DNA of 64,000 nucleotides from assembly GCF_005166025.1 (NCBI RefSeq), contig NZ_CP028923.1, positions 4,280,001-4,344,000 on the forward strand, in the 5' to 3' direction. The DNA is from Mangrovivirga cuniculi. Lineage in GTDB: Bacteria > Bacteroidota > Bacteroidia > Cytophagales > Cyclobacteriaceae. Made by a program: the position numbers and the translations under genes. Position 1 is the first letter of the stretch. Each line of letters opens with the position of its first letter. This document shows positions 1 to 64,000 of the stretch, one piece after another. Below the pieces are notes generated by a model. That model saw only the letters and a list, made by a program, of their open reading frames with translations. It was not told where the DNA came from and searched no databases.

Positions 1-1263
1 AGCAATGTTTAAAAGTTTTTTAGGCACTTCTTCAATATTTAATGTTTCACTTTTCCCGGATTGCCCTTTTTTCTTGTCCCAGTTATAAATCTGCCAATGA
101 TTTCTGGCCATATAATACTTACAGACATAAAGTGGATTACCATTAAGTACTCCAACCCGCCAGTCAAAATCAGTAGGCATAAATTCCTGAATAATTAGCA
201 AATCGGACTTCTGAAACATTTCCTTTAAAGATCTCTTTAGCTCTTCGTGATTATTTACCTTTAAAACGCCTTTTGAAAAAGACCCGTCAGGTTGCTTAAT
301 AACTGCAGGATATTCAAATGGAAGTTTAAATGATTTGTTCTGAGACTTATGCACAACGACGGCTTTAGGAACAGGGATTCCATTACTACTGAGTAATTCG
401 TGTAAAAAAACCTTATTCGTACATCGCAAAATACTTTGAGAATCGTCTATAACTACAATTCCTTCACTTTCTGCTTTTTTAGCAAATCTGTAAGTATGGT
501 GATTTACGTTTGTAGTTTCCCTTACAAATACCGCATCAAAGCTTAATAAGCGTGCAAAATCATTTTTTGTAATAAACTCAACCGAATAACCGGCCTTGTC
601 TGCCTCCTTTACAAATTTGTTCAGGGCTTTGGCATTACTTGGTGGTGTCTGGTCTTCATGATTTACCAGGATACCCATCGAATATTTTTTACGCTCATAA
701 TTCAAGGTCAGTTTTTTACCTTTTAGAAAAGAGGCTAGACTGGATTTGAAATCAACAAACTCTTCAGGCGTTAAATCTTTGATGGAAAGCTGCCTGATAG
801 TACCCGGATACCATTTCCCTGCCTTTCTCACAAACACTGCTTTTAACAAAGGAAGCTGAGAAATATTCAATAATGTCAAAGCAAGCTTTAGAAAACTAAG
901 TTCTTTACAAGTACCAAAGTAAACATTGAATTCAATTTTTTCCTGATCTGTTTCCTGGAAAGATTTCTGAATCAGATCATCCCAGTCACCAAGATCGGTT
1001 TTGATTAAAGTCGATGTTTTGATGTCCTGCATAGCTGTTACTGTAGGAATCACTTTATGTTTTCTTGCCTCAGCTAAAAGAGAAACATAGTAACCAGTGC
1101 TCTGATAACCATAACTATCACATAAATTGATCACAGATAGTTTTTTCTGCTGAAAAAATTCATTTTCAATATATTCCTTAGCGGTAATAGTTTCTGTATT
1201 TTGTATATCTGAAAAAGCAGAAAGCTCTACTTTTTTCTCAACCACGATATATACTAACATCAT
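1..1263 (-). CDS. RimK-family ATP-grasp ligase with RLAN-type N-terminal domain (partial, C-terminus off the window)
   Basis: The reading frame is open from ATG-ATG at 1263 to the left edge, giving 421 residues with no stop. Residues 1 to about 155 resemble the RLAN domain that precedes ATP-grasp in this family, including CDSYGYQSTGYYVSLLAEA near residue 38. The ATP-grasp part follows: YPAVIKQPDGSFSKGV has its likely nucleotide-binding lysine near residue 323, and LIIQEFMPTDFDWRVGV starts near 356. The family joins amino acids or amino-containing groups to carboxylates using ATP; the substrate here is unknown. The start overlaps the end of the upstream C39-like gene by 26 bp, so the two are probably translationally coupled and work together on a peptide. 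The exact function is inference. Confidence 0.88.
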   Translation of the reverse strand, partial: MMLVYIVVEKKVELSAFSDIQNTETITAKEYIENEFFQQKKLSVINLCDSYGYQSTGYYVSLLAEARKHKVIPTVTAMQDIKTSTLIKTDLGDWDDLIQKSFQETDQEKIEFNVYFGTCKELSFLKLALTLLNISQLPLLKAVFVRKAGKWYPGTIRQLSIKDLTPEEFVDFKSSLASFLKGKKLTLNYERKKYSMGILVNHEDQTPPSNAKALNKFVKEADKAGYSVEFITKNDFARLLSFDAVFVRETTNVNHHTYRFAKKAESEGIVVIDDSQSILRCTNKVFLHELLSSNGIPVPKAVVVHKSQNKSFKLPFEYPAVIKQPDGSFSKGVLKVNNHEELKRSLKEMFQKSDLLIIQEFMPTDFDWRVGVLNGNPLYVCKYYMARNHWQIYNWDKKKGQSGKSETLNIEEVPKKLLNIA

Positions 1264-1962
1264 GTCTGGATTTGGGGATTAAAACTAAAATATTTGCATC
1301 ATAGGTGATCACACCCAGAAGAATGGAGTTTATTAAATGACTTAAATCAACATGATAAATCATTTTATCTGCCAAAGGATTCATTTTTAGGGGATCGCAA
1401 ATTGTCACTTTTTCATTTTGCACATCCAAACCGGAAACCACTATAAAATGACCTGAGGGGTAACCCAGAATGTCATCATATTGATTGGAATCAGGTATTT
1501 CCCTCATTGATCCATAGAGAAAAGTAGCGCTTAACCCAGCAAGCAAGGGGATCTCCTGCTTTAAATAATGCCTGAAAAGACCTTGAGAAAGTTGAGTATA
1601 AATGATTTCTCCTCCACTATTTAAAAATTCAATATAATAATGAGATGCATGCCTTACCCTGCTATCATTTTTTGCAGTTAGTTGTTCTGAAAGTTTGGAT
1701 ATTAGGTCAACTTCTGGTTCTGAAAACCATGATGGATCAAAAACATTCAAATTGTAGGTGTACAGGTATACTGAAAAATCATTCTTTAAAGCATGATTGC
1801 CGAGCATTACTCCTAATGTACCTCCACCATCAAGCATGGGAATTTCATTGATAATTTTATTTAACTCAAATCCTTTTAAAAATAATTATATACCGCATGC
1901 AGAGCAGTTGGTCCACAGGTTATGTCATTTGGTTGTGCTTTTATATCTACATTAATATTCAT
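1238..1962 (-). pseudogene. C39-like cysteine peptidase, frameshifted by one missing base
   Basis: From ATG 1962, preceded by AAAGGA, the frame reads MNINVDIKAQPNDITCGPTA and on to a TAA at 1878-1876 after only 28 codons. The DxTCGPTALHAVYNYF block is a papain-like C39 nucleophile motif. The rest continues in the next frame, through LDGGGTLGVMLGNHAL, a likely catalytic histidine in YPSGHFIVVSG and an aspartate in ICDPL. One extra T in the T5 run (plus-strand A5 at 1878-1882) would join both parts into one 241-residue protein. The second part alone has no nucleophile. It overlaps the RimK-like ligase by 26 bp, and in related genomes C39-like and RLAN/ATP-grasp proteins occur together. It may be a sequence error, a real null allele or a slippage-controlled gene. 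Confidence 0.8.
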
Positions 1963-2017
1963 TTTCGATCCTTTACTAATTAGACAACCAAAACAAAAAA
2001 AGTCACATATTTTTATA

Positions 2018-2052
2018 AAAAAAATCAGCCACTTTTCAGCAGCTGATTTTTA
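2018..2052 (-). terminator. Intrinsic terminator of the M57 peptidase gene
   Basis: AAAAATCAGC (2020-2029) pairs perfectly with GCTGATTTTT (2042-2051) around a 12-base loop. On the minus strand it lies 24 bases past the stop of the peptidase gene and runs into a T-rich stretch. Confidence 0.8.
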
Positions 2053-2075
2053 ACTATTAAAACATCGATCTTAAT

Positions 2076-2891
2076 CTAGTAGAGATAATCTAAAGCTGTT
2101 TGATCGCCAGAGGTAAATGGTCTGTCAGTACCATCCGAACATGCAAGCATCCATGAGTCAGCCTCAGGGCCTGCAGGAGTACCTGGGATGTAATTAGCTC
2201 CTACACCACCATCACCTTCATCATTGGTTGAACCTCCACAACTATAGCTGCGATCCATATAATCAGTATGCCTGAAGCCTATGCAATGCCCCATTTCATG
2301 AGCAATTGTCGTGGTTAAAGCACCGATATCAGAAACATTATCATAATATGATCTGGTTAATAAAATTTGATTATGAGGATCACCTGAAGCAGTAGGGAAC
2401 CCGGCTGAACCCAGGATTCCAAACCATCCATAATACCATGGAGAAGGCTGGATAACGATATCAGCATTTGATGAACTTGACACCCTGTTAAATACAAGAT
2501 TTAACCCTTCAGCATTATATCGGGCTATAGCAACATCTGTAGCCTGGAAATACTGAGATCTGAATCGCGTGCTCACGTAGATATTAATTGTCCGGGGTGT
2601 TCCGGTAACCAGGTTATCTGTCGAATAATGTTCAACAGCAGGAATTTGCGAGCCTTCCTTTAGGTTTTTCATTTGCTCGTGAGAAATCAAGATGTCATTC
2701 TCAACGACATATCCTATATCCGTATTGAATACAGGAAATTTAACAACATCAAAACCGGCGGCTTCTAAAGTAGCGAGAGCTTCTTCAGAAACTTCATTTT
2801 CCGGACCTACTTGTTCGGATTCGCTTTGGCAGGATACAATTAAAAAGGCGCACAAGATAGCGCACAAAAGGGATTTGGTTTTTGCTAACAT
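2076..2891 (-). CDS. Secreted M57-type zinc metallopeptidase lipoprotein (dual-action HEIGH family)
   Basis: This 271-residue protein starts with a lipoprotein signal (FLIVSC, lipid-carrying Cys21). The catalytic block is HEMGHCIGFRHTD at residues 198-210, an HExxHxxGxxH metzincin-type zinc site with H198, H202 and H208 as ligands and E199 as the base. The following text (DYMDRSYSCGGSTNDEG and GANYIPGTPAG) is typical of the Bacteroidota M57 family. It is expected to sit on the cell surface or be released and to cleave proteins; natural substrates are unknown. It is a single gene with its own terminator. The residues between 100 and 195 form the usual N-terminal half of the catalytic domain. 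Confidence 0.88.
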   Translation of the reverse strand: MLAKTKSLLCAILCAFLIVSCQSESEQVGPENEVSEEALATLEAAGFDVVKFPVFNTDIGYVVENDILISHEQMKNLKEGSQIPAVEHYSTDNLVTGTPRTINIYVSTRFRSQYFQATDVAIARYNAEGLNLVFNRVSSSSNADIVIQPSPWYYGWFGILGSAGFPTASGDPHNQILLTRSYYDNVSDIGALTTTIAHEMGHCIGFRHTDYMDRSYSCGGSTNDEGDGGVGANYIPGTPAGPEADSWMLACSDGTDRPFTSGDQTALDYLY

Positions 2892-3170
2892 AATAATTAA
2901 CTGATTTGGTTAAATTTTGATTGATACAAATAAATTAACAAAAATTAAAACCATAACAAAATTTTATATCGAATTAAACGAGCTTAATGATTGATTATTA
3001 CGGCACACATGCTTAACTCATGGGGTTTGTAAAATATTATTTTGAAAAATGTAAAGATTCTTTACCAAACCCACCGTTAAACCAGGCAAATTCAATAACA
3101 TCTTGACATTTGATCCTGATTCCAAAGTTTTAATACGATGATTTGCGCATATTGATTATTTTTAAATCTG

Positions 3171-3739
3171 ATGAATGTAGAATTAAAATCAATAGAAGAA
3201 CTAGCCATTTTATACAAACATTACGGGCACCCCTCCATAATGACAGAATTGCTAAAAAAATCGAGGGAGGTTATTAAAGATAAAGTAAGCAAGTACAGCA
3301 AGGATGAATCTATTACAGACGACCTGACCCAGGAAATACTAATCAAAACTTTCATTCACTTTGATACTTTCAAAGGAAATTCAAAATATCAGACCTGGAT
3401 ATATAGCATAGTCCACAATACTTGCCTTTCTCATTTAAAAGAAAAAAACAAGAAAGTTATTGTGAAAATAAGTCCTGGATTGATCGATTCCCTCCACGAT
3501 GAAATTGATGAGGAAATAGAAGGTAATCTATCCGGATTGAAAGAAGCTCAATTTGAAGAAATCATAAAAGAATTGCTCACTCAACTCAATGAAAAAGAAA
3601 AGCTTTATTTCTCCTGAGATTTAAAGACCAGCATTCAATCAAAGAGCTGATTACTATCACAGGACAAAATGAAAGCTCTGTCAAAATGCAGATTAAACGT
3701 ATGAAAGATAAGCTTATCAAGACCTACGCTTCATACTAA
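3171..3739 (+). pseudogene. ECF RNA polymerase sigma factor, frameshifted between regions 2 and 4
   Basis: The first frame (3171-3617) encodes 148 residues holding sigma region 2: DDLTQEILIKTFIHFDTFKG and SKYQTWIYSIVHNTCLSHLK. It stops at TGA 3615-3617 just as region 4 begins. The -1 frame then continues without a stop as FLLRFKDQHSIKELITITGQ and ESSVKMQIKRMKDKLIK, a clear region 4 helix-turn-helix, ending at TAA 3737. One extra T near the T3 run 3608-3610 would give a normal 189-residue ECF sigma factor. Without region 4 the product could not recognise a -35 element. No anti-sigma gene is adjacent. The restored stop overlaps the convergent RMD1-family gene by 4 bases. Confidence 0.85.
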
Positions 3740-4548
3740 ATCAGTTTCCCCAGGAATGTATCAATAACTTCAATTAAAATTAGAATAATAATAATCCATT
3801 CAAGAATAGCACTCTCCTTTTGGTTATAAATATCCATATAAACAGAAAGATTTTCTTCGAGAATTTTAAACTTCGTTTCTAACACCCGGTATCGCTGCTT
3901 TAACTCAAAATTGTTATTTAATTCTCTGTTCAATCTATCCAGATACTGGTCATCCCAGGCAATATCAGGAGTATCGAAAAAATAGATTTGTTGTGCTATT
4001 GCATTTTTTGAAATGAGAGATTTGCCAATAAATTTTAGCATGCTTTTACGTCCAGACTTTAATTTACCTTTTTGAGCCAACTGAATTGAAAATTCATTTA
4101 ATTGAGCAAGTAAGTTTGATACAACTTCCGAATAATAATCCAGTGCTGTACTTTGGACCAGGTTTAAAGCTACCACTTTATGAACGTCCGTATTGACTAC
4201 AGGAAGAGAAAAATAATCAAACTGAAATCGCGAAGGTTTTTCGGGTTCTATCTCGATCACAAAATCATCAACAAAGTGCTGAATTTGAGGTTCAGAAATA
4301 TAAGGCTTGACTATTTCGATAAAGCGTTCCTGTTCATGCTGTTTGCAATTGACAAAAACGACCGACCCCTGCTTAAAGAGGTGAATGTATCCTCCGTGTT
4401 CTACTTCAAACATAATGTCCGAAGCAGAAAAACTGATGACCCTGAAACGAGTTTCTTTTCGTAGCGCGACAATATCAATGTTATTGCCCAACTGAACGGC
4501 AAAATACTTAACTTCTTTCCGTTCACTTAACTGGTTATAAATTTCCAT
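3736..4548 (-). CDS. RMD1/SIF3-like (DUF155) family protein with C-terminal membrane anchor
   Basis: The 270-residue product matches the RMD1 (DUF155) family: an N-terminal beta-rich half with YFAVQLGNNIDIVAL and EVEHGGYIHLFKQGSVVF, then ALNLVQSTALDYYSEVVSNL, a helical coiled stretch, and a hydrophobic anchor near residues 248-263 (ILEWIIIILILIEVIDTFLG). Eukaryotic members help hold mitochondrial translation machinery at the membrane; the bacterial role is not established. It faces the sigma-factor gene and shares 4 bases with that gene's restored end. Confidence 0.82.
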   Translation of the reverse strand: MEIYNQLSERKEVKYFAVQLGNNIDIVALRKETRFRVISFSASDIMFEVEHGGYIHLFKQGSVVFVNCKQHEQERFIEIVKPYISEPQIQHFVDDFVIEIEPEKPSRFQFDYFSLPVVNTDVHKVVALNLVQSTALDYYSEVVSNLLAQLNEFSIQLAQKGKLKSGRKSMLKFIGKSLISKNAIAQQIYFFDTPDIAWDDQYLDRLNRELNNNFELKQRYRVLETKFKILEENLSVYMDIYNQKESAILEWIIIILILIEVIDTFLGKLI

Positions 4549-4596
4549 CCAGCATAAAATAATTACGAAATTACTCTAAAATTTCATATTCAACTA

Positions 4597-6189
4597 TTAC
4601 GTAACCATTTTTAATAATTGATGCAGATCATCCAACGTATTGGCTTCTTCAACAGGTTTATCCTTTCGCCATCTGTGCATCCTTGGGAATCTTACTGCCA
4701 CTCCGGACTTATGTCTTTTAGATGGAGCAATACCTTCAAAAGCAATCTCAAAAACTAACTCAGGAGTAACTGATCTAACGGGTCCAAATCGTTCGATGGT
4801 ATTCTGTTTTACAAACCGATCGACCTGTCCGAATTCTGCATCTGTTAAACCTGAATAGGCTTTTGTAAATGGAACAAGCTTCCCATCTCCATCCCATACT
4901 GCAAATGTGTAGTCTGTATATAGATTAGCCCTTCTTCCGTGACCTCTCATAGCATAAATCAAGACTGCGTCAACAGTCAATGGATCCATTTTCCATTTCC
5001 ACCAGCCCCCTTTTTTTCTACCCACCTGGTAAACCGAATCTTTATGCTTCAGCATTAACCCTTCACTTTTATGCTCAAGGGCATTTTCCCTTTGCGGCTC
5101 CAGCTCTTCCCAATTTGTAAAAGATACCACAGGAGATAGATTGATAATATCCGAATCAATTTCTTGGAGAACTTTTTCCAGTAGCTCCCGCCTTTTACCA
5201 AATGGAACTTCCCTAAAATCTTCTCCCTTGTATTCCAGGATATCATAGGCGTAAAAAGCAACAGGCACCTTCTTCATCAGACTTGCAGTGACGTTTTTCC
5301 GACCGATCCGCTGCTGGAGCATGTGAAATGGCAAGGGTTCGCCATCTTTAAAAGCCAGGATTTCACCATCAAAAACGATGTCGTGAGTAAGTAAATCCTT
5401 CAATATTTCAAATTCAGGATATTTATCGGTGATCAGTTCTTCTCCTCGACTCCATACAAACAATTGGCCGTCCCGTAAAATGATCTGACCACGGATACCA
5501 TCCCACTTTCTTTCAGCTATCCATTCGGTTGGATGTCCCAGGTCATGGGGTTCATCTTCCAGTGCATAGGCCAGGTAAAAAGGATAGGGTCTGGAAAGCC
5601 TTTCTTCTTTATCAGGTTCTCTTAGCAGATCATCAAGTGTAAGGTCTTTTGGAGACCACTTACCTGCAAGTCGTAGTGCTACAACATCTTCAGGTAATTC
5701 GGCATATTCTGCAAGGGCCTTCATCATAATCTTTGCAGACACCCCTATCCGAAAACCCCCGGTCATTAGTTTGTTAAAAATAAATCGGCCGGTGACATCC
5801 AGAGATCTCCAGATCGATAAAACAAGTGCCTTTTTTTCACTCTCTTCTTTATCTTTCAATCCGTTGAGAAGTTCCATATATTCTCTCAATGGTTTGAGAT
5901 CTTCATTTAAAACAGGAGGCAGAACAAGACTGACCGTTTCAGCCAAATCACCAACAATGTGATAAGTATCCTCAAATAACCATAGAGGTATGCCTGACTC
6001 TTCAGCGGCCCAGGTTCTGATTTGGGTAGCATTTACTGTTCTTTTGGGTCGCTTACCTGTAAGTAAGGCAACAGCCCAGATGCTATCCCGGCCATCTGAT
6101 TCACAGAGGTATTGCACCAATGCAGCCTGTTTTAAGGATGTTTTTGTAGTGCTATCTATTTTTTTAAATAAAGAAATGAAATGCTTCAT
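4597..6189 (-). CDS. ATP-dependent DNA ligase (bacterial LigB/LigC-like, exonuclease-linked type)
   Basis: This 530-residue protein has the ligase N-terminal domain (about 1-200), then the nucleotidyltransferase domain with adenylation motif I ERKWDGIRG (Lys228), motif III-like FDGEILAF, motif IV SEGLMLKH and motif V KGGWWKWKMDPLTVDAVLIY, and an OB-fold end with RFPRMHRWRKDK. It seals nicks in DNA using ATP. The start codon overlaps the stop of the exonuclease gene by one base (TAATG), so translation is coupled. In many bacteria the pair is part of a four-gene DNA-damage-response cluster that also has a DEXH helicase and a PdeM endonuclease; neither is in this window. Confidence 0.93.
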   Translation of the reverse strand: MKHFISLFKKIDSTTKTSLKQAALVQYLCESDGRDSIWAVALLTGKRPKRTVNATQIRTWAAEESGIPLWLFEDTYHIVGDLAETVSLVLPPVLNEDLKPLREYMELLNGLKDKEESEKKALVLSIWRSLDVTGRFIFNKLMTGGFRIGVSAKIMMKALAEYAELPEDVVALRLAGKWSPKDLTLDDLLREPDKEERLSRPYPFYLAYALEDEPHDLGHPTEWIAERKWDGIRGQIILRDGQLFVWSRGEELITDKYPEFEILKDLLTHDIVFDGEILAFKDGEPLPFHMLQQRIGRKNVTASLMKKVPVAFYAYDILEYKGEDFREVPFGKRRELLEKVLQEIDSDIINLSPVVSFTNWEELEPQRENALEHKSEGLMLKHKDSVYQVGRKKGGWWKWKMDPLTVDAVLIYAMRGHGRRANLYTDYTFAVWDGDGKLVPFTKAYSGLTDAEFGQVDRFVKQNTIERFGPVRSVTPELVFEIAFEGIAPSKRHKSGVAVRFPRMHRWRKDKPVEEANTLDDLHQLLKMVT

Positions 6190-7196
6190 TATTCTGTTTC
6201 GGTTTCTCCTTCGTATTCAGATTTTACAACATCCGCATCAATACCCTGCTCTTTCAGATATTGAACATAGATATCTGAGTACCCGTGTGTAACATAAATA
6301 TGTTCAGCTTCCACCGCTTTAACAGTAGCATTTAGCCCTGGCCAGTCAACATGATCAGAAAGAATGATACCCTTATCGGCATTTCGCCTTCTACGGGCAC
6401 CACGAAGTGTCATCCATCCACTGGCCATTGCAGTTTTGTATGGTTTTAATTTACGCAGCCATGGAGTTCCTAAAGCTGATGGAGGAGCGATAATAACTTT
6501 ACCTTTTAATTCATCTTTTGGAGTATCCCTGGTAATCGGTTTGTAGTCATTCAGATCCATCCCGGCTTCGGAAAGCACCTCATTCATATTATATACAGCC
6601 CCATGACAATAAGTCGGAAGAAATGATTGATCAATACCCTGCAACAAGCGCTGTGCTTTACCCAGGCTATAACCGAGTATTACCGAATTAATCTTGTTTT
6701 CGGTATTTTCGGCAATCCATTGATTTAGTTCTCCAAAGATCTCTTCATCAGTTCGCCAGTGATAAACAGGCAGTCCGAAGGTTGATTCCGTAATGAAGTA
6801 ATCGCATTTAACTAATTCGAAAGGTTCACTGATAGAATCCTCGATCACTTTATAGTCGCCACTCACAACCCACCGCTGTGATTTATCTTCAACCAGGATT
6901 TGTGCTGAACCGGGTATATGGCCTGCCGGAAAAAAGGTGACATTTACTCCATTTATCTTCTTTTTATTGTTAAACCCAACCGATTCAGAGTTAATATCAG
7001 CACTTATTCGATGTTTCATTATTGCTTCAGTCATCGGGGTTGACAAATAACTTTTCATCCCCCACCTGGCATGATCAGCGTGTCCATGAGTGATCAGGGC
7101 TTTATCTACAGGGCGCCATGGATCGATGAAAAAATCTCCTTTTTCACAATAAATGCCTTTATCGGTAAATTGTAATAACGGGTTTTTTGGTCGCAT
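6189..7196 (-). CDS. Ligase-associated DNA exonuclease (metallo-beta-lactamase/beta-CASP fold)
   Basis: The 335-residue product carries the metallo-beta-lactamase signature THGHADHARWG (H37, H39, D41, H42), FFPAGHIPGSAQ, VVSGDYK and, near the end, HIYVTHGYSD. This arrangement and length match the family named ligase-associated DNA exonuclease, related to the SNM1/Artemis group. It is expected to trim DNA ends for the ligase encoded directly downstream. The one-base overlap with that gene supports a two-gene operon. The start ATG at 7196 gives the family's usual N-terminus, ending in the phrase KGIYCEKGDFFIDPWRPV. Confidence 0.92.
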   Translation of the reverse strand: MRPKNPLLQFTDKGIYCEKGDFFIDPWRPVDKALITHGHADHARWGMKSYLSTPMTEAIMKHRISADINSESVGFNNKKKINGVNVTFFPAGHIPGSAQILVEDKSQRWVVSGDYKVIEDSISEPFELVKCDYFITESTFGLPVYHWRTDEEIFGELNQWIAENTENKINSVILGYSLGKAQRLLQGIDQSFLPTYCHGAVYNMNEVLSEAGMDLNDYKPITRDTPKDELKGKVIIAPPSALGTPWLRKLKPYKTAMASGWMTLRGARRRRNADKGIILSDHVDWPGLNATVKAVEAEHIYVTHGYSDIYVQYLKEQGIDADVVKSEYEGETETE

Positions 7197-7562
7197 GGTA
7201 TTATAACTGAGACAGTGGTAATAAGTTAGGCAGTTTTAGAGATTAGTTTAAAGAGTTGAATAATAATCGAATATTAATTTTTTAAAAAAATTCAATTGGT
7301 AAGACAGAAAATTCACAGTTTAAATCCTGAAAAATTAGTCTATAAGTTAATATTCACAACACACTTATTCTCTTTTTCTTTTATCCTTTAAATTTATTTT
7401 ATAACTTTTACGAGTATGTGTTTATAAGAGCGAAATTAAATACTAGTTATCATAAAACTAAAATTAATCCTTTAGAAATAAACAGTAGGTTTGGTCAAAA
7501 TGCATTAGCCTATAATACTAAATCTAAATTTCAAATTATCAACTACAACCAAATCATATATC
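7197..7562. other. Divergent intergenic region, no gene
   Basis: This 366-base AT-rich gap separates the leftward exonuclease operon and the rightward BNR-lipoprotein gene. It must hold both promoters. A perfect Bacteroidota -7 element, TAGGTTTG, lies at 7486-7493, but no TTG stands at the right distance upstream of it. The small open frame at 7418-7627 has no signal peptide or recognisable domain and overlaps a better-supported start, so it was not called. Confidence 0.5.
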
Positions 7563-10444
7563 ATGAAAACAAAATTCCATTATTTCGGATTTTTATTTCT
7601 ACTATTAGGTGTTTTATCATCATGTAAAGATGGATTATATCCGAGACAACCAAACATTCAAAATGAAGGCCGAGCAATTGCAGTTGCCGTTAAACCCAAT
7701 CAAGATGCTATTATGGTAGTGGCCTCAGAAACGGGAGGCTTATTCCAAACAGAAAACGCTGGAGACAAATGGGAACATGTCGGCGAAACTTTCAACTTTA
7801 GATATCGCGATCTATTATTTTACCCTCCTAATCCGGAGATAATTGTAGCGGCAGCCAGACAAGATACCCGGGTTATCAGCGGCGGTGGAATTTACAGAAG
7901 CACAGATGATGGTGAGACATGGTCAAAAGCTACCATGAACACTCCCTCTTCCAATTGCCTTAACAACATGTCAGCTAATTGCCTTTCATTCGACGAGTCA
8001 AATAATAGACTATGGGCAGGAACAAATTGTGGACTTTTTTACAGTGATGATCAAGGAGTAACCTGGGAATATCTTTCGGGCGCAACTGGATTAGGTTCCA
8101 GGTCCGTAAGAGCTATTGCTACTCCTTCAGAAAATAAAATGGTGGTATTAACAGGAAACAGCATTAGAGTATCTACAAATGGAGGAAGCAGCTGGACCTT
8201 AAAAATTAATGGCCTTCCTGGCAACCGAAGAGCAGCTCAGCATAATCAAATAGCAGTATCGCCTTTGGATGATGACCATATATATTTTGCTTTTAATTAC
8301 TCGAAAAAAAATTCTAATGATAAATGGGAAAGATTTAACGCTCTATATTATACTCAAGATTTTGGTGATAACTGGAGTATAGTAGAAAATAAAAAAGGAT
8401 GGAATAGACCACCTTTTGTAGTTTTAACAAATAGCAGTTTAAATACTGGTAGAAACAAAATTGATTTATATTACAGTAATGGAGGAAGTAAATTTAAACG
8501 TAGAGAAGTAAATCATGGATCTATTCATGGTTTTGGAGCCTGGGAAACTCTTACTATTGATCATGCTGATATTGCTGAATTAGCTATAAGCAATGATGGA
8601 AAAACCCCTATTTTACTTTTGAGTGATGGAGGGTTACATACAACCAATGATAATGGCAGCAGCTGGACAATGAATTCACCAGGGTACAATGCCCTTCAAA
8701 TAACTGAAATAACAGGCCAGAATACTGAAGACGATGGCTTACCAGATCTATATTTCGGCACCCAGGATAATCATAACTGGGCTTCTACCAATTATGGAAT
8801 AAAATGGCCTAATAAAAAATGTTGTGAAGGATTTTATCTTAATGTGCCTCGAGAATCGCTAACAGCTTCTAATACAACTCATACCGGAGTTGCATGTTTT
8901 GGCTGTAATAACTACAAATCGGGTCCAGGCTTAGTTTCCGTTTCTTCATGGAACAATCCCCCGCGTTCTAATGGTTCTCCTGCATTGGTTGATCCACAAC
9001 GGTATGTTCAGATTCAATATAACATAGATTCTTCTGCCTGGAGATTAGCCAGAACTACTAACACCGGAGCAAATTGGACCTCTTCGGCAACGGTAAATAA
9101 TAAGCCTAAGAGTTTCCCCTTAGTTGTAGGGAATTCAAGTAATCCGATAGTTTTTCTTGCAACCGAACAGCCTGGAACAGTAATGGGTAATCCTAAAATT
9201 GGTATTGAACGAATTTCAGGTACATTTGGGTCTACTTTCGTAGAATCTCAAATTACTGGATTTGGTAATGTAGGTATTTTCCCGACAATGTTTGCCTGGT
9301 ATGAGGTATTTGCTGTTGATCCAGACAATCCAAGTTTCATAATTGTTCCGGACATTGCAAATGATGTAGTGGTGAAAAGTGATGATGGAGGTGCGACATG
9401 GACTCAAGACAATAATTTAACTGATTTAGTTACAAATTTTGGTGAATTTAAGTTTCATTGGGACAAATTTTCTCAAATCAGCAGTTTTGGTTTTGATCCC
9501 GATTGTTCTGGTCACATAATGGTAGGCACTCAACAAGCAGGTATATTTGAAACCTTTGATAACGGAGATACATGGAAAAAAGTGAGCGGATCCGAGAAAG
9601 TCCCTTACGTAGGTTCATTTTTCTTTTCATCTCTTAAAGAAGTCTTGATATCATCATATGGTCGTGGTCTATGGGTATATCGATACAAATGTCCCTCAAA
9701 AACGATCATCATAAACCCAAACAAACCAATACTCGAACTTGATAAGCCCAAGTTGTGGCTTTGGGAAGATATAATTCCACTTGATCAAATGGTTCCTCCT
9801 CAAGAATGTGAAGATTGTGCTTTTATCATTATAAACGAAGGAGAAATAGTTGATCTTAATATAGACCCAGAATCACTTCAGGTAGAAGAAATTTTAATAG
9901 ATAATGGGTCTGCCAAACAAATTGATTTAGAAGGAAAAGAAAAAGAAATAAAAATAAAGGTTAACAATAAAGGGCAGGACAAGAAAATAAACTGCAAGAT
10001 TGAACAAATAGCTGAATTACTTTCCGATAATCACATTGTAAAAGGGCTCTATTTAAAAAATGGAAAATTTAATGGGCTATTCTATATGATCAAGATATCA
10101 ATCCGGCAGATCTACCTCAAAGAAAACCCTTAAGCCCTTCAATTAGGTTAGCTCGACCTAATGATTTAGGAATTCCTATAGAAGAGGCAGAGGAAATTAC
10201 TATTTTAGGCCAGAGATTTAATCCTTTTCAACCCATTGAAGTAATAATTGATAATGAAAAAACTCAATTAGGTGAAGAAATTAAAATAAATAAGGATGGA
10301 GATTTCAAGTTTACCATCCCTCCAAATTTTGGAATAGGACATCACACAGTTCTGGTTAGACAACGTATAGGTGATAAAATAGTAGAAGATGCTATAACTA
10401 TACGATTAACAGTTCAGGACTTTCCAGACAATGAAGAAGAATAA
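7563..10444 (+). pseudogene. BNR/Asp-box (sortilin VPS10-like) beta-propeller lipoprotein, frameshifted near its C-terminus
   Basis: The lipoprotein signal MKTKFHYFGFLFLLLGVLSS precedes Cys21. At least seven Asp-boxes follow (STDDGETW, SDDQGVTW, STNGGSSW, TQDFGDNW, TNDNGSSW, SDDGGATW, FDNGDTW), the pattern of sialidase/VPS10-type propellers. The open frame ends at 10133, but the -1 frame carries on as a sensible 119-residue tail (LYDQDINPADLPQRKPL, then a beta-rich IIDNEKTQLGEEIKINKDGD segment) ending at TAA 10442-10444. One added G in GGG 10074-10076 rejoins them as NGAILYDQD in a 960-residue protein. It is probably a surface binding protein; no catalytic residues were recognised. The Asp-box repeats alone do not show a ligand. 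Confidence 0.82.
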
Positions 10445-10517
10445 TGAGATGATTAGAATGGTATAAAATTTCATTTGAATATAATTGCCATCTGAATTAA
10501 TGAATGGATAACAAAAG

Positions 10518-10566
10518 AGCCTATGGGAAGTATTTCGGATTAAATCCGAAATACTTCCCATAGGCT
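10518..10566. terminator. Perfect 23-bp inverted repeat between convergent genes, probable bidirectional terminator
   Basis: Positions 10518-10540 (starting AGCCTATGGGAAGT) are the exact reverse complement of 10544-10566, with only TAA between. It lies between the restored end of the BNR gene (10444) and the stop of the M61-like gene (10584). On the minus strand the stem is followed by CTCTTTTG; on the plus strand there is no T-run. The stem is much longer and more perfect than the window's other terminators. Confidence 0.65.
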
Positions 10567-10583
10567 TACTAAGACCTTATAAA

Positions 10584-12047
10584 TCATTCTACCTCTCCCA
10601 GAAAGCCCTCACGAATTGCAAGGTCTAAACCTTCCAGATTTTCTTTTGGTGTCATTATTAAATTATCATTTTCAATTACCACATGGTATCCAGCTTTTTC
10701 TAAAAATTCATCAATTGGTATCACTGTACTACCATTTATATACACATCAAAAAATGAGGCAAGATCCTTATCCGCCATTTCACTAGCCAGCTTAAGTATT
10801 TCTTCCGAAGTATAATACTCGTTTTTCAGTTTATATTTTTCATAAAGCAACTTCATAATATCATCCAGGCTCTTTTCATTATTTGTTTCTTCCCTAATTA
10901 TCATATCCATTCCTATACCAACAAAGAGTCCACCGCCATAAATCAAACCCCAATGATCATCTTTACTGAATCCTTCAGCAGCATCCCTCATGGAAATTTC
11001 ACCAAGCCCTGGATCTTTCATATATCGTTGATAAAATAGCCCGTTAAATATACCAGCAAGGGCTTGATCATTGATAAAACCTACCTGATATAATGCCTTG
11101 AGTGTGTAATAATTTGTTATTCCTTCTTTAAACCAATCATCCCGGGTGCTATTCACCATTATCGTTTTCCCATTCCATAAATGAAAAAACTCATGAGCAA
11201 ACATAAACCAGGCAACCATTTGCTCTTGAGGGTGAGCATCAGGATTTACCATCATATTTATATGAGAGCCAATCACCTCGCCATCTGTTTGAGATGCTGA
11301 GTTTATTACAACCATGACTTCAGTTGATTGGTTGCCATTAGGGGTAGGGCCTCCACCCATCAAGTTGTAATAATAATTCATAACCTGATCAGCAATTTGA
11401 CTGTATCGGAGCGAATCAGCCTGGATTTTTTCGCCAGTCAGAACAAATCTGATTTTCAGATCTTCCCTCTCAATTTTTTTATATGCGTGATCTCCATAAA
11501 TAATGAGTGATTCTGTAAGTTCAGTATTATCCTTAACTAAATATCCTTTTGAACTACTTGGCCAGGGAGCCTGAATCTTTGAAGGGTCATCAACATCAAA
11601 TTTAACGACTAACTCATCATTATTATCCTCAGGAAAAATAAAAAGGGATCTACCAGTTAGGAAAAATCCCCAATCTTTGACAAAGGCAACCCCATCGATC
11701 CCACCGGGCCATTCTATATCTTCATGGTCCACATTAATCTCATAAGAGATATTTATATGCTGTTCTAATGGACCTTGTACAATCCACTTACCCTCTCGCT
11801 TTGTTATTTTTATTTCATCACCTGATTTTGATTTAGCCTCTAAATTTTCCACATAATCATCCCATCGTTCAGGGACGGGTCCATTTGGAGACATTATCAA
11901 AACACTATCTTGCAAAAATAATTCAGCATCTACAAACACTTTCTTCTCCTCTACTCCGGAAAATCTCACATTATAAATTGACTGTTGAGCCAGTAAATTA
12001 AATCCACATAAAAAACAGGAAAGACCTATAGTAATAAGTTTATTCAT
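10584..12047 (-). CDS. Secreted M1/M61-like zinc aminopeptidase
   Basis: The 487-residue protein has an N-terminal signal peptide (to about residue 21, ending NLLAQQ). The zinc site is HEFFHLWNG at residues 285-293 (H285, E286, H289), with the downstream glutamate in WFKEGITNYY (E308) as the third ligand. This order is that of gluzincin M1/M61 peptidases, and the N-terminal beta-sandwich resembles the M61 family. It should be periplasmic or surface-exposed and remove N-terminal residues or cleave peptides. A C-terminal PDZ domain, common in M61 proteins, is not evident: the last 60 residues are only a short fragment of one (DEFLEKAGYHVVIENDN). Confidence 0.82.
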   Translation of the reverse strand: MNKLITIGLSCFLCGFNLLAQQSIYNVRFSGVEEKKVFVDAELFLQDSVLIMSPNGPVPERWDDYVENLEAKSKSGDEIKITKREGKWIVQGPLEQHINISYEINVDHEDIEWPGGIDGVAFVKDWGFFLTGRSLFIFPEDNNDELVVKFDVDDPSKIQAPWPSSSKGYLVKDNTELTESLIIYGDHAYKKIEREDLKIRFVLTGEKIQADSLRYSQIADQVMNYYYNLMGGGPTPNGNQSTEVMVVINSASQTDGEVIGSHINMMVNPDAHPQEQMVAWFMFAHEFFHLWNGKTIMVNSTRDDWFKEGITNYYTLKALYQVGFINDQALAGIFNGLFYQRYMKDPGLGEISMRDAAEGFSKDDHWGLIYGGGLFVGIGMDMIIREETNNEKSLDDIMKLLYEKYKLKNEYYTSEEILKLASEMADKDLASFFDVYINGSTVIPIDEFLEKAGYHVVIENDNLIMTPKENLEGLDLAIREGFLGEVE

Positions 12048-12146
12048 ATCATTATTCTTTTTTGTTTAATGCAGATTTATTAAATAATAATAAGAAAATT
12101 TATGTTACCACGATTACAGACACTTCATATCATGATATAAAGTACT

Positions 12147-13174
12147 TTAATTAGATTTAAACACTGTTTTCCTATATTGTGAAGGAGTTACTCCATATTT
12201 TTCCTTAAATAAAACATTAAATCTTCCCCCTGATTTAAAACCGCATTCTTGTGCAATTCCCAATATAGAAAGGTTCCCATATTTTTCGTCTGTCAGTCTT
12301 TTCTTAACTTCTTTGAGCCTGTAATCATTAATAAATGAAGAAAAATTTTTTTGTTGAGTTTGATTTATAACCTGCGAAATTTTCCTTGAGTTAATATTTG
12401 ATAATTCAGATAAATCCGCAATTTTAAAAGAAGGGTTTAAGTACAATTTCTCACCTTCAATTAAAGAGATAATACGATCAGAATATTTTTTAATTTCAGA
12501 ATTACTAACTCCTGAATCACCATATTTTTCATATTGAGGCTCAAAAGTTCTTTTAAAATTCATCTCTCGATATGCCATTATGAAAATTGGAATCGCAGCA
12601 ATAATTATCAATGATATTCGAAATATATCTGAAAACTCAACATCACTAAAAGCTTCAATTAATACCAGGGAAATGTTAGCTATTTTAATAATTGCCATAG
12701 CAAAAACAAACATAACTATCCAGTCGAATAATTTCCTGTCTGCCTTATTTTTATAGTAATAGTACAAACTCAAACCAACATAACAACTAAACTGAAGGTA
12801 ATAAACTCCAGCCAGGTACGAAAGTAGCTCAGGAAAAGCCTCTCCTAAAAAAGCGATTATCAGTATTGGACTGTAATGAATTAGTATTACTTTTTTCCAA
12901 TTTATATTTTTGTGAGGAAAAGTAACATATAACCAAATACTGGGACCAACCCACCAGCCAAGATAATTTGCAATTGGCTGTAAGAAGAAATGAGCTGAAT
13001 CCAACCCACTTAAATAGCAATATGTATTAATTAAATTAACCGAGTAAATAAATACGAGGACAGCCACTAGCCTGTTAATTATCTTCTCCCCACTCTTTTT
13101 AATAGAAAGTGAAAGACAAGAAAAAATCCCTGAGCACCGGCAATTAAACAAATGATCGATATAATTTGGAGCAT
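12147..13174 (-). pseudogene. Membrane-bound AraC-family transcriptional regulator, frameshifted near its N-terminus
   Basis: From ATG 13174 the frame reads MLQIISIICLIAGAQGFFLV, the standard opening of the Bacteroidota seven-helix AraC regulators, but it stops after 31 codons. The remainder lies in another frame: INRLVAVLVFIYSVNLINTY, several more membrane segments, and a C-terminal AraC DNA-binding domain (IADLSELSNINSRKISQVIN and LSILGIAQECGFKSGGRFNV). Adding one A to the A5 run (plus-strand T5 at 13096-13100), or one G to the G4 at 13088-13091, gives a whole 342-residue protein. It diverges from the serine hydrolase gene at 13546, which it may control. The family is expected to sense a ligand with its membrane part. 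Confidence 0.84.
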
Positions 13175-13545
13175 AAAATAGAGAACAAAAATCAAAACAT
13201 TTAGCTGCTAAAATATTAATCTTTAGCGATTAATTAAATGGATTACTTTTTTGAATAAACCTAAAATTTTTATGGCTACCTATAAATCAGTCATGAGGCT
13301 ATTTTCCTGATTTTCTCAAAGCCGTAACTTAAATTGAAAATCATTAATGTTTATAAAAAATCTCAGTTCATGATCGAATCTTAAAAACAATCAATTCATT
13401 TAGTTTTAATGAATTAGTCAAATTTGTATCCAATCCTTTGCTACAATTAATATGTGGCGTAATTTCGTGGGTTCAAAGGAGTTTTTTTAAGCACCTACTT
13501 TTAAGGAAAAGAGCAATTAATTTTTTAATACATGAATACCCAATA
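13175..13545. other. Divergent intergenic region between the AraC-type regulator and the serine hydrolase
   Basis: The gap holds about 370 bases of AT-rich DNA and should contain both promoters and any operator for the regulator. I saw no strong TTG/TAnnTTTG pair and no long palindrome. The open frame of the hydrolase extends up to 13438, but those extra 36 codons encode no signal peptide, and the start at 13546 does. Confidence 0.45.
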
Positions 13546-15195
13546 ATGAAAAAACTGATTTTTACCCTGTCTTTTTTAGCAATCCAATTTCAGTTTTCAA
13601 TAGCTCAAACAACAAGTAAAGAAGTCTTATATCAGAAAGTTGATTCCCTTATTAACCAATATTTTAATCCTGATAAACTGGGCATGGCAGTGGCCATAAT
13701 TGAGGAAGGAAATGTTATATATTCCCACCAAATCGGTATGGCTAACCTGGAATACAATATTCCAATAACTGATTCTACTGCTTTTCACATCGCTTCTGTT
13801 TCAAAGCAATTCACATCATACCTGGCAGTTTCTATGGCAATGAGAGGAGAGCTATCTATGGAAGATGATGTTAGAGAGCATCTTCCCGAATTGGCTCATC
13901 TGCCTTACAAAATCTCTCTGAATCAGCTGGCAAATCATACCCATGGATTACCCAATGTATTTGAACTGGCTCATTTAAGAGGTTTTGATATTCAGGACCG
14001 TTTATCACATGATGAAGTAATCGATATGCTTTTGAATATCAAACAAATCAATTTCCAGCCAGGAACTCAATATGAGTATAATAACACAGGATTTGCATTA
14101 CTTGCTGAAGTAATAGAAAGGGTGAGCGACAGCCCTTTCCAGGAAGTTCTTAAAGAAGAAATCTTTACTCCTCTCGAAATGAATAATTCTTTAGCTGTCA
14201 GCAGTTCTGAAATCATTATAAGAAACAAAGCCTATTCATATAAAACAAGCAATTCCGGATTTAAGAATCACGAGTTCAACAATATGACAAATGGTTCATC
14301 AGGCATTAGTACTACAATTAACGATCTGAGCAAATGGGCTATCTACTATCAATATGCAGACAAAAGAGCAGAAAAAATCTTTCATAAAATGCAAAAGCCG
14401 ACCAGGCTTTCCGATGGAACTATAATCGAATACGGACTGGGTCTTGAATTTAAAAAACATAAGGGATTAGACATTGTATTTCATGGCGGTGGTGATGCCG
14501 GATATCGATCTTATCTTTTACACATTCCCAAACACGATTTTTCAATTGCAATTCTAGCTAACAGCAATGATTTCTCTACACTAAACATTGCTTATGGAAT
14601 AGTAGATCTTTTCATGAAAGATCACTTAAAACCTTCAGAGACACCTAAAAAGGTTAATTACATAACTAATGAACTAAAAAGCTTTGAAGGGACCTATGAA
14701 TTTTATCCTGGCAAGTATTTTAATATTCTCGCAGAAAAAGACACCTTATTTTTTCAATCATACGGAACAAAAGGCAAAGCCCCACTACCTGTAATTGGTG
14801 ATGGTGAATTTCTATTTCCTTATGTTCCTTTCACTAAATTTTCATTTTACGATAATGGATTCATATTTAATATCGCTGACTTCAAGTATGATTGTAAAAA
14901 AGTCACATTAAATCCCCCATCTATTGACGAAATTGACCTGGAGAAATATATCGGGCTTTATAAAAATGATGAATTTAATACTACTTATGAATTAGTAATA
15001 AAAGATAATCAGTTAGTAGCAGTTCATAGTTTAAATAATGACATCATACTTAAGCCACTTGCAAAAGACAGTTTTTACGGATCGAAAAATTATTTTGCCC
15101 AAATAGATTTTGTAACAAGTGAAGATGATGAAGTAATTGAGTTTTTACTGTCCGGGCAAAACTTGAAGGATATTCAGTTCAGTAAAATAAAATAA
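13546..15195 (+). CDS. Serine hydrolase of the beta-lactamase/PBP4-like (class C) family
   Basis: ATG 13546 gives a 549-residue protein with a clean signal peptide, MKKLIFTLSFLAIQFQFSIA. The catalytic SxxK is SVSK at residues 84-87 within HIASVSKQFTSYLAV; the YxN is in YEYNNTGFALLAEV, and the third motif is HGGGDAGYRSYLL. These are marks of class C beta-lactamase-like hydrolases (esterases, D-aminopeptidases, PBP-like proteins). The C-terminal 170 residues form a lipocalin-like beta domain seen in this family. It is exported. Resistance to beta-lactams is not implied. A strong terminator follows at 15207. Confidence 0.9.
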   Translation: MKKLIFTLSFLAIQFQFSIAQTTSKEVLYQKVDSLINQYFNPDKLGMAVAIIEEGNVIYSHQIGMANLEYNIPITDSTAFHIASVSKQFTSYLAVSMAMRGELSMEDDVREHLPELAHLPYKISLNQLANHTHGLPNVFELAHLRGFDIQDRLSHDEVIDMLLNIKQINFQPGTQYEYNNTGFALLAEVIERVSDSPFQEVLKEEIFTPLEMNNSLAVSSSEIIIRNKAYSYKTSNSGFKNHEFNNMTNGSSGISTTINDLSKWAIYYQYADKRAEKIFHKMQKPTRLSDGTIIEYGLGLEFKKHKGLDIVFHGGGDAGYRSYLLHIPKHDFSIAILANSNDFSTLNIAYGIVDLFMKDHLKPSETPKKVNYITNELKSFEGTYEFYPGKYFNILAEKDTLFFQSYGTKGKAPLPVIGDGEFLFPYVPFTKFSFYDNGFIFNIADFKYDCKKVTLNPPSIDEIDLEKYIGLYKNDEFNTTYELVIKDNQLVAVHSLNNDIILKPLAKDSFYGSKNYFAQIDFVTSEDDEVIEFLLSGQNLKDIQFSKIK

Positions 15196-15206
15196 TATTA
15201 TTAATA

Positions 15207-15234
15207 AAAAAGGACGCCAATTGGCGTCCTTTTT
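15207..15234. terminator. Bidirectional intrinsic terminator
   Basis: A perfect 28-base palindrome: 15207-15220 (AAAAAGGACGCCAA) pairs with 15221-15234. It carries a T-run on either strand and lies between the convergent serine hydrolase and DUF2892 genes. Confidence 0.9.
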
Positions 15235-15282
15235 AATCTGTAATCAAACTATTATCACACAGTGCTAACGTCTTTCTTAAGC

Positions 15283-15498
15283 TCAACGATGTTGTTTATT
15301 TTGTGGGCAAGTGCTAATGCCAAAAGGCTTATACAAGGGGCAAAAACCAGTAAAACTGGTAAGTAAGAATATAACTGCCAGTATCAGTAATACAAGACCT
15401 AAAGTTCCAGTTAAAACTTCAGCTACAAATAAAGCGATTACTGAAAACGCAATTATAGTTCTGATAACCCTGTCGGCGGTTCCCATGTTCTTTTTCAT
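15283..15498 (-). CDS. DUF2892 (YgaP-like) small membrane protein, copy 1
   Basis: The 71-residue protein reads MKKNMGTADRVIRTIIAFSV and goes on with two membrane helices, then CPLYKPFGISTCPQ. The MGTADRVIR start and the CPLYxPFGxxTC end are the DUF2892 signature. Some members are fused to rhodanese domains and linked to sulfur handling, but this one is stand-alone. A close paralogue lies at 18053-18256 with the same two end motifs. Confidence 0.88.
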   Translation of the reverse strand: MKKNMGTADRVIRTIIAFSVIALFVAEVLTGTLGLVLLILAVIFLLTSFTGFCPLYKPFGISTCPQNKQHR

Positions 15499-15556
15499 GA
15501 CTCCGATTGTTTTAGAGAAATATAATTCTTTATGAAATCATTAGGTGTGATAATTA

Positions 15557-16396
15557 TCACATATGATTTTCATGAGTTTTTATTGCTACAAAATGCACTT
15601 GAGATTTTTTAATAAAAACCAAAAAAATCACAATCCCAATCATTAAGTAAATCCCAGCTGTGATTTTCCAGGCATTTACAAGTAAACTATCATCCAAATC
15701 CTGAAGTTGATTTTGATAAAAGAATTGTGTGGCATTGACCGAAGCATGGGTTAAAGCCAGTAACAAAATATTCCCTTTAACCTTAAACCAGATCCAGGTA
15801 AAAATTATTGTTACCGAAACCAATAATATTATCCAGGGAATAACAATCTCCAACGAATTAAATAAGATTGGAAAATGCCAAAGCCCCCATATTAATATTA
15901 TCAATACCAGAGATTTATTAAGAGAATGCTTTTTTAGCAAATTGGGCAATAACCATCCTCTCCAGCCAAGCTCCTCTCCGATTCCAATTAGAATAAATTG
16001 AAAGAAAAAATGGCCGGCAAATACTAATTTATTTTCTTCTATTGCATCAAATAATTGCTCAATAGGTAAACCTGCAAAATAAAATGAAGCGACGGTAATT
16101 ATGAATCCAGTAACAGGTAATAATAAATAATAAAACCAAAACTTAACTTTCGGCTTAAGAGATTTAAAAAGTTGTTTTAATCCCCCTTTTCCTTTACAAA
16201 TAACTGTTATTATTATCGCCGAAATAGCGGGCCCAATAACTATCATTGAACGAAATAAGTACAACCTCAATAATTCATTTTCTATTTGCCAAGAATTATT
16301 GACCCACATATTAAATATCCCACCTACCAAATAACTAAATATAAAAGTAAGTAGAACAAAAGCTGTAATTGGATTATTCTTAATTAACTTTTTCAA
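15557..16396 (-). CDS. CPBP-family intramembrane metalloprotease (CAAX/Abi type)
   Basis: The 279-residue protein is strongly hydrophobic with about seven to eight membrane segments. It shows the three CPBP motifs: EELGWRGWLLP (E141, E142, R146), LIWGLWHFPIL (H174) and LTHASVNATQ. Members cleave within the membrane; bacterial roles include bacteriocin immunity and peptide processing. The start overlaps the stop of the upstream transglutaminase-like gene by 4 bases, so the two form an operon. Confidence 0.9.
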   Translation of the reverse strand: MKKLIKNNPITAFVLLTFIFSYLVGGIFNMWVNNSWQIENELLRLYLFRSMIVIGPAISAIIITVICKGKGGLKQLFKSLKPKVKFWFYYLLLPVTGFIITVASFYFAGLPIEQLFDAIEENKLVFAGHFFFQFILIGIGEELGWRGWLLPNLLKKHSLNKSLVLIILIWGLWHFPILFNSLEIVIPWIILLVSVTIIFTWIWFKVKGNILLLALTHASVNATQFFYQNQLQDLDDSLLVNAWKITAGIYLMIGIVIFLVFIKKSQVHFVAIKTHENHM

Positions 16397-17292
16397 TTAT
16401 AAGAGTCTATTTTCGGATAAAAATCAGATAATGAATTGGTATAATACGAATTATTTATTTTAAAAATCTTCTGAAAGTATTCAGGCTCATTTGCATCTTT
16501 TGAGAGCAATGTCAATTGCTTTTTGTTCCCGACTATTCGATCCCAGACACTAATTCTTTGACCGTTTATTGTGACATAGAAATAGTAAAGGTAAGGACCG
16601 ATCCACTGAACATAATCCGCTTTGGATATAGTATTATTAGGATTAATTATTTCAAATCTTTCATTGTGTGCTATAGCACGTTGGAGTTCCACAGCATTAA
16701 GAGGAACACCACCCTGAACAGCTATGACATCAAACTGAGGGTCAATAAACATCCATTTGTTTAAATCCTCCAAATATACTTCATTAGCTACATGACCTCC
16801 TCCACTTTTTACTTCAGAAATATCTTTGGTCATCAATCCCAAAGTACGGATTTTAAAACCTAATGCAGAAAGACATTCTCTCGCAACGAGGCTATACTCT
16901 ACACATCTGAAACGTTCTCCCTTTTGGGCTTCCTCAAGGATATAAACCGCATCAAATTTATCCGGCACATTATTACCGTCATGCTCCCACTGGCTTTGAA
17001 CCCAGCTCTGAATGGCTAAAACCTGGTTAAATTGATCGTCAATTGAATCTACTATTTGTTCGAGTCTGAACTTCTCTCTTAATAAAACAAGGTCTTCTCT
17101 TCCAGAAATATCTTCATATCTGAGATCAAAACTATTTTGCAGACCCTCATTGAATTCTAGCTTATGAACTTTTCTGTCTATTTTATCTTTACCTAATGAA
17201 ATGAGCCCGCCAAGCCGGGGAGATAAGTAAAATGAAAAAGCTGTGAATCCGATCAGAATAATAAAAATGGAAAGAAATACTTTTTTTAGCAT
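16393..17292 (-). CDS. Membrane-anchored transglutaminase-like cysteine protein
   Basis: The 299-residue product has one N-terminal membrane segment (about residues 5-22). The transglutaminase-like triad is visible: C130 in RFRCVEYSLVAREC, H167 in GGGHVANEVYLED and D184 in KWMFIDPQ. The fold usually acts as a papain-like peptidase or amidase rather than as a true cross-linker in bacteria. It probably acts outside the membrane. It is the first gene of a two-gene operon with the CPBP protease. The substrate cannot be told. Confidence 0.85.
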   Translation of the reverse strand: MLKKVFLSIFIILIGFTAFSFYLSPRLGGLISLGKDKIDRKVHKLEFNEGLQNSFDLRYEDISGREDLVLLREKFRLEQIVDSIDDQFNQVLAIQSWVQSQWEHDGNNVPDKFDAVYILEEAQKGERFRCVEYSLVARECLSALGFKIRTLGLMTKDISEVKSGGGHVANEVYLEDLNKWMFIDPQFDVIAVQGGVPLNAVELQRAIAHNERFEIINPNNTISKADYVQWIGPYLYYFYVTINGQRISVWDRIVGNKKQLTLLSKDANEPEYFQKIFKINNSYYTNSLSDFYPKIDSYN

Positions 17293-17452
17293 ATGATCTC
17301 AAATTAACACCACTTCTTAGCTGCTCAGATTTTAAAGTTAAGTCATCTGTTCAGATTAGTCCTTACCACTTAAATAATTTTAACTAAATAAATAGTTTTT
17401 ATTTCAAAACTAAAACCTTAGGTTTACAACGAATCTAATATTTGAAGCATTT

Positions 17453-17971
17453 ATGAGAGTATCGTTCTTTTCCCTGGTAATGGCTTTGGTGTTAATATTT
17501 GGTTGTGAAAATTCGACTAAGACTAAAGAAACTAACCAGAATAAAACAACTAACATTAAACCAATCACTTTTTCTCTGGCTGAAGAAGAAGAATTAAAAA
17601 AATTAGATAGTCTTAATCTTGATAGCAGCTATGCCAATTTGTTGTCACCAGCCTATAATAGCGAAGAAAATATAAAAGAAGTTAGACGTTCCTGGTCTAA
17701 ACTACATCAGGACCTGGGAAAATATTTAGTGGAACAGAATTTTAACTGGGGCATTAATGACTCATCAATCAGCCTATTTAATAAAATATATTTTTCTGAA
17801 GATGGTACGATAGATTATTATGCATTTAAGGTAATTACACCATCTGTATCAGATGACAAAGTGGATGAATTTGAATTATTATTAAAAGAGTTTTCTTCTG
17901 AGGTGAAATTAGATTTGAATCAGAAAAAGAACTTTGCTCAATGTGGGAAAAGCCGCATTATGAATAATTAA
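17453..17971 (+). CDS. Small lipoprotein ending in FAQCGKSRIMNN, function unknown
   Basis: The 172-residue protein has a lipoprotein signal with Cys18 (LVLIFGCEN), then a Lys/Thr/Asn-rich linker to about residue 40 and a mixed alpha/beta domain. I do not recognise the family. Its last 26 residues (FSSEVKLDLNQKKNFAQCGK and on) match a decayed fragment at 23601-23699 position for position, so the region once held at least two copies. It stands alone between two minus-strand groups and has its own terminator. Confidence 0.75.
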   Translation: MRVSFFSLVMALVLIFGCENSTKTKETNQNKTTNIKPITFSLAEEEELKKLDSLNLDSSYANLLSPAYNSEENIKEVRRSWSKLHQDLGKYLVEQNFNWGINDSSISLFNKIYFSEDGTIDYYAFKVITPSVSDDKVDEFELLLKEFSSEVKLDLNQKKNFAQCGKSRIMNN

Positions 17972-17985
17972 AGCTAATTACTTTC

Positions 17986-18019
17986 AAAAAAAAAGACTGA
18001 TAATATCAGCCTCTTTTTT
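17986..18019 (+). terminator. Intrinsic terminator of the small lipoprotein gene
   Basis: AAAAAGA plus CTGAT pair with ATCAG and TCTTTTT, with CC bulged on the right arm. A T6 run follows. It lies 15 bases past the stop and may also serve the DUF2892 gene on the other strand. Confidence 0.7.
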
Positions 18020-18052
18020 CATTAACCAAACCAAGTTAACTACTCAATAATA

Positions 18053-18256
18053 TTATTTTTTCGAACAGGTATTCAATCCAAAAGGAGTGTACAAAGGACA
18101 AAAACTTATAAATCCTGTAATTAAAAATATTCCTGCCAAAGCCATTAACGTAATACCTACTGTACCTGTAATTATATTTGTAAAATACAGGGCTACTACA
18201 ATTATTGCTAAAATTACTCTTATTACCCTGTCGGTAGTTCCCATATTCTTTTCCAT
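18053..18256 (-). CDS. DUF2892 (YgaP-like) small membrane protein, copy 2
   Basis: The 67-residue product, MEKNMGTTDRVIRVILAIIV and on, has two membrane helices and ends CPLYTPFGLNTCSKK. It shares the MGTxDRVIR start and CPLYxPFGxxTC end with the copy at 15283-15498. The longer frame on the same strand (18036-18302) is in a different phase and has no such motifs. Confidence 0.88.
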   Translation of the reverse strand: MEKNMGTTDRVIRVILAIIVVALYFTNIITGTVGITLMALAGIFLITGFISFCPLYTPFGLNTCSKK

Positions 18257-18393
18257 GGCGTATTTTTTTATCTAAAGGTAAATTCCTGATTATGGAATCC
18301 ACATGATAAATATCAATGCACCAACTGATTTAATTGATATTATGCGATAATTAGAGACTCCCTGTAAAAATGAAATAACTGCAATCTCCCTAA

Positions 18394-19566
18394 TTACACT
18401 CCTTCTAAAACCGGAGTTGATTTCTTATTCTGCTTTGAGTTCATTTTACCTTTCTTTTTCTTTCTTCCCAGCCAAATTAAAATGCCTGTAACTGGTAGAG
18501 TTGCAATCATCAAACAAGCAATAAAAGCTATTATTTTAGTCGTAATACCACCAATTGCCCCAACATGAAGGTCATAATTTATTCTTACTAAATGATCGGG
18601 AAGTTCAGCTTTAGAATATTCCCCATACACACTAAGAGTCTTTACCTTTTCGAGCGTATTTTGATCGTAAAAAATATAGTCAGAGTCGTAATAAACTTCT
18701 TCAGTATGCGAAATCTCCACATAAATACTAGCCGAATCTGCATAGGGGTAGTGAATCTCAAAACTTTCAGCTTCAGGATATTGGTTAAACAGTATTTGTG
18801 GCAACCTGTCAATATTCGATTGTCTGACTGATTGAGACACTGTTTCTTCCTGGTTTAACGGAACAGAAAAAGTCAATTCTTTTTCTCCGCCAAACCCATT
18901 ATAATAAAGAAAGGCAAACCAGTTGAGCGCCATTACAAGCCCGGTAAGAACAAATACTACTGCGAAAGCCGAAAGATAAAAACCTAAAACCGTGTGCAAA
19001 TCAAAGTTCTTTCGTCTCCAGCGAGTAGTATTTTTCCAATCCAGTTTGAATCGTTGTTTTCTTCCCTTTTTATTTTTTGGCCACCAGAGAATAATTCCGG
19101 TTATGATTGATATTCCAAAAATAAGCGTACCATAAGAAACAATTGGCTTTCCGATTTCAGGTGGTAACCATAAATGTAAATGACCATCCAGAATGAATGG
19201 AAAGAATCCCTCCATATGATCTTTTTCCTTAAGGATCTCGCCGTTATAAGGATTTAAATAAAGTGATGTATAAAACTCCGGCTCTGCTTCGTAAAAAATC
19301 ATTTCAACAGGTTCTCCCGGTTCATTGGGATATAACACACCATGGATCGCCTTATTCGGTATATACTCTTTTGCTATACTTTTAGCTACAGTAGGAGTAA
19401 TCAGAGGAAGGTCTTCAATCTGCACTGTTATTTCATCCTCTATCAAAGAGTTGATTTCACTATTAAATACCCAAATCGCTCCCGTAGTTGCTTCTATAAA
19501 AACAATTAAGCTGGCTACAATTCCGAGGTAAAGATGTATTAATCGAAATGATTTACGTACTGTCAA
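18394..19566 (-). CDS. PepSY-associated membrane protein, probable iron/siderophore-uptake reductase component
   Basis: The family's usual opening (TVRKSFRLIHLYLGIVASLI) begins at a TTG codon at 19566, giving 390 residues. A GTG at 19605 is open upstream, but it lies inside a terminator-like hairpin, so I prefer the TTG. Four membrane helices are visible, two in the first half (IVASLIVFIEATTGAIWVF and GTLIFGISIITGIILWW) and two in the second half (LSAFAVVFVLTGLVMALNWF and AFIACLMIATLPVTGILIW). HLHLWLPP and FDLHTVLGFYLS carry conserved histidines. In Bacteroidota such genes follow TonB receptors and are thought to reduce ferric siderophores. It is the last gene of the operon. Confidence 0.85.
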   Translation of the reverse strand: MTVRKSFRLIHLYLGIVASLIVFIEATTGAIWVFNSEINSLIEDEITVQIEDLPLITPTVAKSIAKEYIPNKAIHGVLYPNEPGEPVEMIFYEAEPEFYTSLYLNPYNGEILKEKDHMEGFFPFILDGHLHLWLPPEIGKPIVSYGTLIFGISIITGIILWWPKNKKGRKQRFKLDWKNTTRWRRKNFDLHTVLGFYLSAFAVVFVLTGLVMALNWFAFLYYNGFGGEKELTFSVPLNQEETVSQSVRQSNIDRLPQILFNQYPEAESFEIHYPYADSASIYVEISHTEEVYYDSDYIFYDQNTLEKVKTLSVYGEYSKAELPDHLVRINYDLHVGAIGGITTKIIAFIACLMIATLPVTGILIWLGRKKKKGKMNSKQNKKSTPVLEGV

Positions 19567-19612
19567 AATAAAAAAGCTTAAAGGTCCGTGGAAAATTATA
19601 TCCACGGACCAG
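19567..19612 (-). terminator. Terminator-like hairpin between the DUF4374 and PepSY genes
   Basis: GGTCCGTGGA (19583-19592) and TCCACGGACC (19601-19610) pair perfectly. On the minus strand the stem is followed by TTTAAGCTTTTTTATT. It sits 13 bases past the DUF4374 stop and just before the probable TTG start of the PepSY gene, so it could reduce transcription of the last gene of the operon. Confidence 0.72.
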
Positions 19613-19623
19613 ATTAAAAATTA

Positions 19624-20886
19624 TTAGTATAGGTCTGAAAAACCCTTAATTGTTTTACCTTCTATTTGTGCACCTTTTACTGCTGTTGCAGCTTCGATAT
19701 CCACCTGGTAAACATGTGCTTCCTCCGCAGTTTCAACACTTACAAATACCTTTCCATCCTCTACGTGAACTGGCGTAGTGTATCGCTTGGCATGTAGTGG
19801 AACATTTTCTACTGGCGTAACTGTTTGATTTATCAAATCGAGAATGACCAATTTTTGATTAAAATATGAACGACCAAAGGCACCCCAGGATCCCGATCCA
19901 TCAGCATCATTTTCTGGATCAATATCTTCAGTCAGCAATCTGGCAATAGCTTTATTACCTCCTATGTAATCCATCCAGAAAAGAATTCCTCCGTTTGCTG
20001 CCTCTTCCACATTGAAGAAATAATTCTCGTCAAACTCTGAAGAGCCAGAAGAAATCCTAAGAATCCCACTAGGCTTATTAGTAACTGGATAAAATCCAGC
20101 CATGTAAGCACCAGATGAAAATGAGTACAGGTCTCCATTATCTGTTTGAATCAACCCTGTTGTCGTACCATTCACACCGATATTAGCCGTTCTGGCATCT
20201 TTAATTATTTTTACCGGTTCTGATTCTACATCAGGATAAGAATATACAGCTACAAATGCAGTATCCGGATTTGGAGTAGTGTAATAACCCTGGTCATCAA
20301 CAAGGTAATAAGGAACAAATAACTGATCACCAACTACTTCTAATGCCGTTGGCCATGCTGTAACACCTTCCCCAGGGGTACCGGTATCGACATCAAAAAT
20401 ACTAACGTCTTTAATACCTGTTATATATCCAGAAGCAGCATCAATGAAATACAGCTTTCGTGGAGTATGAGATCCATCCCGTGGAGCATCCATTGCGAGC
20501 ATTGTCTCATCGTTGACATTTCCAAATACTTCTAAAGGAGTTTCCAAAAGGAAATTTGCCACTTCTTCCACTTCACCCTGATCATTCACCTGGTAAGCCT
20601 GTGCTTCAAAATTTGTATAACCAAGAACAAAAAGGGTTTTCCCTACAGTGTATGAAAAATTCCAGTCGAATGATTCATAACCCGAACTCTGAGCGGAAAT
20701 TGTTCCTTCCATTAAATTATCGCTTGTAACGACATATTCCGGCTCCTGATCACCTGTGGTTTTCAAGGTCATGGTCATGCCTCCATCGAATTGTGGAGTT
20801 TCGTTCCCTTTATTTTCTTTATCACAGCTTGAAAAAATAAGTGCTGTGATCATCAACACTAAAAATTTGTTTATTTTACTTGTCAT
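19624..20886 (-). CDS. DUF4374-family lipoprotein, partner of the TonB receptor
   Basis: The 420-residue protein begins with a lipoprotein signal (ITALIFSSC, Cys21) and shows the repeated beta-propeller-like text of DUF4374 proteins (DNGDLYSFSSGAYMAGFYPV, GGILFWMDYIGGNKAIARLL, HVEDGKVFVSVETAEEAHVY). The family is found beside TonB receptors for iron or siderophores in Bacteroidota and probably binds the cargo at the outer membrane. Its start overlaps the receptor's stop by 4 bases. Confidence 0.88.
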   Translation of the reverse strand: MTSKINKFLVLMITALIFSSCDKENKGNETPQFDGGMTMTLKTTGDQEPEYVVTSDNLMEGTISAQSSGYESFDWNFSYTVGKTLFVLGYTNFEAQAYQVNDQGEVEEVANFLLETPLEVFGNVNDETMLAMDAPRDGSHTPRKLYFIDAASGYITGIKDVSIFDVDTGTPGEGVTAWPTALEVVGDQLFVPYYLVDDQGYYTTPNPDTAFVAVYSYPDVESEPVKIIKDARTANIGVNGTTTGLIQTDNGDLYSFSSGAYMAGFYPVTNKPSGILRISSGSSEFDENYFFNVEEAANGGILFWMDYIGGNKAIARLLTEDIDPENDADGSGSWGAFGRSYFNQKLVILDLINQTVTPVENVPLHAKRYTTPVHVEDGKVFVSVETAEEAHVYQVDIEAATAVKGAQIEGKTIKGFSDLY

Positions 20887-23210
20887 TGCTTATTTATAAA
20901 GTATCTGAGTTTAACATTAATTGCTCTTCCTGGTTTTTGAAGTGACCAGTTATCATAGGCCTCTTCATTAAATATATTAGTCACCGTTAGTGAGGTGCTG
21001 TATTTCCCTTCTCCGAAAACAAGATTCAGGTTAATATCATTGACAAATTGCGTTGGAATAATCCGCTTATTTTCTGTACTCCCATTACTTTCTGAATAAA
21101 GAAAAAATTCATGAACATACCGGCTATTTATCCCGGTGGTGAGGTTTACCTTATCAAGGTTCCATCGATATTGAAAACCAAAGTCTCCAAATAAATAAGG
21201 ATCGTTAGGCATTCTTTCATTGTAGTTGGCATTTGGCAATCCTTCATTATATTTTCTTTGATCAGTATGATGGTAGTAGGTCATATTCAATGAAAAAATA
21301 TATCGATTATCGACATTAACTGAATTAGTAGTTTCCACACCCATAATTCGGGTTTCAGCGATGTTTTGGTTTACTGACAAAACTCCCTGAGGAACGCGCC
21401 AGATCTTATTTTTAACAGGCCGGTAGAATGTATTCACCTCTGTTTTAAAACTAAGATTCGAAAATACCCTTTCATGAATAAGTCCTAGATTGACATTATG
21501 ACTGTTCTCAGGTTTTAAAGTAGGGTTGGGAAGAATTAACAGCCCATCACCCATTATTTCATGAGCCTCCGGAATTCGATAGGCTAGTTCATAAGAAGTT
21601 TTTAATAACCAGTTATCACTTAACGAATAGCTGAGAGCCATTCCATAACCTGTTTTAGAAAAAGAAGATTTGTTTTTGATGACCTCTGTACCTTTTTCTA
21701 CATATTCTTCAGTGTAAATAGCTGCATTATACCAATACTGCTTCCCAAATATTACAGCTTTGACTGATTGGTCTTGAGAAATAAAATTATAAGACAGACC
21801 CAGAAAGTTTTTTTCCAGGGAACTCGGATTGCCTGCATTATTCAATCGCTCGTTGATTAGATCTTGTGTCTTTCTCTTAAGATAATTCTTAGAGTATTGA
21901 CCTTCTAAAAAATGGTTATTTGAGATGTCGTACTTCAAGGCAGTACGCGCCCATAATCTATCATCAGATAATTCGAAAATAGAAGGTTCACTAAAATTTT
22001 CTGCAGTTTCAATCTCCTTATAATTGCCTTCCCAATCATACCTTCTCCGTAACGTATCATAAAAGGTATCTTTGTCATTGCCAATAACAAAATTACTTTT
22101 CCAGGTAACCTTTCCCCATGTTTTATGGTGATTAAGTCTTGCTATTAAAGATCGATTCTCTGAAGTTAATCCTCCAAATACCCTGTTTATAGAAACATCA
22201 GGATGCTGAATTTCATTTTGATTGGCTCCATAAACTAACCCGACTGTAAATCCATCTGCAAATACTCTGTCACTCACACCAATATCAAGATTAACTGATC
22301 CGGAAGTATAAGCATCATGAAATCTCCGTGCTTCACCATATCCAAGGATATTTCCGAATTTATCAACCTTTGGGGTGTTCTTCATCAAATAATCATTATC
22401 TGAATGATTAAAAAATGACATGAATCGAAAATGGATATTATTTTTAGTTGAATGTTGTAAAAAAACAGATGCGCGATGAGTATTAAAGGAACCATATGAA
22501 TACGAAGCATCAAAAAACTGGTCAGTAATATCAGGAGTAGTAATATTAATGGTTCCTCCCAGCGCATCAGAAGTTAAAGATACCGGAGTTACACCTTTAT
22601 AGACCTCTATAGCCTGGATGAGATTGGCCGGATAATTATTCAGCGTAAGAGAAGAACCGTAAAAATCCATCGGTACTTCATCGATAAAATAACGGACCTG
22701 ATTACCGGTCATTCCGTTTAACGATAACTCAACATCAGAACCCAGGCCTCCGGATTGTCGGAGATTAATACCGGAAAGCGTACCCAGGATTTGATTTACA
22801 TCAAGGTTGAGATCCTGAAAATTCTCAGCTGAAATTACGCTTACATTATATCCGGATTTCTTTTTTTCGGTTAACTCTTTATTACCCTCAACAACTACCA
22901 TATCGAGTTCCTGAGTAACTTCCTGTAGTTTGCAATAAATATTCTTTGATCGATTTCCCCGGTGAGAAACCTGTATAACTTTTGATTCAAATCCGACCGA
23001 ACTGATTTTCAATTCATATTCATCGTGAGGCAAAGATTTAAAAACGAAGTAACCATCAGTATCTGTTACAGAGCCTTTTTCAGTGCCAGAGATAATTACT
23101 GTAGCTCCAGGCAATCCATTTTCCTGTTGATCAACGATCCTCCCATTCAAATCACTTTGAGCTTTTAAAAAGAATGGCACAAAAATTATCAACAGTATTC
23201 TCGAGGTCAT
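20883..23210 (-). CDS. TonB-dependent outer-membrane receptor (siderophore type)
   Basis: The 775-residue protein has a signal peptide to about residue 18, a carboxypeptidase-regulatory-like domain (LNGRIVDQQENGLPGATVII to about 95), a plug domain (SVISAENFQDLNLDVNQILG; VRYFIDEVPMDFYGSSLTL) and a 22-strand-type barrel ending in LRYFINKQ. It should import a ferric siderophore or similar compound using TonB energy. It is the first gene of the receptor-DUF4374-PepSY operon. Two 19-bp operator-like repeats lie directly upstream of the start. Confidence 0.93.
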   Translation of the reverse strand: MTSRILLIIFVPFFLKAQSDLNGRIVDQQENGLPGATVIISGTEKGSVTDTDGYFVFKSLPHDEYELKISSVGFESKVIQVSHRGNRSKNIYCKLQEVTQELDMVVVEGNKELTEKKKSGYNVSVISAENFQDLNLDVNQILGTLSGINLRQSGGLGSDVELSLNGMTGNQVRYFIDEVPMDFYGSSLTLNNYPANLIQAIEVYKGVTPVSLTSDALGGTINITTPDITDQFFDASYSYGSFNTHRASVFLQHSTKNNIHFRFMSFFNHSDNDYLMKNTPKVDKFGNILGYGEARRFHDAYTSGSVNLDIGVSDRVFADGFTVGLVYGANQNEIQHPDVSINRVFGGLTSENRSLIARLNHHKTWGKVTWKSNFVIGNDKDTFYDTLRRRYDWEGNYKEIETAENFSEPSIFELSDDRLWARTALKYDISNNHFLEGQYSKNYLKRKTQDLINERLNNAGNPSSLEKNFLGLSYNFISQDQSVKAVIFGKQYWYNAAIYTEEYVEKGTEVIKNKSSFSKTGYGMALSYSLSDNWLLKTSYELAYRIPEAHEIMGDGLLILPNPTLKPENSHNVNLGLIHERVFSNLSFKTEVNTFYRPVKNKIWRVPQGVLSVNQNIAETRIMGVETTNSVNVDNRYIFSLNMTYYHHTDQRKYNEGLPNANYNERMPNDPYLFGDFGFQYRWNLDKVNLTTGINSRYVHEFFLYSESNGSTENKRIIPTQFVNDINLNLVFGEGKYSTSLTVTNIFNEEAYDNWSLQKPGRAINVKLRYFINKQ

Positions 23211-23214
23211 TTTT

Positions 23215-23233
23215 ATTAAGACTAATTCTAAAT
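23215..23233 (-). promoter_or_regulatory. Operator-like 19-bp site A before the TonB receptor operon
   Basis: On the minus strand the site is ATTTAGAATTAGTCTTAAT. It differs from site B at only two of 19 positions, and the centres of the two are 30 bp apart, about three helical turns. It ends five bases before the receptor start codon. An imperfect palindrome in front of an iron-type operon suggests a Fur-like repressor site. Confidence 0.55.
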
Positions 23234-23244
23234 AGATGTGTAAT

Positions 23245-23263
23245 ATTAAGAATCATTCTAAAT
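23245..23263 (-). promoter_or_regulatory. Operator-like 19-bp site B before the TonB receptor operon
   Basis: On the minus strand this is ATTTAGAATGATTCTTAAT, a near-perfect palindrome (AGAAT-G-ATTCT at the core). A TTG at about 23267-23269 followed 19 bases later by TAATATTA could be the promoter it covers, though the -7 element is poor. Confidence 0.58.
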
Positions 23264-23600
23264 AAGAACAAGGATTTCAAAAGAGTTTTAATAAATAAAG
23301 TTTATATCGAACCTATTGAGACATGGACTTAACTCATTAAATTAAATCACTTATCCTCTAAACTATGCCTGACTGCCAGTGTATCAAACATATTTCACAG
23401 CTTAAATAAAAGTATTGAAAGTATTGATAATCACTAAAATTGGGATCTAAATTTCACAATCACATAATTACATTAAACTTATCTGCTTGTTTTAAGCTTA
23501 ATTATAAATGTGGTTTTAAGAACTATTTGAAAAACTATTAAATTTAATAATGTACAGCTGAAAAATAACTCAAAGTCAGATCGGAATAAATTACTAATGA
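23264..23600. other. Intergenic stretch upstream of the TonB operon, no gene
   Basis: About 340 bases of AT-rich DNA with stops in all frames at short intervals. The only recognisable content is the gene remnant that begins at 23601. Confidence 0.45.
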
Positions 23601-23699
23601 GGCCGAATAATAGCTGATTTTATATCCGATCGAAAAATAAATCTGACACGTAGAACCAAGTTTGCTCAATGCGGCAAAAGCCAGATTTCAAATAATTAA
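23601..23699 (+). pseudogene. Decayed C-terminal fragment of a paralogue of the lipoprotein at 17453
   Basis: The frame reads DFISDRKINLTRRTKFAQCG and then KSQISNN before TAA 23697-23699. This aligns without gaps to the end of the lipoprotein at 17453-17971 (FSSEVKLDLNQKKNFAQCGK, then SRIMNN). Over the last 39 bases, 32 are identical. A TGA stands in frame just upstream at 23598-23600 and nothing upstream reads as the rest of the protein, so this is a relic. Confidence 0.72.
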
Positions 23700-23712
23700 T
23701 CAAATCAATATT

Positions 23713-23798
23713 TTTGATAATAACTTGAATATCAAAATAGAATTAAAATCACTCTCTTATTAATATTTGGTGATTTTAATTCTATTTATATTATCAAA
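23713..23798. repeat. Long AT-rich two-part hairpin downstream of the Sel1 gene
   Basis: An inner 18-bp perfect stem joins 23735-23752 (AAATAGAATTAAAATCAC) to 23770-23787 around 17 bases. An outer 10-bp stem joins 23713-23722 (TTTGATAATA) to 23789-23798. It begins 3 bases past the Sel1-protein stop on the minus strand. It may end or stabilise that transcript; there is no GC-rich core or T-run as in the window's other terminators. Confidence 0.6.
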
Positions 23799-23800
23799 TA

Positions 23801-25695
23801 TTAAAGCTCCTCATTTAAAAGAAAACTTTCCAAATCATTTATAATTACCACCTCCTTATCTTCAAATTCACTTTCAATATGAAGACCAACCAGTTTCATA
23901 TCTTTTTCGTTAATCCCTATGGTATTATTAACTGGCAATGTAATTATTTCTCCTTTAGAGTTTTTCCCCTTTATTAAAGTCCCAACAGAATAGTAAACAA
24001 AACTCTTATCATCTTTTATTACTGCATCTTCACTGCCTTTGATAGTGGTGGTTTGTCTTTCTAAAAACGTTATTTGGTGATTTAGATATTCCCAACCATT
24101 AAAATCATATTGATTAGAAAATTTAAATAACCGGTTGGCATAATCACCCAGCTTCTTTCCTATATTTCTCTGTATATTTTGGATATCCTCGCTCTTTAAT
24201 CCCATCGCTATCTCTTCATCTTCAAAGGCATAATCCTCATAAATTTGTATCTCATGAATATTTATATCACCTTCAAAAAAGCAATGGTTACTTGAGCCCT
24301 TAATAAAATCTTCTTTAAGTGCTCCATATCCACTAAGGACATCACCTTTATTTGTCTGTATAGTCCAATAACCAGAACTGTATGCTGAAAATAATATAGC
24401 AATCCTTTCTTCATCTTTAAACGCTTCCTTAGAAATGAAAACAGATTCTCGATCTTTATTTTTTGAATTAACTCCTTCAAAATAAATTTTACCGTTCTTT
24501 TTTAACCTTATATAAAGTCCTGAAGTCGGACATATTGATGTTCTTAATTCAATTGGCAATTTCATTTCCGCCATAGCTTTACCTTCAGGAATTGAAATAT
24601 TCAAGTAGAAAACCTTTTTAAAATGATATTCGTGATATTTTTTACTACTTGTTCTTAATTTAAAATCAGGAAATACCCATTTACTATATCCTGATTGAGG
24701 CTCATGGGATAACGTAAAATAGCCTTCTTTTTGAATAACAGATACTCCTTGATTTTTACTATTTTTACTTAAAATTTCAGCAATTTTATGCCTTCTGTCT
24801 TCATTAAATCCATATTTACCATAGTAATCATAAGTTACTTCATTATTAGCCATCTCATCAAACTGTTCGCTATTAGGACTGGTCCAAAAAAATACTGGAG
24901 TACTAAAAACATCCTTTCCATATTCCCCATCTATTTTATCATGAGGCACCGGCTCATAAACACCTATAACTCCGAGCTGTTCTAGCTTCTCAAGCTGTTC
25001 TTTTGCATTAGTATCCCCTTCCTCTACCGCCTTCTCATATAATCGCTTAGCTATACTTAAATTACGATTTATGCCTTTCCCATATCTATAAACATCACCC
25101 ATTTCTTTAAACCCTGCTGCCACACCATTTTTAGCGGCATAAGAAAAATATATCATTGCTGATTGGTAATCTTCCATTTCACTTTCATGCATATACCCAA
25201 GATCTAAATACGCTTTATAATTTCCGTTATCAACAGCATCATTAAAATAATTAGATGCTTTTAAAAGATCCTTATCGACCCCTCGTCCAAAACGGTACAC
25301 AACTCCTAAATTTCGGGTACTTACTTGGTTTCCTAGTTCTGAAGCTTTCTCCCACCAGTAAATAGCTTTTGCATAATCCTGTGGTATATTTTTCCCTGAA
25401 TAATATTGTACCCCAATATTATTCATTGCCTTAGCATTGCCCTGATCTGCCGCCTTACGATAGTATTTCAATGCCTTGTCTATATCCTTGGCTTCCCCTT
25501 TGCCATTGGCATACATTTTTCCAAGGAAAAACTGCGCCTCTGACATACCAGCTTGTGCACCAACTTTAATCGCATCATAATTTCCCTCTTCGTAAAATTT
25601 CTCAAAATCCTGCCCTAATGCCTGAATAGAAGAAAATAAAATCAAAAAAATTAATAAGTAAAAAGAGTTTGACTGCTTTTAAAAATAGGTTTCAT
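23801..25695 (-). pseudogene. Secreted Sel1-repeat (TPR-like) protein, frameshifted in its signal peptide
   Basis: The main frame from 25645 has only TTG as a start and begins in the middle of a signal peptide (ILFSSIQALGQDFEKF). An ATG at 25695 reads MKPIFKSSQTLFTY and then stops. Adding one T within 25644-25660 joins them as MKPIFKSSQTLFTYLIFLIL and on through ALGQ, an ideal signal peptide, giving 631 residues. About six Sel1 repeats fill residues 35-250 (AQFFLGKMYANGKG, AMNNIGVQYYSGKN, STRNLGVVYRFGRG, GFKEMGDVYRYGKG). The C-terminal 370 residues are a domain I do not recognise, with a beta-sandwich-like half. Sel1 repeats mediate protein contacts. Confidence 0.8.
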
Positions 25696-25727
25696 AAAAA
25701 TAGTGTTATTAAAATAATGAATTCTTT

Positions 25728-25750
25728 AAGTGCCAGGAAGGCACCTTTTT
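25728..25750 (+). terminator. Small hairpin with T-run on the plus strand, before the Sel1 gene
   Basis: GTGCC (25730-25734) pairs with GGCAC (25740-25744) around AGGAA, followed by CTTTTT. The T-run is on the plus strand, opposite to both neighbouring genes, so it may end antisense transcription or be chance. Confidence 0.3.
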
Positions 25751-25923
25751 CGGTTTTAATATTTTATTCAAGAGAAAAAATTGTCTAAAAAATAACTAAT
25801 ATTCTAGCTTTAAATCAATTAAATAATTATATCATTCAATTCCAATCAACTTTAGATGAAAGGGCGTATTTGACCTATCATTCATGAAAACAGAAGGTTG
25901 ATCTTATATACAAAATTAAAGTT

Positions 25924-27531
25924 TTATTCATCGAAAAAATACTTCTTACCATCATCAGCAGTATAATGATAATAGATCATCGGTGGCCATAACGGATCAA
26001 CATTGTTCGCAGCCCAAACTTCAAATTCATTGGTAAGCCTTTCTACTACTCCGCTACCAGACTGATACAAATCTTTTTGCTCATACGGATCACTCTTTAA
26101 ATTAAAAAGTACCGAATCACCATTTGCTTCATTCCAGGTTAGTTTCCATTTCTTCCCTCTTATTCCACGATTATTACCCATATCAAAATAAATATATTCA
26201 TGGGGAATAGAATTGTTTTTTACATTTTTCACAAGATCAGCACCATCATATATCCTGTCAGAAGGCAATTTAGCTCCAATAGCCTTAGCAGAAGTCATAA
26301 ATAAGTCGGTTGAATGTACCGGTTGATTAAAGACTTCTCCACCATTAATCTTCCCTTCCCAACACATTATCATTGGCACCTTTACCCCTCCTTCAAAATT
26401 GGTGATTTTACCACCCTGATAAGGACCATTTTTAGTAGTTAAATTAAATTCTGCCCCTCCATTATCACTGATAAAAAAAATAAGCGTGTTTTCTATCTGT
26501 CTACTATCTTCCAGGTGATCGATCAACCTTCCCAATTCATCATCAAGATTTTTGATCAATGCATAGTGAACCCTCTTTACCGGATCAGTAACATCTTCAT
26601 ACTTCTCAACATATTCATTCGGCGCTTGTAAAGGAGTATGAGGTGCATTATAAGATACCCAAAGGTAAAATGGTTTTTCCTCATTTGATTTGGTAAAATC
26701 AATTGCTTCATCAGTGATCGCTGAAGTGAGATATCGATCCTCTGAAATAATCTTTCCGTTTCTTCTGATTGCCTGCTGGCCTTCTCTATGCCCTTCCCAG
26801 ATATATTCATCCGTAAAATCATGGGGAATTTTTTGTTCAACATATCCTTGAGTTCCCTCAGGAACATAGAGACTATGGGAGGAATAAAAACCATAGAAAT
26901 AGTCAAAACCAAAAGCATTTGGATTGTTATACTCTTTTTTACCCAAATGCCATTTCCCTATATATCCTGTTTCATACCCATATTTTTTAGCCACTTCTCC
27001 AAATGTAATTTCAGAGGAAGGCAGGCCAATATTCTCAATAAAATCCGCAGCTGGTACCTCCGTTTGATATTGCGGAACCCATGGACCACTATCGATAAAA
27101 TATCTGAACCCAAGATATTCAAGTCTGTTGCTGAGATACCTGTCATGCAATTGATGCTCATATCCAAACCGTTGATTATATCGGCCAGTGGCTATGGCTG
27201 CCCGGGAAGGACTGCATACCGGGGCTGATACATAAGCATTGTTAAATTTAATTCCGCGATTAGCAAGCCTTTTCATATTTGGAACTGAAACGGGGCCATC
27301 ACCATAAAGATCCGTATCGGCCATGCCCAGATCATCTACTACTATCCAGATTATGTTTGGAGAAGAATCATTTTGGTTGGTGGGAGGTTGATGTAAATAA
27401 TACGTCTTCTCTACTAATTTTTCTTCATCAGTAACCAGTTTAAATCGATCACTATCTAGCGGATACAACAGATAAGTTAATAAAATTATCAACGTTAAAA
27501 TACCAAAAGTAAGAACACGTCTTTTAAACAA
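25924..27531 (-). CDS. Sulfatase (formylglycine-dependent arylsulfatase family), membrane-anchored
   Basis: The 535-residue protein has an N-terminal membrane segment (LTFGILTLIILLTYLLYPL). The active-site motif is CSPSRAAIATGR with Cys106 to be converted to formylglycine; D66/D67 (IWIVVDDLG), KWHLGKKEYN and the metal-binding FFISDNGGAEF complete the family pattern. It hydrolyses sulfate esters, in marine Bacteroidota often on algal polysaccharides. No polysaccharide-utilisation genes stand beside it and no sulfatase-maturing enzyme is in the window. Confidence 0.92.
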   Translation of the reverse strand: MFKRRVLTFGILTLIILLTYLLYPLDSDRFKLVTDEEKLVEKTYYLHQPPTNQNDSSPNIIWIVVDDLGMADTDLYGDGPVSVPNMKRLANRGIKFNNAYVSAPVCSPSRAAIATGRYNQRFGYEHQLHDRYLSNRLEYLGFRYFIDSGPWVPQYQTEVPAADFIENIGLPSSEITFGEVAKKYGYETGYIGKWHLGKKEYNNPNAFGFDYFYGFYSSHSLYVPEGTQGYVEQKIPHDFTDEYIWEGHREGQQAIRRNGKIISEDRYLTSAITDEAIDFTKSNEEKPFYLWVSYNAPHTPLQAPNEYVEKYEDVTDPVKRVHYALIKNLDDELGRLIDHLEDSRQIENTLIFFISDNGGAEFNLTTKNGPYQGGKITNFEGGVKVPMIMCWEGKINGGEVFNQPVHSTDLFMTSAKAIGAKLPSDRIYDGADLVKNVKNNSIPHEYIYFDMGNNRGIRGKKWKLTWNEANGDSVLFNLKSDPYEQKDLYQSGSGVVERLTNEFEVWAANNVDPLWPPMIYYHYTADDGKKYFFDE

Positions 27532-27575
27532 AATACTATGAATTAATGCGGTTTAATAATAGAAAAATATCCAAA

Positions 27576-28235
27576 TCACAGCTCAATTCTACGGCCTTCA
27601 ATGGATGATCCCTCAGAAAATCTTTCATAACAAAATCCCCCTGGCACCTCATTCATACCTAATTGATCAAAAACCTTTTCTAATTCTATTCTTTCTTCTT
27701 CACAATAAAAGGTAAAATGAAAATTCCCGTATTGACACAAATTAGTTATGAAATTAAATTTTTCAAAAGTGAAATAACATGGCGGGAGTTCTGCATTACA
27801 GCGAATCAACCAAAATAAATGGCTCATAAACTCCATTAAATCTGACTCATTTACTAGAAATCCCCCTGAAAATTTTTCATCAATACCTAGCTTTTTTAAA
27901 TATTCCTGAGCATTCTTTACCGGAGGAAATTCATTATTTTGGCTTAACCATGGTATCGCAAAATCACTTAGAAACAAAACCGGACCAGCTTTTATACTAT
28001 TACTTAATTTATGAGTGATAACTCCAATTTGAACAACTAATTCATCCATTGAATTAGCTGGAATATCATATACTTTAAATGAAAACTTCTTTGGCAAGGG
28101 CTTTACATTGATGTTGTCAGCTTTTTTCTCGAAGTCTTCTAATAATTTTGCATTCTTCACATTACATTCTTCACTACTAAAAAACCTGTAATCGCCAATT
28201 TTATTATCATAATTTTCGCCAGGCTCTAGCAACAT
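27576..28235 (-). CDS. Unrecognised cytoplasmic protein
   Basis: The 219-residue protein has no signal peptide or membrane helix. It is acidic, with several cysteines (EECNVK, LIRCNAELPPCYFTF, LCQYGNFHFTFYCEEERIEL). I do not recognise a family. The start ATG at 28235 is followed by a normal soluble-protein N-terminus, and it reads in the same direction as the sulfatase with a gap of 44 bases. Confidence 0.6.
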   Translation of the reverse strand: MLLEPGENYDNKIGDYRFFSSEECNVKNAKLLEDFEKKADNINVKPLPKKFSFKVYDIPANSMDELVVQIGVITHKLSNSIKAGPVLFLSDFAIPWLSQNNEFPPVKNAQEYLKKLGIDEKFSGGFLVNESDLMEFMSHLFWLIRCNAELPPCYFTFEKFNFITNLCQYGNFHFTFYCEEERIELEKVFDQLGMNEVPGGFCYERFSEGSSIEGRRIEL

Positions 28236-28368
28236 ATGGTTTCTTTCGGGCAGTACTTATCTCTTTGCCCTTGCAAAATAAAAGAAGAAAAGGTCGAATT
28301 ATATTCTAAAGCCTCTTGTCTGCTTAGGATTTTTATCACAACTACCTATTTAAATAATGATCAAATAA

Positions 28369-28905
28369 TTATTTAACTGGGTCACAGGAGTTTTTATCCT
28401 CCATGGCTTTACGATATTGTTTAATTCTTGATACCATATCTCTAAGAATATCTGCTAACCGATTGGCAGTTTCATCTGAATCAAGAAACATCAATATATA
28501 ATAAGAATAATATTCACCATTATATTCTTCAGGATCCATCATTGTCAGGATTAACTTTTCTTTATTAATTTCCACATCCTTCAACCATAATACCGGGGTT
28601 TCCTGAGCCTCTATATAAATAACATCATCTCCAAAGGTGCTCGTTTCATCAATTTCTGAAGATGAACCATAAATCACGAACTTTACAGAGTCAATATCCT
28701 CATGATAGGTCATTTTTAGAGAATCTTCGGAATATGCAAACGGATCAGTATTGGGATCATCAGAAGACAAGACATAATTAATTTTATCGGTAATAGAATT
28801 AACATATTCGATAGTTGACTCCTTGATTACATTTAAGGACGTATCCTGAGTAAAAGATATGTTGATAGTTAAAAACAGGAAAATAGTTGAAAAAATTAGC
28901 TTCAT
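28369..28905 (-). CDS. Secreted protein of unknown function
   Basis: The 178-residue product starts with a signal peptide (MKLIFSTIFLFLTINISFTQ) and an acidic mature region (DDPNTDPFAYSEDS, EEYNGEYYSYYILMFLDSDE). A cysteine lies near the C-terminus (NSCDPVK). I do not recognise a domain. It lies between the unassigned gene at 27576 and the DinB-like gene on the same strand. Confidence 0.65.
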   Translation of the reverse strand: MKLIFSTIFLFLTINISFTQDTSLNVIKESTIEYVNSITDKINYVLSSDDPNTDPFAYSEDSLKMTYHEDIDSVKFVIYGSSSEIDETSTFGDDVIYIEAQETPVLWLKDVEINKEKLILTMMDPEEYNGEYYSYYILMFLDSDETANRLADILRDMVSRIKQYRKAMEDKNSCDPVK

Positions 28906-28947
28906 AATTTAAAAAGGATATAAATATTCTTTAATAATAAAACCTTA

Positions 28948-29418
28948 CTACCAAATACCCAAAAGTTTCCGCAGTAAAACAATCTGACCTACGTGGTATG
29001 CATTATGGTCGGCCACTAATAACAATTCCCGTAAATAGGTCTGTCCGTCACCATGGGGAATCTTGGAAGTTAAATCAATACTTTTATCAGAAGCTAAACT
29101 CTTTAAGGCATTCCTGTCAGATTTGTACTTACTAATAGATTCATCCCATTCTTCTCTGGACTCCGGGGAAGCTCTGTCTGGCCAGTAAGCATCAGGCCAT
29201 GGCATTTCCTTATATTCGGAATTGCGACAAAATTCCAGTATGTCATTCTGGGAAATACGAATATGTTCTATTAACTCCCATAAAGAGTAGGATAAATTTT
29301 CATGTCTTACTCCATACATTTTCTCGGGGATATTCTGAACTGCATTATCAAAATTCACATGAGCATCTTCCCAGCTTAAAGCACTGGAAACCATTTCTCT
29401 AACAATATTTTCTTTCAT
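28948..29418 (-). CDS. DinB-like four-helix metal-binding protein
   Basis: The 156-residue protein fits the DinB superfamily: ELIEHIRISQNDILEF carries the first metal histidine and ADHNAYHVGQIVLLRKLLG the later pair, at the usual distance. Members bind a divalent metal; some are thiol transferases of the bacillithiol/mycothiol type, but most have no proven function. Confidence 0.82.
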   Translation of the reverse strand: MKENIVREMVSSALSWEDAHVNFDNAVQNIPEKMYGVRHENLSYSLWELIEHIRISQNDILEFCRNSEYKEMPWPDAYWPDRASPESREEWDESISKYKSDRNALKSLASDKSIDLTSKIPHGDGQTYLRELLLVADHNAYHVGQIVLLRKLLGIW

Positions 29419-29602
29419 ATTATTATAATTAAAATAAAAAGGAATTTACAGCATGTTAAACTTAGAGTTTTTCTTTTCAAGTTTTGAACTACTAGTATTC
29501 ATATTGTCTATATACAAAAATTAAAAGTAAGGCATGATTATTGATAATTATATGGCATATATATAATTTTAAACTACCATTATCAACTAAAGCACATCAA
29601 AT

Positions 29603-30652
29603 ATGAGTAGAGTTAATTTTGCATTAGCTATTGTATTTTTCATTTCTTTAAGTTGTTCAGAAAAAGAGCAAAAACCATCAGACAACGAAAACTCAATAAA
29701 ATATTCATCCCTGTTTCCCGAAGCCGATTACAATTTTATCGACCCGCAGTTCAATTCATTAATTACCCATATGGGTGTCATGGATAACAACTATTATTTA
29801 AGTGCTTCAGATATTCATGTAACAGACAAAGAATTAAACATCCTTAATTCGCTGGAAAGTTATTCGATAGTAAATAAAATAGTACCTGTAAATAGTAATA
29901 CCGCTTTAATATGCACGACAAGTGGAATATATAAAGTTGATCAAAATAATAGTTTCGAAAAAGTTGTGGAAATACCTTGTTCAGACCTGGAAATAGATCA
30001 GAAAGGCAGAATACTTTTTGTAGCAGGTACAGGTACTCTTAGCAAGGAAGAACAGGAAGTGGCAAATATCCTGGAATTGAATTTAGAAGAAAAAAACTAT
30101 TCATTTTATTCAAATGTAAATGATAGTCTTAACGAATTCCTCCACCAGATTGAAATTCTTGATAATGGCCAAATTTGGACGTTATCAAGTAGTTTTTCTG
30201 TTTACCAATATGAAAATCGTTCGGTAATTAACACTTTCAATAATGAAAATAATTCAATTTTCCCAGATGGTGAGGCAGGAATGGGTACCGGAGACAATCT
30301 AAGTTCTAATGGAAATACCCTTTACCTTAGTTTCTCAAATGTTAGAAAAAAAGTTTTGAAGTTTGAAAATAACTGGGAAATTGTTTTTGATATTGATCCT
30401 GAAAGACCTGAGACTTATGATTCTGAGCGTGATAAATTCATCTTTCAAAATCACTTTTTTGGCATGGGTTATATAGATGGCAAAATGGCATTAGGCATTA
30501 ACGATGGTGTAATAGTGTTTAATCAAGAGGGTTATGAGGTAATAAGAGATCCTTTACTTGATGAATTTGCTATCACTCAAATTGTTAATCTTTCTCCTAA
30601 TAAAACATTTCTTTTATTAAATCAACGGAAGATAGCCGAAATTAATCATTAG
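29603..30652 (+). CDS. Lipoprotein with beta-propeller-like repeats, function unknown
   Basis: The 349-residue protein has a lipoprotein signal (VFFISLSCSEKEQ, Cys18). The body repeats short beta-strand units such as NTALICTTSGIYKVD, KGRILFVAGTGTL, NGQIWTLSSSFSVYQY and GKMALGINDGVIVFNQ, which suggests a WD/two-component-type propeller. I see no catalytic motif. It is monocistronic, convergent with secDF and separated from it by a bidirectional terminator. Confidence 0.7.
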   Translation: MSRVNFALAIVFFISLSCSEKEQKPSDNENSIKYSSLFPEADYNFIDPQFNSLITHMGVMDNNYYLSASDIHVTDKELNILNSLESYSIVNKIVPVNSNTALICTTSGIYKVDQNNSFEKVVEIPCSDLEIDQKGRILFVAGTGTLSKEEQEVANILELNLEEKNYSFYSNVNDSLNEFLHQIEILDNGQIWTLSSSFSVYQYENRSVINTFNNENNSIFPDGEAGMGTGDNLSSNGNTLYLSFSNVRKKVLKFENNWEIVFDIDPERPETYDSERDKFIFQNHFFGMGYIDGKMALGINDGVIVFNQEGYEVIRDPLLDEFAITQIVNLSPNKTFLLLNQRKIAEINH

Positions 30653-30729
30653 AAATGCCATCAATAAATATCTATCTCCATAAAAATTGATGTCGGAATT
30701 AAACAAAAGTTTCCAATTCTCACAATAAA

Positions 30730-30755
30730 AAAAGACCGGCTTTCACCGGTCTTTT
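30730..30755. terminator. Bidirectional intrinsic terminator
   Basis: AAAAGACCGG (30730-30739) and CCGGTCTTTT (30746-30755) pair perfectly around CTTTCA, between the convergent lipoprotein gene and secDF. Confidence 0.9.
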
Positions 30756-30791
30756 ATAATCTAATTTATGTTCGCTTGCTTAATTACTATC

Positions 30792-33700
30792 TTATTTATC
30801 TTCTTTACTCAAATCAACAGCAACCGGTGTCGCTACGAATACTGAAGAGTAGGTACCGATCAGGATACCGATGAATAGTGCAAAACTAAATCCTCTCAAT
30901 ACTTCACCACCAAAGATCAACAATACCAATACAACTAATAAAGTTGTCATCGATGTCATTAACGTACGACTTAATGTATCGTTAATCGCACCATTTACAT
31001 TGGTATTAAGGTCTTTACCTGACTTCATGCCAAGTGACTCACGGATTCTGTCAAACACAACCACTGTATCGTTAATTGAATAACCAATAATGGTTAGGAT
31101 CGCTGCAACGAATACCTGGTCGATCTCAAATTGGAATCCGAATAACCCTGCAATCGCAAATGCTGAGATTACTATTAATGTATCATGAAACAAGGCCACA
31201 ACAGCACCTGCAGAGAACTGCCATCTTCTGAATCTTACTAAGATGTATAAGAAGATCAATACAAGGGCAAGTATTCCTGATTCCCATGAAGTATTTTTAA
31301 TATCCTCTGCAATGGAAGGATCAACTTTGCTTGATGATTGAATTGTAAAAGTACCTTCTTCGATCTGCTGAGCATTAGCTTTAAATTCCGCCCCGGTGAT
31401 CTCAGAAATTCCTTCAATCAACTTACTTTCAACCTGCTCATCTGCTTCGATTGATTCGTCATTGATTAGATAAGAAGTAGTAATTTTTACAACATTATTT
31501 GCGTCGTAAAGCTTAGCTTCTGTAGACTTACCATCAAATTGCTTCATCAGACCAGTCTTCAATGTAGTTGGAGAAGCAGGCTCGTCAAAAGCAACAACAT
31601 ACGAACGTCCACCGGTGAAATCAACACCAAAGTTTAATCCGCTTGTAAATACAACTCCAAGACCAATGATGATCACTGCAGCTGAAGTGATATAAGCTGT
31701 TTTTCTCTTTCCAAGGAAATCAATATTGAAGTTTGTGAACAAGTTCTTAGAGAAAGGAGTACTGAATGTCATGCTCTTCTCATTGTGTTTATTAGCTATT
31801 TTCTCAATTATAACTCTTGAGATAAATACTGCTGAGAAGAATGATGAAATAATACCGATGATAAGCGTAATTGCAAATCCTTTAACCGGACCAGTACCAA
31901 TTACATAAAGTACCACTGCAATGATAAATGTAGTAACGTTCGCATCGACGATTGAACTCCATGCTTTACCATATCCATTATCGATGGCTTTTAATAAAGA
32001 AACTCCATTCCTCAATTCTTCCCTGATACGCTCAAAGATCAGTACGTTAGCATCGATCGCCATACCGATTGTCAGAACAATACCGGCAATACCAGGTAAG
32101 GTAAGAGCAGCATTAAGCTGTGCAAGAATACCAATAACGAAGAAAATGTTAAATATCAACGCCAGGTTAGCAACTAAACCACCTTTTGCATAGTACATCA
32201 CAACAAAGATCAATACAAGACCAAGACCAACAAAAATAGAGATCAAACCTTGATTCTGAGCTTTTTTACCAAGAGTTGGTCCGATTATCGCTTCTTCAAC
32301 GATTTTAACCGGAGCCGGTAATGCACCTGCTTTAAGCATATTAGCAAGGTCAGCAGCTTCCTGAATCTCAAAATTTCCTGAGATACTAGACTGGCCACCA
32401 GGGATCTCCTGAGTTACATTAGGAGCAGAAAGAACGTAATCATCAAGAACGATTGCTATTCTTCGGTTTACGTTATTACCCGTCATATCTCTCCAGATTC
32501 GAGCTCCTTCAGGATTCATCGACATACTTACTGCCGGAGACTGACGCTCATCTAGTGTTTGAGTAGCATTTTCAATCGCTTCACCTGTTAGCTTAGGCAT
32601 TTTTCTTCTACCAAGCTGAAGCGTGATCAATTCTAATTGCTTGCTGCCATCCTGGAATTCTACTAATTCAGTAGTCCATGCGAATTGAATATCGTTAGGA
32701 AATGCATTTGATATATCTTTTCTGGAAAGAACTTCATTTATTCTGGCTGTATCTTCTACCTGAGCATAAATATAGTATCTGTTTCTGTTATTCTGATCAG
32801 GTACGATTGTAAACAACTCCTGTAATGGAGATGTTGCAGTCTGTGAAAGTGAATCTGAAGCATCTTCAGATGCTAATTCTTCTTCAAGAGATGAAGTAGT
32901 TGTATCAGATAATGAATCAGCAGATGCAACCTCCTCAGTAGTTGTATCAGTATCTGCAACTACGTCATCCTGTGTAAGGGTTTCTAGATCTTCATCAGCC
33001 TCTTCCTCTTTTTGTTCGGCTCTTAATACCTGGTCAATGAAAGAAAATCCATCCTGAATTTCAGAAAATTCATAAACCTCCCAGAATTCTAACTTCGCAA
33101 CACCGGAAACGATGTTTCTTACGCGTTCTTTATTCTGAACACCCGGTAATTCAATTTGAATTCTTTCAGTTCCTGCAACACGCTGGATATTTGGCTGTGT
33201 AGTTCCAAATCTGTCAAGACGCTTTTTAAGAATTTCTTCCGCTCTTTCAATAGCACCTTTAACTTCTTCATTGATCACTTCGATTACCTGATCATCGGTA
33301 GAATTGAAGTCAATTCGCTCTCTGTTTGCAGCAGAAGCAAAGATATCTGCTAGTGGAGTATTTGGATTATCTTCTTTAAACGCCTTTTGAAATGCACTTA
33401 CGAAGTTCTCTCCGGTTTCTTTTTGAATTTCATTGGCTTTTTCGATCGCTACATTTACTGCAGGCTCTTCAGGGTCTACAGCCAAAGATTTTACGATCTC
33501 CACCGGGCTTACTGCCAGTGTAACATGCATACCACCTTGAAGGTCTAGTCCAAGGTTTAATGTATAATTCTGAACCTCTCTGTAAGTAAACTGGGTTACT
33601 CCAAGGTTGTAAACAGTTTCATCGGATATTGAATCAAGATATGCATCTTGTTTTGCAAAGTCCACAGTCCCATCTGTTCTTGTGGCAAATTCCTGAGCAT

Positions 33701-33800
33701 TTTCCTTAACCTGGGTAGCTACTACTGTAAATGAAAGGTAGTAAATACACAGCAGGGATATCAACACGGTCAGGAAAATAACAAATCCCTTATTACGCAT
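30792..33800 (-). CDS. secDF: SecDF fusion, protein translocase accessory subunit
   Basis: The single 1002-residue chain joins SecD (first transmembrane helix, large periplasmic region, then five helices near 510-680) to SecF (starting near 690 with KNLFTNFNIDFLGKRKTAYI). Key text includes LGLDLQGGMHVTLAV (SecD), SISGNFEIQEAADLANMLKAGALPAPVKIVEE, GLNFGVDFTGGRSYVV (SecF) and DTLIVISAFAI. It uses the proton gradient to pull exported proteins through SecYEG. The SecD periplasmic part contains an acidic Ser/Thr/Asp/Glu-rich insert near residues 265-325 (DTTTEEVASADSLSDTTTSS), which looks disordered. Fusion is normal in this phylum. Confidence 0.97.
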   Translation of the reverse strand: MRNKGFVIFLTVLISLLCIYYLSFTVVATQVKENAQEFATRTDGTVDFAKQDAYLDSISDETVYNLGVTQFTYREVQNYTLNLGLDLQGGMHVTLAVSPVEIVKSLAVDPEEPAVNVAIEKANEIQKETGENFVSAFQKAFKEDNPNTPLADIFASAANRERIDFNSTDDQVIEVINEEVKGAIERAEEILKKRLDRFGTTQPNIQRVAGTERIQIELPGVQNKERVRNIVSGVAKLEFWEVYEFSEIQDGFSFIDQVLRAEQKEEEADEDLETLTQDDVVADTDTTTEEVASADSLSDTTTSSLEEELASEDASDSLSQTATSPLQELFTIVPDQNNRNRYYIYAQVEDTARINEVLSRKDISNAFPNDIQFAWTTELVEFQDGSKQLELITLQLGRRKMPKLTGEAIENATQTLDERQSPAVSMSMNPEGARIWRDMTGNNVNRRIAIVLDDYVLSAPNVTQEIPGGQSSISGNFEIQEAADLANMLKAGALPAPVKIVEEAIIGPTLGKKAQNQGLISIFVGLGLVLIFVVMYYAKGGLVANLALIFNIFFVIGILAQLNAALTLPGIAGIVLTIGMAIDANVLIFERIREELRNGVSLLKAIDNGYGKAWSSIVDANVTTFIIAVVLYVIGTGPVKGFAITLIIGIISSFFSAVFISRVIIEKIANKHNEKSMTFSTPFSKNLFTNFNIDFLGKRKTAYITSAAVIIIGLGVVFTSGLNFGVDFTGGRSYVVAFDEPASPTTLKTGLMKQFDGKSTEAKLYDANNVVKITTSYLINDESIEADEQVESKLIEGISEITGAEFKANAQQIEEGTFTIQSSSKVDPSIAEDIKNTSWESGILALVLIFLYILVRFRRWQFSAGAVVALFHDTLIVISAFAIAGLFGFQFEIDQVFVAAILTIIGYSINDTVVVFDRIRESLGMKSGKDLNTNVNGAINDTLSRTLMTSMTTLLVVLVLLIFGGEVLRGFSFALFIGILIGTYSSVFVATPVAVDLSKEDK

Positions 33801-33897
33801 AATTTTATGTGTTTATAAAAGTTAAAATTGAATTAAATAGAAATAAATGAAAATAAAGTCTCAGTCCGGAATAGACTGAATAAAAATCGAAGTGTGA

Positions 33898-34275
33898 TTA
33901 GGGTGCGTTTGGTGAGATTATCCTGTTAAACAAAATTTTAAAATATATTTCACCATAATTTTCTGCATAAGATATGACAGGTTTCCAATCGGAAAGCTCG
34001 GTGGTATAATGAACCGACTCCTGTCTTATAAAAACCTGTGGTAATGAAAAAGAAGCATGCCCGATTAATGCCTGAGAATCATACAGGTAAGCTTGATCAG
34101 TACCTTGTTCTTCCTGGCTATCATCTTTTTTCTCCTGATTATCAGTAGAAACTTCCTTCTTAATCTCATAAGCGGCTGGCACCACATACTGAGTGATCTT
34201 TCCTGACAATACTGTCAGACTAAGAAAGACCGAAAAAAGGATGATCGGCAAATTTTTGATATGGTTCTTCTTCAC
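33898..34275 (-). CDS. Small exported or membrane-anchored protein, function unknown
   Basis: I prefer GTG at 34275, giving 125 residues starting VKKNHIKNLPIILFSVFLSL. An earlier in-frame TTG at 34290 lies inside the -7 promoter element and cannot be translated from that promoter. The protein has an N-terminal hydrophobic segment, a charged low-complexity linker (EVSTDNQEKKDDSQEEQGT) and a C-terminal region (FSLPQVFIRQESVHYTTEL). No family was recognised. Confidence 0.65.
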   Translation of the reverse strand: MKKNHIKNLPIILFSVFLSLTVLSGKITQYVVPAAYEIKKEVSTDNQEKKDDSQEEQGTDQAYLYDSQALIGHASFSLPQVFIRQESVHYTTELSDWKPVISYAENYGEIYFKILFNRIISPNAP

Positions 34276-34287
34276 ATTCACGCCCCG

Positions 34288-34317
34288 CAAAATTACCCCA
34301 TTTAATTAATTCATCAA
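34288..34317 (-). promoter_or_regulatory. Promoter TTG-N19-TAATTTTG for the gene at 33898
   Basis: On the minus strand TTG is at 34317-34315 and TAATTTTG (matching TAnnTTTG) at 34295-34288. Transcription would begin about 34281, only a few bases before the GTG start, so the mRNA would be nearly leaderless. Confidence 0.6.
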
Positions 34318-34326
34318 GAAAAGTTT

Positions 34327-35019
34327 TTATTTATTTACTTCTTCAAAACGATTTACATCTTTTTCTTTTCCTAACAGAATAATAATATCCGTTTCATAAA
34401 TAACCGTTTCTTTCTTTGGCACTCCGATGATATGTTCCACTTTAACCTTCTCTCCATTGCGCTCTTCTTCGTAGACTCTTTTGATGGTGATCAGGTTCAG
34501 ATTAAATTTTTCACGAAGTCCGAGATTTCCTACAGATTCGTTAACTATTCTTCCGGGAGCTTTTAGCTCGACAATTTCATAATCATCCGGAAGAGAAAGA
34601 TAACTTTGCCAGTTAGGGTGAAGAAGTGTTTCTGCTACGGTTCTTCCTACTGTTTCTTCCGGAGACAGGATCTCATTGACACCCATTTTTTCGAGAATCA
34701 TATATTGCTGTTTGTTTGCAGCCCTGGCGATCAACCGGTTGACATTCAACTCGAGCAATAGCACAGTAGTCAATAGTAATCCTTCAAAATTTTCACCAAT
34801 AGCAACAACCACAGCGTCCATCTCCTGAACATTCTGGGCTCTTAGCGCTTTGATATCAGTTGAATCTAACGATACGGCATAAGCCACTTCATCTTTAATA
34901 TTTTCAACTTTATCAAGATTGATATCTATAGCCATCACTTCGGCACCTCTGCTCGCTAATGTACGTGCGATGCTGGTACCGAACTGACCAAGTCCGATCA
35001 CTGCAAATTTATTCGCCAT
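34327..35019 (-). CDS. ktrA: KtrA/TrkA-family potassium channel regulatory subunit
   Basis: The 230-residue protein has an N-terminal RCK Rossmann domain with FAVIGLGQFGTSIARTL and an acidic base-binding residue at MAIDINLDKV, then a TrkA-C domain (about 140-225, IVELKAPGRIVNESVGNLG). It binds nucleotide and gates a K+ transporter. No KtrB or TrkH gene is adjacent. It overlaps the udk stop by 11 bases, so it follows udk in an operon. Confidence 0.9.
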   Translation of the reverse strand: MANKFAVIGLGQFGTSIARTLASRGAEVMAIDINLDKVENIKDEVAYAVSLDSTDIKALRAQNVQEMDAVVVAIGENFEGLLLTTVLLLELNVNRLIARAANKQQYMILEKMGVNEILSPEETVGRTVAETLLHPNWQSYLSLPDDYEIVELKAPGRIVNESVGNLGLREKFNLNLITIKRVYEEERNGEKVKVEHIIGVPKKETVIYETDIIILLGKEKDVNRFEEVNK

Positions 35020-35632
35020 TTACTTTATTCTTTATGAAGGCTGTTATCACTTCAAGAGCACTATCAAAATGAGTAATGTTAGGAATAATCAGATCTGCAT
35101 CTGATTTATAAGGAGCAATGTATTTCTCATAAGTTGGCCCTACATGATTTTCAAATCGATATAAGACATCATCGAGATCATAACCTCTTTCCTCGTTATC
35201 CCTGATGATCCTGCGCTTTAGCATCAGGTGCTCTTTAGTGTCTATAAAAAGTTTAAGATCCATTTTTGATGCAACATCCGGAAAATGAAAGACAAAAATA
35301 CCCTCCACCACAATCACGGGTGCAGGTTTAAAAATTAGCGTTTCCGGAACTAATGCATCGTTGTTAAACGTATACTCCTCTTTTTTAACATCTTCACCCT
35401 GGTGGAGCTGCTCGATATGCTTAGCAAACAAAACATGATCGATAGATTCGGGTAAATCAAAATTTGTTACTCCAGCTTCGTCAACAGGCTGTTCCTGTCT
35501 TGGCCTGTAATAATTATCCTGAGAGATCAGGCATACTTCCTCATCAGTAAAGTTTTTTAACAAACTGTTTAAAAACCGGGTTTTCCCTGAACCACTACCT
35601 CCTGTAATACCTATTATAAAGGGTTTCTGCAT
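35009..35632 (-). CDS. udk: Uridine kinase
   Basis: The 207-residue protein has the P-loop GITGGSGSGKT near residues 8-18, DNYYRPR (substrate loop), NFDLPESID and VVEGIFVFHF, all typical of uridine/cytidine kinase. It phosphorylates uridine and cytidine in pyrimidine salvage. It overlaps ktrA by 11 bases. Confidence 0.93.
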   Translation of the reverse strand: MQKPFIIGITGGSGSGKTRFLNSLLKNFTDEEVCLISQDNYYRPRQEQPVDEAGVTNFDLPESIDHVLFAKHIEQLHQGEDVKKEEYTFNNDALVPETLIFKPAPVIVVEGIFVFHFPDVASKMDLKLFIDTKEHLMLKRRIIRDNEERGYDLDDVLYRFENHVGPTYEKYIAPYKSDADLIIPNITHFDSALEVITAFIKNKVNGE

Positions 35633-35684
35633 AAAGAACAGTACTTGCTTATTAGTCTAATTTAGAACTATTTATTATTCAGCG

Positions 35685-35692
35685 CAAAAGTA
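35685..35692 (-). promoter_or_regulatory. Candidate -7 element TACTTTTG upstream of udk
   Basis: TACTTTTG on the minus strand matches TAnnTTTG and lies in the middle of the rdgB-udk gap. No TTG is at the proper distance upstream, so this is weaker than the promoters at ndk, dxs and the BON gene. Confidence 0.4.
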
Positions 35693-35726
35693 ATGCAAGG
35701 CTTTTGTATTGGAAAGGGAAAATAAT

Positions 35727-36302
35727 CTAAATAGCTTTTAAGTAGTCTACCAACTTATTCACTGCTTTACCACGATGAGAAATTTCATTTTTCTCGTGAG
35801 CTGACATTTCTGCAAAAGTTTTATTCTTTCCTTTGGGGATAAATACCGGGTCATATCCAAACCCTTCCTTTCCCGACTCAGATTGAGTAATTTCTCCTTC
35901 TGCTATTCCTTCGAATTGAATTTCTTTACCGTCAATTAATAAAGTAATTACCGTTCGAAAACGTGCTTTCCTATCAGCCTTACCGTGAAGTTCATTGAGC
36001 AACTTTTTAATATTATCCTGGTCATTTTTTTGTTCACCCGCATACCTGGCGGAGTAAACTCCCGGAGCACCACCCAGTGCATCTACCTCTAAACCGGTGT
36101 CATCTGCAAATACCGGGATAGAAACCTCCTGATAAACTTGTTCGGCCTTCTGCCTTGAATTTGCTTCAAGGGTATCGAAATCTTCTCTGAGTTCATGATA
36201 AATTCCTGCTTCATTTAGCGTTAGCAAATTGAACCTATCACCCAGCAAGGCCTGCACTTCTTTTACCTTGTTTTTGTTATTTGTTGCAAAGCAGATTTCC
36301 AT
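35727..36302 (-). CDS. rdgB: XTP/dITP diphosphatase (non-canonical purine NTP pyrophosphatase)
   Basis: The 191-residue protein opens with MEICFATNNKNKVKEVQALL and has FADDTGLEVDALGGAPGVYSARYAG and GFGYDPVFIP, the RdgB/HAM1 motifs. It removes deaminated purine nucleotides (ITP, dITP, XTP). A terminator hairpin ends six bases before its ATG. Confidence 0.96.
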   Translation of the reverse strand: MEICFATNNKNKVKEVQALLGDRFNLLTLNEAGIYHELREDFDTLEANSRQKAEQVYQEVSIPVFADDTGLEVDALGGAPGVYSARYAGEQKNDQDNIKKLLNELHGKADRKARFRTVITLLIDGKEIQFEGIAEGEITQSESGKEGFGYDPVFIPKGKNKTFAEMSAHEKNEISHRGKAVNKLVDYLKAI

Positions 36303-36307
36303 AGTAA

Positions 36308-36331
36308 TAAAAAACCCCGCCGAAGCGGGGT
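36308..36331 (-). terminator. Intrinsic terminator between the FKBP genes and rdgB
   Basis: On the minus strand ACCCCGC-TTCG-GCGGGGT is followed by TTTTTATTAC. It lies between the FKBP stop (36338) and the rdgB start (36302), so the T-run forms the ribosome-binding region of rdgB. Confidence 0.88.
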
Positions 36332-36337
36332 GATATT

Positions 36338-36898
36338 TTAATTTTGAACTTGTCTTACTTTAATGAAGAAATATAAATTAGTATTTCCCGGAATATTTTG
36401 AGTCCCTTGTTCTCCATAAGCCAGATCGGAAGGAATAAAAATAAATCCCTCATCTCCTTCTCTGAACTTCTCTACTCCTTCATCAAACCCCTGGATAACA
36501 CCAGAAGCAAAAGAAGTAAAAACAAATGTTCTTTCATCTCCTGTAGTTGGATCCCGTGATTCATCATAAATCTGATCGGTTTCCAAATCATGAAGGCGAT
36601 AATAAACTGCTACGCTTGAACCCGGTTCAACTTCAGGTCCGCTTCCTTCAACAGTTTTGTAATATCTAACACCACTATAAGTAGTGTCATAATCTACAAT
36701 ACCTTCATTTTCAAGATACGCTTCGATATCAGCCACATCTGCCATAATACTATCTCTGTTATTATCAGCAAATCTGCGATACTCCTCTGCCCTTATTTCA
36801 AGGGCCTCCTCAAAACTCTCTGTATCCTCATTTAGTCCACATGAAAAAAGAACCAGGGACACTAAAAATAGGTTAAAATATATTTTACTGTTCTTCAT
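36338..36898 (-). CDS. FKBP-type peptidyl-prolyl isomerase lipoprotein (second of a pair)
   Basis: The 186-residue protein has a lipoprotein signal with Cys20 (LVLFSCGLNED), a helical linker (ADIEAYLENEGI) and an FKBP domain from about residue 75 (GPEVEPGSSVAVYYRLHDLE, GVIQGFDEGVEKFREGDEG, LAYGEQGTQNIPGNTNLYFFI). It folds exported proteins at proline bonds. The start overlaps the first FKBP gene's end by 14 bases, so the two are co-translated. In gliding Bacteroidota, one such lipoprotein (GldI) supports gliding; assignment to it is not possible here. Confidence 0.9.
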   Translation of the reverse strand: MKNSKIYFNLFLVSLVLFSCGLNEDTESFEEALEIRAEEYRRFADNNRDSIMADVADIEAYLENEGIVDYDTTYSGVRYYKTVEGSGPEVEPGSSVAVYYRLHDLETDQIYDESRDPTTGDERTFVFTSFASGVIQGFDEGVEKFREGDEGFIFIPSDLAYGEQGTQNIPGNTNLYFFIKVRQVQN

Positions 36899-37754
36899 TT
36901 TCAGGATTAATATCTAATAATTCCACGTCAAAAATAAGTACTGAGTTAGGTGGAATTGATCTGTTTCCTCTCGGACCATAAGCCATAGAAGAAGGAATTA
37001 TGAATTTATATTCAGCACCCTCTTGCATAAGTTGTACACCTTCAGTCCAGCCAGGAATCACTCTGTTCAGAGGGAATGTTACTGGCTCTCCATTATCTTT
37101 AGAGCTTTCAAATTTAGTTCCATCCAGTAAAAACCCGGTATAGTGAACTTTTACAACATCTGAAGCCTCAGGAGATTCTCCTTCTCCTTCTTTAGTAACT
37201 ATATAATGAAGCCCTGATTCTGTAGATTCTACATTTTCAAGGTTGTTCTCTGCTATGTATTCTTCGATCTTAGCTAAATCTTCTTTCTTTTGCTTCTCCT
37301 GAAGTTTTTGATTTGCTTCAGTCATGTAAGTCATTCTGTCCTCAGCACTAAGAATATCAATTAACCCTAGTTCAACTTTCATTACAGTAGTTGAATCAAT
37401 GCTAGGAGGTAATCCAGGACCACCTTTGTAGAAATCAGTTGCAGGAATCTCAGCATAAATACTATCATTACTTGCTAAAAGCTGAAAAACCTCAACAATT
37501 GTACCTTCTTCTCTTTCTTTTAAAGTTGGCATAACAGGATAATCAGCCGGCATTCCTCTTTCTTGTGAAGAGTAAATTACTGAATCTCCTGCAGATAATT
37601 TCAGGTTCATAATGAAGAAATTACCAGAATCGGCCTCAACTTTAGTTTCTTCTCCTAAAGTCTGGTATTTGAAGCCTGAAGCAGTTGTTTTTTCTTCTTG
37701 TTCACAAGCTGCCAAAGCAACTAATGATGCAACCATCAAAAAATATTTTTTCAT
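36885..37754 (-). CDS. FKBP-type peptidyl-prolyl isomerase lipoprotein (first of a pair)
   Basis: The 289-residue protein has a lipoprotein signal (SLVALAACEQEE, Cys17), an N-terminal half with FKBP-like beta text (ADSGNFFIMNLKLSAGDSVI), a charged helix (EANQKLQEKQKKEDLAKIEE) and a complete C-terminal FKBP domain (DVVKVHYTGFLLDGTKFESS, RVIPGWTEGVQLMQEGAEYK, MAYGPRGNRSIPPNSVLIFD). It is likely a periplasmic folding factor. It lies between nrnA (11 bases upstream) and the second FKBP gene. Confidence 0.92.
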   Translation of the reverse strand: MKKYFLMVASLVALAACEQEEKTTASGFKYQTLGEETKVEADSGNFFIMNLKLSAGDSVIYSSQERGMPADYPVMPTLKEREEGTIVEVFQLLASNDSIYAEIPATDFYKGGPGLPPSIDSTTVMKVELGLIDILSAEDRMTYMTEANQKLQEKQKKEDLAKIEEYIAENNLENVESTESGLHYIVTKEGEGESPEASDVVKVHYTGFLLDGTKFESSKDNGEPVTFPLNRVIPGWTEGVQLMQEGAEYKFIIPSSMAYGPRGNRSIPPNSVLIFDVELLDINPENEEQ

Positions 37755-37765
37755 AGTGGTTTGTT

Positions 37766-38794
37766 TTAATATGTAGTTTTTAGTTTTTCCTTTTTGTGTT
37801 CCCTTAATATTGTAAGGAATTTATCAACTGTATCTTCCAAAGATAGATCACTTTTCCCACCTGCTGCATTTTTATGGCCTCCACCATTAAAATATTCAGC
37901 AGCTATCTCATTTACAGCTATTTCTGTTACACTCCTGAAAGATATTTTAACTCCTTCTTCCCTTTCGGTAAACATGGCAGCTATTTTAACGCCCTCCATC
38001 GAAAGAGCATAATTTACTATTCCTTCCGTGTCGCCGGTTTTCGATTTAAACCTGGTTAAATCATCTGCTGATATAGAAAAATAAGCTGTTTCCAGATCAG
38101 GGATAATAGTTAAATTCTCATATAAAGCCCAGCCTAGAAATTTCATCCTTTCAGGACTGTTATTATCGTAAATCAATCGTGACACCTTATTAATGTCAGC
38201 TCCATGTCCGATTAACTGACCAACAACTTCATGAACATGTTTTGTCGTATTACTATGCCTGAAAGATCCAGTATCAGTCATAATACCGGCATAAAGTGCC
38301 TCAGCAATATCAGTATCAATCAGATCTGATTCATCCATGTCGACGAGCAGATCATAGACTAACTCAGCTGTGGCAGCTGCTCCTGTATCCCAAAATACAT
38401 ATTGGGCAAAATCCTGAGGATTCTGATGATGATCGATCAATACTTTCTCAGAATCTGATTTTTCAACTAATTCACCTAAGCCGTTAATACGACTTAAACA
38501 TGAAAAATCAAGACAAAAGATCAAATCAGCTTCAGCTACTTTTGAGGTAATAACTTTCATTACTTTAGCATCTTCCTCATCGTAGATAATAACATCATCA
38601 TTACCTTTCATCCAATGTAAAAACCCGGGGTAATCTGATGGAGTGATTACTTGCACTTCATGTCCTCGCTTTATCAAATATCCCGCTAATCCTAAAGAAG
38701 ACCCCAATGCATCTGCATCAGGTTTATGATGCGTTGTAATAACGATCTTCCTAGGTATGTTCAATTTCTCTTTTAGTGCCTGGGTATGTTCCAT
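37766..38794 (-). CDS. nrnA: DHH/DHHA1 phosphoesterase, NrnA-like oligoribonuclease / pAp phosphatase
   Basis: The 342-residue protein has the DHH motifs TTHHKPDADALGSSLGLAGY, DLIFCLDFSCLS, LIDHHQNP and MTDTGSFRHSN, and the DHHA1 end EYFNGGGHKNAAGGKSDL. It degrades very short RNA and removes phosphate from pAp. It begins the group nrnA-FKBP-FKBP on the minus strand. Confidence 0.9.
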   Translation of the reverse strand: MEHTQALKEKLNIPRKIVITTHHKPDADALGSSLGLAGYLIKRGHEVQVITPSDYPGFLHWMKGNDDVIIYDEEDAKVMKVITSKVAEADLIFCLDFSCLSRINGLGELVEKSDSEKVLIDHHQNPQDFAQYVFWDTGAAATAELVYDLLVDMDESDLIDTDIAEALYAGIMTDTGSFRHSNTTKHVHEVVGQLIGHGADINKVSRLIYDNNSPERMKFLGWALYENLTIIPDLETAYFSISADDLTRFKSKTGDTEGIVNYALSMEGVKIAAMFTEREEGVKISFRSVTEIAVNEIAAEYFNGGGHKNAAGGKSDLSLEDTVDKFLTILREHKKEKLKTTY

Positions 38795-39002
38795 TAATAT
38801 TTAAAAATCCAACCTTAACGGATGGCCTTTTGTTAACGTGCAAAAGTGTAAATAAATAAACAGATATCAAACTTTGATCTCATTTAGACAATGCTCATGT
38901 AACTAATCGGTTACAATTGTATAATAAAATAACGGAATAATCTAAAAACAAATCCTATATCTTTTAACAATAATTTAATCTATATCTATAAATATCATTA
39001 GG

Positions 39003-39029
39003 TTGAATGGCAGGGACTTGCTAATTTTG
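39003..39029 (+). promoter_or_regulatory. Promoter TTG-N16-TAATTTTG for ndk
   Basis: TTG at 39003-39005 and TAATTTTG at 39022-39029 match the Bacteroidota pattern. Transcription would begin near 39036, 29 bases before the ndk start. Confidence 0.68.
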
Positions 39030-39064
39030 CGGCGCAATCTAAAATAATAAAAATTAATTTTAAC

Positions 39065-39484
39065 ATGGCAGGAAACAGAACGTTTACCATGATCAAACCT
39101 GATGCTGTAAGCGCAGGTAATGTTGGAGCGATCATCAAAATGATCCAGGAAGCAGGCTTCTCTATCAAAGCAATGAAAATGACTAAAATGAGTGCTGAGA
39201 GAGCAGGTCAGTTTTACGAAGTTCACAAAGAGCGCCCGTTTTACAATGACTTATGCGAATATATGTCTTCAGGAGCTATCGTACCGATGATTCTTGAAAA
39301 AGACAATGCAGTAGAAGATTTCAGAACTTTAATTGGTGCAACAAACCCTAAAGAAGCTGCAGAAGGTACAATCAGAGCTTTGTTTGCTGAATCTATCGAA
39401 GCAAATGCTATCCACGGATCAGATTCTGATGATAATGCAGAGATCGAGGGTAAATTCTTCTTTGCTAAGACTGAAGAATTTTAA
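39065..39484 (+). CDS. ndk: Nucleoside-diphosphate kinase
   Basis: The 139-residue protein is a full-length NDK with [11 protein letters not shown] at the N-terminus and the active-site histidine H117 in [15 protein letters not shown]. It balances NTP and dNTP pools by passing phosphate from ATP. It is a single gene with its own promoter and terminator. Confidence 0.97.
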
Positions 39485-39505
39485 TTACTGATTAAGATCA
39501 GATAT

Positions 39506-39538
39506 AAAAAAGCAATCCTTAACCGGATTGCTTTTTTT
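39506..39538. terminator. Bidirectional intrinsic terminator
   Basis: AAAAAAGCAATCC (39506-39518) pairs with GGATTGCTTTTTT (39525-39537) around six bases. It serves ndk and also overlaps the stop codon of the convergent flippase-like gene. Confidence 0.9.
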
Positions 39539-40646
39539 ACATTTTAATTTCTTCTTTAGCCTTTTCCATTTCCTTCGTTTTCACATCCCTGTTATAAATC
39601 CTTCTTATCCATTGAGGAAGAAACAGCACTCCTATTAACAGATAAAAATAGTATGTGAATAAGCGCCATAATATAGCAGTTCCTAGGGTATTTACTCCAA
39701 GATAACTATTGTAAAATAAATCAAAAGATACTTCCGCGGTACCACTACTTCCCGGTGTTGGAGATATCAGCATTATTACCCACATAATCACCTCTTTACC
39801 CAGAATATCAAGATGCTCTATAAATGTTACTGATGCGAATGAAGCGATGATACAGTTTAACATCAGGTATCGAGCTGTCCAGATGAAATAAGTAGAAATA
39901 GTAATCTTAGACCAGTATTTCCAATCCTTACCTTTTAGCTGTCTGGAAGCAAGTATTATATCATCTCCATTTTTTGCCGCAGCATGTCTGAATTTTCTTA
40001 AGAATTTTATAGAAGTGAGTCTCAATAATATCCACTTAAATGCCCTTGGTCTGAAAAACAAAGCATAACTCATTACTGAGGTATAAACCAGAATAAGTGA
40101 AAAACTGATCCAAAATAAATTTTCCAGTCCCTTGTCTACATTAAACTCCATTCCAAAAAGAGTAAACGATTCCTGCAATTCAGGAAATATATTACCGGAA
40201 GTTAAAAGTATTACAAGGGGAGCTACGGTAAGAAAATACAGGTTGTCAAATATTGCTGTCAGCATTACAAATGATAGCGAACGACCAAAAGACATTCTCT
40301 CCATCATCAAAATAAAAACAGCTACTGCAGTTCCGCCAACTACAGATGGTGTAACTGCCGAAGCAAACTCCCATAGTATAATAACATAGAAGGCACCACT
40401 CCAATTTATTTCATGATTAGTCAGTACCCTTATACGGTACATATACCCCAGATCGCGTGCGATCAGAACAAATACTGCCAGAAGTAAAGGCAGAGCTTTC
40501 GCATTGAAAATATTTGACAAATCCGAGAGGGTCATATCCGGATCCGACCAGAATAAATAAAAAACAATAGCCAGACCAATGGCTACAGGTATCCAGACCT
40601 TTCTGGGGTTTAATGTTTCAAAAGCTTTCTTGGCATTAATCTCCAT
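39537..40646 (-). CDS. Flippase-like membrane protein (lysylphosphatidylglycerol synthase TM-region family)
   Basis: The 369-residue protein has about eight membrane helices and the family's marks: FEFASAVTPSVVGGTAVAVF-like text (near residue 92-110) and MLISPTPGSSGTAEVSFDLF (about 290-310). Members (YbhN/UPF0104, MprF N-domain) are thought to flip lipids. The scpA stop lies only 6 bases upstream of its start, so the two are in one operon. Confidence 0.85.
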   Translation of the reverse strand: MEINAKKAFETLNPRKVWIPVAIGLAIVFYLFWSDPDMTLSDLSNIFNAKALPLLLAVFVLIARDLGYMYRIRVLTNHEINWSGAFYVIILWEFASAVTPSVVGGTAVAVFILMMERMSFGRSLSFVMLTAIFDNLYFLTVAPLVILLTSGNIFPELQESFTLFGMEFNVDKGLENLFWISFSLILVYTSVMSYALFFRPRAFKWILLRLTSIKFLRKFRHAAAKNGDDIILASRQLKGKDWKYWSKITISTYFIWTARYLMLNCIIASFASVTFIEHLDILGKEVIMWVIMLISPTPGSSGTAEVSFDLFYNSYLGVNTLGTAILWRLFTYYFYLLIGVLFLPQWIRRIYNRDVKTKEMEKAKEEIKM

Positions 40647-40652
40647 TAAGTA

Positions 40653-41399
40653 TTATGCTTCTTGCAGTTCTATCTTTTCAATCCAAAAATTATTGAACCC
40701 TTCTCCGATATGTAATGTAACTAAGTTGAGCTGCAGAAGTTCCAGAATAGACAGGAAATTAAATATTACAGCGATTTTATCTGGTTGTTTGGATATCACT
40801 TCCTCAAAGCTGATCCTGGGTTTATTCCCCAGCCAATTCAGAATTCGCTGTTTTTGTGTATCAATTGTATAAGGATATTGTACTACCTCATGACGAGGTT
40901 TTGATTGCTCAATCTCATATCTTTCGAGGACCTTTCTATATACCTTTAATAATTTAAAAAGATCAATATCCTGTAATTCAGCTTCAACATTAGTGCTCTC
41001 AGATAATTTTCTCAGCTCCTTGGTGATGTTCCCTCTTTTATCGCGAGTAACCCGATCACCTTCCATATCTGACAGCTCTTTAATTACTGACTTATACTTT
41101 TTATACTCGAGAAGGTGTCTGACTAACTCATCACGCGGATCGATCTCATTTCCTTCTTCATCGAGTTCGGGTCTGGGCAGTAGCATCTTAGACTTAATGC
41201 GCATTAAAGTCGAAGCAACAAGAATAAATTCACTTGCAACCTCGATGTTCATTTGTTCCAGATGCTTCAGGTAATCTAAAAAATCGAGCGTGATCTTACT
41301 GATCGGGATATCATAAATATCCAACTCATCCCTTTCTATAAAGAAGAGTAAAAGGTCAAAAGGACCCTCGAACAAAGGTAGTTTAATTTCGAAGCTCAA
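40653..41399 (-). CDS. scpA: Segregation and condensation protein A
   Basis: The 248-residue protein has the ScpA opening FEIKLPLFEGPFDLLLFFIE and DIYDIPISKITLDFLDYL, the central acidic stretch (RPELDEEGNEIDPRDELVRH) and the C-terminal winged-helix segment IAVIFNFLSILELLQLNLVT. It is the kleisin of the SMC-ScpAB complex that organises chromosomes. scpB is not adjacent. Confidence 0.95.
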   Translation of the reverse strand: MSFEIKLPLFEGPFDLLLFFIERDELDIYDIPISKITLDFLDYLKHLEQMNIEVASEFILVASTLMRIKSKMLLPRPELDEEGNEIDPRDELVRHLLEYKKYKSVIKELSDMEGDRVTRDKRGNITKELRKLSESTNVEAELQDIDLFKLLKVYRKVLERYEIEQSKPRHEVVQYPYTIDTQKQRILNWLGNKPRISFEEVISKQPDKIAVIFNFLSILELLQLNLVTLHIGEGFNNFWIEKIELQEA

Positions 41400-41454
41400 T
41401 ATTTTAAAGATTTTTAACCTGTGTAATTTAAACCGTACAAGTCAAGTTGCCTTG

Positions 41455-41462
41455 CAAATATA
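41455..41462 (-). promoter_or_regulatory. Candidate -7 element TATATTTG for scpA
   Basis: TATATTTG on the minus strand fits TAnnTTTG, 56 bases before the scpA start. The nearest TTTG upstream is too close (11 bases), so the call is weak. It lies back-to-back with the dxs promoter. Confidence 0.35.
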
Positions 41463-41465
41463 CCA

Positions 41466-41492
41466 TTGGTATTCAAAAAATATATAATTTTG
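41466..41492 (+). promoter_or_regulatory. Promoter TTG-N16-TAATTTTG for dxs
   Basis: TTG 41466-41468 and TAATTTTG 41485-41492 have the same spacing and the same -7 element as the ndk promoter. The 5' leader would be about 80 bases. Confidence 0.66.
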
Positions 41493-41578
41493 CAGTAGAT
41501 AAGAAAAAGTTTATCTTTAAAAATACAAACATTATAAATTATTGACAGTTTAAGCTGTAAACATTTTAAAATAGCCTT

Positions 41579-43501
41579 ATGTTAATCAAGCCCGGCAAAT
41601 TACTGGCGGAAGTAAACAGTCCAGAAGACTTAAAAAAACTTGACAAGTCACAGCTTAAAGCTTTTTGTGACGAACTCAGGCAATTTATCGTAGATAGCGT
41701 TTCGGTTTATGGTGGTCACTTCGGAGCCAGTTTGGGTGTAGTGGAATTAACTACTGCCTTACATTATGTTTATAACACACCAGACGATCAATTGGTCTGG
41801 GATGTTGGACACCAGGCATACGGGCACAAAATAATCACAGGGCGAAGAGATCAATTTCATACAAACAGAAAATACGGTGGTCTTTCAGGCTTCCCTAAGA
41901 TCAAAGAAAGCGAATATGATGCTTTTGGTGTAGGTCACAGTTCTACATCGATTTCCGCAGCTCTTGGTATGTCAATAGCTTCAAAACTTGATAACAATAA
42001 GGACAAACAACATATAGCTGTAATAGGCGACGGAGCGATGACAGGTGGAATTGCTTTTGAAGGAATGAACCAGGCTGGAGTTCTCAACTCTAATCTCACA
42101 ATTGTTCTGAATGACAATTGTATGTCTATTGATCCAAATGTCGGCGCTTTAAAAGATTATCTGACAGATATTACTACCTCTCATACATATAACAAAATGA
42201 GAGATGATGTCTGGCACCTCCTCGGTAAGATCAGCAAATTTGGCCCTAATGCCAGGGAAGTTGTTTCCAAAGTTGAAACCAGTATTAAGTCTTTCCTTTT
42301 AAAACAAAGCAACTTATTTGAATCATTTAATTTAAGATACTTTGGTCCGGTTGATGGCCATGATGTAGATCACCTGGTAGAGATATTCAATGACCTTAAA
42401 GATATTCCGGGACCAAAAATCCTGCATTGTGTAACACGAAAAGGAAAGGGATATAAACCTGCTGAAAACGGTAACCAAACTACCTGGCATGCACCGGGGA
42501 CATTTGATAAGATTACCGGAGAAATTCATAAAAAAGTAAACGAAAAACCACAGCCTCCTAAATACCAGGATGTATTTGGACATACTCTGGTAGAGTTAGC
42601 TGAAAAAAATAAAGATATCGTCGGTATCACTCCGGCCATGCCTTCAGGGAGTAGTATGAAGATCATGATGGAAGCAATTCCTGAAAGAGCTTTCGATGTG
42701 GATATTGCTGAGCAACATGCAGTTACATTTTCTGCGGGACTGGCAACTCAAGGGAAAATTCCTTTTTGTAATATTTATTCCAGCTTCATGCAAAGAGCAT
42801 ACGACCAGGTTATACACGACGTGTGTATACAAAATCTTCATGTGATTTTCTGCCTTGACAGGGCCGGTATTGCCGGAGCTGACGGAGCAACTCATCACGG
42901 GGCTTACGACCTGGCTTATATGCGATGCATACCAAATAATGTGGTAGCTGCCCCGATGAATGAATCAGAACTCAGAAATATGATGTACACTGCGCATCTT
43001 CCAAGAGAAGGCGCATTTACAATCAGATATCCAAGAGGCAAGGGTGTAATGCCTGACTGGAAAACACCTATGAAGGAGATTGAAGTTGGAACTGGCCGCT
43101 GCATCAAACAGGGTAAGGACCTTGCAATCTTAACCATAGGGCATATTGGAAATTATGCTGTTGAAGTAACAGACCGCTTATCTAAGCAGGGCATCGAAAT
43201 TGGCCATTATGATATGCGATTTGTAAAACCGCTGGATGAAGAGCTGCTACACGATATTTTTAAAAATTACGATAAGGTAATCACTGTGGAAGATGGTTGT
43301 CTTCCTGGAGGTTTCGGATCTGCGATTTTAGAATTTATGGCAGAAAATGGTTATTCAGCTAAGGTAAAGAGACTTGGCATACCTGACAGACTTGTAGAAC
43401 ACGGCGAACAGCCAGAGCTACATAAAGAATGTGGCTATGATCCGGAAGGCATTTATGAAACTTGTCTGGAACAATTAGAAATTACTGTACCAAAAGCTTA
43501 A
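41579..43501 (+). CDS. dxs: 1-deoxy-D-xylulose-5-phosphate synthase
   Basis: This 640-residue protein is full length. It has the first thiamine-diphosphate domain (WDVGHQAYGHKIITGRRD; GDGAMTGGIAFEGMN; LNDNCMSIDPNVG), the pyrimidine domain (FDVDIAEQHAVTFSAGLA; HHGAYDLAYMRCIPN) and the transketolase C domain. It joins pyruvate and glyceraldehyde-3-phosphate in the first step of the non-mevalonate isoprenoid pathway. The alpha/beta hydrolase gene follows after 19 bases and is probably co-transcribed. Confidence 0.97.
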   Translation: MLIKPGKLLAEVNSPEDLKKLDKSQLKAFCDELRQFIVDSVSVYGGHFGASLGVVELTTALHYVYNTPDDQLVWDVGHQAYGHKIITGRRDQFHTNRKYGGLSGFPKIKESEYDAFGVGHSSTSISAALGMSIASKLDNNKDKQHIAVIGDGAMTGGIAFEGMNQAGVLNSNLTIVLNDNCMSIDPNVGALKDYLTDITTSHTYNKMRDDVWHLLGKISKFGPNAREVVSKVETSIKSFLLKQSNLFESFNLRYFGPVDGHDVDHLVEIFNDLKDIPGPKILHCVTRKGKGYKPAENGNQTTWHAPGTFDKITGEIHKKVNEKPQPPKYQDVFGHTLVELAEKNKDIVGITPAMPSGSSMKIMMEAIPERAFDVDIAEQHAVTFSAGLATQGKIPFCNIYSSFMQRAYDQVIHDVCIQNLHVIFCLDRAGIAGADGATHHGAYDLAYMRCIPNNVVAAPMNESELRNMMYTAHLPREGAFTIRYPRGKGVMPDWKTPMKEIEVGTGRCIKQGKDLAILTIGHIGNYAVEVTDRLSKQGIEIGHYDMRFVKPLDEELLHDIFKNYDKVITVEDGCLPGGFGSAILEFMAENGYSAKVKRLGIPDRLVEHGEQPELHKECGYDPEGIYETCLEQLEITVPKA

Positions 43502-43520
43502 TCGATCACGTTATATTGGC

Positions 43521-44303
43521 ATGACGATTTATCATCAGGAAGCAGGCAAGGGCCCTGCAGTAGTATTGTTACATGGATTTTGTGAAGACAATAGTCTCTG
43601 GAATGGTCTGATAGACACATTGGGCAGAGATTATCGAGTCTTAGCTCCGGACCTCCCGGGTTTTGGAAAATCAAATCCACTGGATGAGAAAATATCCATT
43701 GAAAGAGTAGCGGATGTGATTAAAGCATGGATGGATCATCACCATCTTGAAGATGTTCATTTGATTGGACATTCTTTAGGAGGTTATATCGCTTTGGCTA
43801 TTGCAGATAAATACCCTGAAGCACTTTCCTCACTGGGTCTTTTTCACTCCACAGCTTATGCTGATACAATCGAAAAGAAAGGAACCCGTGACAATGTCAT
43901 TTCTTTTGTAAGAAATAATGGTGTTCAAAAATTTATTTCTTCATTTGTGTCTCCACTTTTTCATTATTCTAACCGAGGTGAACTTAAGGACACCATCGAT
44001 GAAATGGTTGAGATCGGAAAACAGGTTGATCAGGAAGTACTGATCGAATATACGGAGGCCATGCGCGACCGCGTAGACAGAAGATATGTTCTGCGAAATT
44101 TCAAGAAGCCAATAATGTTTATTGCCGGAGCGGAAGACAGTGCTGTACCAAGAATGCACAGTGAAAACCAAATAGAAGACCTTCACTCTGACAATTGTGT
44201 TATGCTGGATAATACTTGTCACATGGGTATGTATGAAAGAAAAGCGGAAACGGAAAATTTTATTAAAGGCTTTCTTGAAAGAGTTGAAGCACTTCAACAC
44301 TAA
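43521..44303 (+). CDS. Alpha/beta hydrolase
   Basis: The 260-residue protein has the oxyanion-hole motif LLHGFCEDNSLW, nucleophile GHSLGGY (Ser85), the acid in AGAEDSAVP and a histidine in NTCHMGMYERK near the end. It has no signal peptide, so it acts in the cytoplasm. The substrate class (esterase, lactonase or other) cannot be told. Confidence 0.9.
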   Translation: MTIYHQEAGKGPAVVLLHGFCEDNSLWNGLIDTLGRDYRVLAPDLPGFGKSNPLDEKISIERVADVIKAWMDHHHLEDVHLIGHSLGGYIALAIADKYPEALSSLGLFHSTAYADTIEKKGTRDNVISFVRNNGVQKFISSFVSPLFHYSNRGELKDTIDEMVEIGKQVDQEVLIEYTEAMRDRVDRRYVLRNFKKPIMFIAGAEDSAVPRMHSENQIEDLHSDNCVMLDNTCHMGMYERKAETENFIKGFLERVEALQH

Positions 44304-44442
44304 AAATAAAAAAACACAAATTCTCATAACCTCTTCTACTAAGGATTTCTGACCGCACTTTACTTCATTTTAAAGAATTTTTAAATCATTTGGCTATTAA
44401 CTAATTATTTAGTTAATTGGTGATTCAACTTATTCTAAGCTT

Positions 44443-45789
44443 ATGAGATCTATATTATTATTACTCTTTATTATAACCATTGTTTCTTGTCAGGAAAATA
44501 CCGTAAATATTTCCATAGACTCCAAAAATGATAGGGGAACATTGGTAATTAAGGAAGTAATCACTGATATGACTATTAATAAAATCGAAATAAGTGATAC
44601 ATCATACACAGTAGATCTCGATAGTAAAAAGCCAATCCTGACATCTGTAGCGTCTAACTATTCGGAGGGTACAGCATTATCTATTTTTTCACAAGGGGAT
44701 ACAAAGAATATATCAATAAATAAAGATTCAATCAACATCAGTGGCTCCTTACAGGATTCCCTTGCAAATTATATCTGGCGATCAACTAACGCAATGTTCA
44801 CCAGGGCTAATCATGGAGATGAAATATTCGGCAACAGTAATCCTGATCGTGTGAAGGAATTGTTTGATAGCCTAGTTAATAAAAGAAATGAAATTATTGT
44901 AAAATATAAAGATGAACTCAATAGTGAGATTATTGCTCTATTAAAGCATCAAAATAAAAGCAGAGCATATTCTTTCTTACTCTATTATGGTCGAATGATG
45001 AATGATATTGATCCAAAATCAGACTATTATAATTTTATAGACCTCATAGATAATGAAAATTATTATTCAATTTATTCCCCATCAAATGTGCTTTATAAAT
45101 ACGAAATAGAATACCTAAGATCTGGTAGAGATATAAAGTATAATACTTTTAATGAATACATTGATAACAATACGGAGGACCCTGAATTAACAGAATTATA
45201 CAAGGCGTTTTATTTAAAGGAACTAATTGAGTCTCCTGATTACTGGAGGAATCACGAAACTTTATTCGAAGGAGATGTTTTAGTTGATCACCTGAATAAC
45301 TTCAATAATAGTAGTTATTCATATCTTTTAAAAGATCTCAAATATTCAATAAAAACATCTGAAAAGGGTAAAGAAGGATTTGATTTTACAGCCATAACAT
45401 CTGAAGGGGAAAAAGTTAAATTATCCGATTTTAAAGGAAAATATGTCTTAATCGATACCTGGGCAACGTGGTGTGGCCCCTGTGTAAAACACCGACCTGA
45501 TTTAATTAAAATTGCTTCAGAAACTTTAAACAACAACATTCAATATCTAATGGTCTCAGTAGATAAAAATACTGATAAATGGGAGTCTTATATAAATAAG
45601 CAAAACCTACCCGATAACAGTCTTGATGTTAGAATCCCAAATCATAAAATTAATTACTTCAGAAAACAGTTTTTTATCCCATCGATACCACGGTATATTT
45701 TAATTGATCCGGATGGTAGAATTGTTGATAGTGATCTAATTAGCCCTTCAAATGGTCTGAAAGAATATTTATTAAAAGTGATATCTTAA
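44443..45789 (+). CDS. TlpA-like thioredoxin-fold lipoprotein
   Basis: The 448-residue protein has a lipoprotein signal (FIITIVSCQENT, Cys16), an N-terminal DUF4369-like beta domain (to about 110), a helical middle, and a C-terminal thioredoxin domain with WATWCGPCVKHRP (redox pair C344/C347) and the cis-proline loop IPSIPRYILID. It is likely a periplasmic disulfide reductase or cytochrome-maturation-type protein. The middle region is AT-rich and poorly conserved in appearance. Confidence 0.88.
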   Translation: MRSILLLLFIITIVSCQENTVNISIDSKNDRGTLVIKEVITDMTINKIEISDTSYTVDLDSKKPILTSVASNYSEGTALSIFSQGDTKNISINKDSINISGSLQDSLANYIWRSTNAMFTRANHGDEIFGNSNPDRVKELFDSLVNKRNEIIVKYKDELNSEIIALLKHQNKSRAYSFLLYYGRMMNDIDPKSDYYNFIDLIDNENYYSIYSPSNVLYKYEIEYLRSGRDIKYNTFNEYIDNNTEDPELTELYKAFYLKELIESPDYWRNHETLFEGDVLVDHLNNFNNSSYSYLLKDLKYSIKTSEKGKEGFDFTAITSEGEKVKLSDFKGKYVLIDTWATWCGPCVKHRPDLIKIASETLNNNIQYLMVSVDKNTDKWESYINKQNLPDNSLDVRIPNHKINYFRKQFFIPSIPRYILIDPDGRIVDSDLISPSNGLKEYLLKVIS

Positions 45790-45802
45790 ATATCTTCATA
45801 AT

Positions 45803-46630
45803 TCATGGGTTACACAATTGGCAATATACAGGATCCTCCAGTTTCTTATGGAGGTTAGTTTTCCTGCTTGTATAATCACACTTACTACATGAATATATAT
45901 AGGTTTTAATCCCTGCCGTAGGACACCCACACTGGGAGCAGGGCAAACCTTCTTCAAAGTCTGTAATTCTAAATCCCGGAGTTTGACATACCGGACATAA
46001 AGATTTTAATCTTTCCATTAACTTATAAGTGGCTTTCTTGATAACCTCCCTCCTGGTAGGATTAAAATTAGCCCTCATGTCTGTCATTACTTCTACCCTT
46101 TCAGACTTACTCATTAGTTCTTTAAAAATTCTATTAAGCACTTTAAAATCTACTATTCCCTTTATACACTCTTGTTCAGTTTTTAGAATTAGTCCGTGTT
46201 CAGGAAAACCTGAATTTATGGCAAATTTCTCCAGATCATCTAAAGTCTGAATCTCCTGGTAGTTATAATTGGTGGAAGCAGAAAGCTCCCTGGCAAAAAC
46301 TTCAATTTTATTAACGCTATCGACAAGAAGAACCCATTCCTCATTTGAATTGATAAATGGTAAGGCAGGATGCATCCCAAAAGAACCTTCACTGGCAATA
46401 GCAATTTGAGTACCTGTTAGCTCCATTGCTTGTTCACACTTTAATCGAGCATTTTCTAAGGGCGTTCCCTTTCTTTCTATTTCGCCGGAAAAAGTTCCAA
46501 AAACATCGGTATCAAAGTTTTCGGGGATGATATAATCTGCTTTAAGAAAATGGTTAAGGAGCGGGCCGATCACCCACTCCTTTTTATGCTTGGTAGCAAT
46601 TGTTATAATTTTATTCTTAAAGAATTCCAT
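45803..46630 (-). CDS. DUF6671-family protein with zinc-ribbon end
   Basis: The 275-residue protein opens with IITIATKHKKEWVIGPLLN, continues with DTDVFGTFSGEIERKGTPLE and EGSFGMHP, and ends with cysteine pairs (CPVCQ, CSQCG, CSKCD, CQLC) that form two zinc ribbons. This pattern is the DUF6671 family, whose function is unknown. It is 8 bases downstream of icd on the same strand, so it may be co-transcribed with it. Confidence 0.78.
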   Translation of the reverse strand: MEFFKNKIITIATKHKKEWVIGPLLNHFLKADYIIPENFDTDVFGTFSGEIERKGTPLENARLKCEQAMELTGTQIAIASEGSFGMHPALPFINSNEEWVLLVDSVNKIEVFARELSASTNYNYQEIQTLDDLEKFAINSGFPEHGLILKTEQECIKGIVDFKVLNRIFKELMSKSERVEVMTDMRANFNPTRREVIKKATYKLMERLKSLCPVCQTPGFRITDFEEGLPCSQCGCPTAGIKTYIYSCSKCDYTSRKTNLHKKLEDPVYCQLCNP

Positions 46631-46638
46631 TAACCAAA

Positions 46639-48069
46639 TTACTGGCCCTGACCAAGAGAATATCCTCTCTCTCCATCGAAGCTATAGAGGTTTTCTGTTT
46701 TGATAATATCGACTTTTTCTTCAAATGCCTTATTTAGTAGTTCTGCAATATGTTTGTTTGAAACAGGATGACCATTTCGTTCATATCTACATCTCCAGTG
46801 GTCAGTGCAGAAAGTTTCAGAAAATCCCTCCGGCCATACTTTAACTCCCCGATTGGTAATCATTGTCAGGTTTACGTCACCATTAAGTTTTTCTAAAACT
46901 GAAGCTAATTTATCAGGATCCTGCCCCTTCCAGTCTACAAAAACATCAACACCATTCAATTCTTTTTTTCTTGATGCAGGACGTCTGTATTCAGGAACCT
47001 CAAATTTCACTGCTTTACCAAATGATTCCTCTTCCAGGAAAGTAGGTTTTTGACCCAGATTTTTAATAACTGCCTCACCAAACTCTCGGGTTCCAACAAT
47101 TTCAGAAGTTACACCTGGCTGGTAAATATCTTCAGTATGAATTCCGTCTTCGATCGTTTTTAACCACGCATTATTTATTTTTTCTGCTATATCAACCTGT
47201 CCAATATGGGTAAGCATCATGATCGCTCCCTTTAACAATCCGGTTGGGTTGGCAATATTTTTTCCTGCGATTGGTGGTGCTGAACCATGAATTGCTTCAA
47301 ACATGGCACACTGAGATCCTATATTTGAAGAACCTGCAAGACCTACAGATCCTGATATCTGTGCTGCGATATCAGAAACCACATCTCCATATAGATTCGG
47401 CATTACGATCACATCAAATATTTCAGGGGTATCAGCTAATCTTGCTGATCCGATATCTATGATCCAATGGTCGGTTTCGATATCAAGATATTCAGCCGCA
47501 ATTTCTTTAAATACACGGTGAAACAATCCGTCTGTTTGCTTCATAATATTATCCTTAGTAAAGCAACTCACCTTCTTTCGTCCATACTGCCTCGCGTATT
47601 CAAATGCGTACCGTACAATCCGCTCACAACCTGGTCGTGTGATTAATTTCAAACATTGAACAACCTCATCTGTTTGCTGATGTTCGATGCCCGCATAAAG
47701 GTCTTCCTCATTCTCCCGGATTATGACCGTATCCATTTCAGGATGTCTTGTTTTTATAAAGGGATGAAAATTTCGGCAAGGACGAACATTGGCATATAAT
47801 CCCAGAGCCTTTCTCATTGTTACATTCAGGCTCTTATAGCCTCCTCCCTGTGGGGTTGTGATGGGAGATTTTAAGAAAATTTTATTCCTGCGTATGCTAT
47901 CCCAGGCTTCTTTACTGATTCCACTCGTATTACCGGATAAATATACCTTTTCTCCGATTTCTATCTCCTCATATTCCAACCTGGCATTTGCTGCTTTTAA
48001 AATACTAAGGGTCGCATCCATTATTTCCGGACCGATCCCATCACCTTTGGCTATTGTTATCTTTTGCAT
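46639..48069 (-). CDS. icd: NADP-dependent isocitrate dehydrogenase
   Basis: The 476-residue protein has ITIAKGDGIGPEIMDATLSI, the substrate site SLNVTMRKALGLYANVRPCR, VIIRENEEDLYAGIEH, the metal-binding DVIVMPNLYGDVVSDIAAQI, the cofactor loop FEAIHGSAPPIAGKNIANPT and a long C-terminal extension. This is the longer isocitrate dehydrogenase form related to the Thermus and Rickettsia enzymes. It oxidises isocitrate to 2-oxoglutarate in the TCA cycle. Confidence 0.94.
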   Translation of the reverse strand: MQKITIAKGDGIGPEIMDATLSILKAANARLEYEEIEIGEKVYLSGNTSGISKEAWDSIRRNKIFLKSPITTPQGGGYKSLNVTMRKALGLYANVRPCRNFHPFIKTRHPEMDTVIIRENEEDLYAGIEHQQTDEVVQCLKLITRPGCERIVRYAFEYARQYGRKKVSCFTKDNIMKQTDGLFHRVFKEIAAEYLDIETDHWIIDIGSARLADTPEIFDVIVMPNLYGDVVSDIAAQISGSVGLAGSSNIGSQCAMFEAIHGSAPPIAGKNIANPTGLLKGAIMMLTHIGQVDIAEKINNAWLKTIEDGIHTEDIYQPGVTSEIVGTREFGEAVIKNLGQKPTFLEEESFGKAVKFEVPEYRRPASRKKELNGVDVFVDWKGQDPDKLASVLEKLNGDVNLTMITNRGVKVWPEGFSETFCTDHWRCRYERNGHPVSNKHIAELLNKAFEEKVDIIKTENLYSFDGERGYSLGQGQ

Positions 48070-48281
48070 TCCGTTAATGTTTGTTTATGCAAAATAAAGC
48101 CGTTGTATTCATATGTAAAAATTAATGTTTTTGATGAAAAACATTTCTAAAATTTATAATTAATAATTTAGATCGGGGTTTACTTATTTAACTGAAAATT
48201 TATCTATAGTATAGAAGCTGATTTATCAACTACATAAAATCTTTAATCGAAAGCATATATTTTTTTAATTAATCATATCTA

Positions 48282-48869
48282 ATGAACACAGCACTTAATC
48301 AAAACACATTTTTGGTAAAAGAACATGTAGGAATGTTCAAAGCAGCCAATAACTATGACATTTTTAATCCTGAAAGCCAGGAATTAACATTAAACTGCAG
48401 GGAAGACAATCTTGGGTTCTTCACGAAATTATTTCGTTTTACTGACTATAAGAGAATGACACCTTTTAATATAACCATCCAAACTCCACAGGGAGAAAAG
48501 GTGGTAACTATTAAAAGAGGCGTTTCAATATTCCTTTCAACTGTCGAAGTTTATGATGAGAATGATGAAATGATTGGAAAATTCAAACAAAAATTTTTCT
48601 CTATCGGTGGTAAGTTTGATGTCCTTGATCCGAATGACAATTATCTATGTAGTCTTAAAGGTAAATGGACTTCATGGGATTTTAAATTCGTTAAGGATGA
48701 TTACGAATTTGCCCGGGTTACTAAAAAATGGGCTGGATTAGGAAAGGAACTTTTTACTTCAGCAGACAATTATGTTTTAAAAATCAACGATAGTGTTCCT
48801 CAGGAAAACAAAATCAGACTATTGATTCTTGCAGCAGTAATGTGTATAGATATGGTCTTAAAAGAATAG
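48282..48869 (+). CDS. Scramblase/LURP-one-like (Tubby-like fold) protein
   Basis: The 195-residue protein resembles the phospholipid scramblase-related family: NTFLVKEHVGMFKAANNYDI, a middle with TVEVYDENDEMIGKFKQKFF, and FDVLDPNDNYLCSLKGKWTSWDF. A short hydrophobic end (LLILAAVMCIDMVL) resembles the single helix of scramblases. The function in bacteria is not known. It is monocistronic with a terminator. Confidence 0.78.
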   Translation: MNTALNQNTFLVKEHVGMFKAANNYDIFNPESQELTLNCREDNLGFFTKLFRFTDYKRMTPFNITIQTPQGEKVVTIKRGVSIFLSTVEVYDENDEMIGKFKQKFFSIGGKFDVLDPNDNYLCSLKGKWTSWDFKFVKDDYEFARVTKKWAGLGKELFTSADNYVLKINDSVPQENKIRLLILAAVMCIDMVLKE

Positions 48870-48889
48870 TGATTTAATATTAATTATAT

Positions 48890-48920
48890 AGCCTGGAAAT
48901 ATAGTTTTCAGGCTTTTTTT
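48890..48920 (+). terminator. Intrinsic terminator of the scramblase-like gene
   Basis: GCCTGGAAA (48891-48899) pairs with TTTTCAGGC (48905-48913), one G-T wobble, and is followed by T7. Confidence 0.85.
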
Positions 48921-49006
48921 ATATCCGAATATTAGTCCATAGGCAAAACTATCTTGATTTTGATGCGTTTTTTAATTAAGTCTTATAAAAAAACGATCAA
49001 CAAATT

Positions 49007-49717
49007 ATGAAAGACCTGAATGGAAAAGTAGCCCTGGTAACCGGGGGTAGTAAAGGTATTGGATATGGAATTGCTGAAGCACTTTTAAAAAGTGGTCTAA
49101 AAGTAGCGATTACCAGCAGATCTCAGGATGCAGCAAATGAAGCAGCAAAAAAGCTTGGGTCTGATAATGTATTACCACTTGAATCCGACGTCAGAAGTTT
49201 AGAATCTCAGCAAAAAGCTATAGAAAATATTATTGACAAGTGGGGACAGCTGGATGTTGTTATAGCCAATGCAGGGCTTGGTCATTTTGCCTCCATCGAA
49301 GAGCTTACTGCTGATCAGTGGAATCAGACTATAGATACTAACCTGACTGGTGTATTTTATACAATCAAAGCTACGGTTGAGAGTTTAAAAATATCAAAAG
49401 GATATTTTATAACCATAGCCAGTCTTGCGGGAACAAACTTCTTTGCAAGTGGCTCTGCTTATAATGCAAGTAAATTTGGACTCGTTGGATTTACCCAGGC
49501 TGTAATGTTAGACCTGAGACAATATGGCATTAAAGTTACTACCATAATGCCTGGTTCTGTAACTAGTCATTTTAACGATCATACTCCTAATGCTGATGAT
49601 GCATGGAAAATCCAGCCTGAAGATTTAGGAGAAATGACAGTGAATCTGTTACAACTCGACCAACGCACTTTACCTAGCAAGATAGAAGTAAGGCCGACGA
49701 CTCCGCCTTCCAAATAA
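49007..49717 (+). CDS. Short-chain dehydrogenase/reductase
   Basis: The 236-residue SDR has the nucleotide motif VTGGSKGIGYGIAEAL, NAGLGHFA, catalytic Ser in ITIASLAGTN and Tyr/Lys in SAYNASKFGLVG. It uses NAD(P)H; the substrate is unknown. It is followed 31 bases later by the YihY-family gene on the same strand. Confidence 0.92.
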   Translation: MKDLNGKVALVTGGSKGIGYGIAEALLKSGLKVAITSRSQDAANEAAKKLGSDNVLPLESDVRSLESQQKAIENIIDKWGQLDVVIANAGLGHFASIEELTADQWNQTIDTNLTGVFYTIKATVESLKISKGYFITIASLAGTNFFASGSAYNASKFGLVGFTQAVMLDLRQYGIKVTTIMPGSVTSHFNDHTPNADDAWKIQPEDLGEMTVNLLQLDQRTLPSKIEVRPTTPPSK

Positions 49718-49748
49718 ATATGTAAAGACTCAGAATACCTCTGATTAT

Positions 49749-50651
49749 ATGATAAAAGGAAGGCAAATATTAAGAATACTAAAAAAGACAGCTCAAAATT
49801 TCGGAGCTAACAATCCATTAATGTTAGCTTCGTCTACAGCATTCTTTACTGTTTTTTCTATTCCTCCTACCATTATTATAACTGCGAATATTCTGAGTCT
49901 TTATTTTAAAAATGAAGATTTCATTTATTCAGTAGTAACAAAGATCGATGAATATTTTGGAGAAAGTGTTGCAAGCCAAATGAGAACAATAGCAACAAAT
50001 TTCCAGGAATTAGCTAGTGAACCGTGGATTACTTATGCCGGTTTTGCATTTTTAATCTTCGTTGCTACCAATTTATTTAAGGTTGTCACTATATCTATAA
50101 ACCAAATCTGGAAGATCAGAACTACCAGTAGAAAAAAAATAAAATACACTCTTTTAAACCGAGCGATTGGTTTAGGTATAATAGTTCTCACAGGGATTTT
50201 ATTTATAGTGTCCTCTGCGATGGACAGCTTTATATCAGCGAATATCAATTCATTTTTGAATTTTACAGAATTCAATGAAATATTGGTTTCCATAGGATCG
50301 AAATTTGTAAGTATATTATTCCTTACCATTTGGTTTGCTATGCTTTACCGCTATCTCCCAAGCGCGCGGGTGAAATGGAAAAATATTATTATAGGATCAA
50401 TATTTACTGCAGTATTGCTGACCATCGGTAAATATCTTCTTGAAACTTTTCTTATCAATAGTAACATTAACAATATTTTTGAGACGTCAACTTCAATAAT
50501 TATTATCTTATTATTTATATTCTACAGTTCATTTATTGTCTATTTTGGGGCTAGCTTTATATATATCTTCACCTTAAGTAAAAAAGAAAAAATTTACCCG
50601 GCCAAAAATGCAGAACGGATCAAAGTAGAAACTGTAGAACTTGAAACATAA
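49749..50651 (+). CDS. YihY/BrkB-family membrane protein
   Basis: The 300-residue protein has about six membrane helices and the family's MLASSTAFFTVFSIPPTIII, the YAGFAFLIFVATNLFKVVT region and LPSARVKWKNIIIGSIFTAV. Family members were once called RNase BN, but they are membrane proteins of unclear role. Confidence 0.88.
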   Translation: MIKGRQILRILKKTAQNFGANNPLMLASSTAFFTVFSIPPTIIITANILSLYFKNEDFIYSVVTKIDEYFGESVASQMRTIATNFQELASEPWITYAGFAFLIFVATNLFKVVTISINQIWKIRTTSRKKIKYTLLNRAIGLGIIVLTGILFIVSSAMDSFISANINSFLNFTEFNEILVSIGSKFVSILFLTIWFAMLYRYLPSARVKWKNIIIGSIFTAVLLTIGKYLLETFLINSNINNIFETSTSIIIILLFIFYSSFIVYFGASFIYIFTLSKKEKIYPAKNAERIKVETVELET

Positions 50652-50679
50652 AAAAAGCAGGAAGAAATAGACTCCCTGC
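50649..50679 (-). terminator. Intrinsic terminator of the LysM/BON genes
   Basis: On the minus strand GCAGGGAG (50679-50672) pairs with CTTCCTGC (50664-50657), one mismatch, followed by TTTTTTTATG. It covers the end of the YihY-family gene. Confidence 0.68.
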
Positions 50680-50707
50680 CCTCTCTGTAAATATTCAAAT
50701 TGTAATC

Positions 50708-51073
50708 TTAATCTTTCTTTGGTATTTGAATCTTTTGACCTGGAAAAATAACATCCGGATTATCTATAGTTTCTTTATTTAGTTCATAGATTGTTTTCCA
50801 GGACACCCCGTATTTTTCTCCAATCTTGCTTAAGCTATCTCCCGGCTGAACTTCGTAAACCTCATCATAATTTGATGACTCGATATTTATTATTATATCT
50901 CCGTCACGCATGTTCGGATCAATTTTCTTATACTCATCCCAGAGCCGCTGCTTATTTTCCTCTGTAGCTTTTCCCGTTATTTTTAACACGTCTCTTTCTT
51001 CTTCTACTTTTAGATCCTGAACATGATCTCGCGCAAGATCTAATACTGGCTTATACTTTGATTCTAAATCCAT
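50708..51073 (-). CDS. LysM-domain protein with BON-like N-terminal half
   Basis: The 121-residue protein has an N-terminal half (VQDLKVEEERDVLKITGKAT) that resembles a BON-like fold and a C-terminal LysM domain (YEVQPGDSLSKIGEKYGVSW, NPDVIFPGQKIQIPKK). It has no signal peptide, like YgaU/LysM proteins that act in the cytoplasm. It follows the BON lipoprotein gene by 3 bases, so the two are one operon. Confidence 0.85.
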   Translation of the reverse strand: MDLESKYKPVLDLARDHVQDLKVEEERDVLKITGKATEENKQRLWDEYKKIDPNMRDGDIIINIESSNYDEVYEVQPGDSLSKIGEKYGVSWKTIYELNKETIDNPDVIFPGQKIQIPKKD

Positions 51074-51076
51074 TGT

Positions 51077-51571
51077 TTACTCTGTTACGGTTAATTTATT
51101 GATCACTTTATCGGCTCCTGACTCCATCGCAGCAGACATCACAGTTTGAAGTTCTTCTGCCGGAATTTCTCCTGTAAGTGTAACTACTCCGTTATCTACT
51201 TCAATATTGATATTGTCAAGCTGATACTCCTGGAAATTAGCCTTTACTTTTTCTTTCAATTCACTATCAGACATCGAAACTGAATCAACGGTATTATCCA
51301 TCGAAACATCTACAATAATAGAATTGGCTACTTCAGTAATCCCTTCTACATTTCCAGCTATTCCGGCAGCTGTTTCTTTCATTTCTTCGCTTTCAACTTG
51401 CCCGGTTAATTGGGCAATACTAGCATCAACAGCCACTTCAACATTTTCCATACCTTCCACACCTTCAAGTTCAGCTCTCACAGCTTCGGTCAGTTCTCCA
51501 TCACTCGGGCCACAAGCTGACATAATTAATATCATTAAAACAATTATCGGTCTGTATTTTGGTCGCATCAT
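51077..51571 (-). CDS. Lipoprotein with two BON domains
   Basis: The 164-residue protein has a lipoprotein signal (VLMILIMSACGPSD, Cys20), followed by two BON domains: about 30-90 (VEVAVDASIAQLTGQVESEE) and about 105-164 (NINIEVDNGVVTLTGEIPAE). BON domains bind membranes or peptidoglycan-linked partners and are often stress-induced. A well-formed promoter lies upstream. Confidence 0.9.
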   Translation of the reverse strand: MMRPKYRPIIVLMILIMSACGPSDGELTEAVRAELEGVEGMENVEVAVDASIAQLTGQVESEEMKETAAGIAGNVEGITEVANSIIVDVSMDNTVDSVSMSDSELKEKVKANFQEYQLDNINIEVDNGVVTLTGEIPAEELQTVMSAAMESGADKVINKLTVTE

Positions 51572-51607
51572 AAGCTTTTAATTTTGTTAATAAAATTTAA
51601 TCAAATC

Positions 51608-51634
51608 CAAAGTTAATTTCACGGAAAAACACAA
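51608..51634 (-). promoter_or_regulatory. Promoter TTG-N16-TAACTTTG for the BON-LysM operon
   Basis: On the minus strand TTG is at 51634-51632 and TAACTTTG at 51615-51608, with the same 16-base spacing as at ndk and dxs. It lies 37 bases before the ATG. Confidence 0.68.
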
Positions 51635-51693
51635 TTGTTTTCATGAAAAACACATTAAAAGACTTATAATTTAACCAGGCTAATAATTATACC

Positions 51694-52893
51694 TCAAGGC
51701 ATTCTGAATTTAATAATCAGTGAAGAAAGAATGGTCAAAACACCTATTGCCAGAATAGAATAATTCATCCCCATATAATCTGCAATTACTCCGGAAAGTA
51801 GCGCTCCTATAGCATATCCCATATCCCTCCACAACCGGAACACACCGATAGATTCTGCTCTTTGGACAGGCTTGGTATTATTGGCAATAGCAGTAAGGAA
51901 GGTAGGGTAAACCAGGGCCGTTCCTATACCCAACAAAATTGACAACGTTACAAACAGATAATACTCTTGTATAAAACCAAAGAGAACGATTACCAGTCCC
52001 TGCAATCCCATACCATAAAAAAGCATTTTCTTGTGTGAAAAAACATCTGCCATTTTTCCGGTGAATAATTGCCCAATACCCCATATCGCAGGATAAAGAG
52101 CCGTAATTAATCCAGTTTGCTCGCTATTGTAATCCATTGAAAACAAAAGTGCGGGTAAGAGCCCCCAAACCATTCCATCATTAAGATTGTTAACTAAGCC
52201 TGCCTGGGTAACCGAGCTAAGCGTCCTGTTTTTAAATGAAGTTTCAACAAAAATATTACCCTGGTGGGTATGTGTAGGTTCCGGCTTTTCCTGATCGGCA
52301 AATTTAGAGGTATCCTTAGCTAAAAACAATGACATTAAAAGCCCCATTACAGCTATCCCTATTCCTAAATAAAAAGGATAAGGAGTGACAGCATAATGAT
52401 TAGCTATATATCCTGTTAAAAAGGCTACAACACCTACTGCCAGGTATCCGGCAGCTTCGTTAAACCCCATTGCCAGACCTCTTTCCTTCTGACCGACAAG
52501 ATCGATCTTCATTATTACAGTACTACTCCAGGCCAACCCCTGGTTAATACCGAGAAATATATTAGCAACCACCACTAAATACCATTGGTTGGCAAATATT
52601 AAGATAAGCGGGACAGGTATGGCAAATAACCAACCGATAATCAGTAGTTTTTTTCTACCCAACTTATTTGATAATCTACCGGTGAAGTAATTAGCTATAG
52701 CTTTTGTAATTCCAAAGGCTAATATAAAAGATAGAAATGCAGTACTGGATTTTACACCAAATTCACTTTCTGCAAATTCAGGAAAGATAGTACGTTCCAG
52801 ACCTACCATCCCTCCAACGAAGGCATTAATCAGGACAAGGATTAAAAATTGTTGCCAATTAGCCTTTAAGCCGTGTATTATGGATTTATTCAT
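51694..52893 (-). CDS. Major facilitator superfamily transporter
   Basis: The 399-residue protein has twelve predicted membrane helices and the MFS loop motif GRLSNKLGRKKLLIIGWLFA, with a second-half loop GKMADVFSHKKMLFYGM. Family similarity is to general efflux MFS proteins. The substrate cannot be told. The gene stands alone. Confidence 0.9.
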   Translation of the reverse strand: MNKSIIHGLKANWQQFLILVLINAFVGGMVGLERTIFPEFAESEFGVKSSTAFLSFILAFGITKAIANYFTGRLSNKLGRKKLLIIGWLFAIPVPLILIFANQWYLVVVANIFLGINQGLAWSSTVIMKIDLVGQKERGLAMGFNEAAGYLAVGVVAFLTGYIANHYAVTPYPFYLGIGIAVMGLLMSLFLAKDTSKFADQEKPEPTHTHQGNIFVETSFKNRTLSSVTQAGLVNNLNDGMVWGLLPALLFSMDYNSEQTGLITALYPAIWGIGQLFTGKMADVFSHKKMLFYGMGLQGLVIVLFGFIQEYYLFVTLSILLGIGTALVYPTFLTAIANNTKPVQRAESIGVFRLWRDMGYAIGALLSGVIADYMGMNYSILAIGVLTILSSLIIKFRMP

Positions 52894-53115
52894 TAATGCG
52901 AAAATATATACTCATATTTCAAAACCTTAAAAGTTGATTTTTTTTACAATATGTTACGTGCTAATTATCACATTAAAAAATATTTATTTGACTTTATTAA
53001 ATCGAGATAATAAATTCAGACACTTATTTTTAATTGGAGTCCAGTAACCAATACAAACGGGGCGTCACCGAAAAGCCATATGAGTAGGATGTATTTTTTA
53101 ATAATTTTTTTAAGT

Positions 53116-53514
53116 ATGAAATGGTATTCACAAGTTTTAAAAAACTACGCTAATTTTAACGGAAGAGCTAGAAGAAAAGAATATTGGATGTTTGTTCTTT
53201 TTAACTTTATTTTCACACTAATCACTCTTGCAATTGATGCAGCCATCATGTATCAATTTAGCTTTTTTATCCCGGTTCTAACTATTGCTTACTCTCTCGC
53301 AATGATGATCCCATCTATTGCTGTGGCGATCAGAAGACTTCATGATGTTGGTAAAAGTGGAGGGTATTTTCTATTAGCTTTTCTTCCAATCGCCAACATT
53401 TATTATATCATTCTTTTGTTAACTGCAGGAGAACCAAATAAAAATATGTTTGGTGAAGACCCTAAAAATGAAAAGGAATTTTCTTCTTATGATAACATTG
53501 TTTCTGAAGCATAA
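53116..53514 (+). CDS. DUF805 membrane protein
   Basis: ATG 53116 gives 132 residues with the family's MKWYSQVLKNYANFNGRARR start; the earlier in-frame ATG at 53080 adds 12 residues that do not fit. Three to four membrane segments and the motif VAIRRLHDVGKSGGYFLLA follow. Function is unknown. It has its own terminator. Confidence 0.88.
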   Translation: MKWYSQVLKNYANFNGRARRKEYWMFVLFNFIFTLITLAIDAAIMYQFSFFIPVLTIAYSLAMMIPSIAVAIRRLHDVGKSGGYFLLAFLPIANIYYIILLLTAGEPNKNMFGEDPKNEKEFSSYDNIVSEA

Positions 53515-53536
53515 GAAAAAACATATACTATTCACT

Positions 53537-53567
53537 AAAGCACAGGTTGAACCTGTGCTTTTTTTAT
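53537..53567 (+). terminator. Intrinsic terminator of the DUF805 gene
   Basis: AAAGCACAGGTT (53537-53548) and AACCTGTGCTTT (53550-53561) pair perfectly around one G, followed by a T-run. Confidence 0.88.
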
Positions 53568-53616
53568 TTATATGATTTAACTTCTTTAAATTAAAAGGAT
53601 ATGCCAGACACCAATA

Positions 53617-54345
53617 ATGCAAAAAGAATTTACATTTCGTTTCTACTCTATTCTCAACGATTTTTTAAACAATGATCAAAAACAACAGCGTTTTAAAGAA
53701 ACATTTAAAACACCTGTAACAGTCAGAGAATGTATCATGGCATTTAGAATCCCTGTTTTTGAAATTGGAAAAATCTTTATCAATGAAAACCCCGCATCTC
53801 TTAAAACTGAATTAAACGAAAATGACCGCTGCTCTATTTATCCCCACCTCAGAACAATTCCTTCTAATAACATAGCTCATGACTACAATTTTATTTTAGA
53901 TGCTCACCTTGGTAAGTTAGCCCGATATTTAAGAATGCTTGGTTTTGACACCCTGTATCATAATAACTTTCAGGATGAGGAGATCAGAAAAATAGCAGAA
54001 GAAGAACAAAGAATAGTTCTGACTAGAGATAAAATAATTAAAAGCACACCCGATCCATCGTATTACTATATTCGGGCGACAGAAAAACATCAGCAACTAA
54101 AGGAGGTAGTTAAGTTTTGGGGTTTATCAAGTCAAATAAAGCCATTTACAAGATGCATGACCTGTAATTCAAAACTGATCAAAATTCAAAAAAAAGAAGT
54201 TTTGCATAAAATTGATGATGATATCGCTGATCATTTTAATGAATTTTATATTTGCAAAAAGTGTGACAAAGTTTTCTGGAAGGGTTCTCACTTTAAACGA
54301 ATGGAAAAACAAATATTGGATCTCATCTCAAATAATGAAAACTAA
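53617..54345 (+). CDS. Mut7-C RNase-domain protein with MoaD/ThiS-like N-terminal domain
   Basis: The 242-residue protein has an N-terminal ubiquitin-like (Ub-Mut7C) domain (residues 1-80; FTFRFYSILNDFL, GKIFINENPASLK) and a Mut7-C PIN-like RNase domain (FILDAHLGKLARYLRMLGFD, EEEQRIVLTRDK) with zinc-binding cysteines CMTCN and CKKCDKVFWKGSH. It probably cuts RNA. It overlaps the truncated haemoglobin gene by 11 bases. Confidence 0.88.
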   Translation: MQKEFTFRFYSILNDFLNNDQKQQRFKETFKTPVTVRECIMAFRIPVFEIGKIFINENPASLKTELNENDRCSIYPHLRTIPSNNIAHDYNFILDAHLGKLARYLRMLGFDTLYHNNFQDEEIRKIAEEEQRIVLTRDKIIKSTPDPSYYYIRATEKHQQLKEVVKFWGLSSQIKPFTRCMTCNSKLIKIQKKEVLHKIDDDIADHFNEFYICKKCDKVFWKGSHFKRMEKQILDLISNNEN

Positions 54346-54715
54346 AAAGGACATAAAAAGTCGGGAAGATATTGAAAAGCTTGTTACTGCATTTTATAAG
54401 AGCGTTTTGAAAGATAAAACTATCGGCTACTTTTTCACAGAAGTTGTTAAGCTGGATTTTGACAAGCACATGCCTGTTATGTTTGACTTTTGGGAATCGG
54501 TGTTACTGGGAGGTAGAAATTATTCTGGAAATCCAATGACCCCTCATTTTAAAATCAATGAGAAAGAACCATTAAAGGCGGCACATTTTGACCGGTGGCT
54601 ACAACTTTGGGAAGAAACTATCGACTATCATTTCGAGGGAAAAAAATCCGAGGAAGCCAAAACCAGAGCCGGGCAAATTGCAGGGCTGATGAAATTTAAG
54701 ATAGTGAATTCATAA
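54335..54715 (+). CDS. Group III truncated haemoglobin
   Basis: ATG 54335 gives 126 residues starting MKTKKDIKSREDIEKLVTAF, the family's usual length; an open frame begins at 54212 but it only shadows the Mut7-C gene. FTEVVKLDFDKHMPVMFDFWESVLLGG and the proximal histidine region KAAHFDRWLQLWEETI are typical of group III haemoglobins, thought to bind O2 or NO. Overlap with the Mut7-C gene suggests co-translation. Confidence 0.9.
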   Translation: MKTKKDIKSREDIEKLVTAFYKSVLKDKTIGYFFTEVVKLDFDKHMPVMFDFWESVLLGGRNYSGNPMTPHFKINEKEPLKAAHFDRWLQLWEETIDYHFEGKKSEEAKTRAGQIAGLMKFKIVNS

Positions 54716-54874
54716 TCTGCGTTAGATTTAGTTTCGCGTGAACAACCCCTTATTTTTTAGTAAATTTACAATAACACAAAGACACCTCACCTCTGTGGGT
54801 CAACACACCTCCAAGACCCAACCATACATAATTCATGATCGGAAAATAATTCTTCAAACACACCAAATATAATC

Positions 54875-56503
54875 ATGAAAAATTACCACACTACCGTGTA
54901 TCAGATCCTCTTTCTGATATCTCTAATTATGTTCGGTTGCTCAACCGACGAGGAAGCTTTCCGAGAAATTGATATTGAACAACAACAATCAATTTCCTTC
55001 GATGATCTATTCGACAAACTTGACCGAATTCCAAACATGATCGTAAGCAACAATGAATCTTTAAAGGATGCATTAAAAGATTCCAGACCTGGAGATCTAA
55101 TTATTCTGGCTCCTGGCATTTATGATCTACCTGTATCGGTTGGCGTTAACAATCTCAGCCTTTTTGGCGCAGGAAAAATAATAATCAAAAACCCTAAAGA
55201 TTCAGAGGGATCAATATTCTCCAATTCAAATGTTCAAAATCTTAATCTGCATAATGTCAAACTGGAAAATTATTCTGACTCACCTGAAATCAAACAATTA
55301 CAATTTGATACCAGGAGAAACAAACGTTTTATCTCATATACAAAAGAAATCCTTGCAGGAGATATTGCTCACTATACTTTTAGTGTGAGACTTGGAAATA
55401 AAGATTATGACTACGTCAATATTCACCGCCTGATTAAGGAATCATCTAATACTTTAGGAGAGGTATTTATGGTCCATGGGGCTAATCAAAATTTTACCGA
55501 TATTTTTCTAAGAGCAGGTGCTTCCATACCTTCTGAAACCACTTCCCTGCCGATTTTTCTCGCCAAATCAGATGTAGATGTCTGGGGAATTGACATGGCA
55601 TGGACCAGGGTACCTGAAAAAACCACCGACCTGAGTTTTATGAAAGACTGGGGTATTAAAAGAGATGTCCAGCACTTAAATAAAGCTATGAAAATAGCAC
55701 GGATAATAAGTGGCATTACCAAACAGGGATTTGGAAAGATGAATCTTATGGGATTTAGTTATGGTTCGGCAGTATTATATGGAGCAGCTGGATATGAAAC
55801 TACTATCAACAGCGCCAGAAGAAATATAAAAGGTGTAATACCTGTAGACCAGCCGATTAAATATAGTGAAGAATATGCTGCTTCCCGGGAAACTTCTTGT
55901 GTAAGAGGAGCAGAAGCAGCAAATGCAATAGAAGATGGAACTTATTTCAGAGCTCTTGGACTAAGTCCTCTAGCTCAATTAGCAATAAATGATCCAAATG
56001 GTGTTTCTCCTGCAATTCCCTCATTCACTAATCTTCAATTCATACTATTTGTTGGAGCCAATACTTATGCTTTAGGTCCGTCTTCAACACCAACATGGCA
56101 TTTTGTTGCAGGAGTTTACAATGGTCCAATCCCTGTAGATCTTAATTTTACTGAAAAGGAAAGATGGTTAAATCTCCTTGCTGATTTCGATTCAGGGCCC
56201 TATATGCCATTTCAGATTCTGGTAGATATGTTTGAATGTGAATGCGGCGAAAAAGCAACGTTCATCGATCAAAATCTGGAGGACATAAACTTACCCATAC
56301 TCAACGTGAGTGCACATGGAGGTAGCGGAGAATCAACTTTCTTAACACCTACCCTAACATCGAGTTCTGAGATAGAAAATCTCATGATTGAGTTTTTCCC
56401 AGACAATCCTGAATTAGACTTTGGACATGCTGATTTATTTATGGCAGACAATGCCAACTCTGTGTTCTGGGATCCACTTCGGATTTGGATTCAAAGTCAT
56501 TAA
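54875..56503 (+). CDS. Lipoprotein joining a beta-helix-like start to an alpha/beta hydrolase
   Basis: The 542-residue protein has a lipoprotein signal (ISLIMFGCSTDEE, Cys22). Residues about 55-130 read like the first coils of a pectate-lyase/chondroitinase-B beta-helix (SLKDALKDSRPGDLIILAPG, NNLSLFGAGKIIIKNP, NVQNLNLHNVKLENYS), but the helix then ends. Residues about 195-540 form an alpha/beta hydrolase with VFMVHGANQNFTDIFL, nucleophile GFSYGSAVLYG and a C-terminal histidine in FGHADLFMAD. It should act on the cell surface. I know of no function for this combination. Confidence 0.75.
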   Translation: MKNYHTTVYQILFLISLIMFGCSTDEEAFREIDIEQQQSISFDDLFDKLDRIPNMIVSNNESLKDALKDSRPGDLIILAPGIYDLPVSVGVNNLSLFGAGKIIIKNPKDSEGSIFSNSNVQNLNLHNVKLENYSDSPEIKQLQFDTRRNKRFISYTKEILAGDIAHYTFSVRLGNKDYDYVNIHRLIKESSNTLGEVFMVHGANQNFTDIFLRAGASIPSETTSLPIFLAKSDVDVWGIDMAWTRVPEKTTDLSFMKDWGIKRDVQHLNKAMKIARIISGITKQGFGKMNLMGFSYGSAVLYGAAGYETTINSARRNIKGVIPVDQPIKYSEEYAASRETSCVRGAEAANAIEDGTYFRALGLSPLAQLAINDPNGVSPAIPSFTNLQFILFVGANTYALGPSSTPTWHFVAGVYNGPIPVDLNFTEKERWLNLLADFDSGPYMPFQILVDMFECECGEKATFIDQNLEDINLPILNVSAHGGSGESTFLTPTLTSSSEIENLMIEFFPDNPELDFGHADLFMADNANSVFWDPLRIWIQSH

Positions 56504-56525
56504 AATACAAAATATCTCAAAAATT

Positions 56526-56558
56526 AAGGAGTTGAGTAAATTCAACTCCTTTTTTATT
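56526..56558 (+). terminator. Intrinsic terminator of the hydrolase lipoprotein gene
   Basis: AAGGAGTTGA (56526-56535) pairs with TCAACTCCTT (56542-56551), followed by TTTTTATT. Confidence 0.88.
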
Positions 56559-56680
56559 ATCTAACATACATTGAAAGGTTTTACCCTCTAAAAATATTGA
56601 AATTAAAGTCTAAATGAAGTACTTTAGACAGTTAATTAATCTAAAAATAATACAATTCTAAGTAATATTATAAAATAATC

Positions 56681-58906
56681 ATGAAGCACTTTTCTCTGTT
56701 TTTACTTTTATGCTTACCTGTTCTGTTTATTAATGCACAGGTAAAACCTTTAACACTTGAGGATATCCATCACAGCAGAAAATTTTCACCTAATGGTGTT
56801 TATGGAATAAACTGGATGAACGATGGTAGATATTATTCTAAATTAGTTTCTTCTGAAAATGGCAGACAAATTGTTAAATCAGACATCCTATCTGATAAAG
56901 TAGTTGAAACGATAGTAGATAGTAAAGATCTAAAATTAGAAGATGGTAATACACTAAACTTCAGTAGCTATTCTTTCAGTGCTGATGAGTCAAAATTATT
57001 ACTGCAGTCTAACAGAGAATCAATCTACCGAAGATCGTATAAGGCTGAATATTACTTATACGACAGAGAAACAAAACAACTTCTACCATTAGAAAAAGGT
57101 GAAAAAATCAGTTATGCGACCTATTCTCCAAATGGCGAAAAAGTAGCTTACGTCAAAGAAAATAATTTATACATTTTTGATATTTCTTCTGAAGAAACAA
57201 CTGCTATTACTGAAAATGGTGAGTTCAATAAGTTGATTCACGGAGCAGCCGATTGGGTTTATGAAGAAGAATTTGGTTTTGCTCAAGCATTCAAATGGTC
57301 TCCTGACAGCGAGAGTATTGCCTACTTAAGCTTTGATGAAGAAGATGTCAAAGAATATAACATGCAAAAATGGGGACCATTATACCCTGAAGACTATAAA
57401 TTTAAGTATCCTAAAGCAGGAGAAAAAAACAGTGAGATTAGCCTGTCTGTTTACAATGTAAACTCCGGTAATAATACCTCTATAGATCTTGGTGAGGAAA
57501 AGGATATTTATATCCCAAGATTTTACTGGACACCTAATTCTGATCTTGCCTTTATCAGATTAAACAGACATCAAAACCATATGGAATTGATGTTAGCTAT
57601 TGATGAAGGTAAAACAAAGACTATCCTTGAGGAAACTAGTGATACCTACGTAGATATTGAATACACAGATGAATTAATTTTTCTGGCTAATGGAGAGCAA
57701 TTTTTGAAACCTAGTGAAAAATCAGGATTCAAACACATTTATCTCTATGATATGGAGGGGAATGAAATAAGACAGGTAACTGAGGGAGAGTGGGAAGTTT
57801 CAACACTATATGGATATGATGAAAACACTAAAACTCTTTATTTCACCTCCAGGGAAGTTTCACCTCTTGAAAACCATTTATACAGCATTAAAATAAACGG
57901 AAAAAAGAAAAAGCAATTATCTGAAGAAAGCGGCTGGCATGGAGCTAATTTTAGCCCGGACTTTGAATATTATATAGCCAATTATTCATCTGTTAATCAT
58001 CCAGGCTTATATCGACTTTATAAATCAGGTCAAAATGAACCAATGGCCGTATTGGAAGACAATAAAAAACTACAGAAGGTAAATGAGAAATATTATCAGG
58101 GTAAACATTCTTTCTTTTCTTTTGAAACGCCTGAAGGCGTAAAGCTAAATGGATACGAAATCCTGCCTGCAGATTTTGATCCGGATAAAAAATACCCTGT
58201 TTTAATGTATGTTTATGGCGGACCGGGAAGTCAAACGGTTACGAACAGAGCAGGTGGTTCCAGAGAAAGATGGTTTCACTACCTGGCACAACAAGGTTAT
58301 ATTGTGGTAAGTGTAGATAACCGTGGAACCGGTGGAAGAGGAAAAGATTTTAAGCATGTTACCTATAAAAATTTAGGTAAATACGAAGTAAAAGACCAGA
58401 TCTATGCGGCAAAATACCTGGCTAAAAAAGAGTATGTTGATGAGTCAAGAATCGGCATATTCGGATGGAGCTATGGCGGCTACATGGCTTCTTTATGTTT
58501 ATTTATTGGAAATGATGTTTTTAATACTGCCGTTGCAGTAGCTCCTGTAACCACATGGAGGTATTATGATACCATCTATACAGAAAGATATTTACAGCGG
58601 CCACAAGATAATGCTTCTGGTTATGATGATAACAGTCCGATTACTCATGCTTCAAAATTAAAAGGCAATTATTTACTTATTCACGGTACGGCTGATGATA
58701 ACGTTCATTTTCAGAATGCGGTTGATCTACAAAATGAACTAATCAAACAGGGTAAGCAATTTGACTCTTTTTACTACCCTGGAAAAAACCATGGGATATA
58801 TGGCGGAAACACAAGGCTGCATTTGTTTGAAATGATAACAAATTATTTAAATAACAATCTTAAGAAGGGTCAAACTCCATCAGAAGAATCTTCTTCAAAA
58901 CCTTAA
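56681..58906 (+). CDS. Dipeptidyl peptidase IV-type S9 serine peptidase
   Basis: The 741-residue protein has a signal peptide (to about residue 20), an eight-bladed propeller with the DPP IV marker DWVYEEEFGFAQAFKWSPDS, and the catalytic domain with GWSYGGYMAS (Ser597), HGTADDNVHFQ (Asp) and GKNHGIYGG (His). It removes Xaa-Pro or Xaa-Ala dipeptides from peptide N-termini in the periplasm. It has its own terminator. Confidence 0.95.
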   Translation: MKHFSLFLLLCLPVLFINAQVKPLTLEDIHHSRKFSPNGVYGINWMNDGRYYSKLVSSENGRQIVKSDILSDKVVETIVDSKDLKLEDGNTLNFSSYSFSADESKLLLQSNRESIYRRSYKAEYYLYDRETKQLLPLEKGEKISYATYSPNGEKVAYVKENNLYIFDISSEETTAITENGEFNKLIHGAADWVYEEEFGFAQAFKWSPDSESIAYLSFDEEDVKEYNMQKWGPLYPEDYKFKYPKAGEKNSEISLSVYNVNSGNNTSIDLGEEKDIYIPRFYWTPNSDLAFIRLNRHQNHMELMLAIDEGKTKTILEETSDTYVDIEYTDELIFLANGEQFLKPSEKSGFKHIYLYDMEGNEIRQVTEGEWEVSTLYGYDENTKTLYFTSREVSPLENHLYSIKINGKKKKQLSEESGWHGANFSPDFEYYIANYSSVNHPGLYRLYKSGQNEPMAVLEDNKKLQKVNEKYYQGKHSFFSFETPEGVKLNGYEILPADFDPDKKYPVLMYVYGGPGSQTVTNRAGGSRERWFHYLAQQGYIVVSVDNRGTGGRGKDFKHVTYKNLGKYEVKDQIYAAKYLAKKEYVDESRIGIFGWSYGGYMASLCLFIGNDVFNTAVAVAPVTTWRYYDTIYTERYLQRPQDNASGYDDNSPITHASKLKGNYLLIHGTADDNVHFQNAVDLQNELIKQGKQFDSFYYPGKNHGIYGGNTRLHLFEMITNYLNNNLKKGQTPSEESSSKP

Positions 58907-58919
58907 TATAACAAAATTT

Positions 58920-58963
58920 AATAGCGGGTTTGAATTATTACTTTCCCGCTATTATTTTTTTTG
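58920..58963 (+). terminator. Intrinsic terminator of the S9 peptidase gene
   Basis: AATAGCGGG (58920-58928) pairs with CCCGCTATT (58945-58953), followed by ATTTTTTTT. Confidence 0.85.
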
Positions 58964-58998
58964 CTATTTTCGGTCGAATCATATAAAACTGAATTTTC

Positions 58999-59706
58999 AT
59001 GTTTGAAGAGTGGACTGATTTTTTAGCTATTAGTGGGCTGGTTTTTCTTGGAATTGCCTTAATTATTTTTGGTTACCACCTCATAAAGGTGAATTTTTTT
59101 CTATCACCAAAACAAGCATACGAATATATCAGCAAAAATGAAGTTCGAACTTTACAATATGGACTATATTCTGTCATCATATCACTTGCTTTTTTTGTAA
59201 ATACTTTTTTTGAAGGAGCAGACCTGTTGTGGTGGCTTGTAAGAATTTTCCTCACTGTAATGACCGGGCTTATACTGAGCGTAGTCATTAAATCATATCT
59301 TAAATATTACTATCCGTTTCATCTTGAAAAACGATTAAAAAGATTGAGATATAAACCAAGAGTTTCTCCAAAAACCGGTCGGATGATGAAATTACTTGAT
59401 GAGGATGAAGAGGACGTCTACCTTGATGAAGGTATGCAGACCGAAGAAAATGTTTATTCTGTTGATTACGATGTCTGGATCGATGAAGAAACGGGATATA
59501 CAATGATAGAAAAATACCAGGGCCATCTTATTGCTTCAAGATGCCCGGAATGCAATTACAATACATTTAAAGTAGAAGAAGAAGATCTTGTCGTCCCTCC
59601 CAGCCTTTCCTCTGAAGGGAAACTAATCAAATCTTTTAGATGCAAATACTGTGGCCACACGGAAAAGAAATCCTTTCAGGTAGCTAAACTTTCAGAAAAT
59701 CAGTAA
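58999..59706 (+). CDS. Membrane protein with C-terminal zinc ribbon, function unknown
   Basis: The 235-residue protein has three membrane segments (about 9-28, 52-70, 75-95), a basic linker, and a cytoplasmic end with CPECNYNTF and CKYCGHTEKK, which make a four-cysteine zinc ribbon. I do not recognise a family name. It lies between the S9 peptidase gene and the ilv leader. Confidence 0.75.
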   Translation: MFEEWTDFLAISGLVFLGIALIIFGYHLIKVNFFLSPKQAYEYISKNEVRTLQYGLYSVIISLAFFVNTFFEGADLLWWLVRIFLTVMTGLILSVVIKSYLKYYYPFHLEKRLKRLRYKPRVSPKTGRMMKLLDEDEEDVYLDEGMQTEENVYSVDYDVWIDEETGYTMIEKYQGHLIASRCPECNYNTFKVEEEDLVVPPSLSSEGKLIKSFRCKYCGHTEKKSFQVAKLSENQ

Positions 59707-59985
59707 AAATCATGTGATTAAACATTCGTTAGGCATATAATTCCTAATACGATTACGTTTGCGATGTTTTTTTACAAAGTTTTCATTTCTGCCAATCACA
59801 CCACGACTTTAATTAACACATATTCAATATTGAGTCTTATTTTTAATAATTTAAAATTATATTCTTCACTAACAACCGTTAGTAAATTAATATTCTGCAT
59901 TTATTTAAAATAAAAAACTAATATTTTGCTTGTTAGAGTAAACGCCAACACTTAATATTGTATTAAGCATAAAGGTTAAATTGAA

Positions 59986-60051
59986 ATGATGAAAGCAAAT
60001 AACATCCTGATTATCCTGATAAACATTGTGATCATTGTCGGAGGACATTGA
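59986..60051 (+). CDS. ilv operon leader peptide
   Basis: ATG-ATG at 59986 opens a 21-residue frame ending TGA at 60049-60051. Residues 7-18 are ILIILINIVIIV, so 11 of the 21 residues are Ile, Leu or Val, the products of the operon downstream. The peptide ends GGH over the bases GGAGGACAT that take part in the antiterminator. Such a run is not expected by chance and is how leader peptides of ilv operons look in enteric bacteria. Confidence 0.88.
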   Translation: MMKANNILIILINIVIIVGGH

Positions 60052-60089
60052 CCAGGGGGATGTTATTGCAGTATCAAAAGCCGTTCTCC
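60040..60089 (+). promoter_or_regulatory. Antiterminator pairing of the ilv attenuator
   Basis: GGAGGAC (60040-60046, the last sense codons of the leader) can pair with GTTCTCC (60083-60089, the left arm of the terminator), 7 bp with one G-U. A ribosome stalled at the Ile/Val codons would leave GGAGGAC free, blocking the terminator; a ribosome at the stop codon 60049-60051 would cover it. A further 10-bp pairing, AATAACATCC (59998-60007) with GGATGTTATT (60058-60067), encloses the leader. Pairings are seen; the mechanism is inferred. Confidence 0.7.
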
Positions 60090-60111
60090 CAACAGAGACG
60101 GCTTTTTATTT
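60076..60111 (+). terminator. ilv attenuator terminator
   Basis: AAAAGCCGT-TCTC (60076-60088) pairs with GAGACGGCTTTT (60095-60106), one T bulged, followed by T-rich TATTTT. It lies between the leader peptide and ilvE, so it must be suppressed for the operon to be expressed. Confidence 0.88.
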
Positions 60112-60147
60112 TAAGAAGATTGTTTCCATAATAAACGTGAAGGATAT

Positions 60148-61038
60148 ATGTATTTCTCTAAAAAAAGCATCGTATTATTTGACGGCGAGTGGCGAAAAGC
60201 AGAAGATGCCGAAGTAAGTCTATACAATCAGACCATGCATTACGGTCTGGGGGTATTTGAGGGGATGAGGGCCTACAAAACTGACGAAGGTGCAAAAATT
60301 TTCAAACCGAACAGGCATTTTGACAGACTTATTAATTCTGCAAAAAAGCACCATTTAAATTTCCCCTTTACTTCTTTAGAACTAACAGAACTAGCCTACG
60401 AACTGCTAAAAAAGAACAAGCTAAAAAATGCATATATCAGGCCATTGATCTACGCTGGCCCTTATATGGGTTTGAGAACAGCGCCTGCGGCTCATTTTTT
60501 GATGGCAGCATGGGAATGGAATAATTACCTGGGAGAAGAACCGCTAAATGTTAACATCAGTAAGTACGAAAAATTAAATCCTGCAGGTGCTCATATTGAG
60601 TCGAAGGTAGTAGGGAATTATGTTAATTCCATACTTGCATCAAACGACGCTAGAGACAAAGGCTATGATGAAGCATTGATGCTCGATATGAATGGATATA
60701 TCGCCCAGGGTCCAGCTGCAAATTTCTTCTACGAGAAGGATGAAGTGTTATACACTCCGAAAAAAGGATATATAATGCCGGGAATTACCAGGCAAACGAT
60801 AATAGACCTCGCGAATGAAACCGGATTTAAGATTGTAGAGAAAGATATCAGGCCGGAAGAAATTCTCGATGCTGACAGTGCATTTTTTACAGGCACAGCA
60901 ATAGAGGTAACTGGAATTAAATCCATTGAAGGCAGGAAAATGCGAATTCCATGGAAGGAAAGCATTGGGTACAGTCTGTTTTTAATGTACCGCAGAAAAG
61001 TTACCAAAGATCATCTAACGGCATTTAACCTGGTTTAA
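60148..61038 (+). CDS. ilvE: Branched-chain amino acid aminotransferase
   Basis: The 296-residue fold-type IV aminotransferase has [32 protein letters not shown], the PLP-lysine region [14 protein letters not shown] (Lys153), and GIITRQ-type text [18 protein letters not shown]. It makes Ile, Leu and Val from their keto acids. The leader and attenuator precede it and ilvD follows after 8 bases. Confidence 0.94.
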
Positions 61039-61046
61039 CAAACACA

Positions 61047-62720
61047 ATGACATTAAACAAATACAGTAAAGCGGTTACGCAGGATCCTACGCAACCGGCA
61101 GCTCAGGCTATGCTTCATGCGATTGGGTTGACGAAGGAAGATCTGGGAAAACCACAGGTTGGAATAGTCAGCACAGGTTATGAGGGAAACCCTTGTAACA
61201 TGCATCTAAACGATCTTGCGGCCGAAGTAAAAAAAGGCACTTTAGAAAAAGATCTTATTGGTCTTATTTTTAATACCATAGGTGTTTCCGATGGAATTTC
61301 CATGGGAACGGATGGTATGAGATACTCCCTTCCAAGTAGAGATATCATTGCTGACAGCATTGAAACCGTGGTATCCGGAATGAATTATGATGGATTTGCT
61401 GCTGTAGTCGGATGTGATAAAAATATGCCTGGTGCAATGATTGCCGCAGGTAGACTTAATCGTCCGGCAGTACTGGTTTATGGCGGAACTATTAAACCAG
61501 GATGTTATAAAAGTAAAAAGCTGGACGTTGTTTCTGCTTTTGAAGCCTTAGGGCAAAAATTTGCCGGTAAAATAGACGAAAAAGAATTTGAGGGTGTGGT
61601 AATGAATGCTTGTCCGGGCCCGGGTGCTTGTGGCGGAATGTACACTGCAAATACCATGGCTTCTGCAATGGAGGCAATGGGCTTGACCCTACCATATTCA
61701 TCATCAAATCCTGCAGAAGGAACCGAAAAAACTGATGAGTGCCTGAATTCCGGAAGAGCATTAAAATTACTTCTTGAAAAGGACTTGAAACCAAGGGATA
61801 TTGTTTCAAGAGAGTCCTTTGAAAATGCTTTTAGATTGATCATCGCTCTTGGAGGATCAACCAATGCGGTATTGCACATGATTGCTGTTGCAAAAGCTTT
61901 TGAAATTCCTTTTACCCTCAATGATATAAAAGAAATAAGTAGTAAAACTCCATTTCTAGCCGACCTTAAACCAAGTGGAAAATATGTAATGGAAGATCTT
62001 CATAAGGTAGGCGGAACCCCCGCAGTGATGAAAATGCTTCTTTCTGAAGGATTGCTTACCGGTGATTGCCTGACTGTAACCGGTAAAACATTAGCTGAAA
62101 ACCTCAGCGAAGTAGCTCCTCTTAAAGAAGGTCAGGAAATAATACATTCTGTAAATAATCCGGTAAAAAAGGAAGGCCACCTTGCTATTCTTCATGGCAA
62201 TCTGGCTGAAAATGGTGCAGTTGCTAAAATAACTGGAAAAGAAGGTGAGCAATTTACAGGTACTGCGAGAGTATTCAACAGTGAATATGAAGCAAATGAT
62301 GGGATCAGAGAAGGAAAAGTAAAAGCTGGAGATGTGGTGGTGATCAGGTATGAAGGCCCTAAAGGTGGCCCGGGAATGCCTGAAATGTTAAAACCAACTT
62401 CAGCTATTATGGGTGCAGGGCTCGGAAAAGAAGTTGCCCTAATTACTGATGGCCGCTTCTCGGGAGGAACTCATGGTTTTGTAGTGGGACATATCACACC
62501 TGAAGCTCAGGAGGGCGGATTGATCGCTTTATTAAAGGATGGGGATAAAATTACAATTGATGGTATTGGTAAAACTATTTCTGCCGATCTCACCAAAGAA
62601 GAAATTAAACAGAGAAGGAAAGAATGGACAGCACCTCCTCTTAAGAAAAAATCAGGAATATTATACAAATACGCAAAAAGTGTAGCACCGGCTGATCAAG
62701 GCTGCGTAACCGATAGTTAA
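61047..62720 (+). CDS. ilvD: Dihydroxy-acid dehydratase
   Basis: The 557-residue protein has [40 protein letters not shown] (iron-sulfur cluster cysteines), [17 protein letters not shown] and [16 protein letters not shown]. It makes 2-keto acids in Ile and Val synthesis. It lies between ilvE (8 bases) and ilvB (2 bases). Confidence 0.97.
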
Positions 62721-62722
62721 TT

Positions 62723-64000
62723 ATGGAAACAGCAACGGAAATAAGCAAACCTGAAAAAATAAATCAGTTCGAAGGCACGGAAATATCCGGTGCCCAGGCC
62801 ATTACTTTATCTTTGATAAATGAAGGGATTGATACCGTTTTTGGTTATCCCGGTGGGGCAATTATGCCGGTCTACGATGCTCTTTATGATTTTCAGGATA
62901 CATTTAAGCATTACCTGGTAAGGCACGAACAGGGAGCTGTACATGCAGCCCAGGGATTTGCGCGTGTTTCGGGTAAACCAGGTGTATGCCTTGCTACTTC
63001 AGGTCCCGGTGCAACTAATCTGATTACTGGTATAGCTGATGCACAGATCGACTCTACCCCTATCGTATGTATAACAGGGCAGGTGTTTGCTCCACTACTT
63101 GGAACTGATGCATTTCAGGAAACTGATGTGGTTGGTATATCTATGCCTGTAACTAAATGGAATTACCAGGTTACTGATGCTTCAGAGATCCCTGAAGTTA
63201 TTGCAAAAGCATTTTACATAGCTAAAAGCGGGCGTCCCGGACCGGTTTTAATTGACATCACAAAGGATGCTCAGGTTAGTAAATTTATTTACGAATACAA
63301 AAAATGCATCAATATCAGAAGTTATCAGCCTAAGCCGGTTATCAAGCCTAAGGAAGTTCTGGCAGCTGCCAGTCTGATAAATGAAGCAAAGAAACCATAT
63401 ATTGTATTCGGTCAAGGCGTTATTTTATCTGATGCCCAGAAAGAGCTTTTAAGTTTTGCCGAAAAGGCACAGATACCCGCAGCCAGCACATTGCTTGGAT
63501 TATCTGCATTTCCACCCGATCATCCATTGTACGTAGGGTATCTGGGGATGCACGGAAACTACGGTCCTAATATTAAAACAAATGAATGTGATGTATTAAT
63601 AGCCGTTGGTATGCGATTCGATGACCGTGTAACCGGTGATCTTACCAGGTATGCAAAACAAGCTAAAGTAATCCATATTGAGATCGACGAAGCTGAAATA
63701 GATAAGAATGTTAAAACGGATGTATCAATCCATGCAGATGCTAAAGATGCACTACAAGCGCTGACTGAGCATGTAAAATCAAATACTCATTCCGAATGGC
63801 TACAGGAATTCCGGGAATGTGAAGAGATAGAATATGAAAAAATAGCAAAGAAAGAAAAGTTCCCCGAAAGTGGTCAGATCAAAATGGCTGAGGTGGTAGA
63901 GCAACTTTCAAATATAACTGAAGGTAATGCGGTAGTAGTGACAGACGTTGGCCAGCACCAAATGGTAACTTCAAGGTATTATAAGTTTAAAAGTCGTAGA
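62723..64000 (+). CDS. ilvB: Acetolactate synthase large subunit (partial, runs off the right edge)
   Basis: ATG 62723 opens a frame that runs 426 codons to the edge. It shows TVFGYPGGAIMPVYDALYD, HEQGAVHAAQGFARVSG and GVCLATSGPGATNLITGIAD (thiamine-diphosphate and FAD enzyme of the IlvB type), RPGPVLIDITKDAQ and MRFDDRVTGDL. It makes acetolactate/acetohydroxybutyrate, the first common step. The C-terminal thiamine-binding domain is outside the window. ilvN and ilvC are expected next but are not seen. Confidence 0.96.
   Translation, partial: METATEISKPEKINQFEGTEISGAQAITLSLINEGIDTVFGYPGGAIMPVYDALYDFQDTFKHYLVRHEQGAVHAAQGFARVSGKPGVCLATSGPGATNLITGIADAQIDSTPIVCITGQVFAPLLGTDAFQETDVVGISMPVTKWNYQVTDASEIPEVIAKAFYIAKSGRPGPVLIDITKDAQVSKFIYEYKKCINIRSYQPKPVIKPKEVLAAASLINEAKKPYIVFGQGVILSDAQKELLSFAEKAQIPAASTLLGLSAFPPDHPLYVGYLGMHGNYGPNIKTNECDVLIAVGMRFDDRVTGDLTRYAKQAKVIHIEIDEAEIDKNVKTDVSIHADAKDALQALTEHVKSNTHSEWLQEFRECEEIEYEKIAKKEKFPESGQIKMAEVVEQLSNITEGNAVVVTDVGQHQMVTSRYYKFKSRR

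Follow-up and report, generated by a model that had tools for sequence, protein, structure and literature searches.

A putative ribosome-mediated transcription attenuator upstream of ilvE in Mangrovivirga cuniculi and its recurrence in Bacteroidota

Main finding

The ilv operon of Mangrovivirga cuniculi is very probably governed by a ribosome-mediated transcription attenuator that would couple its expression to the supply of charged isoleucine (and leucine and valine) tRNA. The proposed element lies in a 64,000-nucleotide stretch (the window) of a genome assembled as one contig of 4.66 Mb, and its parts are listed in Table 1. The overall reading, that of a classic ilv attenuator with alternative 1:2, 2:3 and 3:4 pairings, is well supported by two sister species, by wider relatives, by controls and by a folding model of the nascent RNA. 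We infer sufficiently close coupling of transcription and translation, efficient termination and a dominant role of isoleucine in the sensing.

In the proposed cycle, a ribosome begins translating the 21-codon peptide as RNA polymerase transcribes the leader. With charged tRNAs available, the ribosome would reach the stop codon (60049-60051) and cover GGGGGA, leaving the terminator left arm free, so that the hairpin at 60076-60106 could form and transcription would end before ilvE. With charged tRNAs scarce, it would stall at an Ile, Leu or Val codon among codons 7-18, segment 2 would be left to pair with 60085-60090 and so disrupt the terminator, and the ilv genes would be transcribed. Without translation, segment 1 would hold segment 2 (60058-60067) and the terminator would form.

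Table 1. Positions of the leader elements and ilv genes in the window
Feature	Position	Strand	Sequence and remarks
Leader peptide ORF	59986-60051	+	MMKANNILIILINIVIIVGGH, then stop; 21 codons and TGA; 7 Ile, 2 Leu and 2 Val codons
Segment 1	59998-60007	+	AATAACATCC; begins at leader codon 5; partner 60058-60067
Antiterminator arm of the original prediction	60040-60046	+	GGAGGAC; partner GTTCTCC (60083-60089), one G-U; unsupported as main pairing
Segment 2	60055-60067	+	GGGGGATGTTATT; GGGGGA (60055-60060) partners segment 3; GGATGTTATT (60058-60067) partners segment 1
Segment 3	60076-60090	+	Terminator left arm and loop start; TCTCCC (60085-60090) is the proposed antiterminator partner
Segment 4	60095-60106	+	Right arm of the intrinsic terminator, into the T tract; 36/36 cells paired with the left arm in three species
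ilvE	60148-61038	+	ORF; branched-chain aminotransferase, first structural gene; relatives 98 and 92% identical
ilvD	61047-62720	+	ORF; second gene
ilvB	62723-64000	+	ORF; truncated by the window end

Leader, stems and operon

The original prediction of a 21-codon, Ile/Leu/Val-rich leader holds: these residues account for 11 of the 20 codons after the start, the enrichment in end-product codons that is expected of attenuator leaders. Isoleucine, leucine and valine together make up 23% of the residues in the window's proteins; under a binomial model, a ten-residue stretch contains nine or more of them with a probability of 1.6e-5. Among the window's ATG ORFs of 8-45 codons, both strands counted, 9/841 have at least eight in ten, so the leader by itself is unusual, not unique. 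What stands out is its combination with a terminator.

That terminator, claimed earlier and recovered here, has the form AAAAGCCG-T-TCTC / GAGACGGCTTTT, a hairpin of −14.3 kcal/mol followed by a T-rich tail between the leader and ilvE; the order of the elements is likewise as first described. The 10-bp pairing that had been said to enclose the leader fared less well. The complement exists (AATAACATCC with GGATGTTATT), but the stem does not begin until codon 5 of the leader and therefore fails to enclose all of it. The antiterminator arm of segment 2 overlaps the partner region of this 1:2 stem. In the window, the 1:2 energy is reached by 1/100 shuffles, and the 2:3 energy is no better than in shuffles (57/100 as good, and 37 and 22/100 in the two sister species).

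The first three genes of the operon are presumably ilvE, ilvD and ilvB, names taken from the original prediction, family knowledge and the encoded sequences. The genes ilvN, ilvC and ilvA appear to follow 3' of ilvB, beyond the window. The ilvC reading frame (L150:2551-3614; G000:C1, about 4345050-4346113, outside the window) is apparently split by a frame break, which may be a sequencing error or a real lesion; in both sister species ilvC reads through as far as their loci reach. Elsewhere in the window, at 53029-53094, a DUF805 RNA motif (RF03081, 72.5 bits) is the sole Rfam match at the gathering score.

Predicted switching of the nascent RNA

Switching was modelled by folding the nascent RNA with a ribosome that hides everything up to 12 bases past the first base of the A-site codon. 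RNA 5' of the ribosome front is treated as unavailable, a simplification that places 1:2 pairing behind a late-stalled ribosome outside the model. The readout is the probability that TCTCCC, in the left arm, is paired upstream. In silico, an antiterminator mutually exclusive with the terminator is exposed by stalling and covered at the stop codon: the left arm of the window is held at P=0.94 with the ribosome stalled at Ile, Leu or Val, at 0.03 with the ribosome at the stop and at 0.18 in untranslated RNA. Both contrasts together are matched by 0/200 shuffles of the leader-to-terminator stretch, and singly by 1 and 0. The two sister species behave alike, with 0.98 stalled, 0.01 at the stop and 0.38 untranslated in Mangrovivirga halotolerans (L032), and 0.98, 0.02 and 0.37 in Marinigracilibium pacificum (L033), each again with both contrasts in 0/200 shuffles. 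Footprints of +12 to +18 leave the values nearly unchanged; at +9, the stop values rise to 0.35 (window), 0.22 (L032) and 0.19 (L033).

The individual helices follow the same course. With the RNA ending at 60094, untranslated RNA forms 1:2 at P 0.99 and no 2:3. For a ribosome at codons 3-20, 2:3 lies at P 0.78-0.89, dropping to 0.50 when that codon is the Val codon at 60028; for a ribosome at codon 21 or the stop it is at most 0.01. An RNA ending at 60098 resembles this, and at 60090 2:3 reaches only about 0.4. Folding at full equilibrium up to the terminator end was tried and set aside as uninformative: wherever the ribosome is placed, the terminator prevails (P=1.00). The switch would therefore need kinetic, co-transcriptional folding, as switching in known attenuators is kinetic.

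Which pairing serves as the antiterminator differs from what was first proposed. The main antiterminator is likely GGGGGA, just 3' of the leader stop, with TCTCCC; all 18/18 cells are paired across the three species, with one A-U/G-U difference (GGGRGA). The 7-bp pairing of the original prediction, GGAGGAC with GTTCTCC, is present in the sequence and was rejected as the main pairing, its place being taken by the conserved one. It is paired in 18/21 cells, with 7/7 pairs in the window and M. halotolerans and 4/7 in Marinigracilibium, where 3/7 pairs are lost. In the fold model it competes at a single stall codon, the Val codon at 60028 (P 0.71, 0.39 and 0.37 with 3' ends at 60090, 60094 and 60098), and has P of at most 0.06 at other ribosome positions.

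Conservation in the closest relatives

The nearest named relatives found are M. halotolerans (98% identity in ilvE) and M. pacificum (92%), and the segment alignment of the three species is gapless. The leader frame is kept in both, and its changes are silent, exchanges among Ile, Leu and Val, Asn to Ser, or Gly to Ile. In the 1:2 stem 28/30 cells are paired; the innermost pair is lost in two species, and a single A-U has become G-U. Leader, 1:2, 2:3 and 3:4 are all kept in 3/3 species. Since none of the pairs in these helices is changed on both sides, the three species show compatibility, not covariation. In the alignment of ilvE 5' regions, a check that the original prediction had proposed, leader and stems are kept in the sister species; compensatory changes are absent among the three closest species and mixed in a set of seven Fulvivirga-type members described below.

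This conservation weighs against the idea that the hairpin terminates transcripts arriving from upstream, or is a site of processing, while the ilv genes are controlled by a DNA-binding protein at a promoter. A neighbouring upstream gene on the same strand does end at 59706, as such an arrangement would have it, but a conserved leader ORF lies between that gene and the terminator, and conservation extends to segment 2, the complement of the left arm. As a replacement for attenuation this explanation is very improbable; promoter control could operate in addition to it.

Recurrence upstream of ilvE across Bacteroidota

Regions upstream of ilvE were sampled from relatives, the family, the phylum and named contigs. 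At the cut-off used, an ilvE match was found in 61/148 genomes of one relatives/family sample and in 17/198 of the phylum sample; the survey covers these, and the genomes lacking a match at that cut-off (87/148 and 181/198) fall outside it. A unit was defined as an ATG leader of 8-45 codons, with at least six Ile, Leu or Val in ten residues, that lies no more than 90 bases from a hairpin resembling a terminator. Among 133 regions assembled, 128 were scanned, two being too short (L034, L046) and three duplicates (L063, L076, L114); duplicates are defined by identical last 150 bases only, and the loci are not phylogenetically independent. The survey leaves out rows L023-L031, which match ilvE weakly, as well as L086 (26% identity) and L087 (32%). 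L003 and L004 stand in for L032 and L033 in the survey, and L120 and L121 for L131 and L132.

A leader with a terminator is present in 108/128 unique ilvE upstream regions and lacking in 20/128; in the phylum sample, 15/17 places carry the unit. The controls give 6/640 for dinucleotide shuffles of the same regions and 12/128 for reverse complements, and because the latter rate is not nil, individual calls may in a minority of cases be false positives. Two units look weak (L010, L138). Among genes with at least 100 bases free upstream, in the window and 56 named-contig loci, the unit stands before 39/43 ilvE genes vs 0/95 others. The original prediction had hinted that such an element would be unexpected in a member of Bacteroidota, which is too strong in view of this frequency and of the attenuation inferred in Flavobacterium psychrophilum (PMC9723704). 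Five Flavobacterium loci (L045, L047, L049, L055, L056) have no above-threshold leader ORF before ilvE, and perhaps represent a lineage that lost the attenuator.

Pairing was analysed in 124 units, to which L064 contributes two with one leader. The stop-codon region pairs with the terminator left arm at a median of −15.6 vs −7.8 kcal/mol in shuffles (p<=0.05 in 92/124 units), and the 1:2 pairing beats shuffles at p<=0.05 in 37/124. The stalled value exceeds the stop value by at least 0.3 in 112/124 units (4 when shuffled), whereas it exceeds the untranslated value by that amount in 18/124 (2 when shuffled). The switch at the stop codon is thus general in the set and the 1:2 protector is not. 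A strictly defined three-state pattern is seen in 7/124 units. The window itself, by the survey's broader measure, scores 0.22 untranslated, 0.66 stalled and 0.07 at the stop.

Covariation was examined in a hand-picked alignment of seven Fulvivirga-type members, an eighth (L040) being omitted because the aligner misregistered it. For 1:2 and 2:3 together, 87.8% of cells are paired (shuffles 81.8; 0/500), the covariation score is 0.248 vs 0.139 in shuffles (0/500), and 7 cells are changed on both sides (shuffles 2.7; 1/500). Two of the five measures are like shuffles, namely pairs changed on both sides (3 vs 2.2; 186/500) and further pair types (6 vs 7.0; 457/500). Segment 1 reads AATATCA, AGTATCA or AGCATCA and its partners TGATATT, TGATACT or TGATGCT, differing by member. 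All 77/77 cells of the terminator stay paired in this set, and one of its pairs is changed on both sides.

Two leader–terminator units stand in tandem before ilvE at 15/128 loci, L064 excluded (L006, L016, L018, L041, L042, L089, L100, L107, L110, L119, L133, L134, L135, L146 and L147); the window has one unit only. Several of these loci share a genus, so the independent cases are fewer than 15. In silico, both units have a stalled-minus-stop difference of at least 0.3 at 14/15 loci, the exception being L016.

Other leaders and RNA elements of the genome

Two further amino-acid genes of the same genome have upstream ORFs of matching composition. A short, His-rich ORF ending CAHVHHHIHHSS precedes hisG (L151:1307-1384) and is a probable His leader; the only hairpin that the upstream scan yielded (−9.6 kcal/mol) overlaps the final codons of this leader, and no terminator was recognised 3' of the leader. 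A trpE-like gene (L157; G000:C1, upstream of 3452613, minus strand) has the Trp/Tyr-rich leader MMKINIHNAWYWWYIDR and a strong terminator (−16.0 kcal/mol), with no Rfam match at the locus, Bacteroid-trp RNA (RF01692) included. A similar fold test gives about 0.51 at the Trp codons and 0.25 at the stop, which is no clean ribosome switch. Because no His terminator was recognised and the trp switch is unclean, these leaders back attenuation mainly by composition. Upstream of leuA and the aspartate kinases (L152, L154, L155), inspection by eye recognised no attenuator. A SAM riboswitch is found at L153:3936-4037, minus strand, along with an aspartate-kinase-containing frame of 1001 codons.

The survey and these leaders also bear on whether the ORF before ilvE encodes a small hydrophobic membrane peptide that is itself functional, such as one resembling a type I toxin, with the hairpin merely as its terminator. 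Small hydrophobic toxins of similar appearance are known, and a hydrophobic 21-mer that starts MMK and is followed by a terminator resembles them. Such a peptide would hardly account for units that stand before ilvE in 108/128 regions and before 0/95 other genes, for a switch that is matched by 0/200 shuffles, or for trpE and hisG leaders in the same genome that match their own amino acids. Whole leaders contain 2.5% F, 3.1% A and 1.8% M vs 46% I/L/V, the last figure being inflated since leaders were selected for these residues. A toxin-like role is accordingly given very little credence, and ribosome-mediated attenuation is preferred. The weakest alternative, a tRNA- or metabolite-binding leader (T-box or riboswitch) governing the terminator, is suggested by the presence of an intrinsic terminator within an amino-acid operon leader and is barely credible, given that the covariance models of Rfam release 15, T-box included, produced no match in this segment at the gathering score, nor at E<=5 in 59700-60200, and that the layout is accounted for by a conserved leader ORF containing regulatory codons.

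Relation to known systems and implications

The closest parallel is the enterobacterial ilvGMEDA attenuator (ilvL), which has the same Ile/Leu/Val-rich leader, alternative 1:2, 2:3 and 3:4 pairings and intrinsic terminator before an ilv operon. The Mangrovivirga locus differs from it in gene order, ilvE-D-B and then apparently N-C-A, and has no Rfam family match. Within the phylum, Vitreschak and co-workers reportedly predicted attenuators of amino-acid operons in some Bacteroidetes/Chlorobi in 2004.

In F. psychrophilum, strong indications of leader-peptide attenuation upstream of amino-acid operons have been described, with structured 5' elements at pheA and hisG that have no Rfam hits; the species belongs to the same phylum, and ilv is absent from the main text of that paper, the supplements of which may list it (PMC9723704). 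In Bacteroides thetaiotaomicron, short ORFs in long 5' UTRs are said to resemble attenuator leaders (PMC7366714). Taken with the 2004 predictions, these reports mean that the mechanism is already known and that the phylum is reported to use leader-peptide attenuation. Bacteroid-trp RNA (RF01692), listed as a Bacteroidetes cis-regulatory RNA candidate named after trp (PMC2864571), has a covariance model that matches neither the window nor the trpE locus. Among the matches listed in the attenuation and leader-peptide literature, a body of text that excludes supplements and most subscription papers, no description of an ilv attenuator in Bacteroidota was recognised.

Among the papers found on tandem attenuators with leader peptides, none concerns amino-acid operons by its title. 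The tandem attenuators of Salmonella mgtCBR, with two short ORFs and stem-loops per leader, are comparable to the tandem units of some relatives; that operon encodes MgtC and an Mg2+ transporter, not amino-acid biosynthesis, and the unit in the window is single (PMC3641672).

The present analysis adds a well-supported attenuator type without an Rfam match at the locus, and corrects the likely antiterminator pairing. More tentatively, and at slightly less than an even chance, attenuation might be the standard control of ilv in Bacteroidota and have acquired features peculiar to the phylum. The antiterminator arm would sit at the leader's stop codon; a functional 1:2 protector would often be missing, which would allow readthrough when the leader is untranslated; and certain lineages would multiply the response with tandem units. 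The tandem versions of relatives offer a natural test of how serial attenuators shape a response.

Bacteroidota ribosomes start largely without Shine-Dalgarno pairing. If phylum-specific attenuation is indeed the standard ilv control, it would imply close transcription–translation coupling in Bacteroidota, and from the recurrence of the unit in the members surveyed one would expect RNA polymerase and the leading ribosome to keep little distance between them there.
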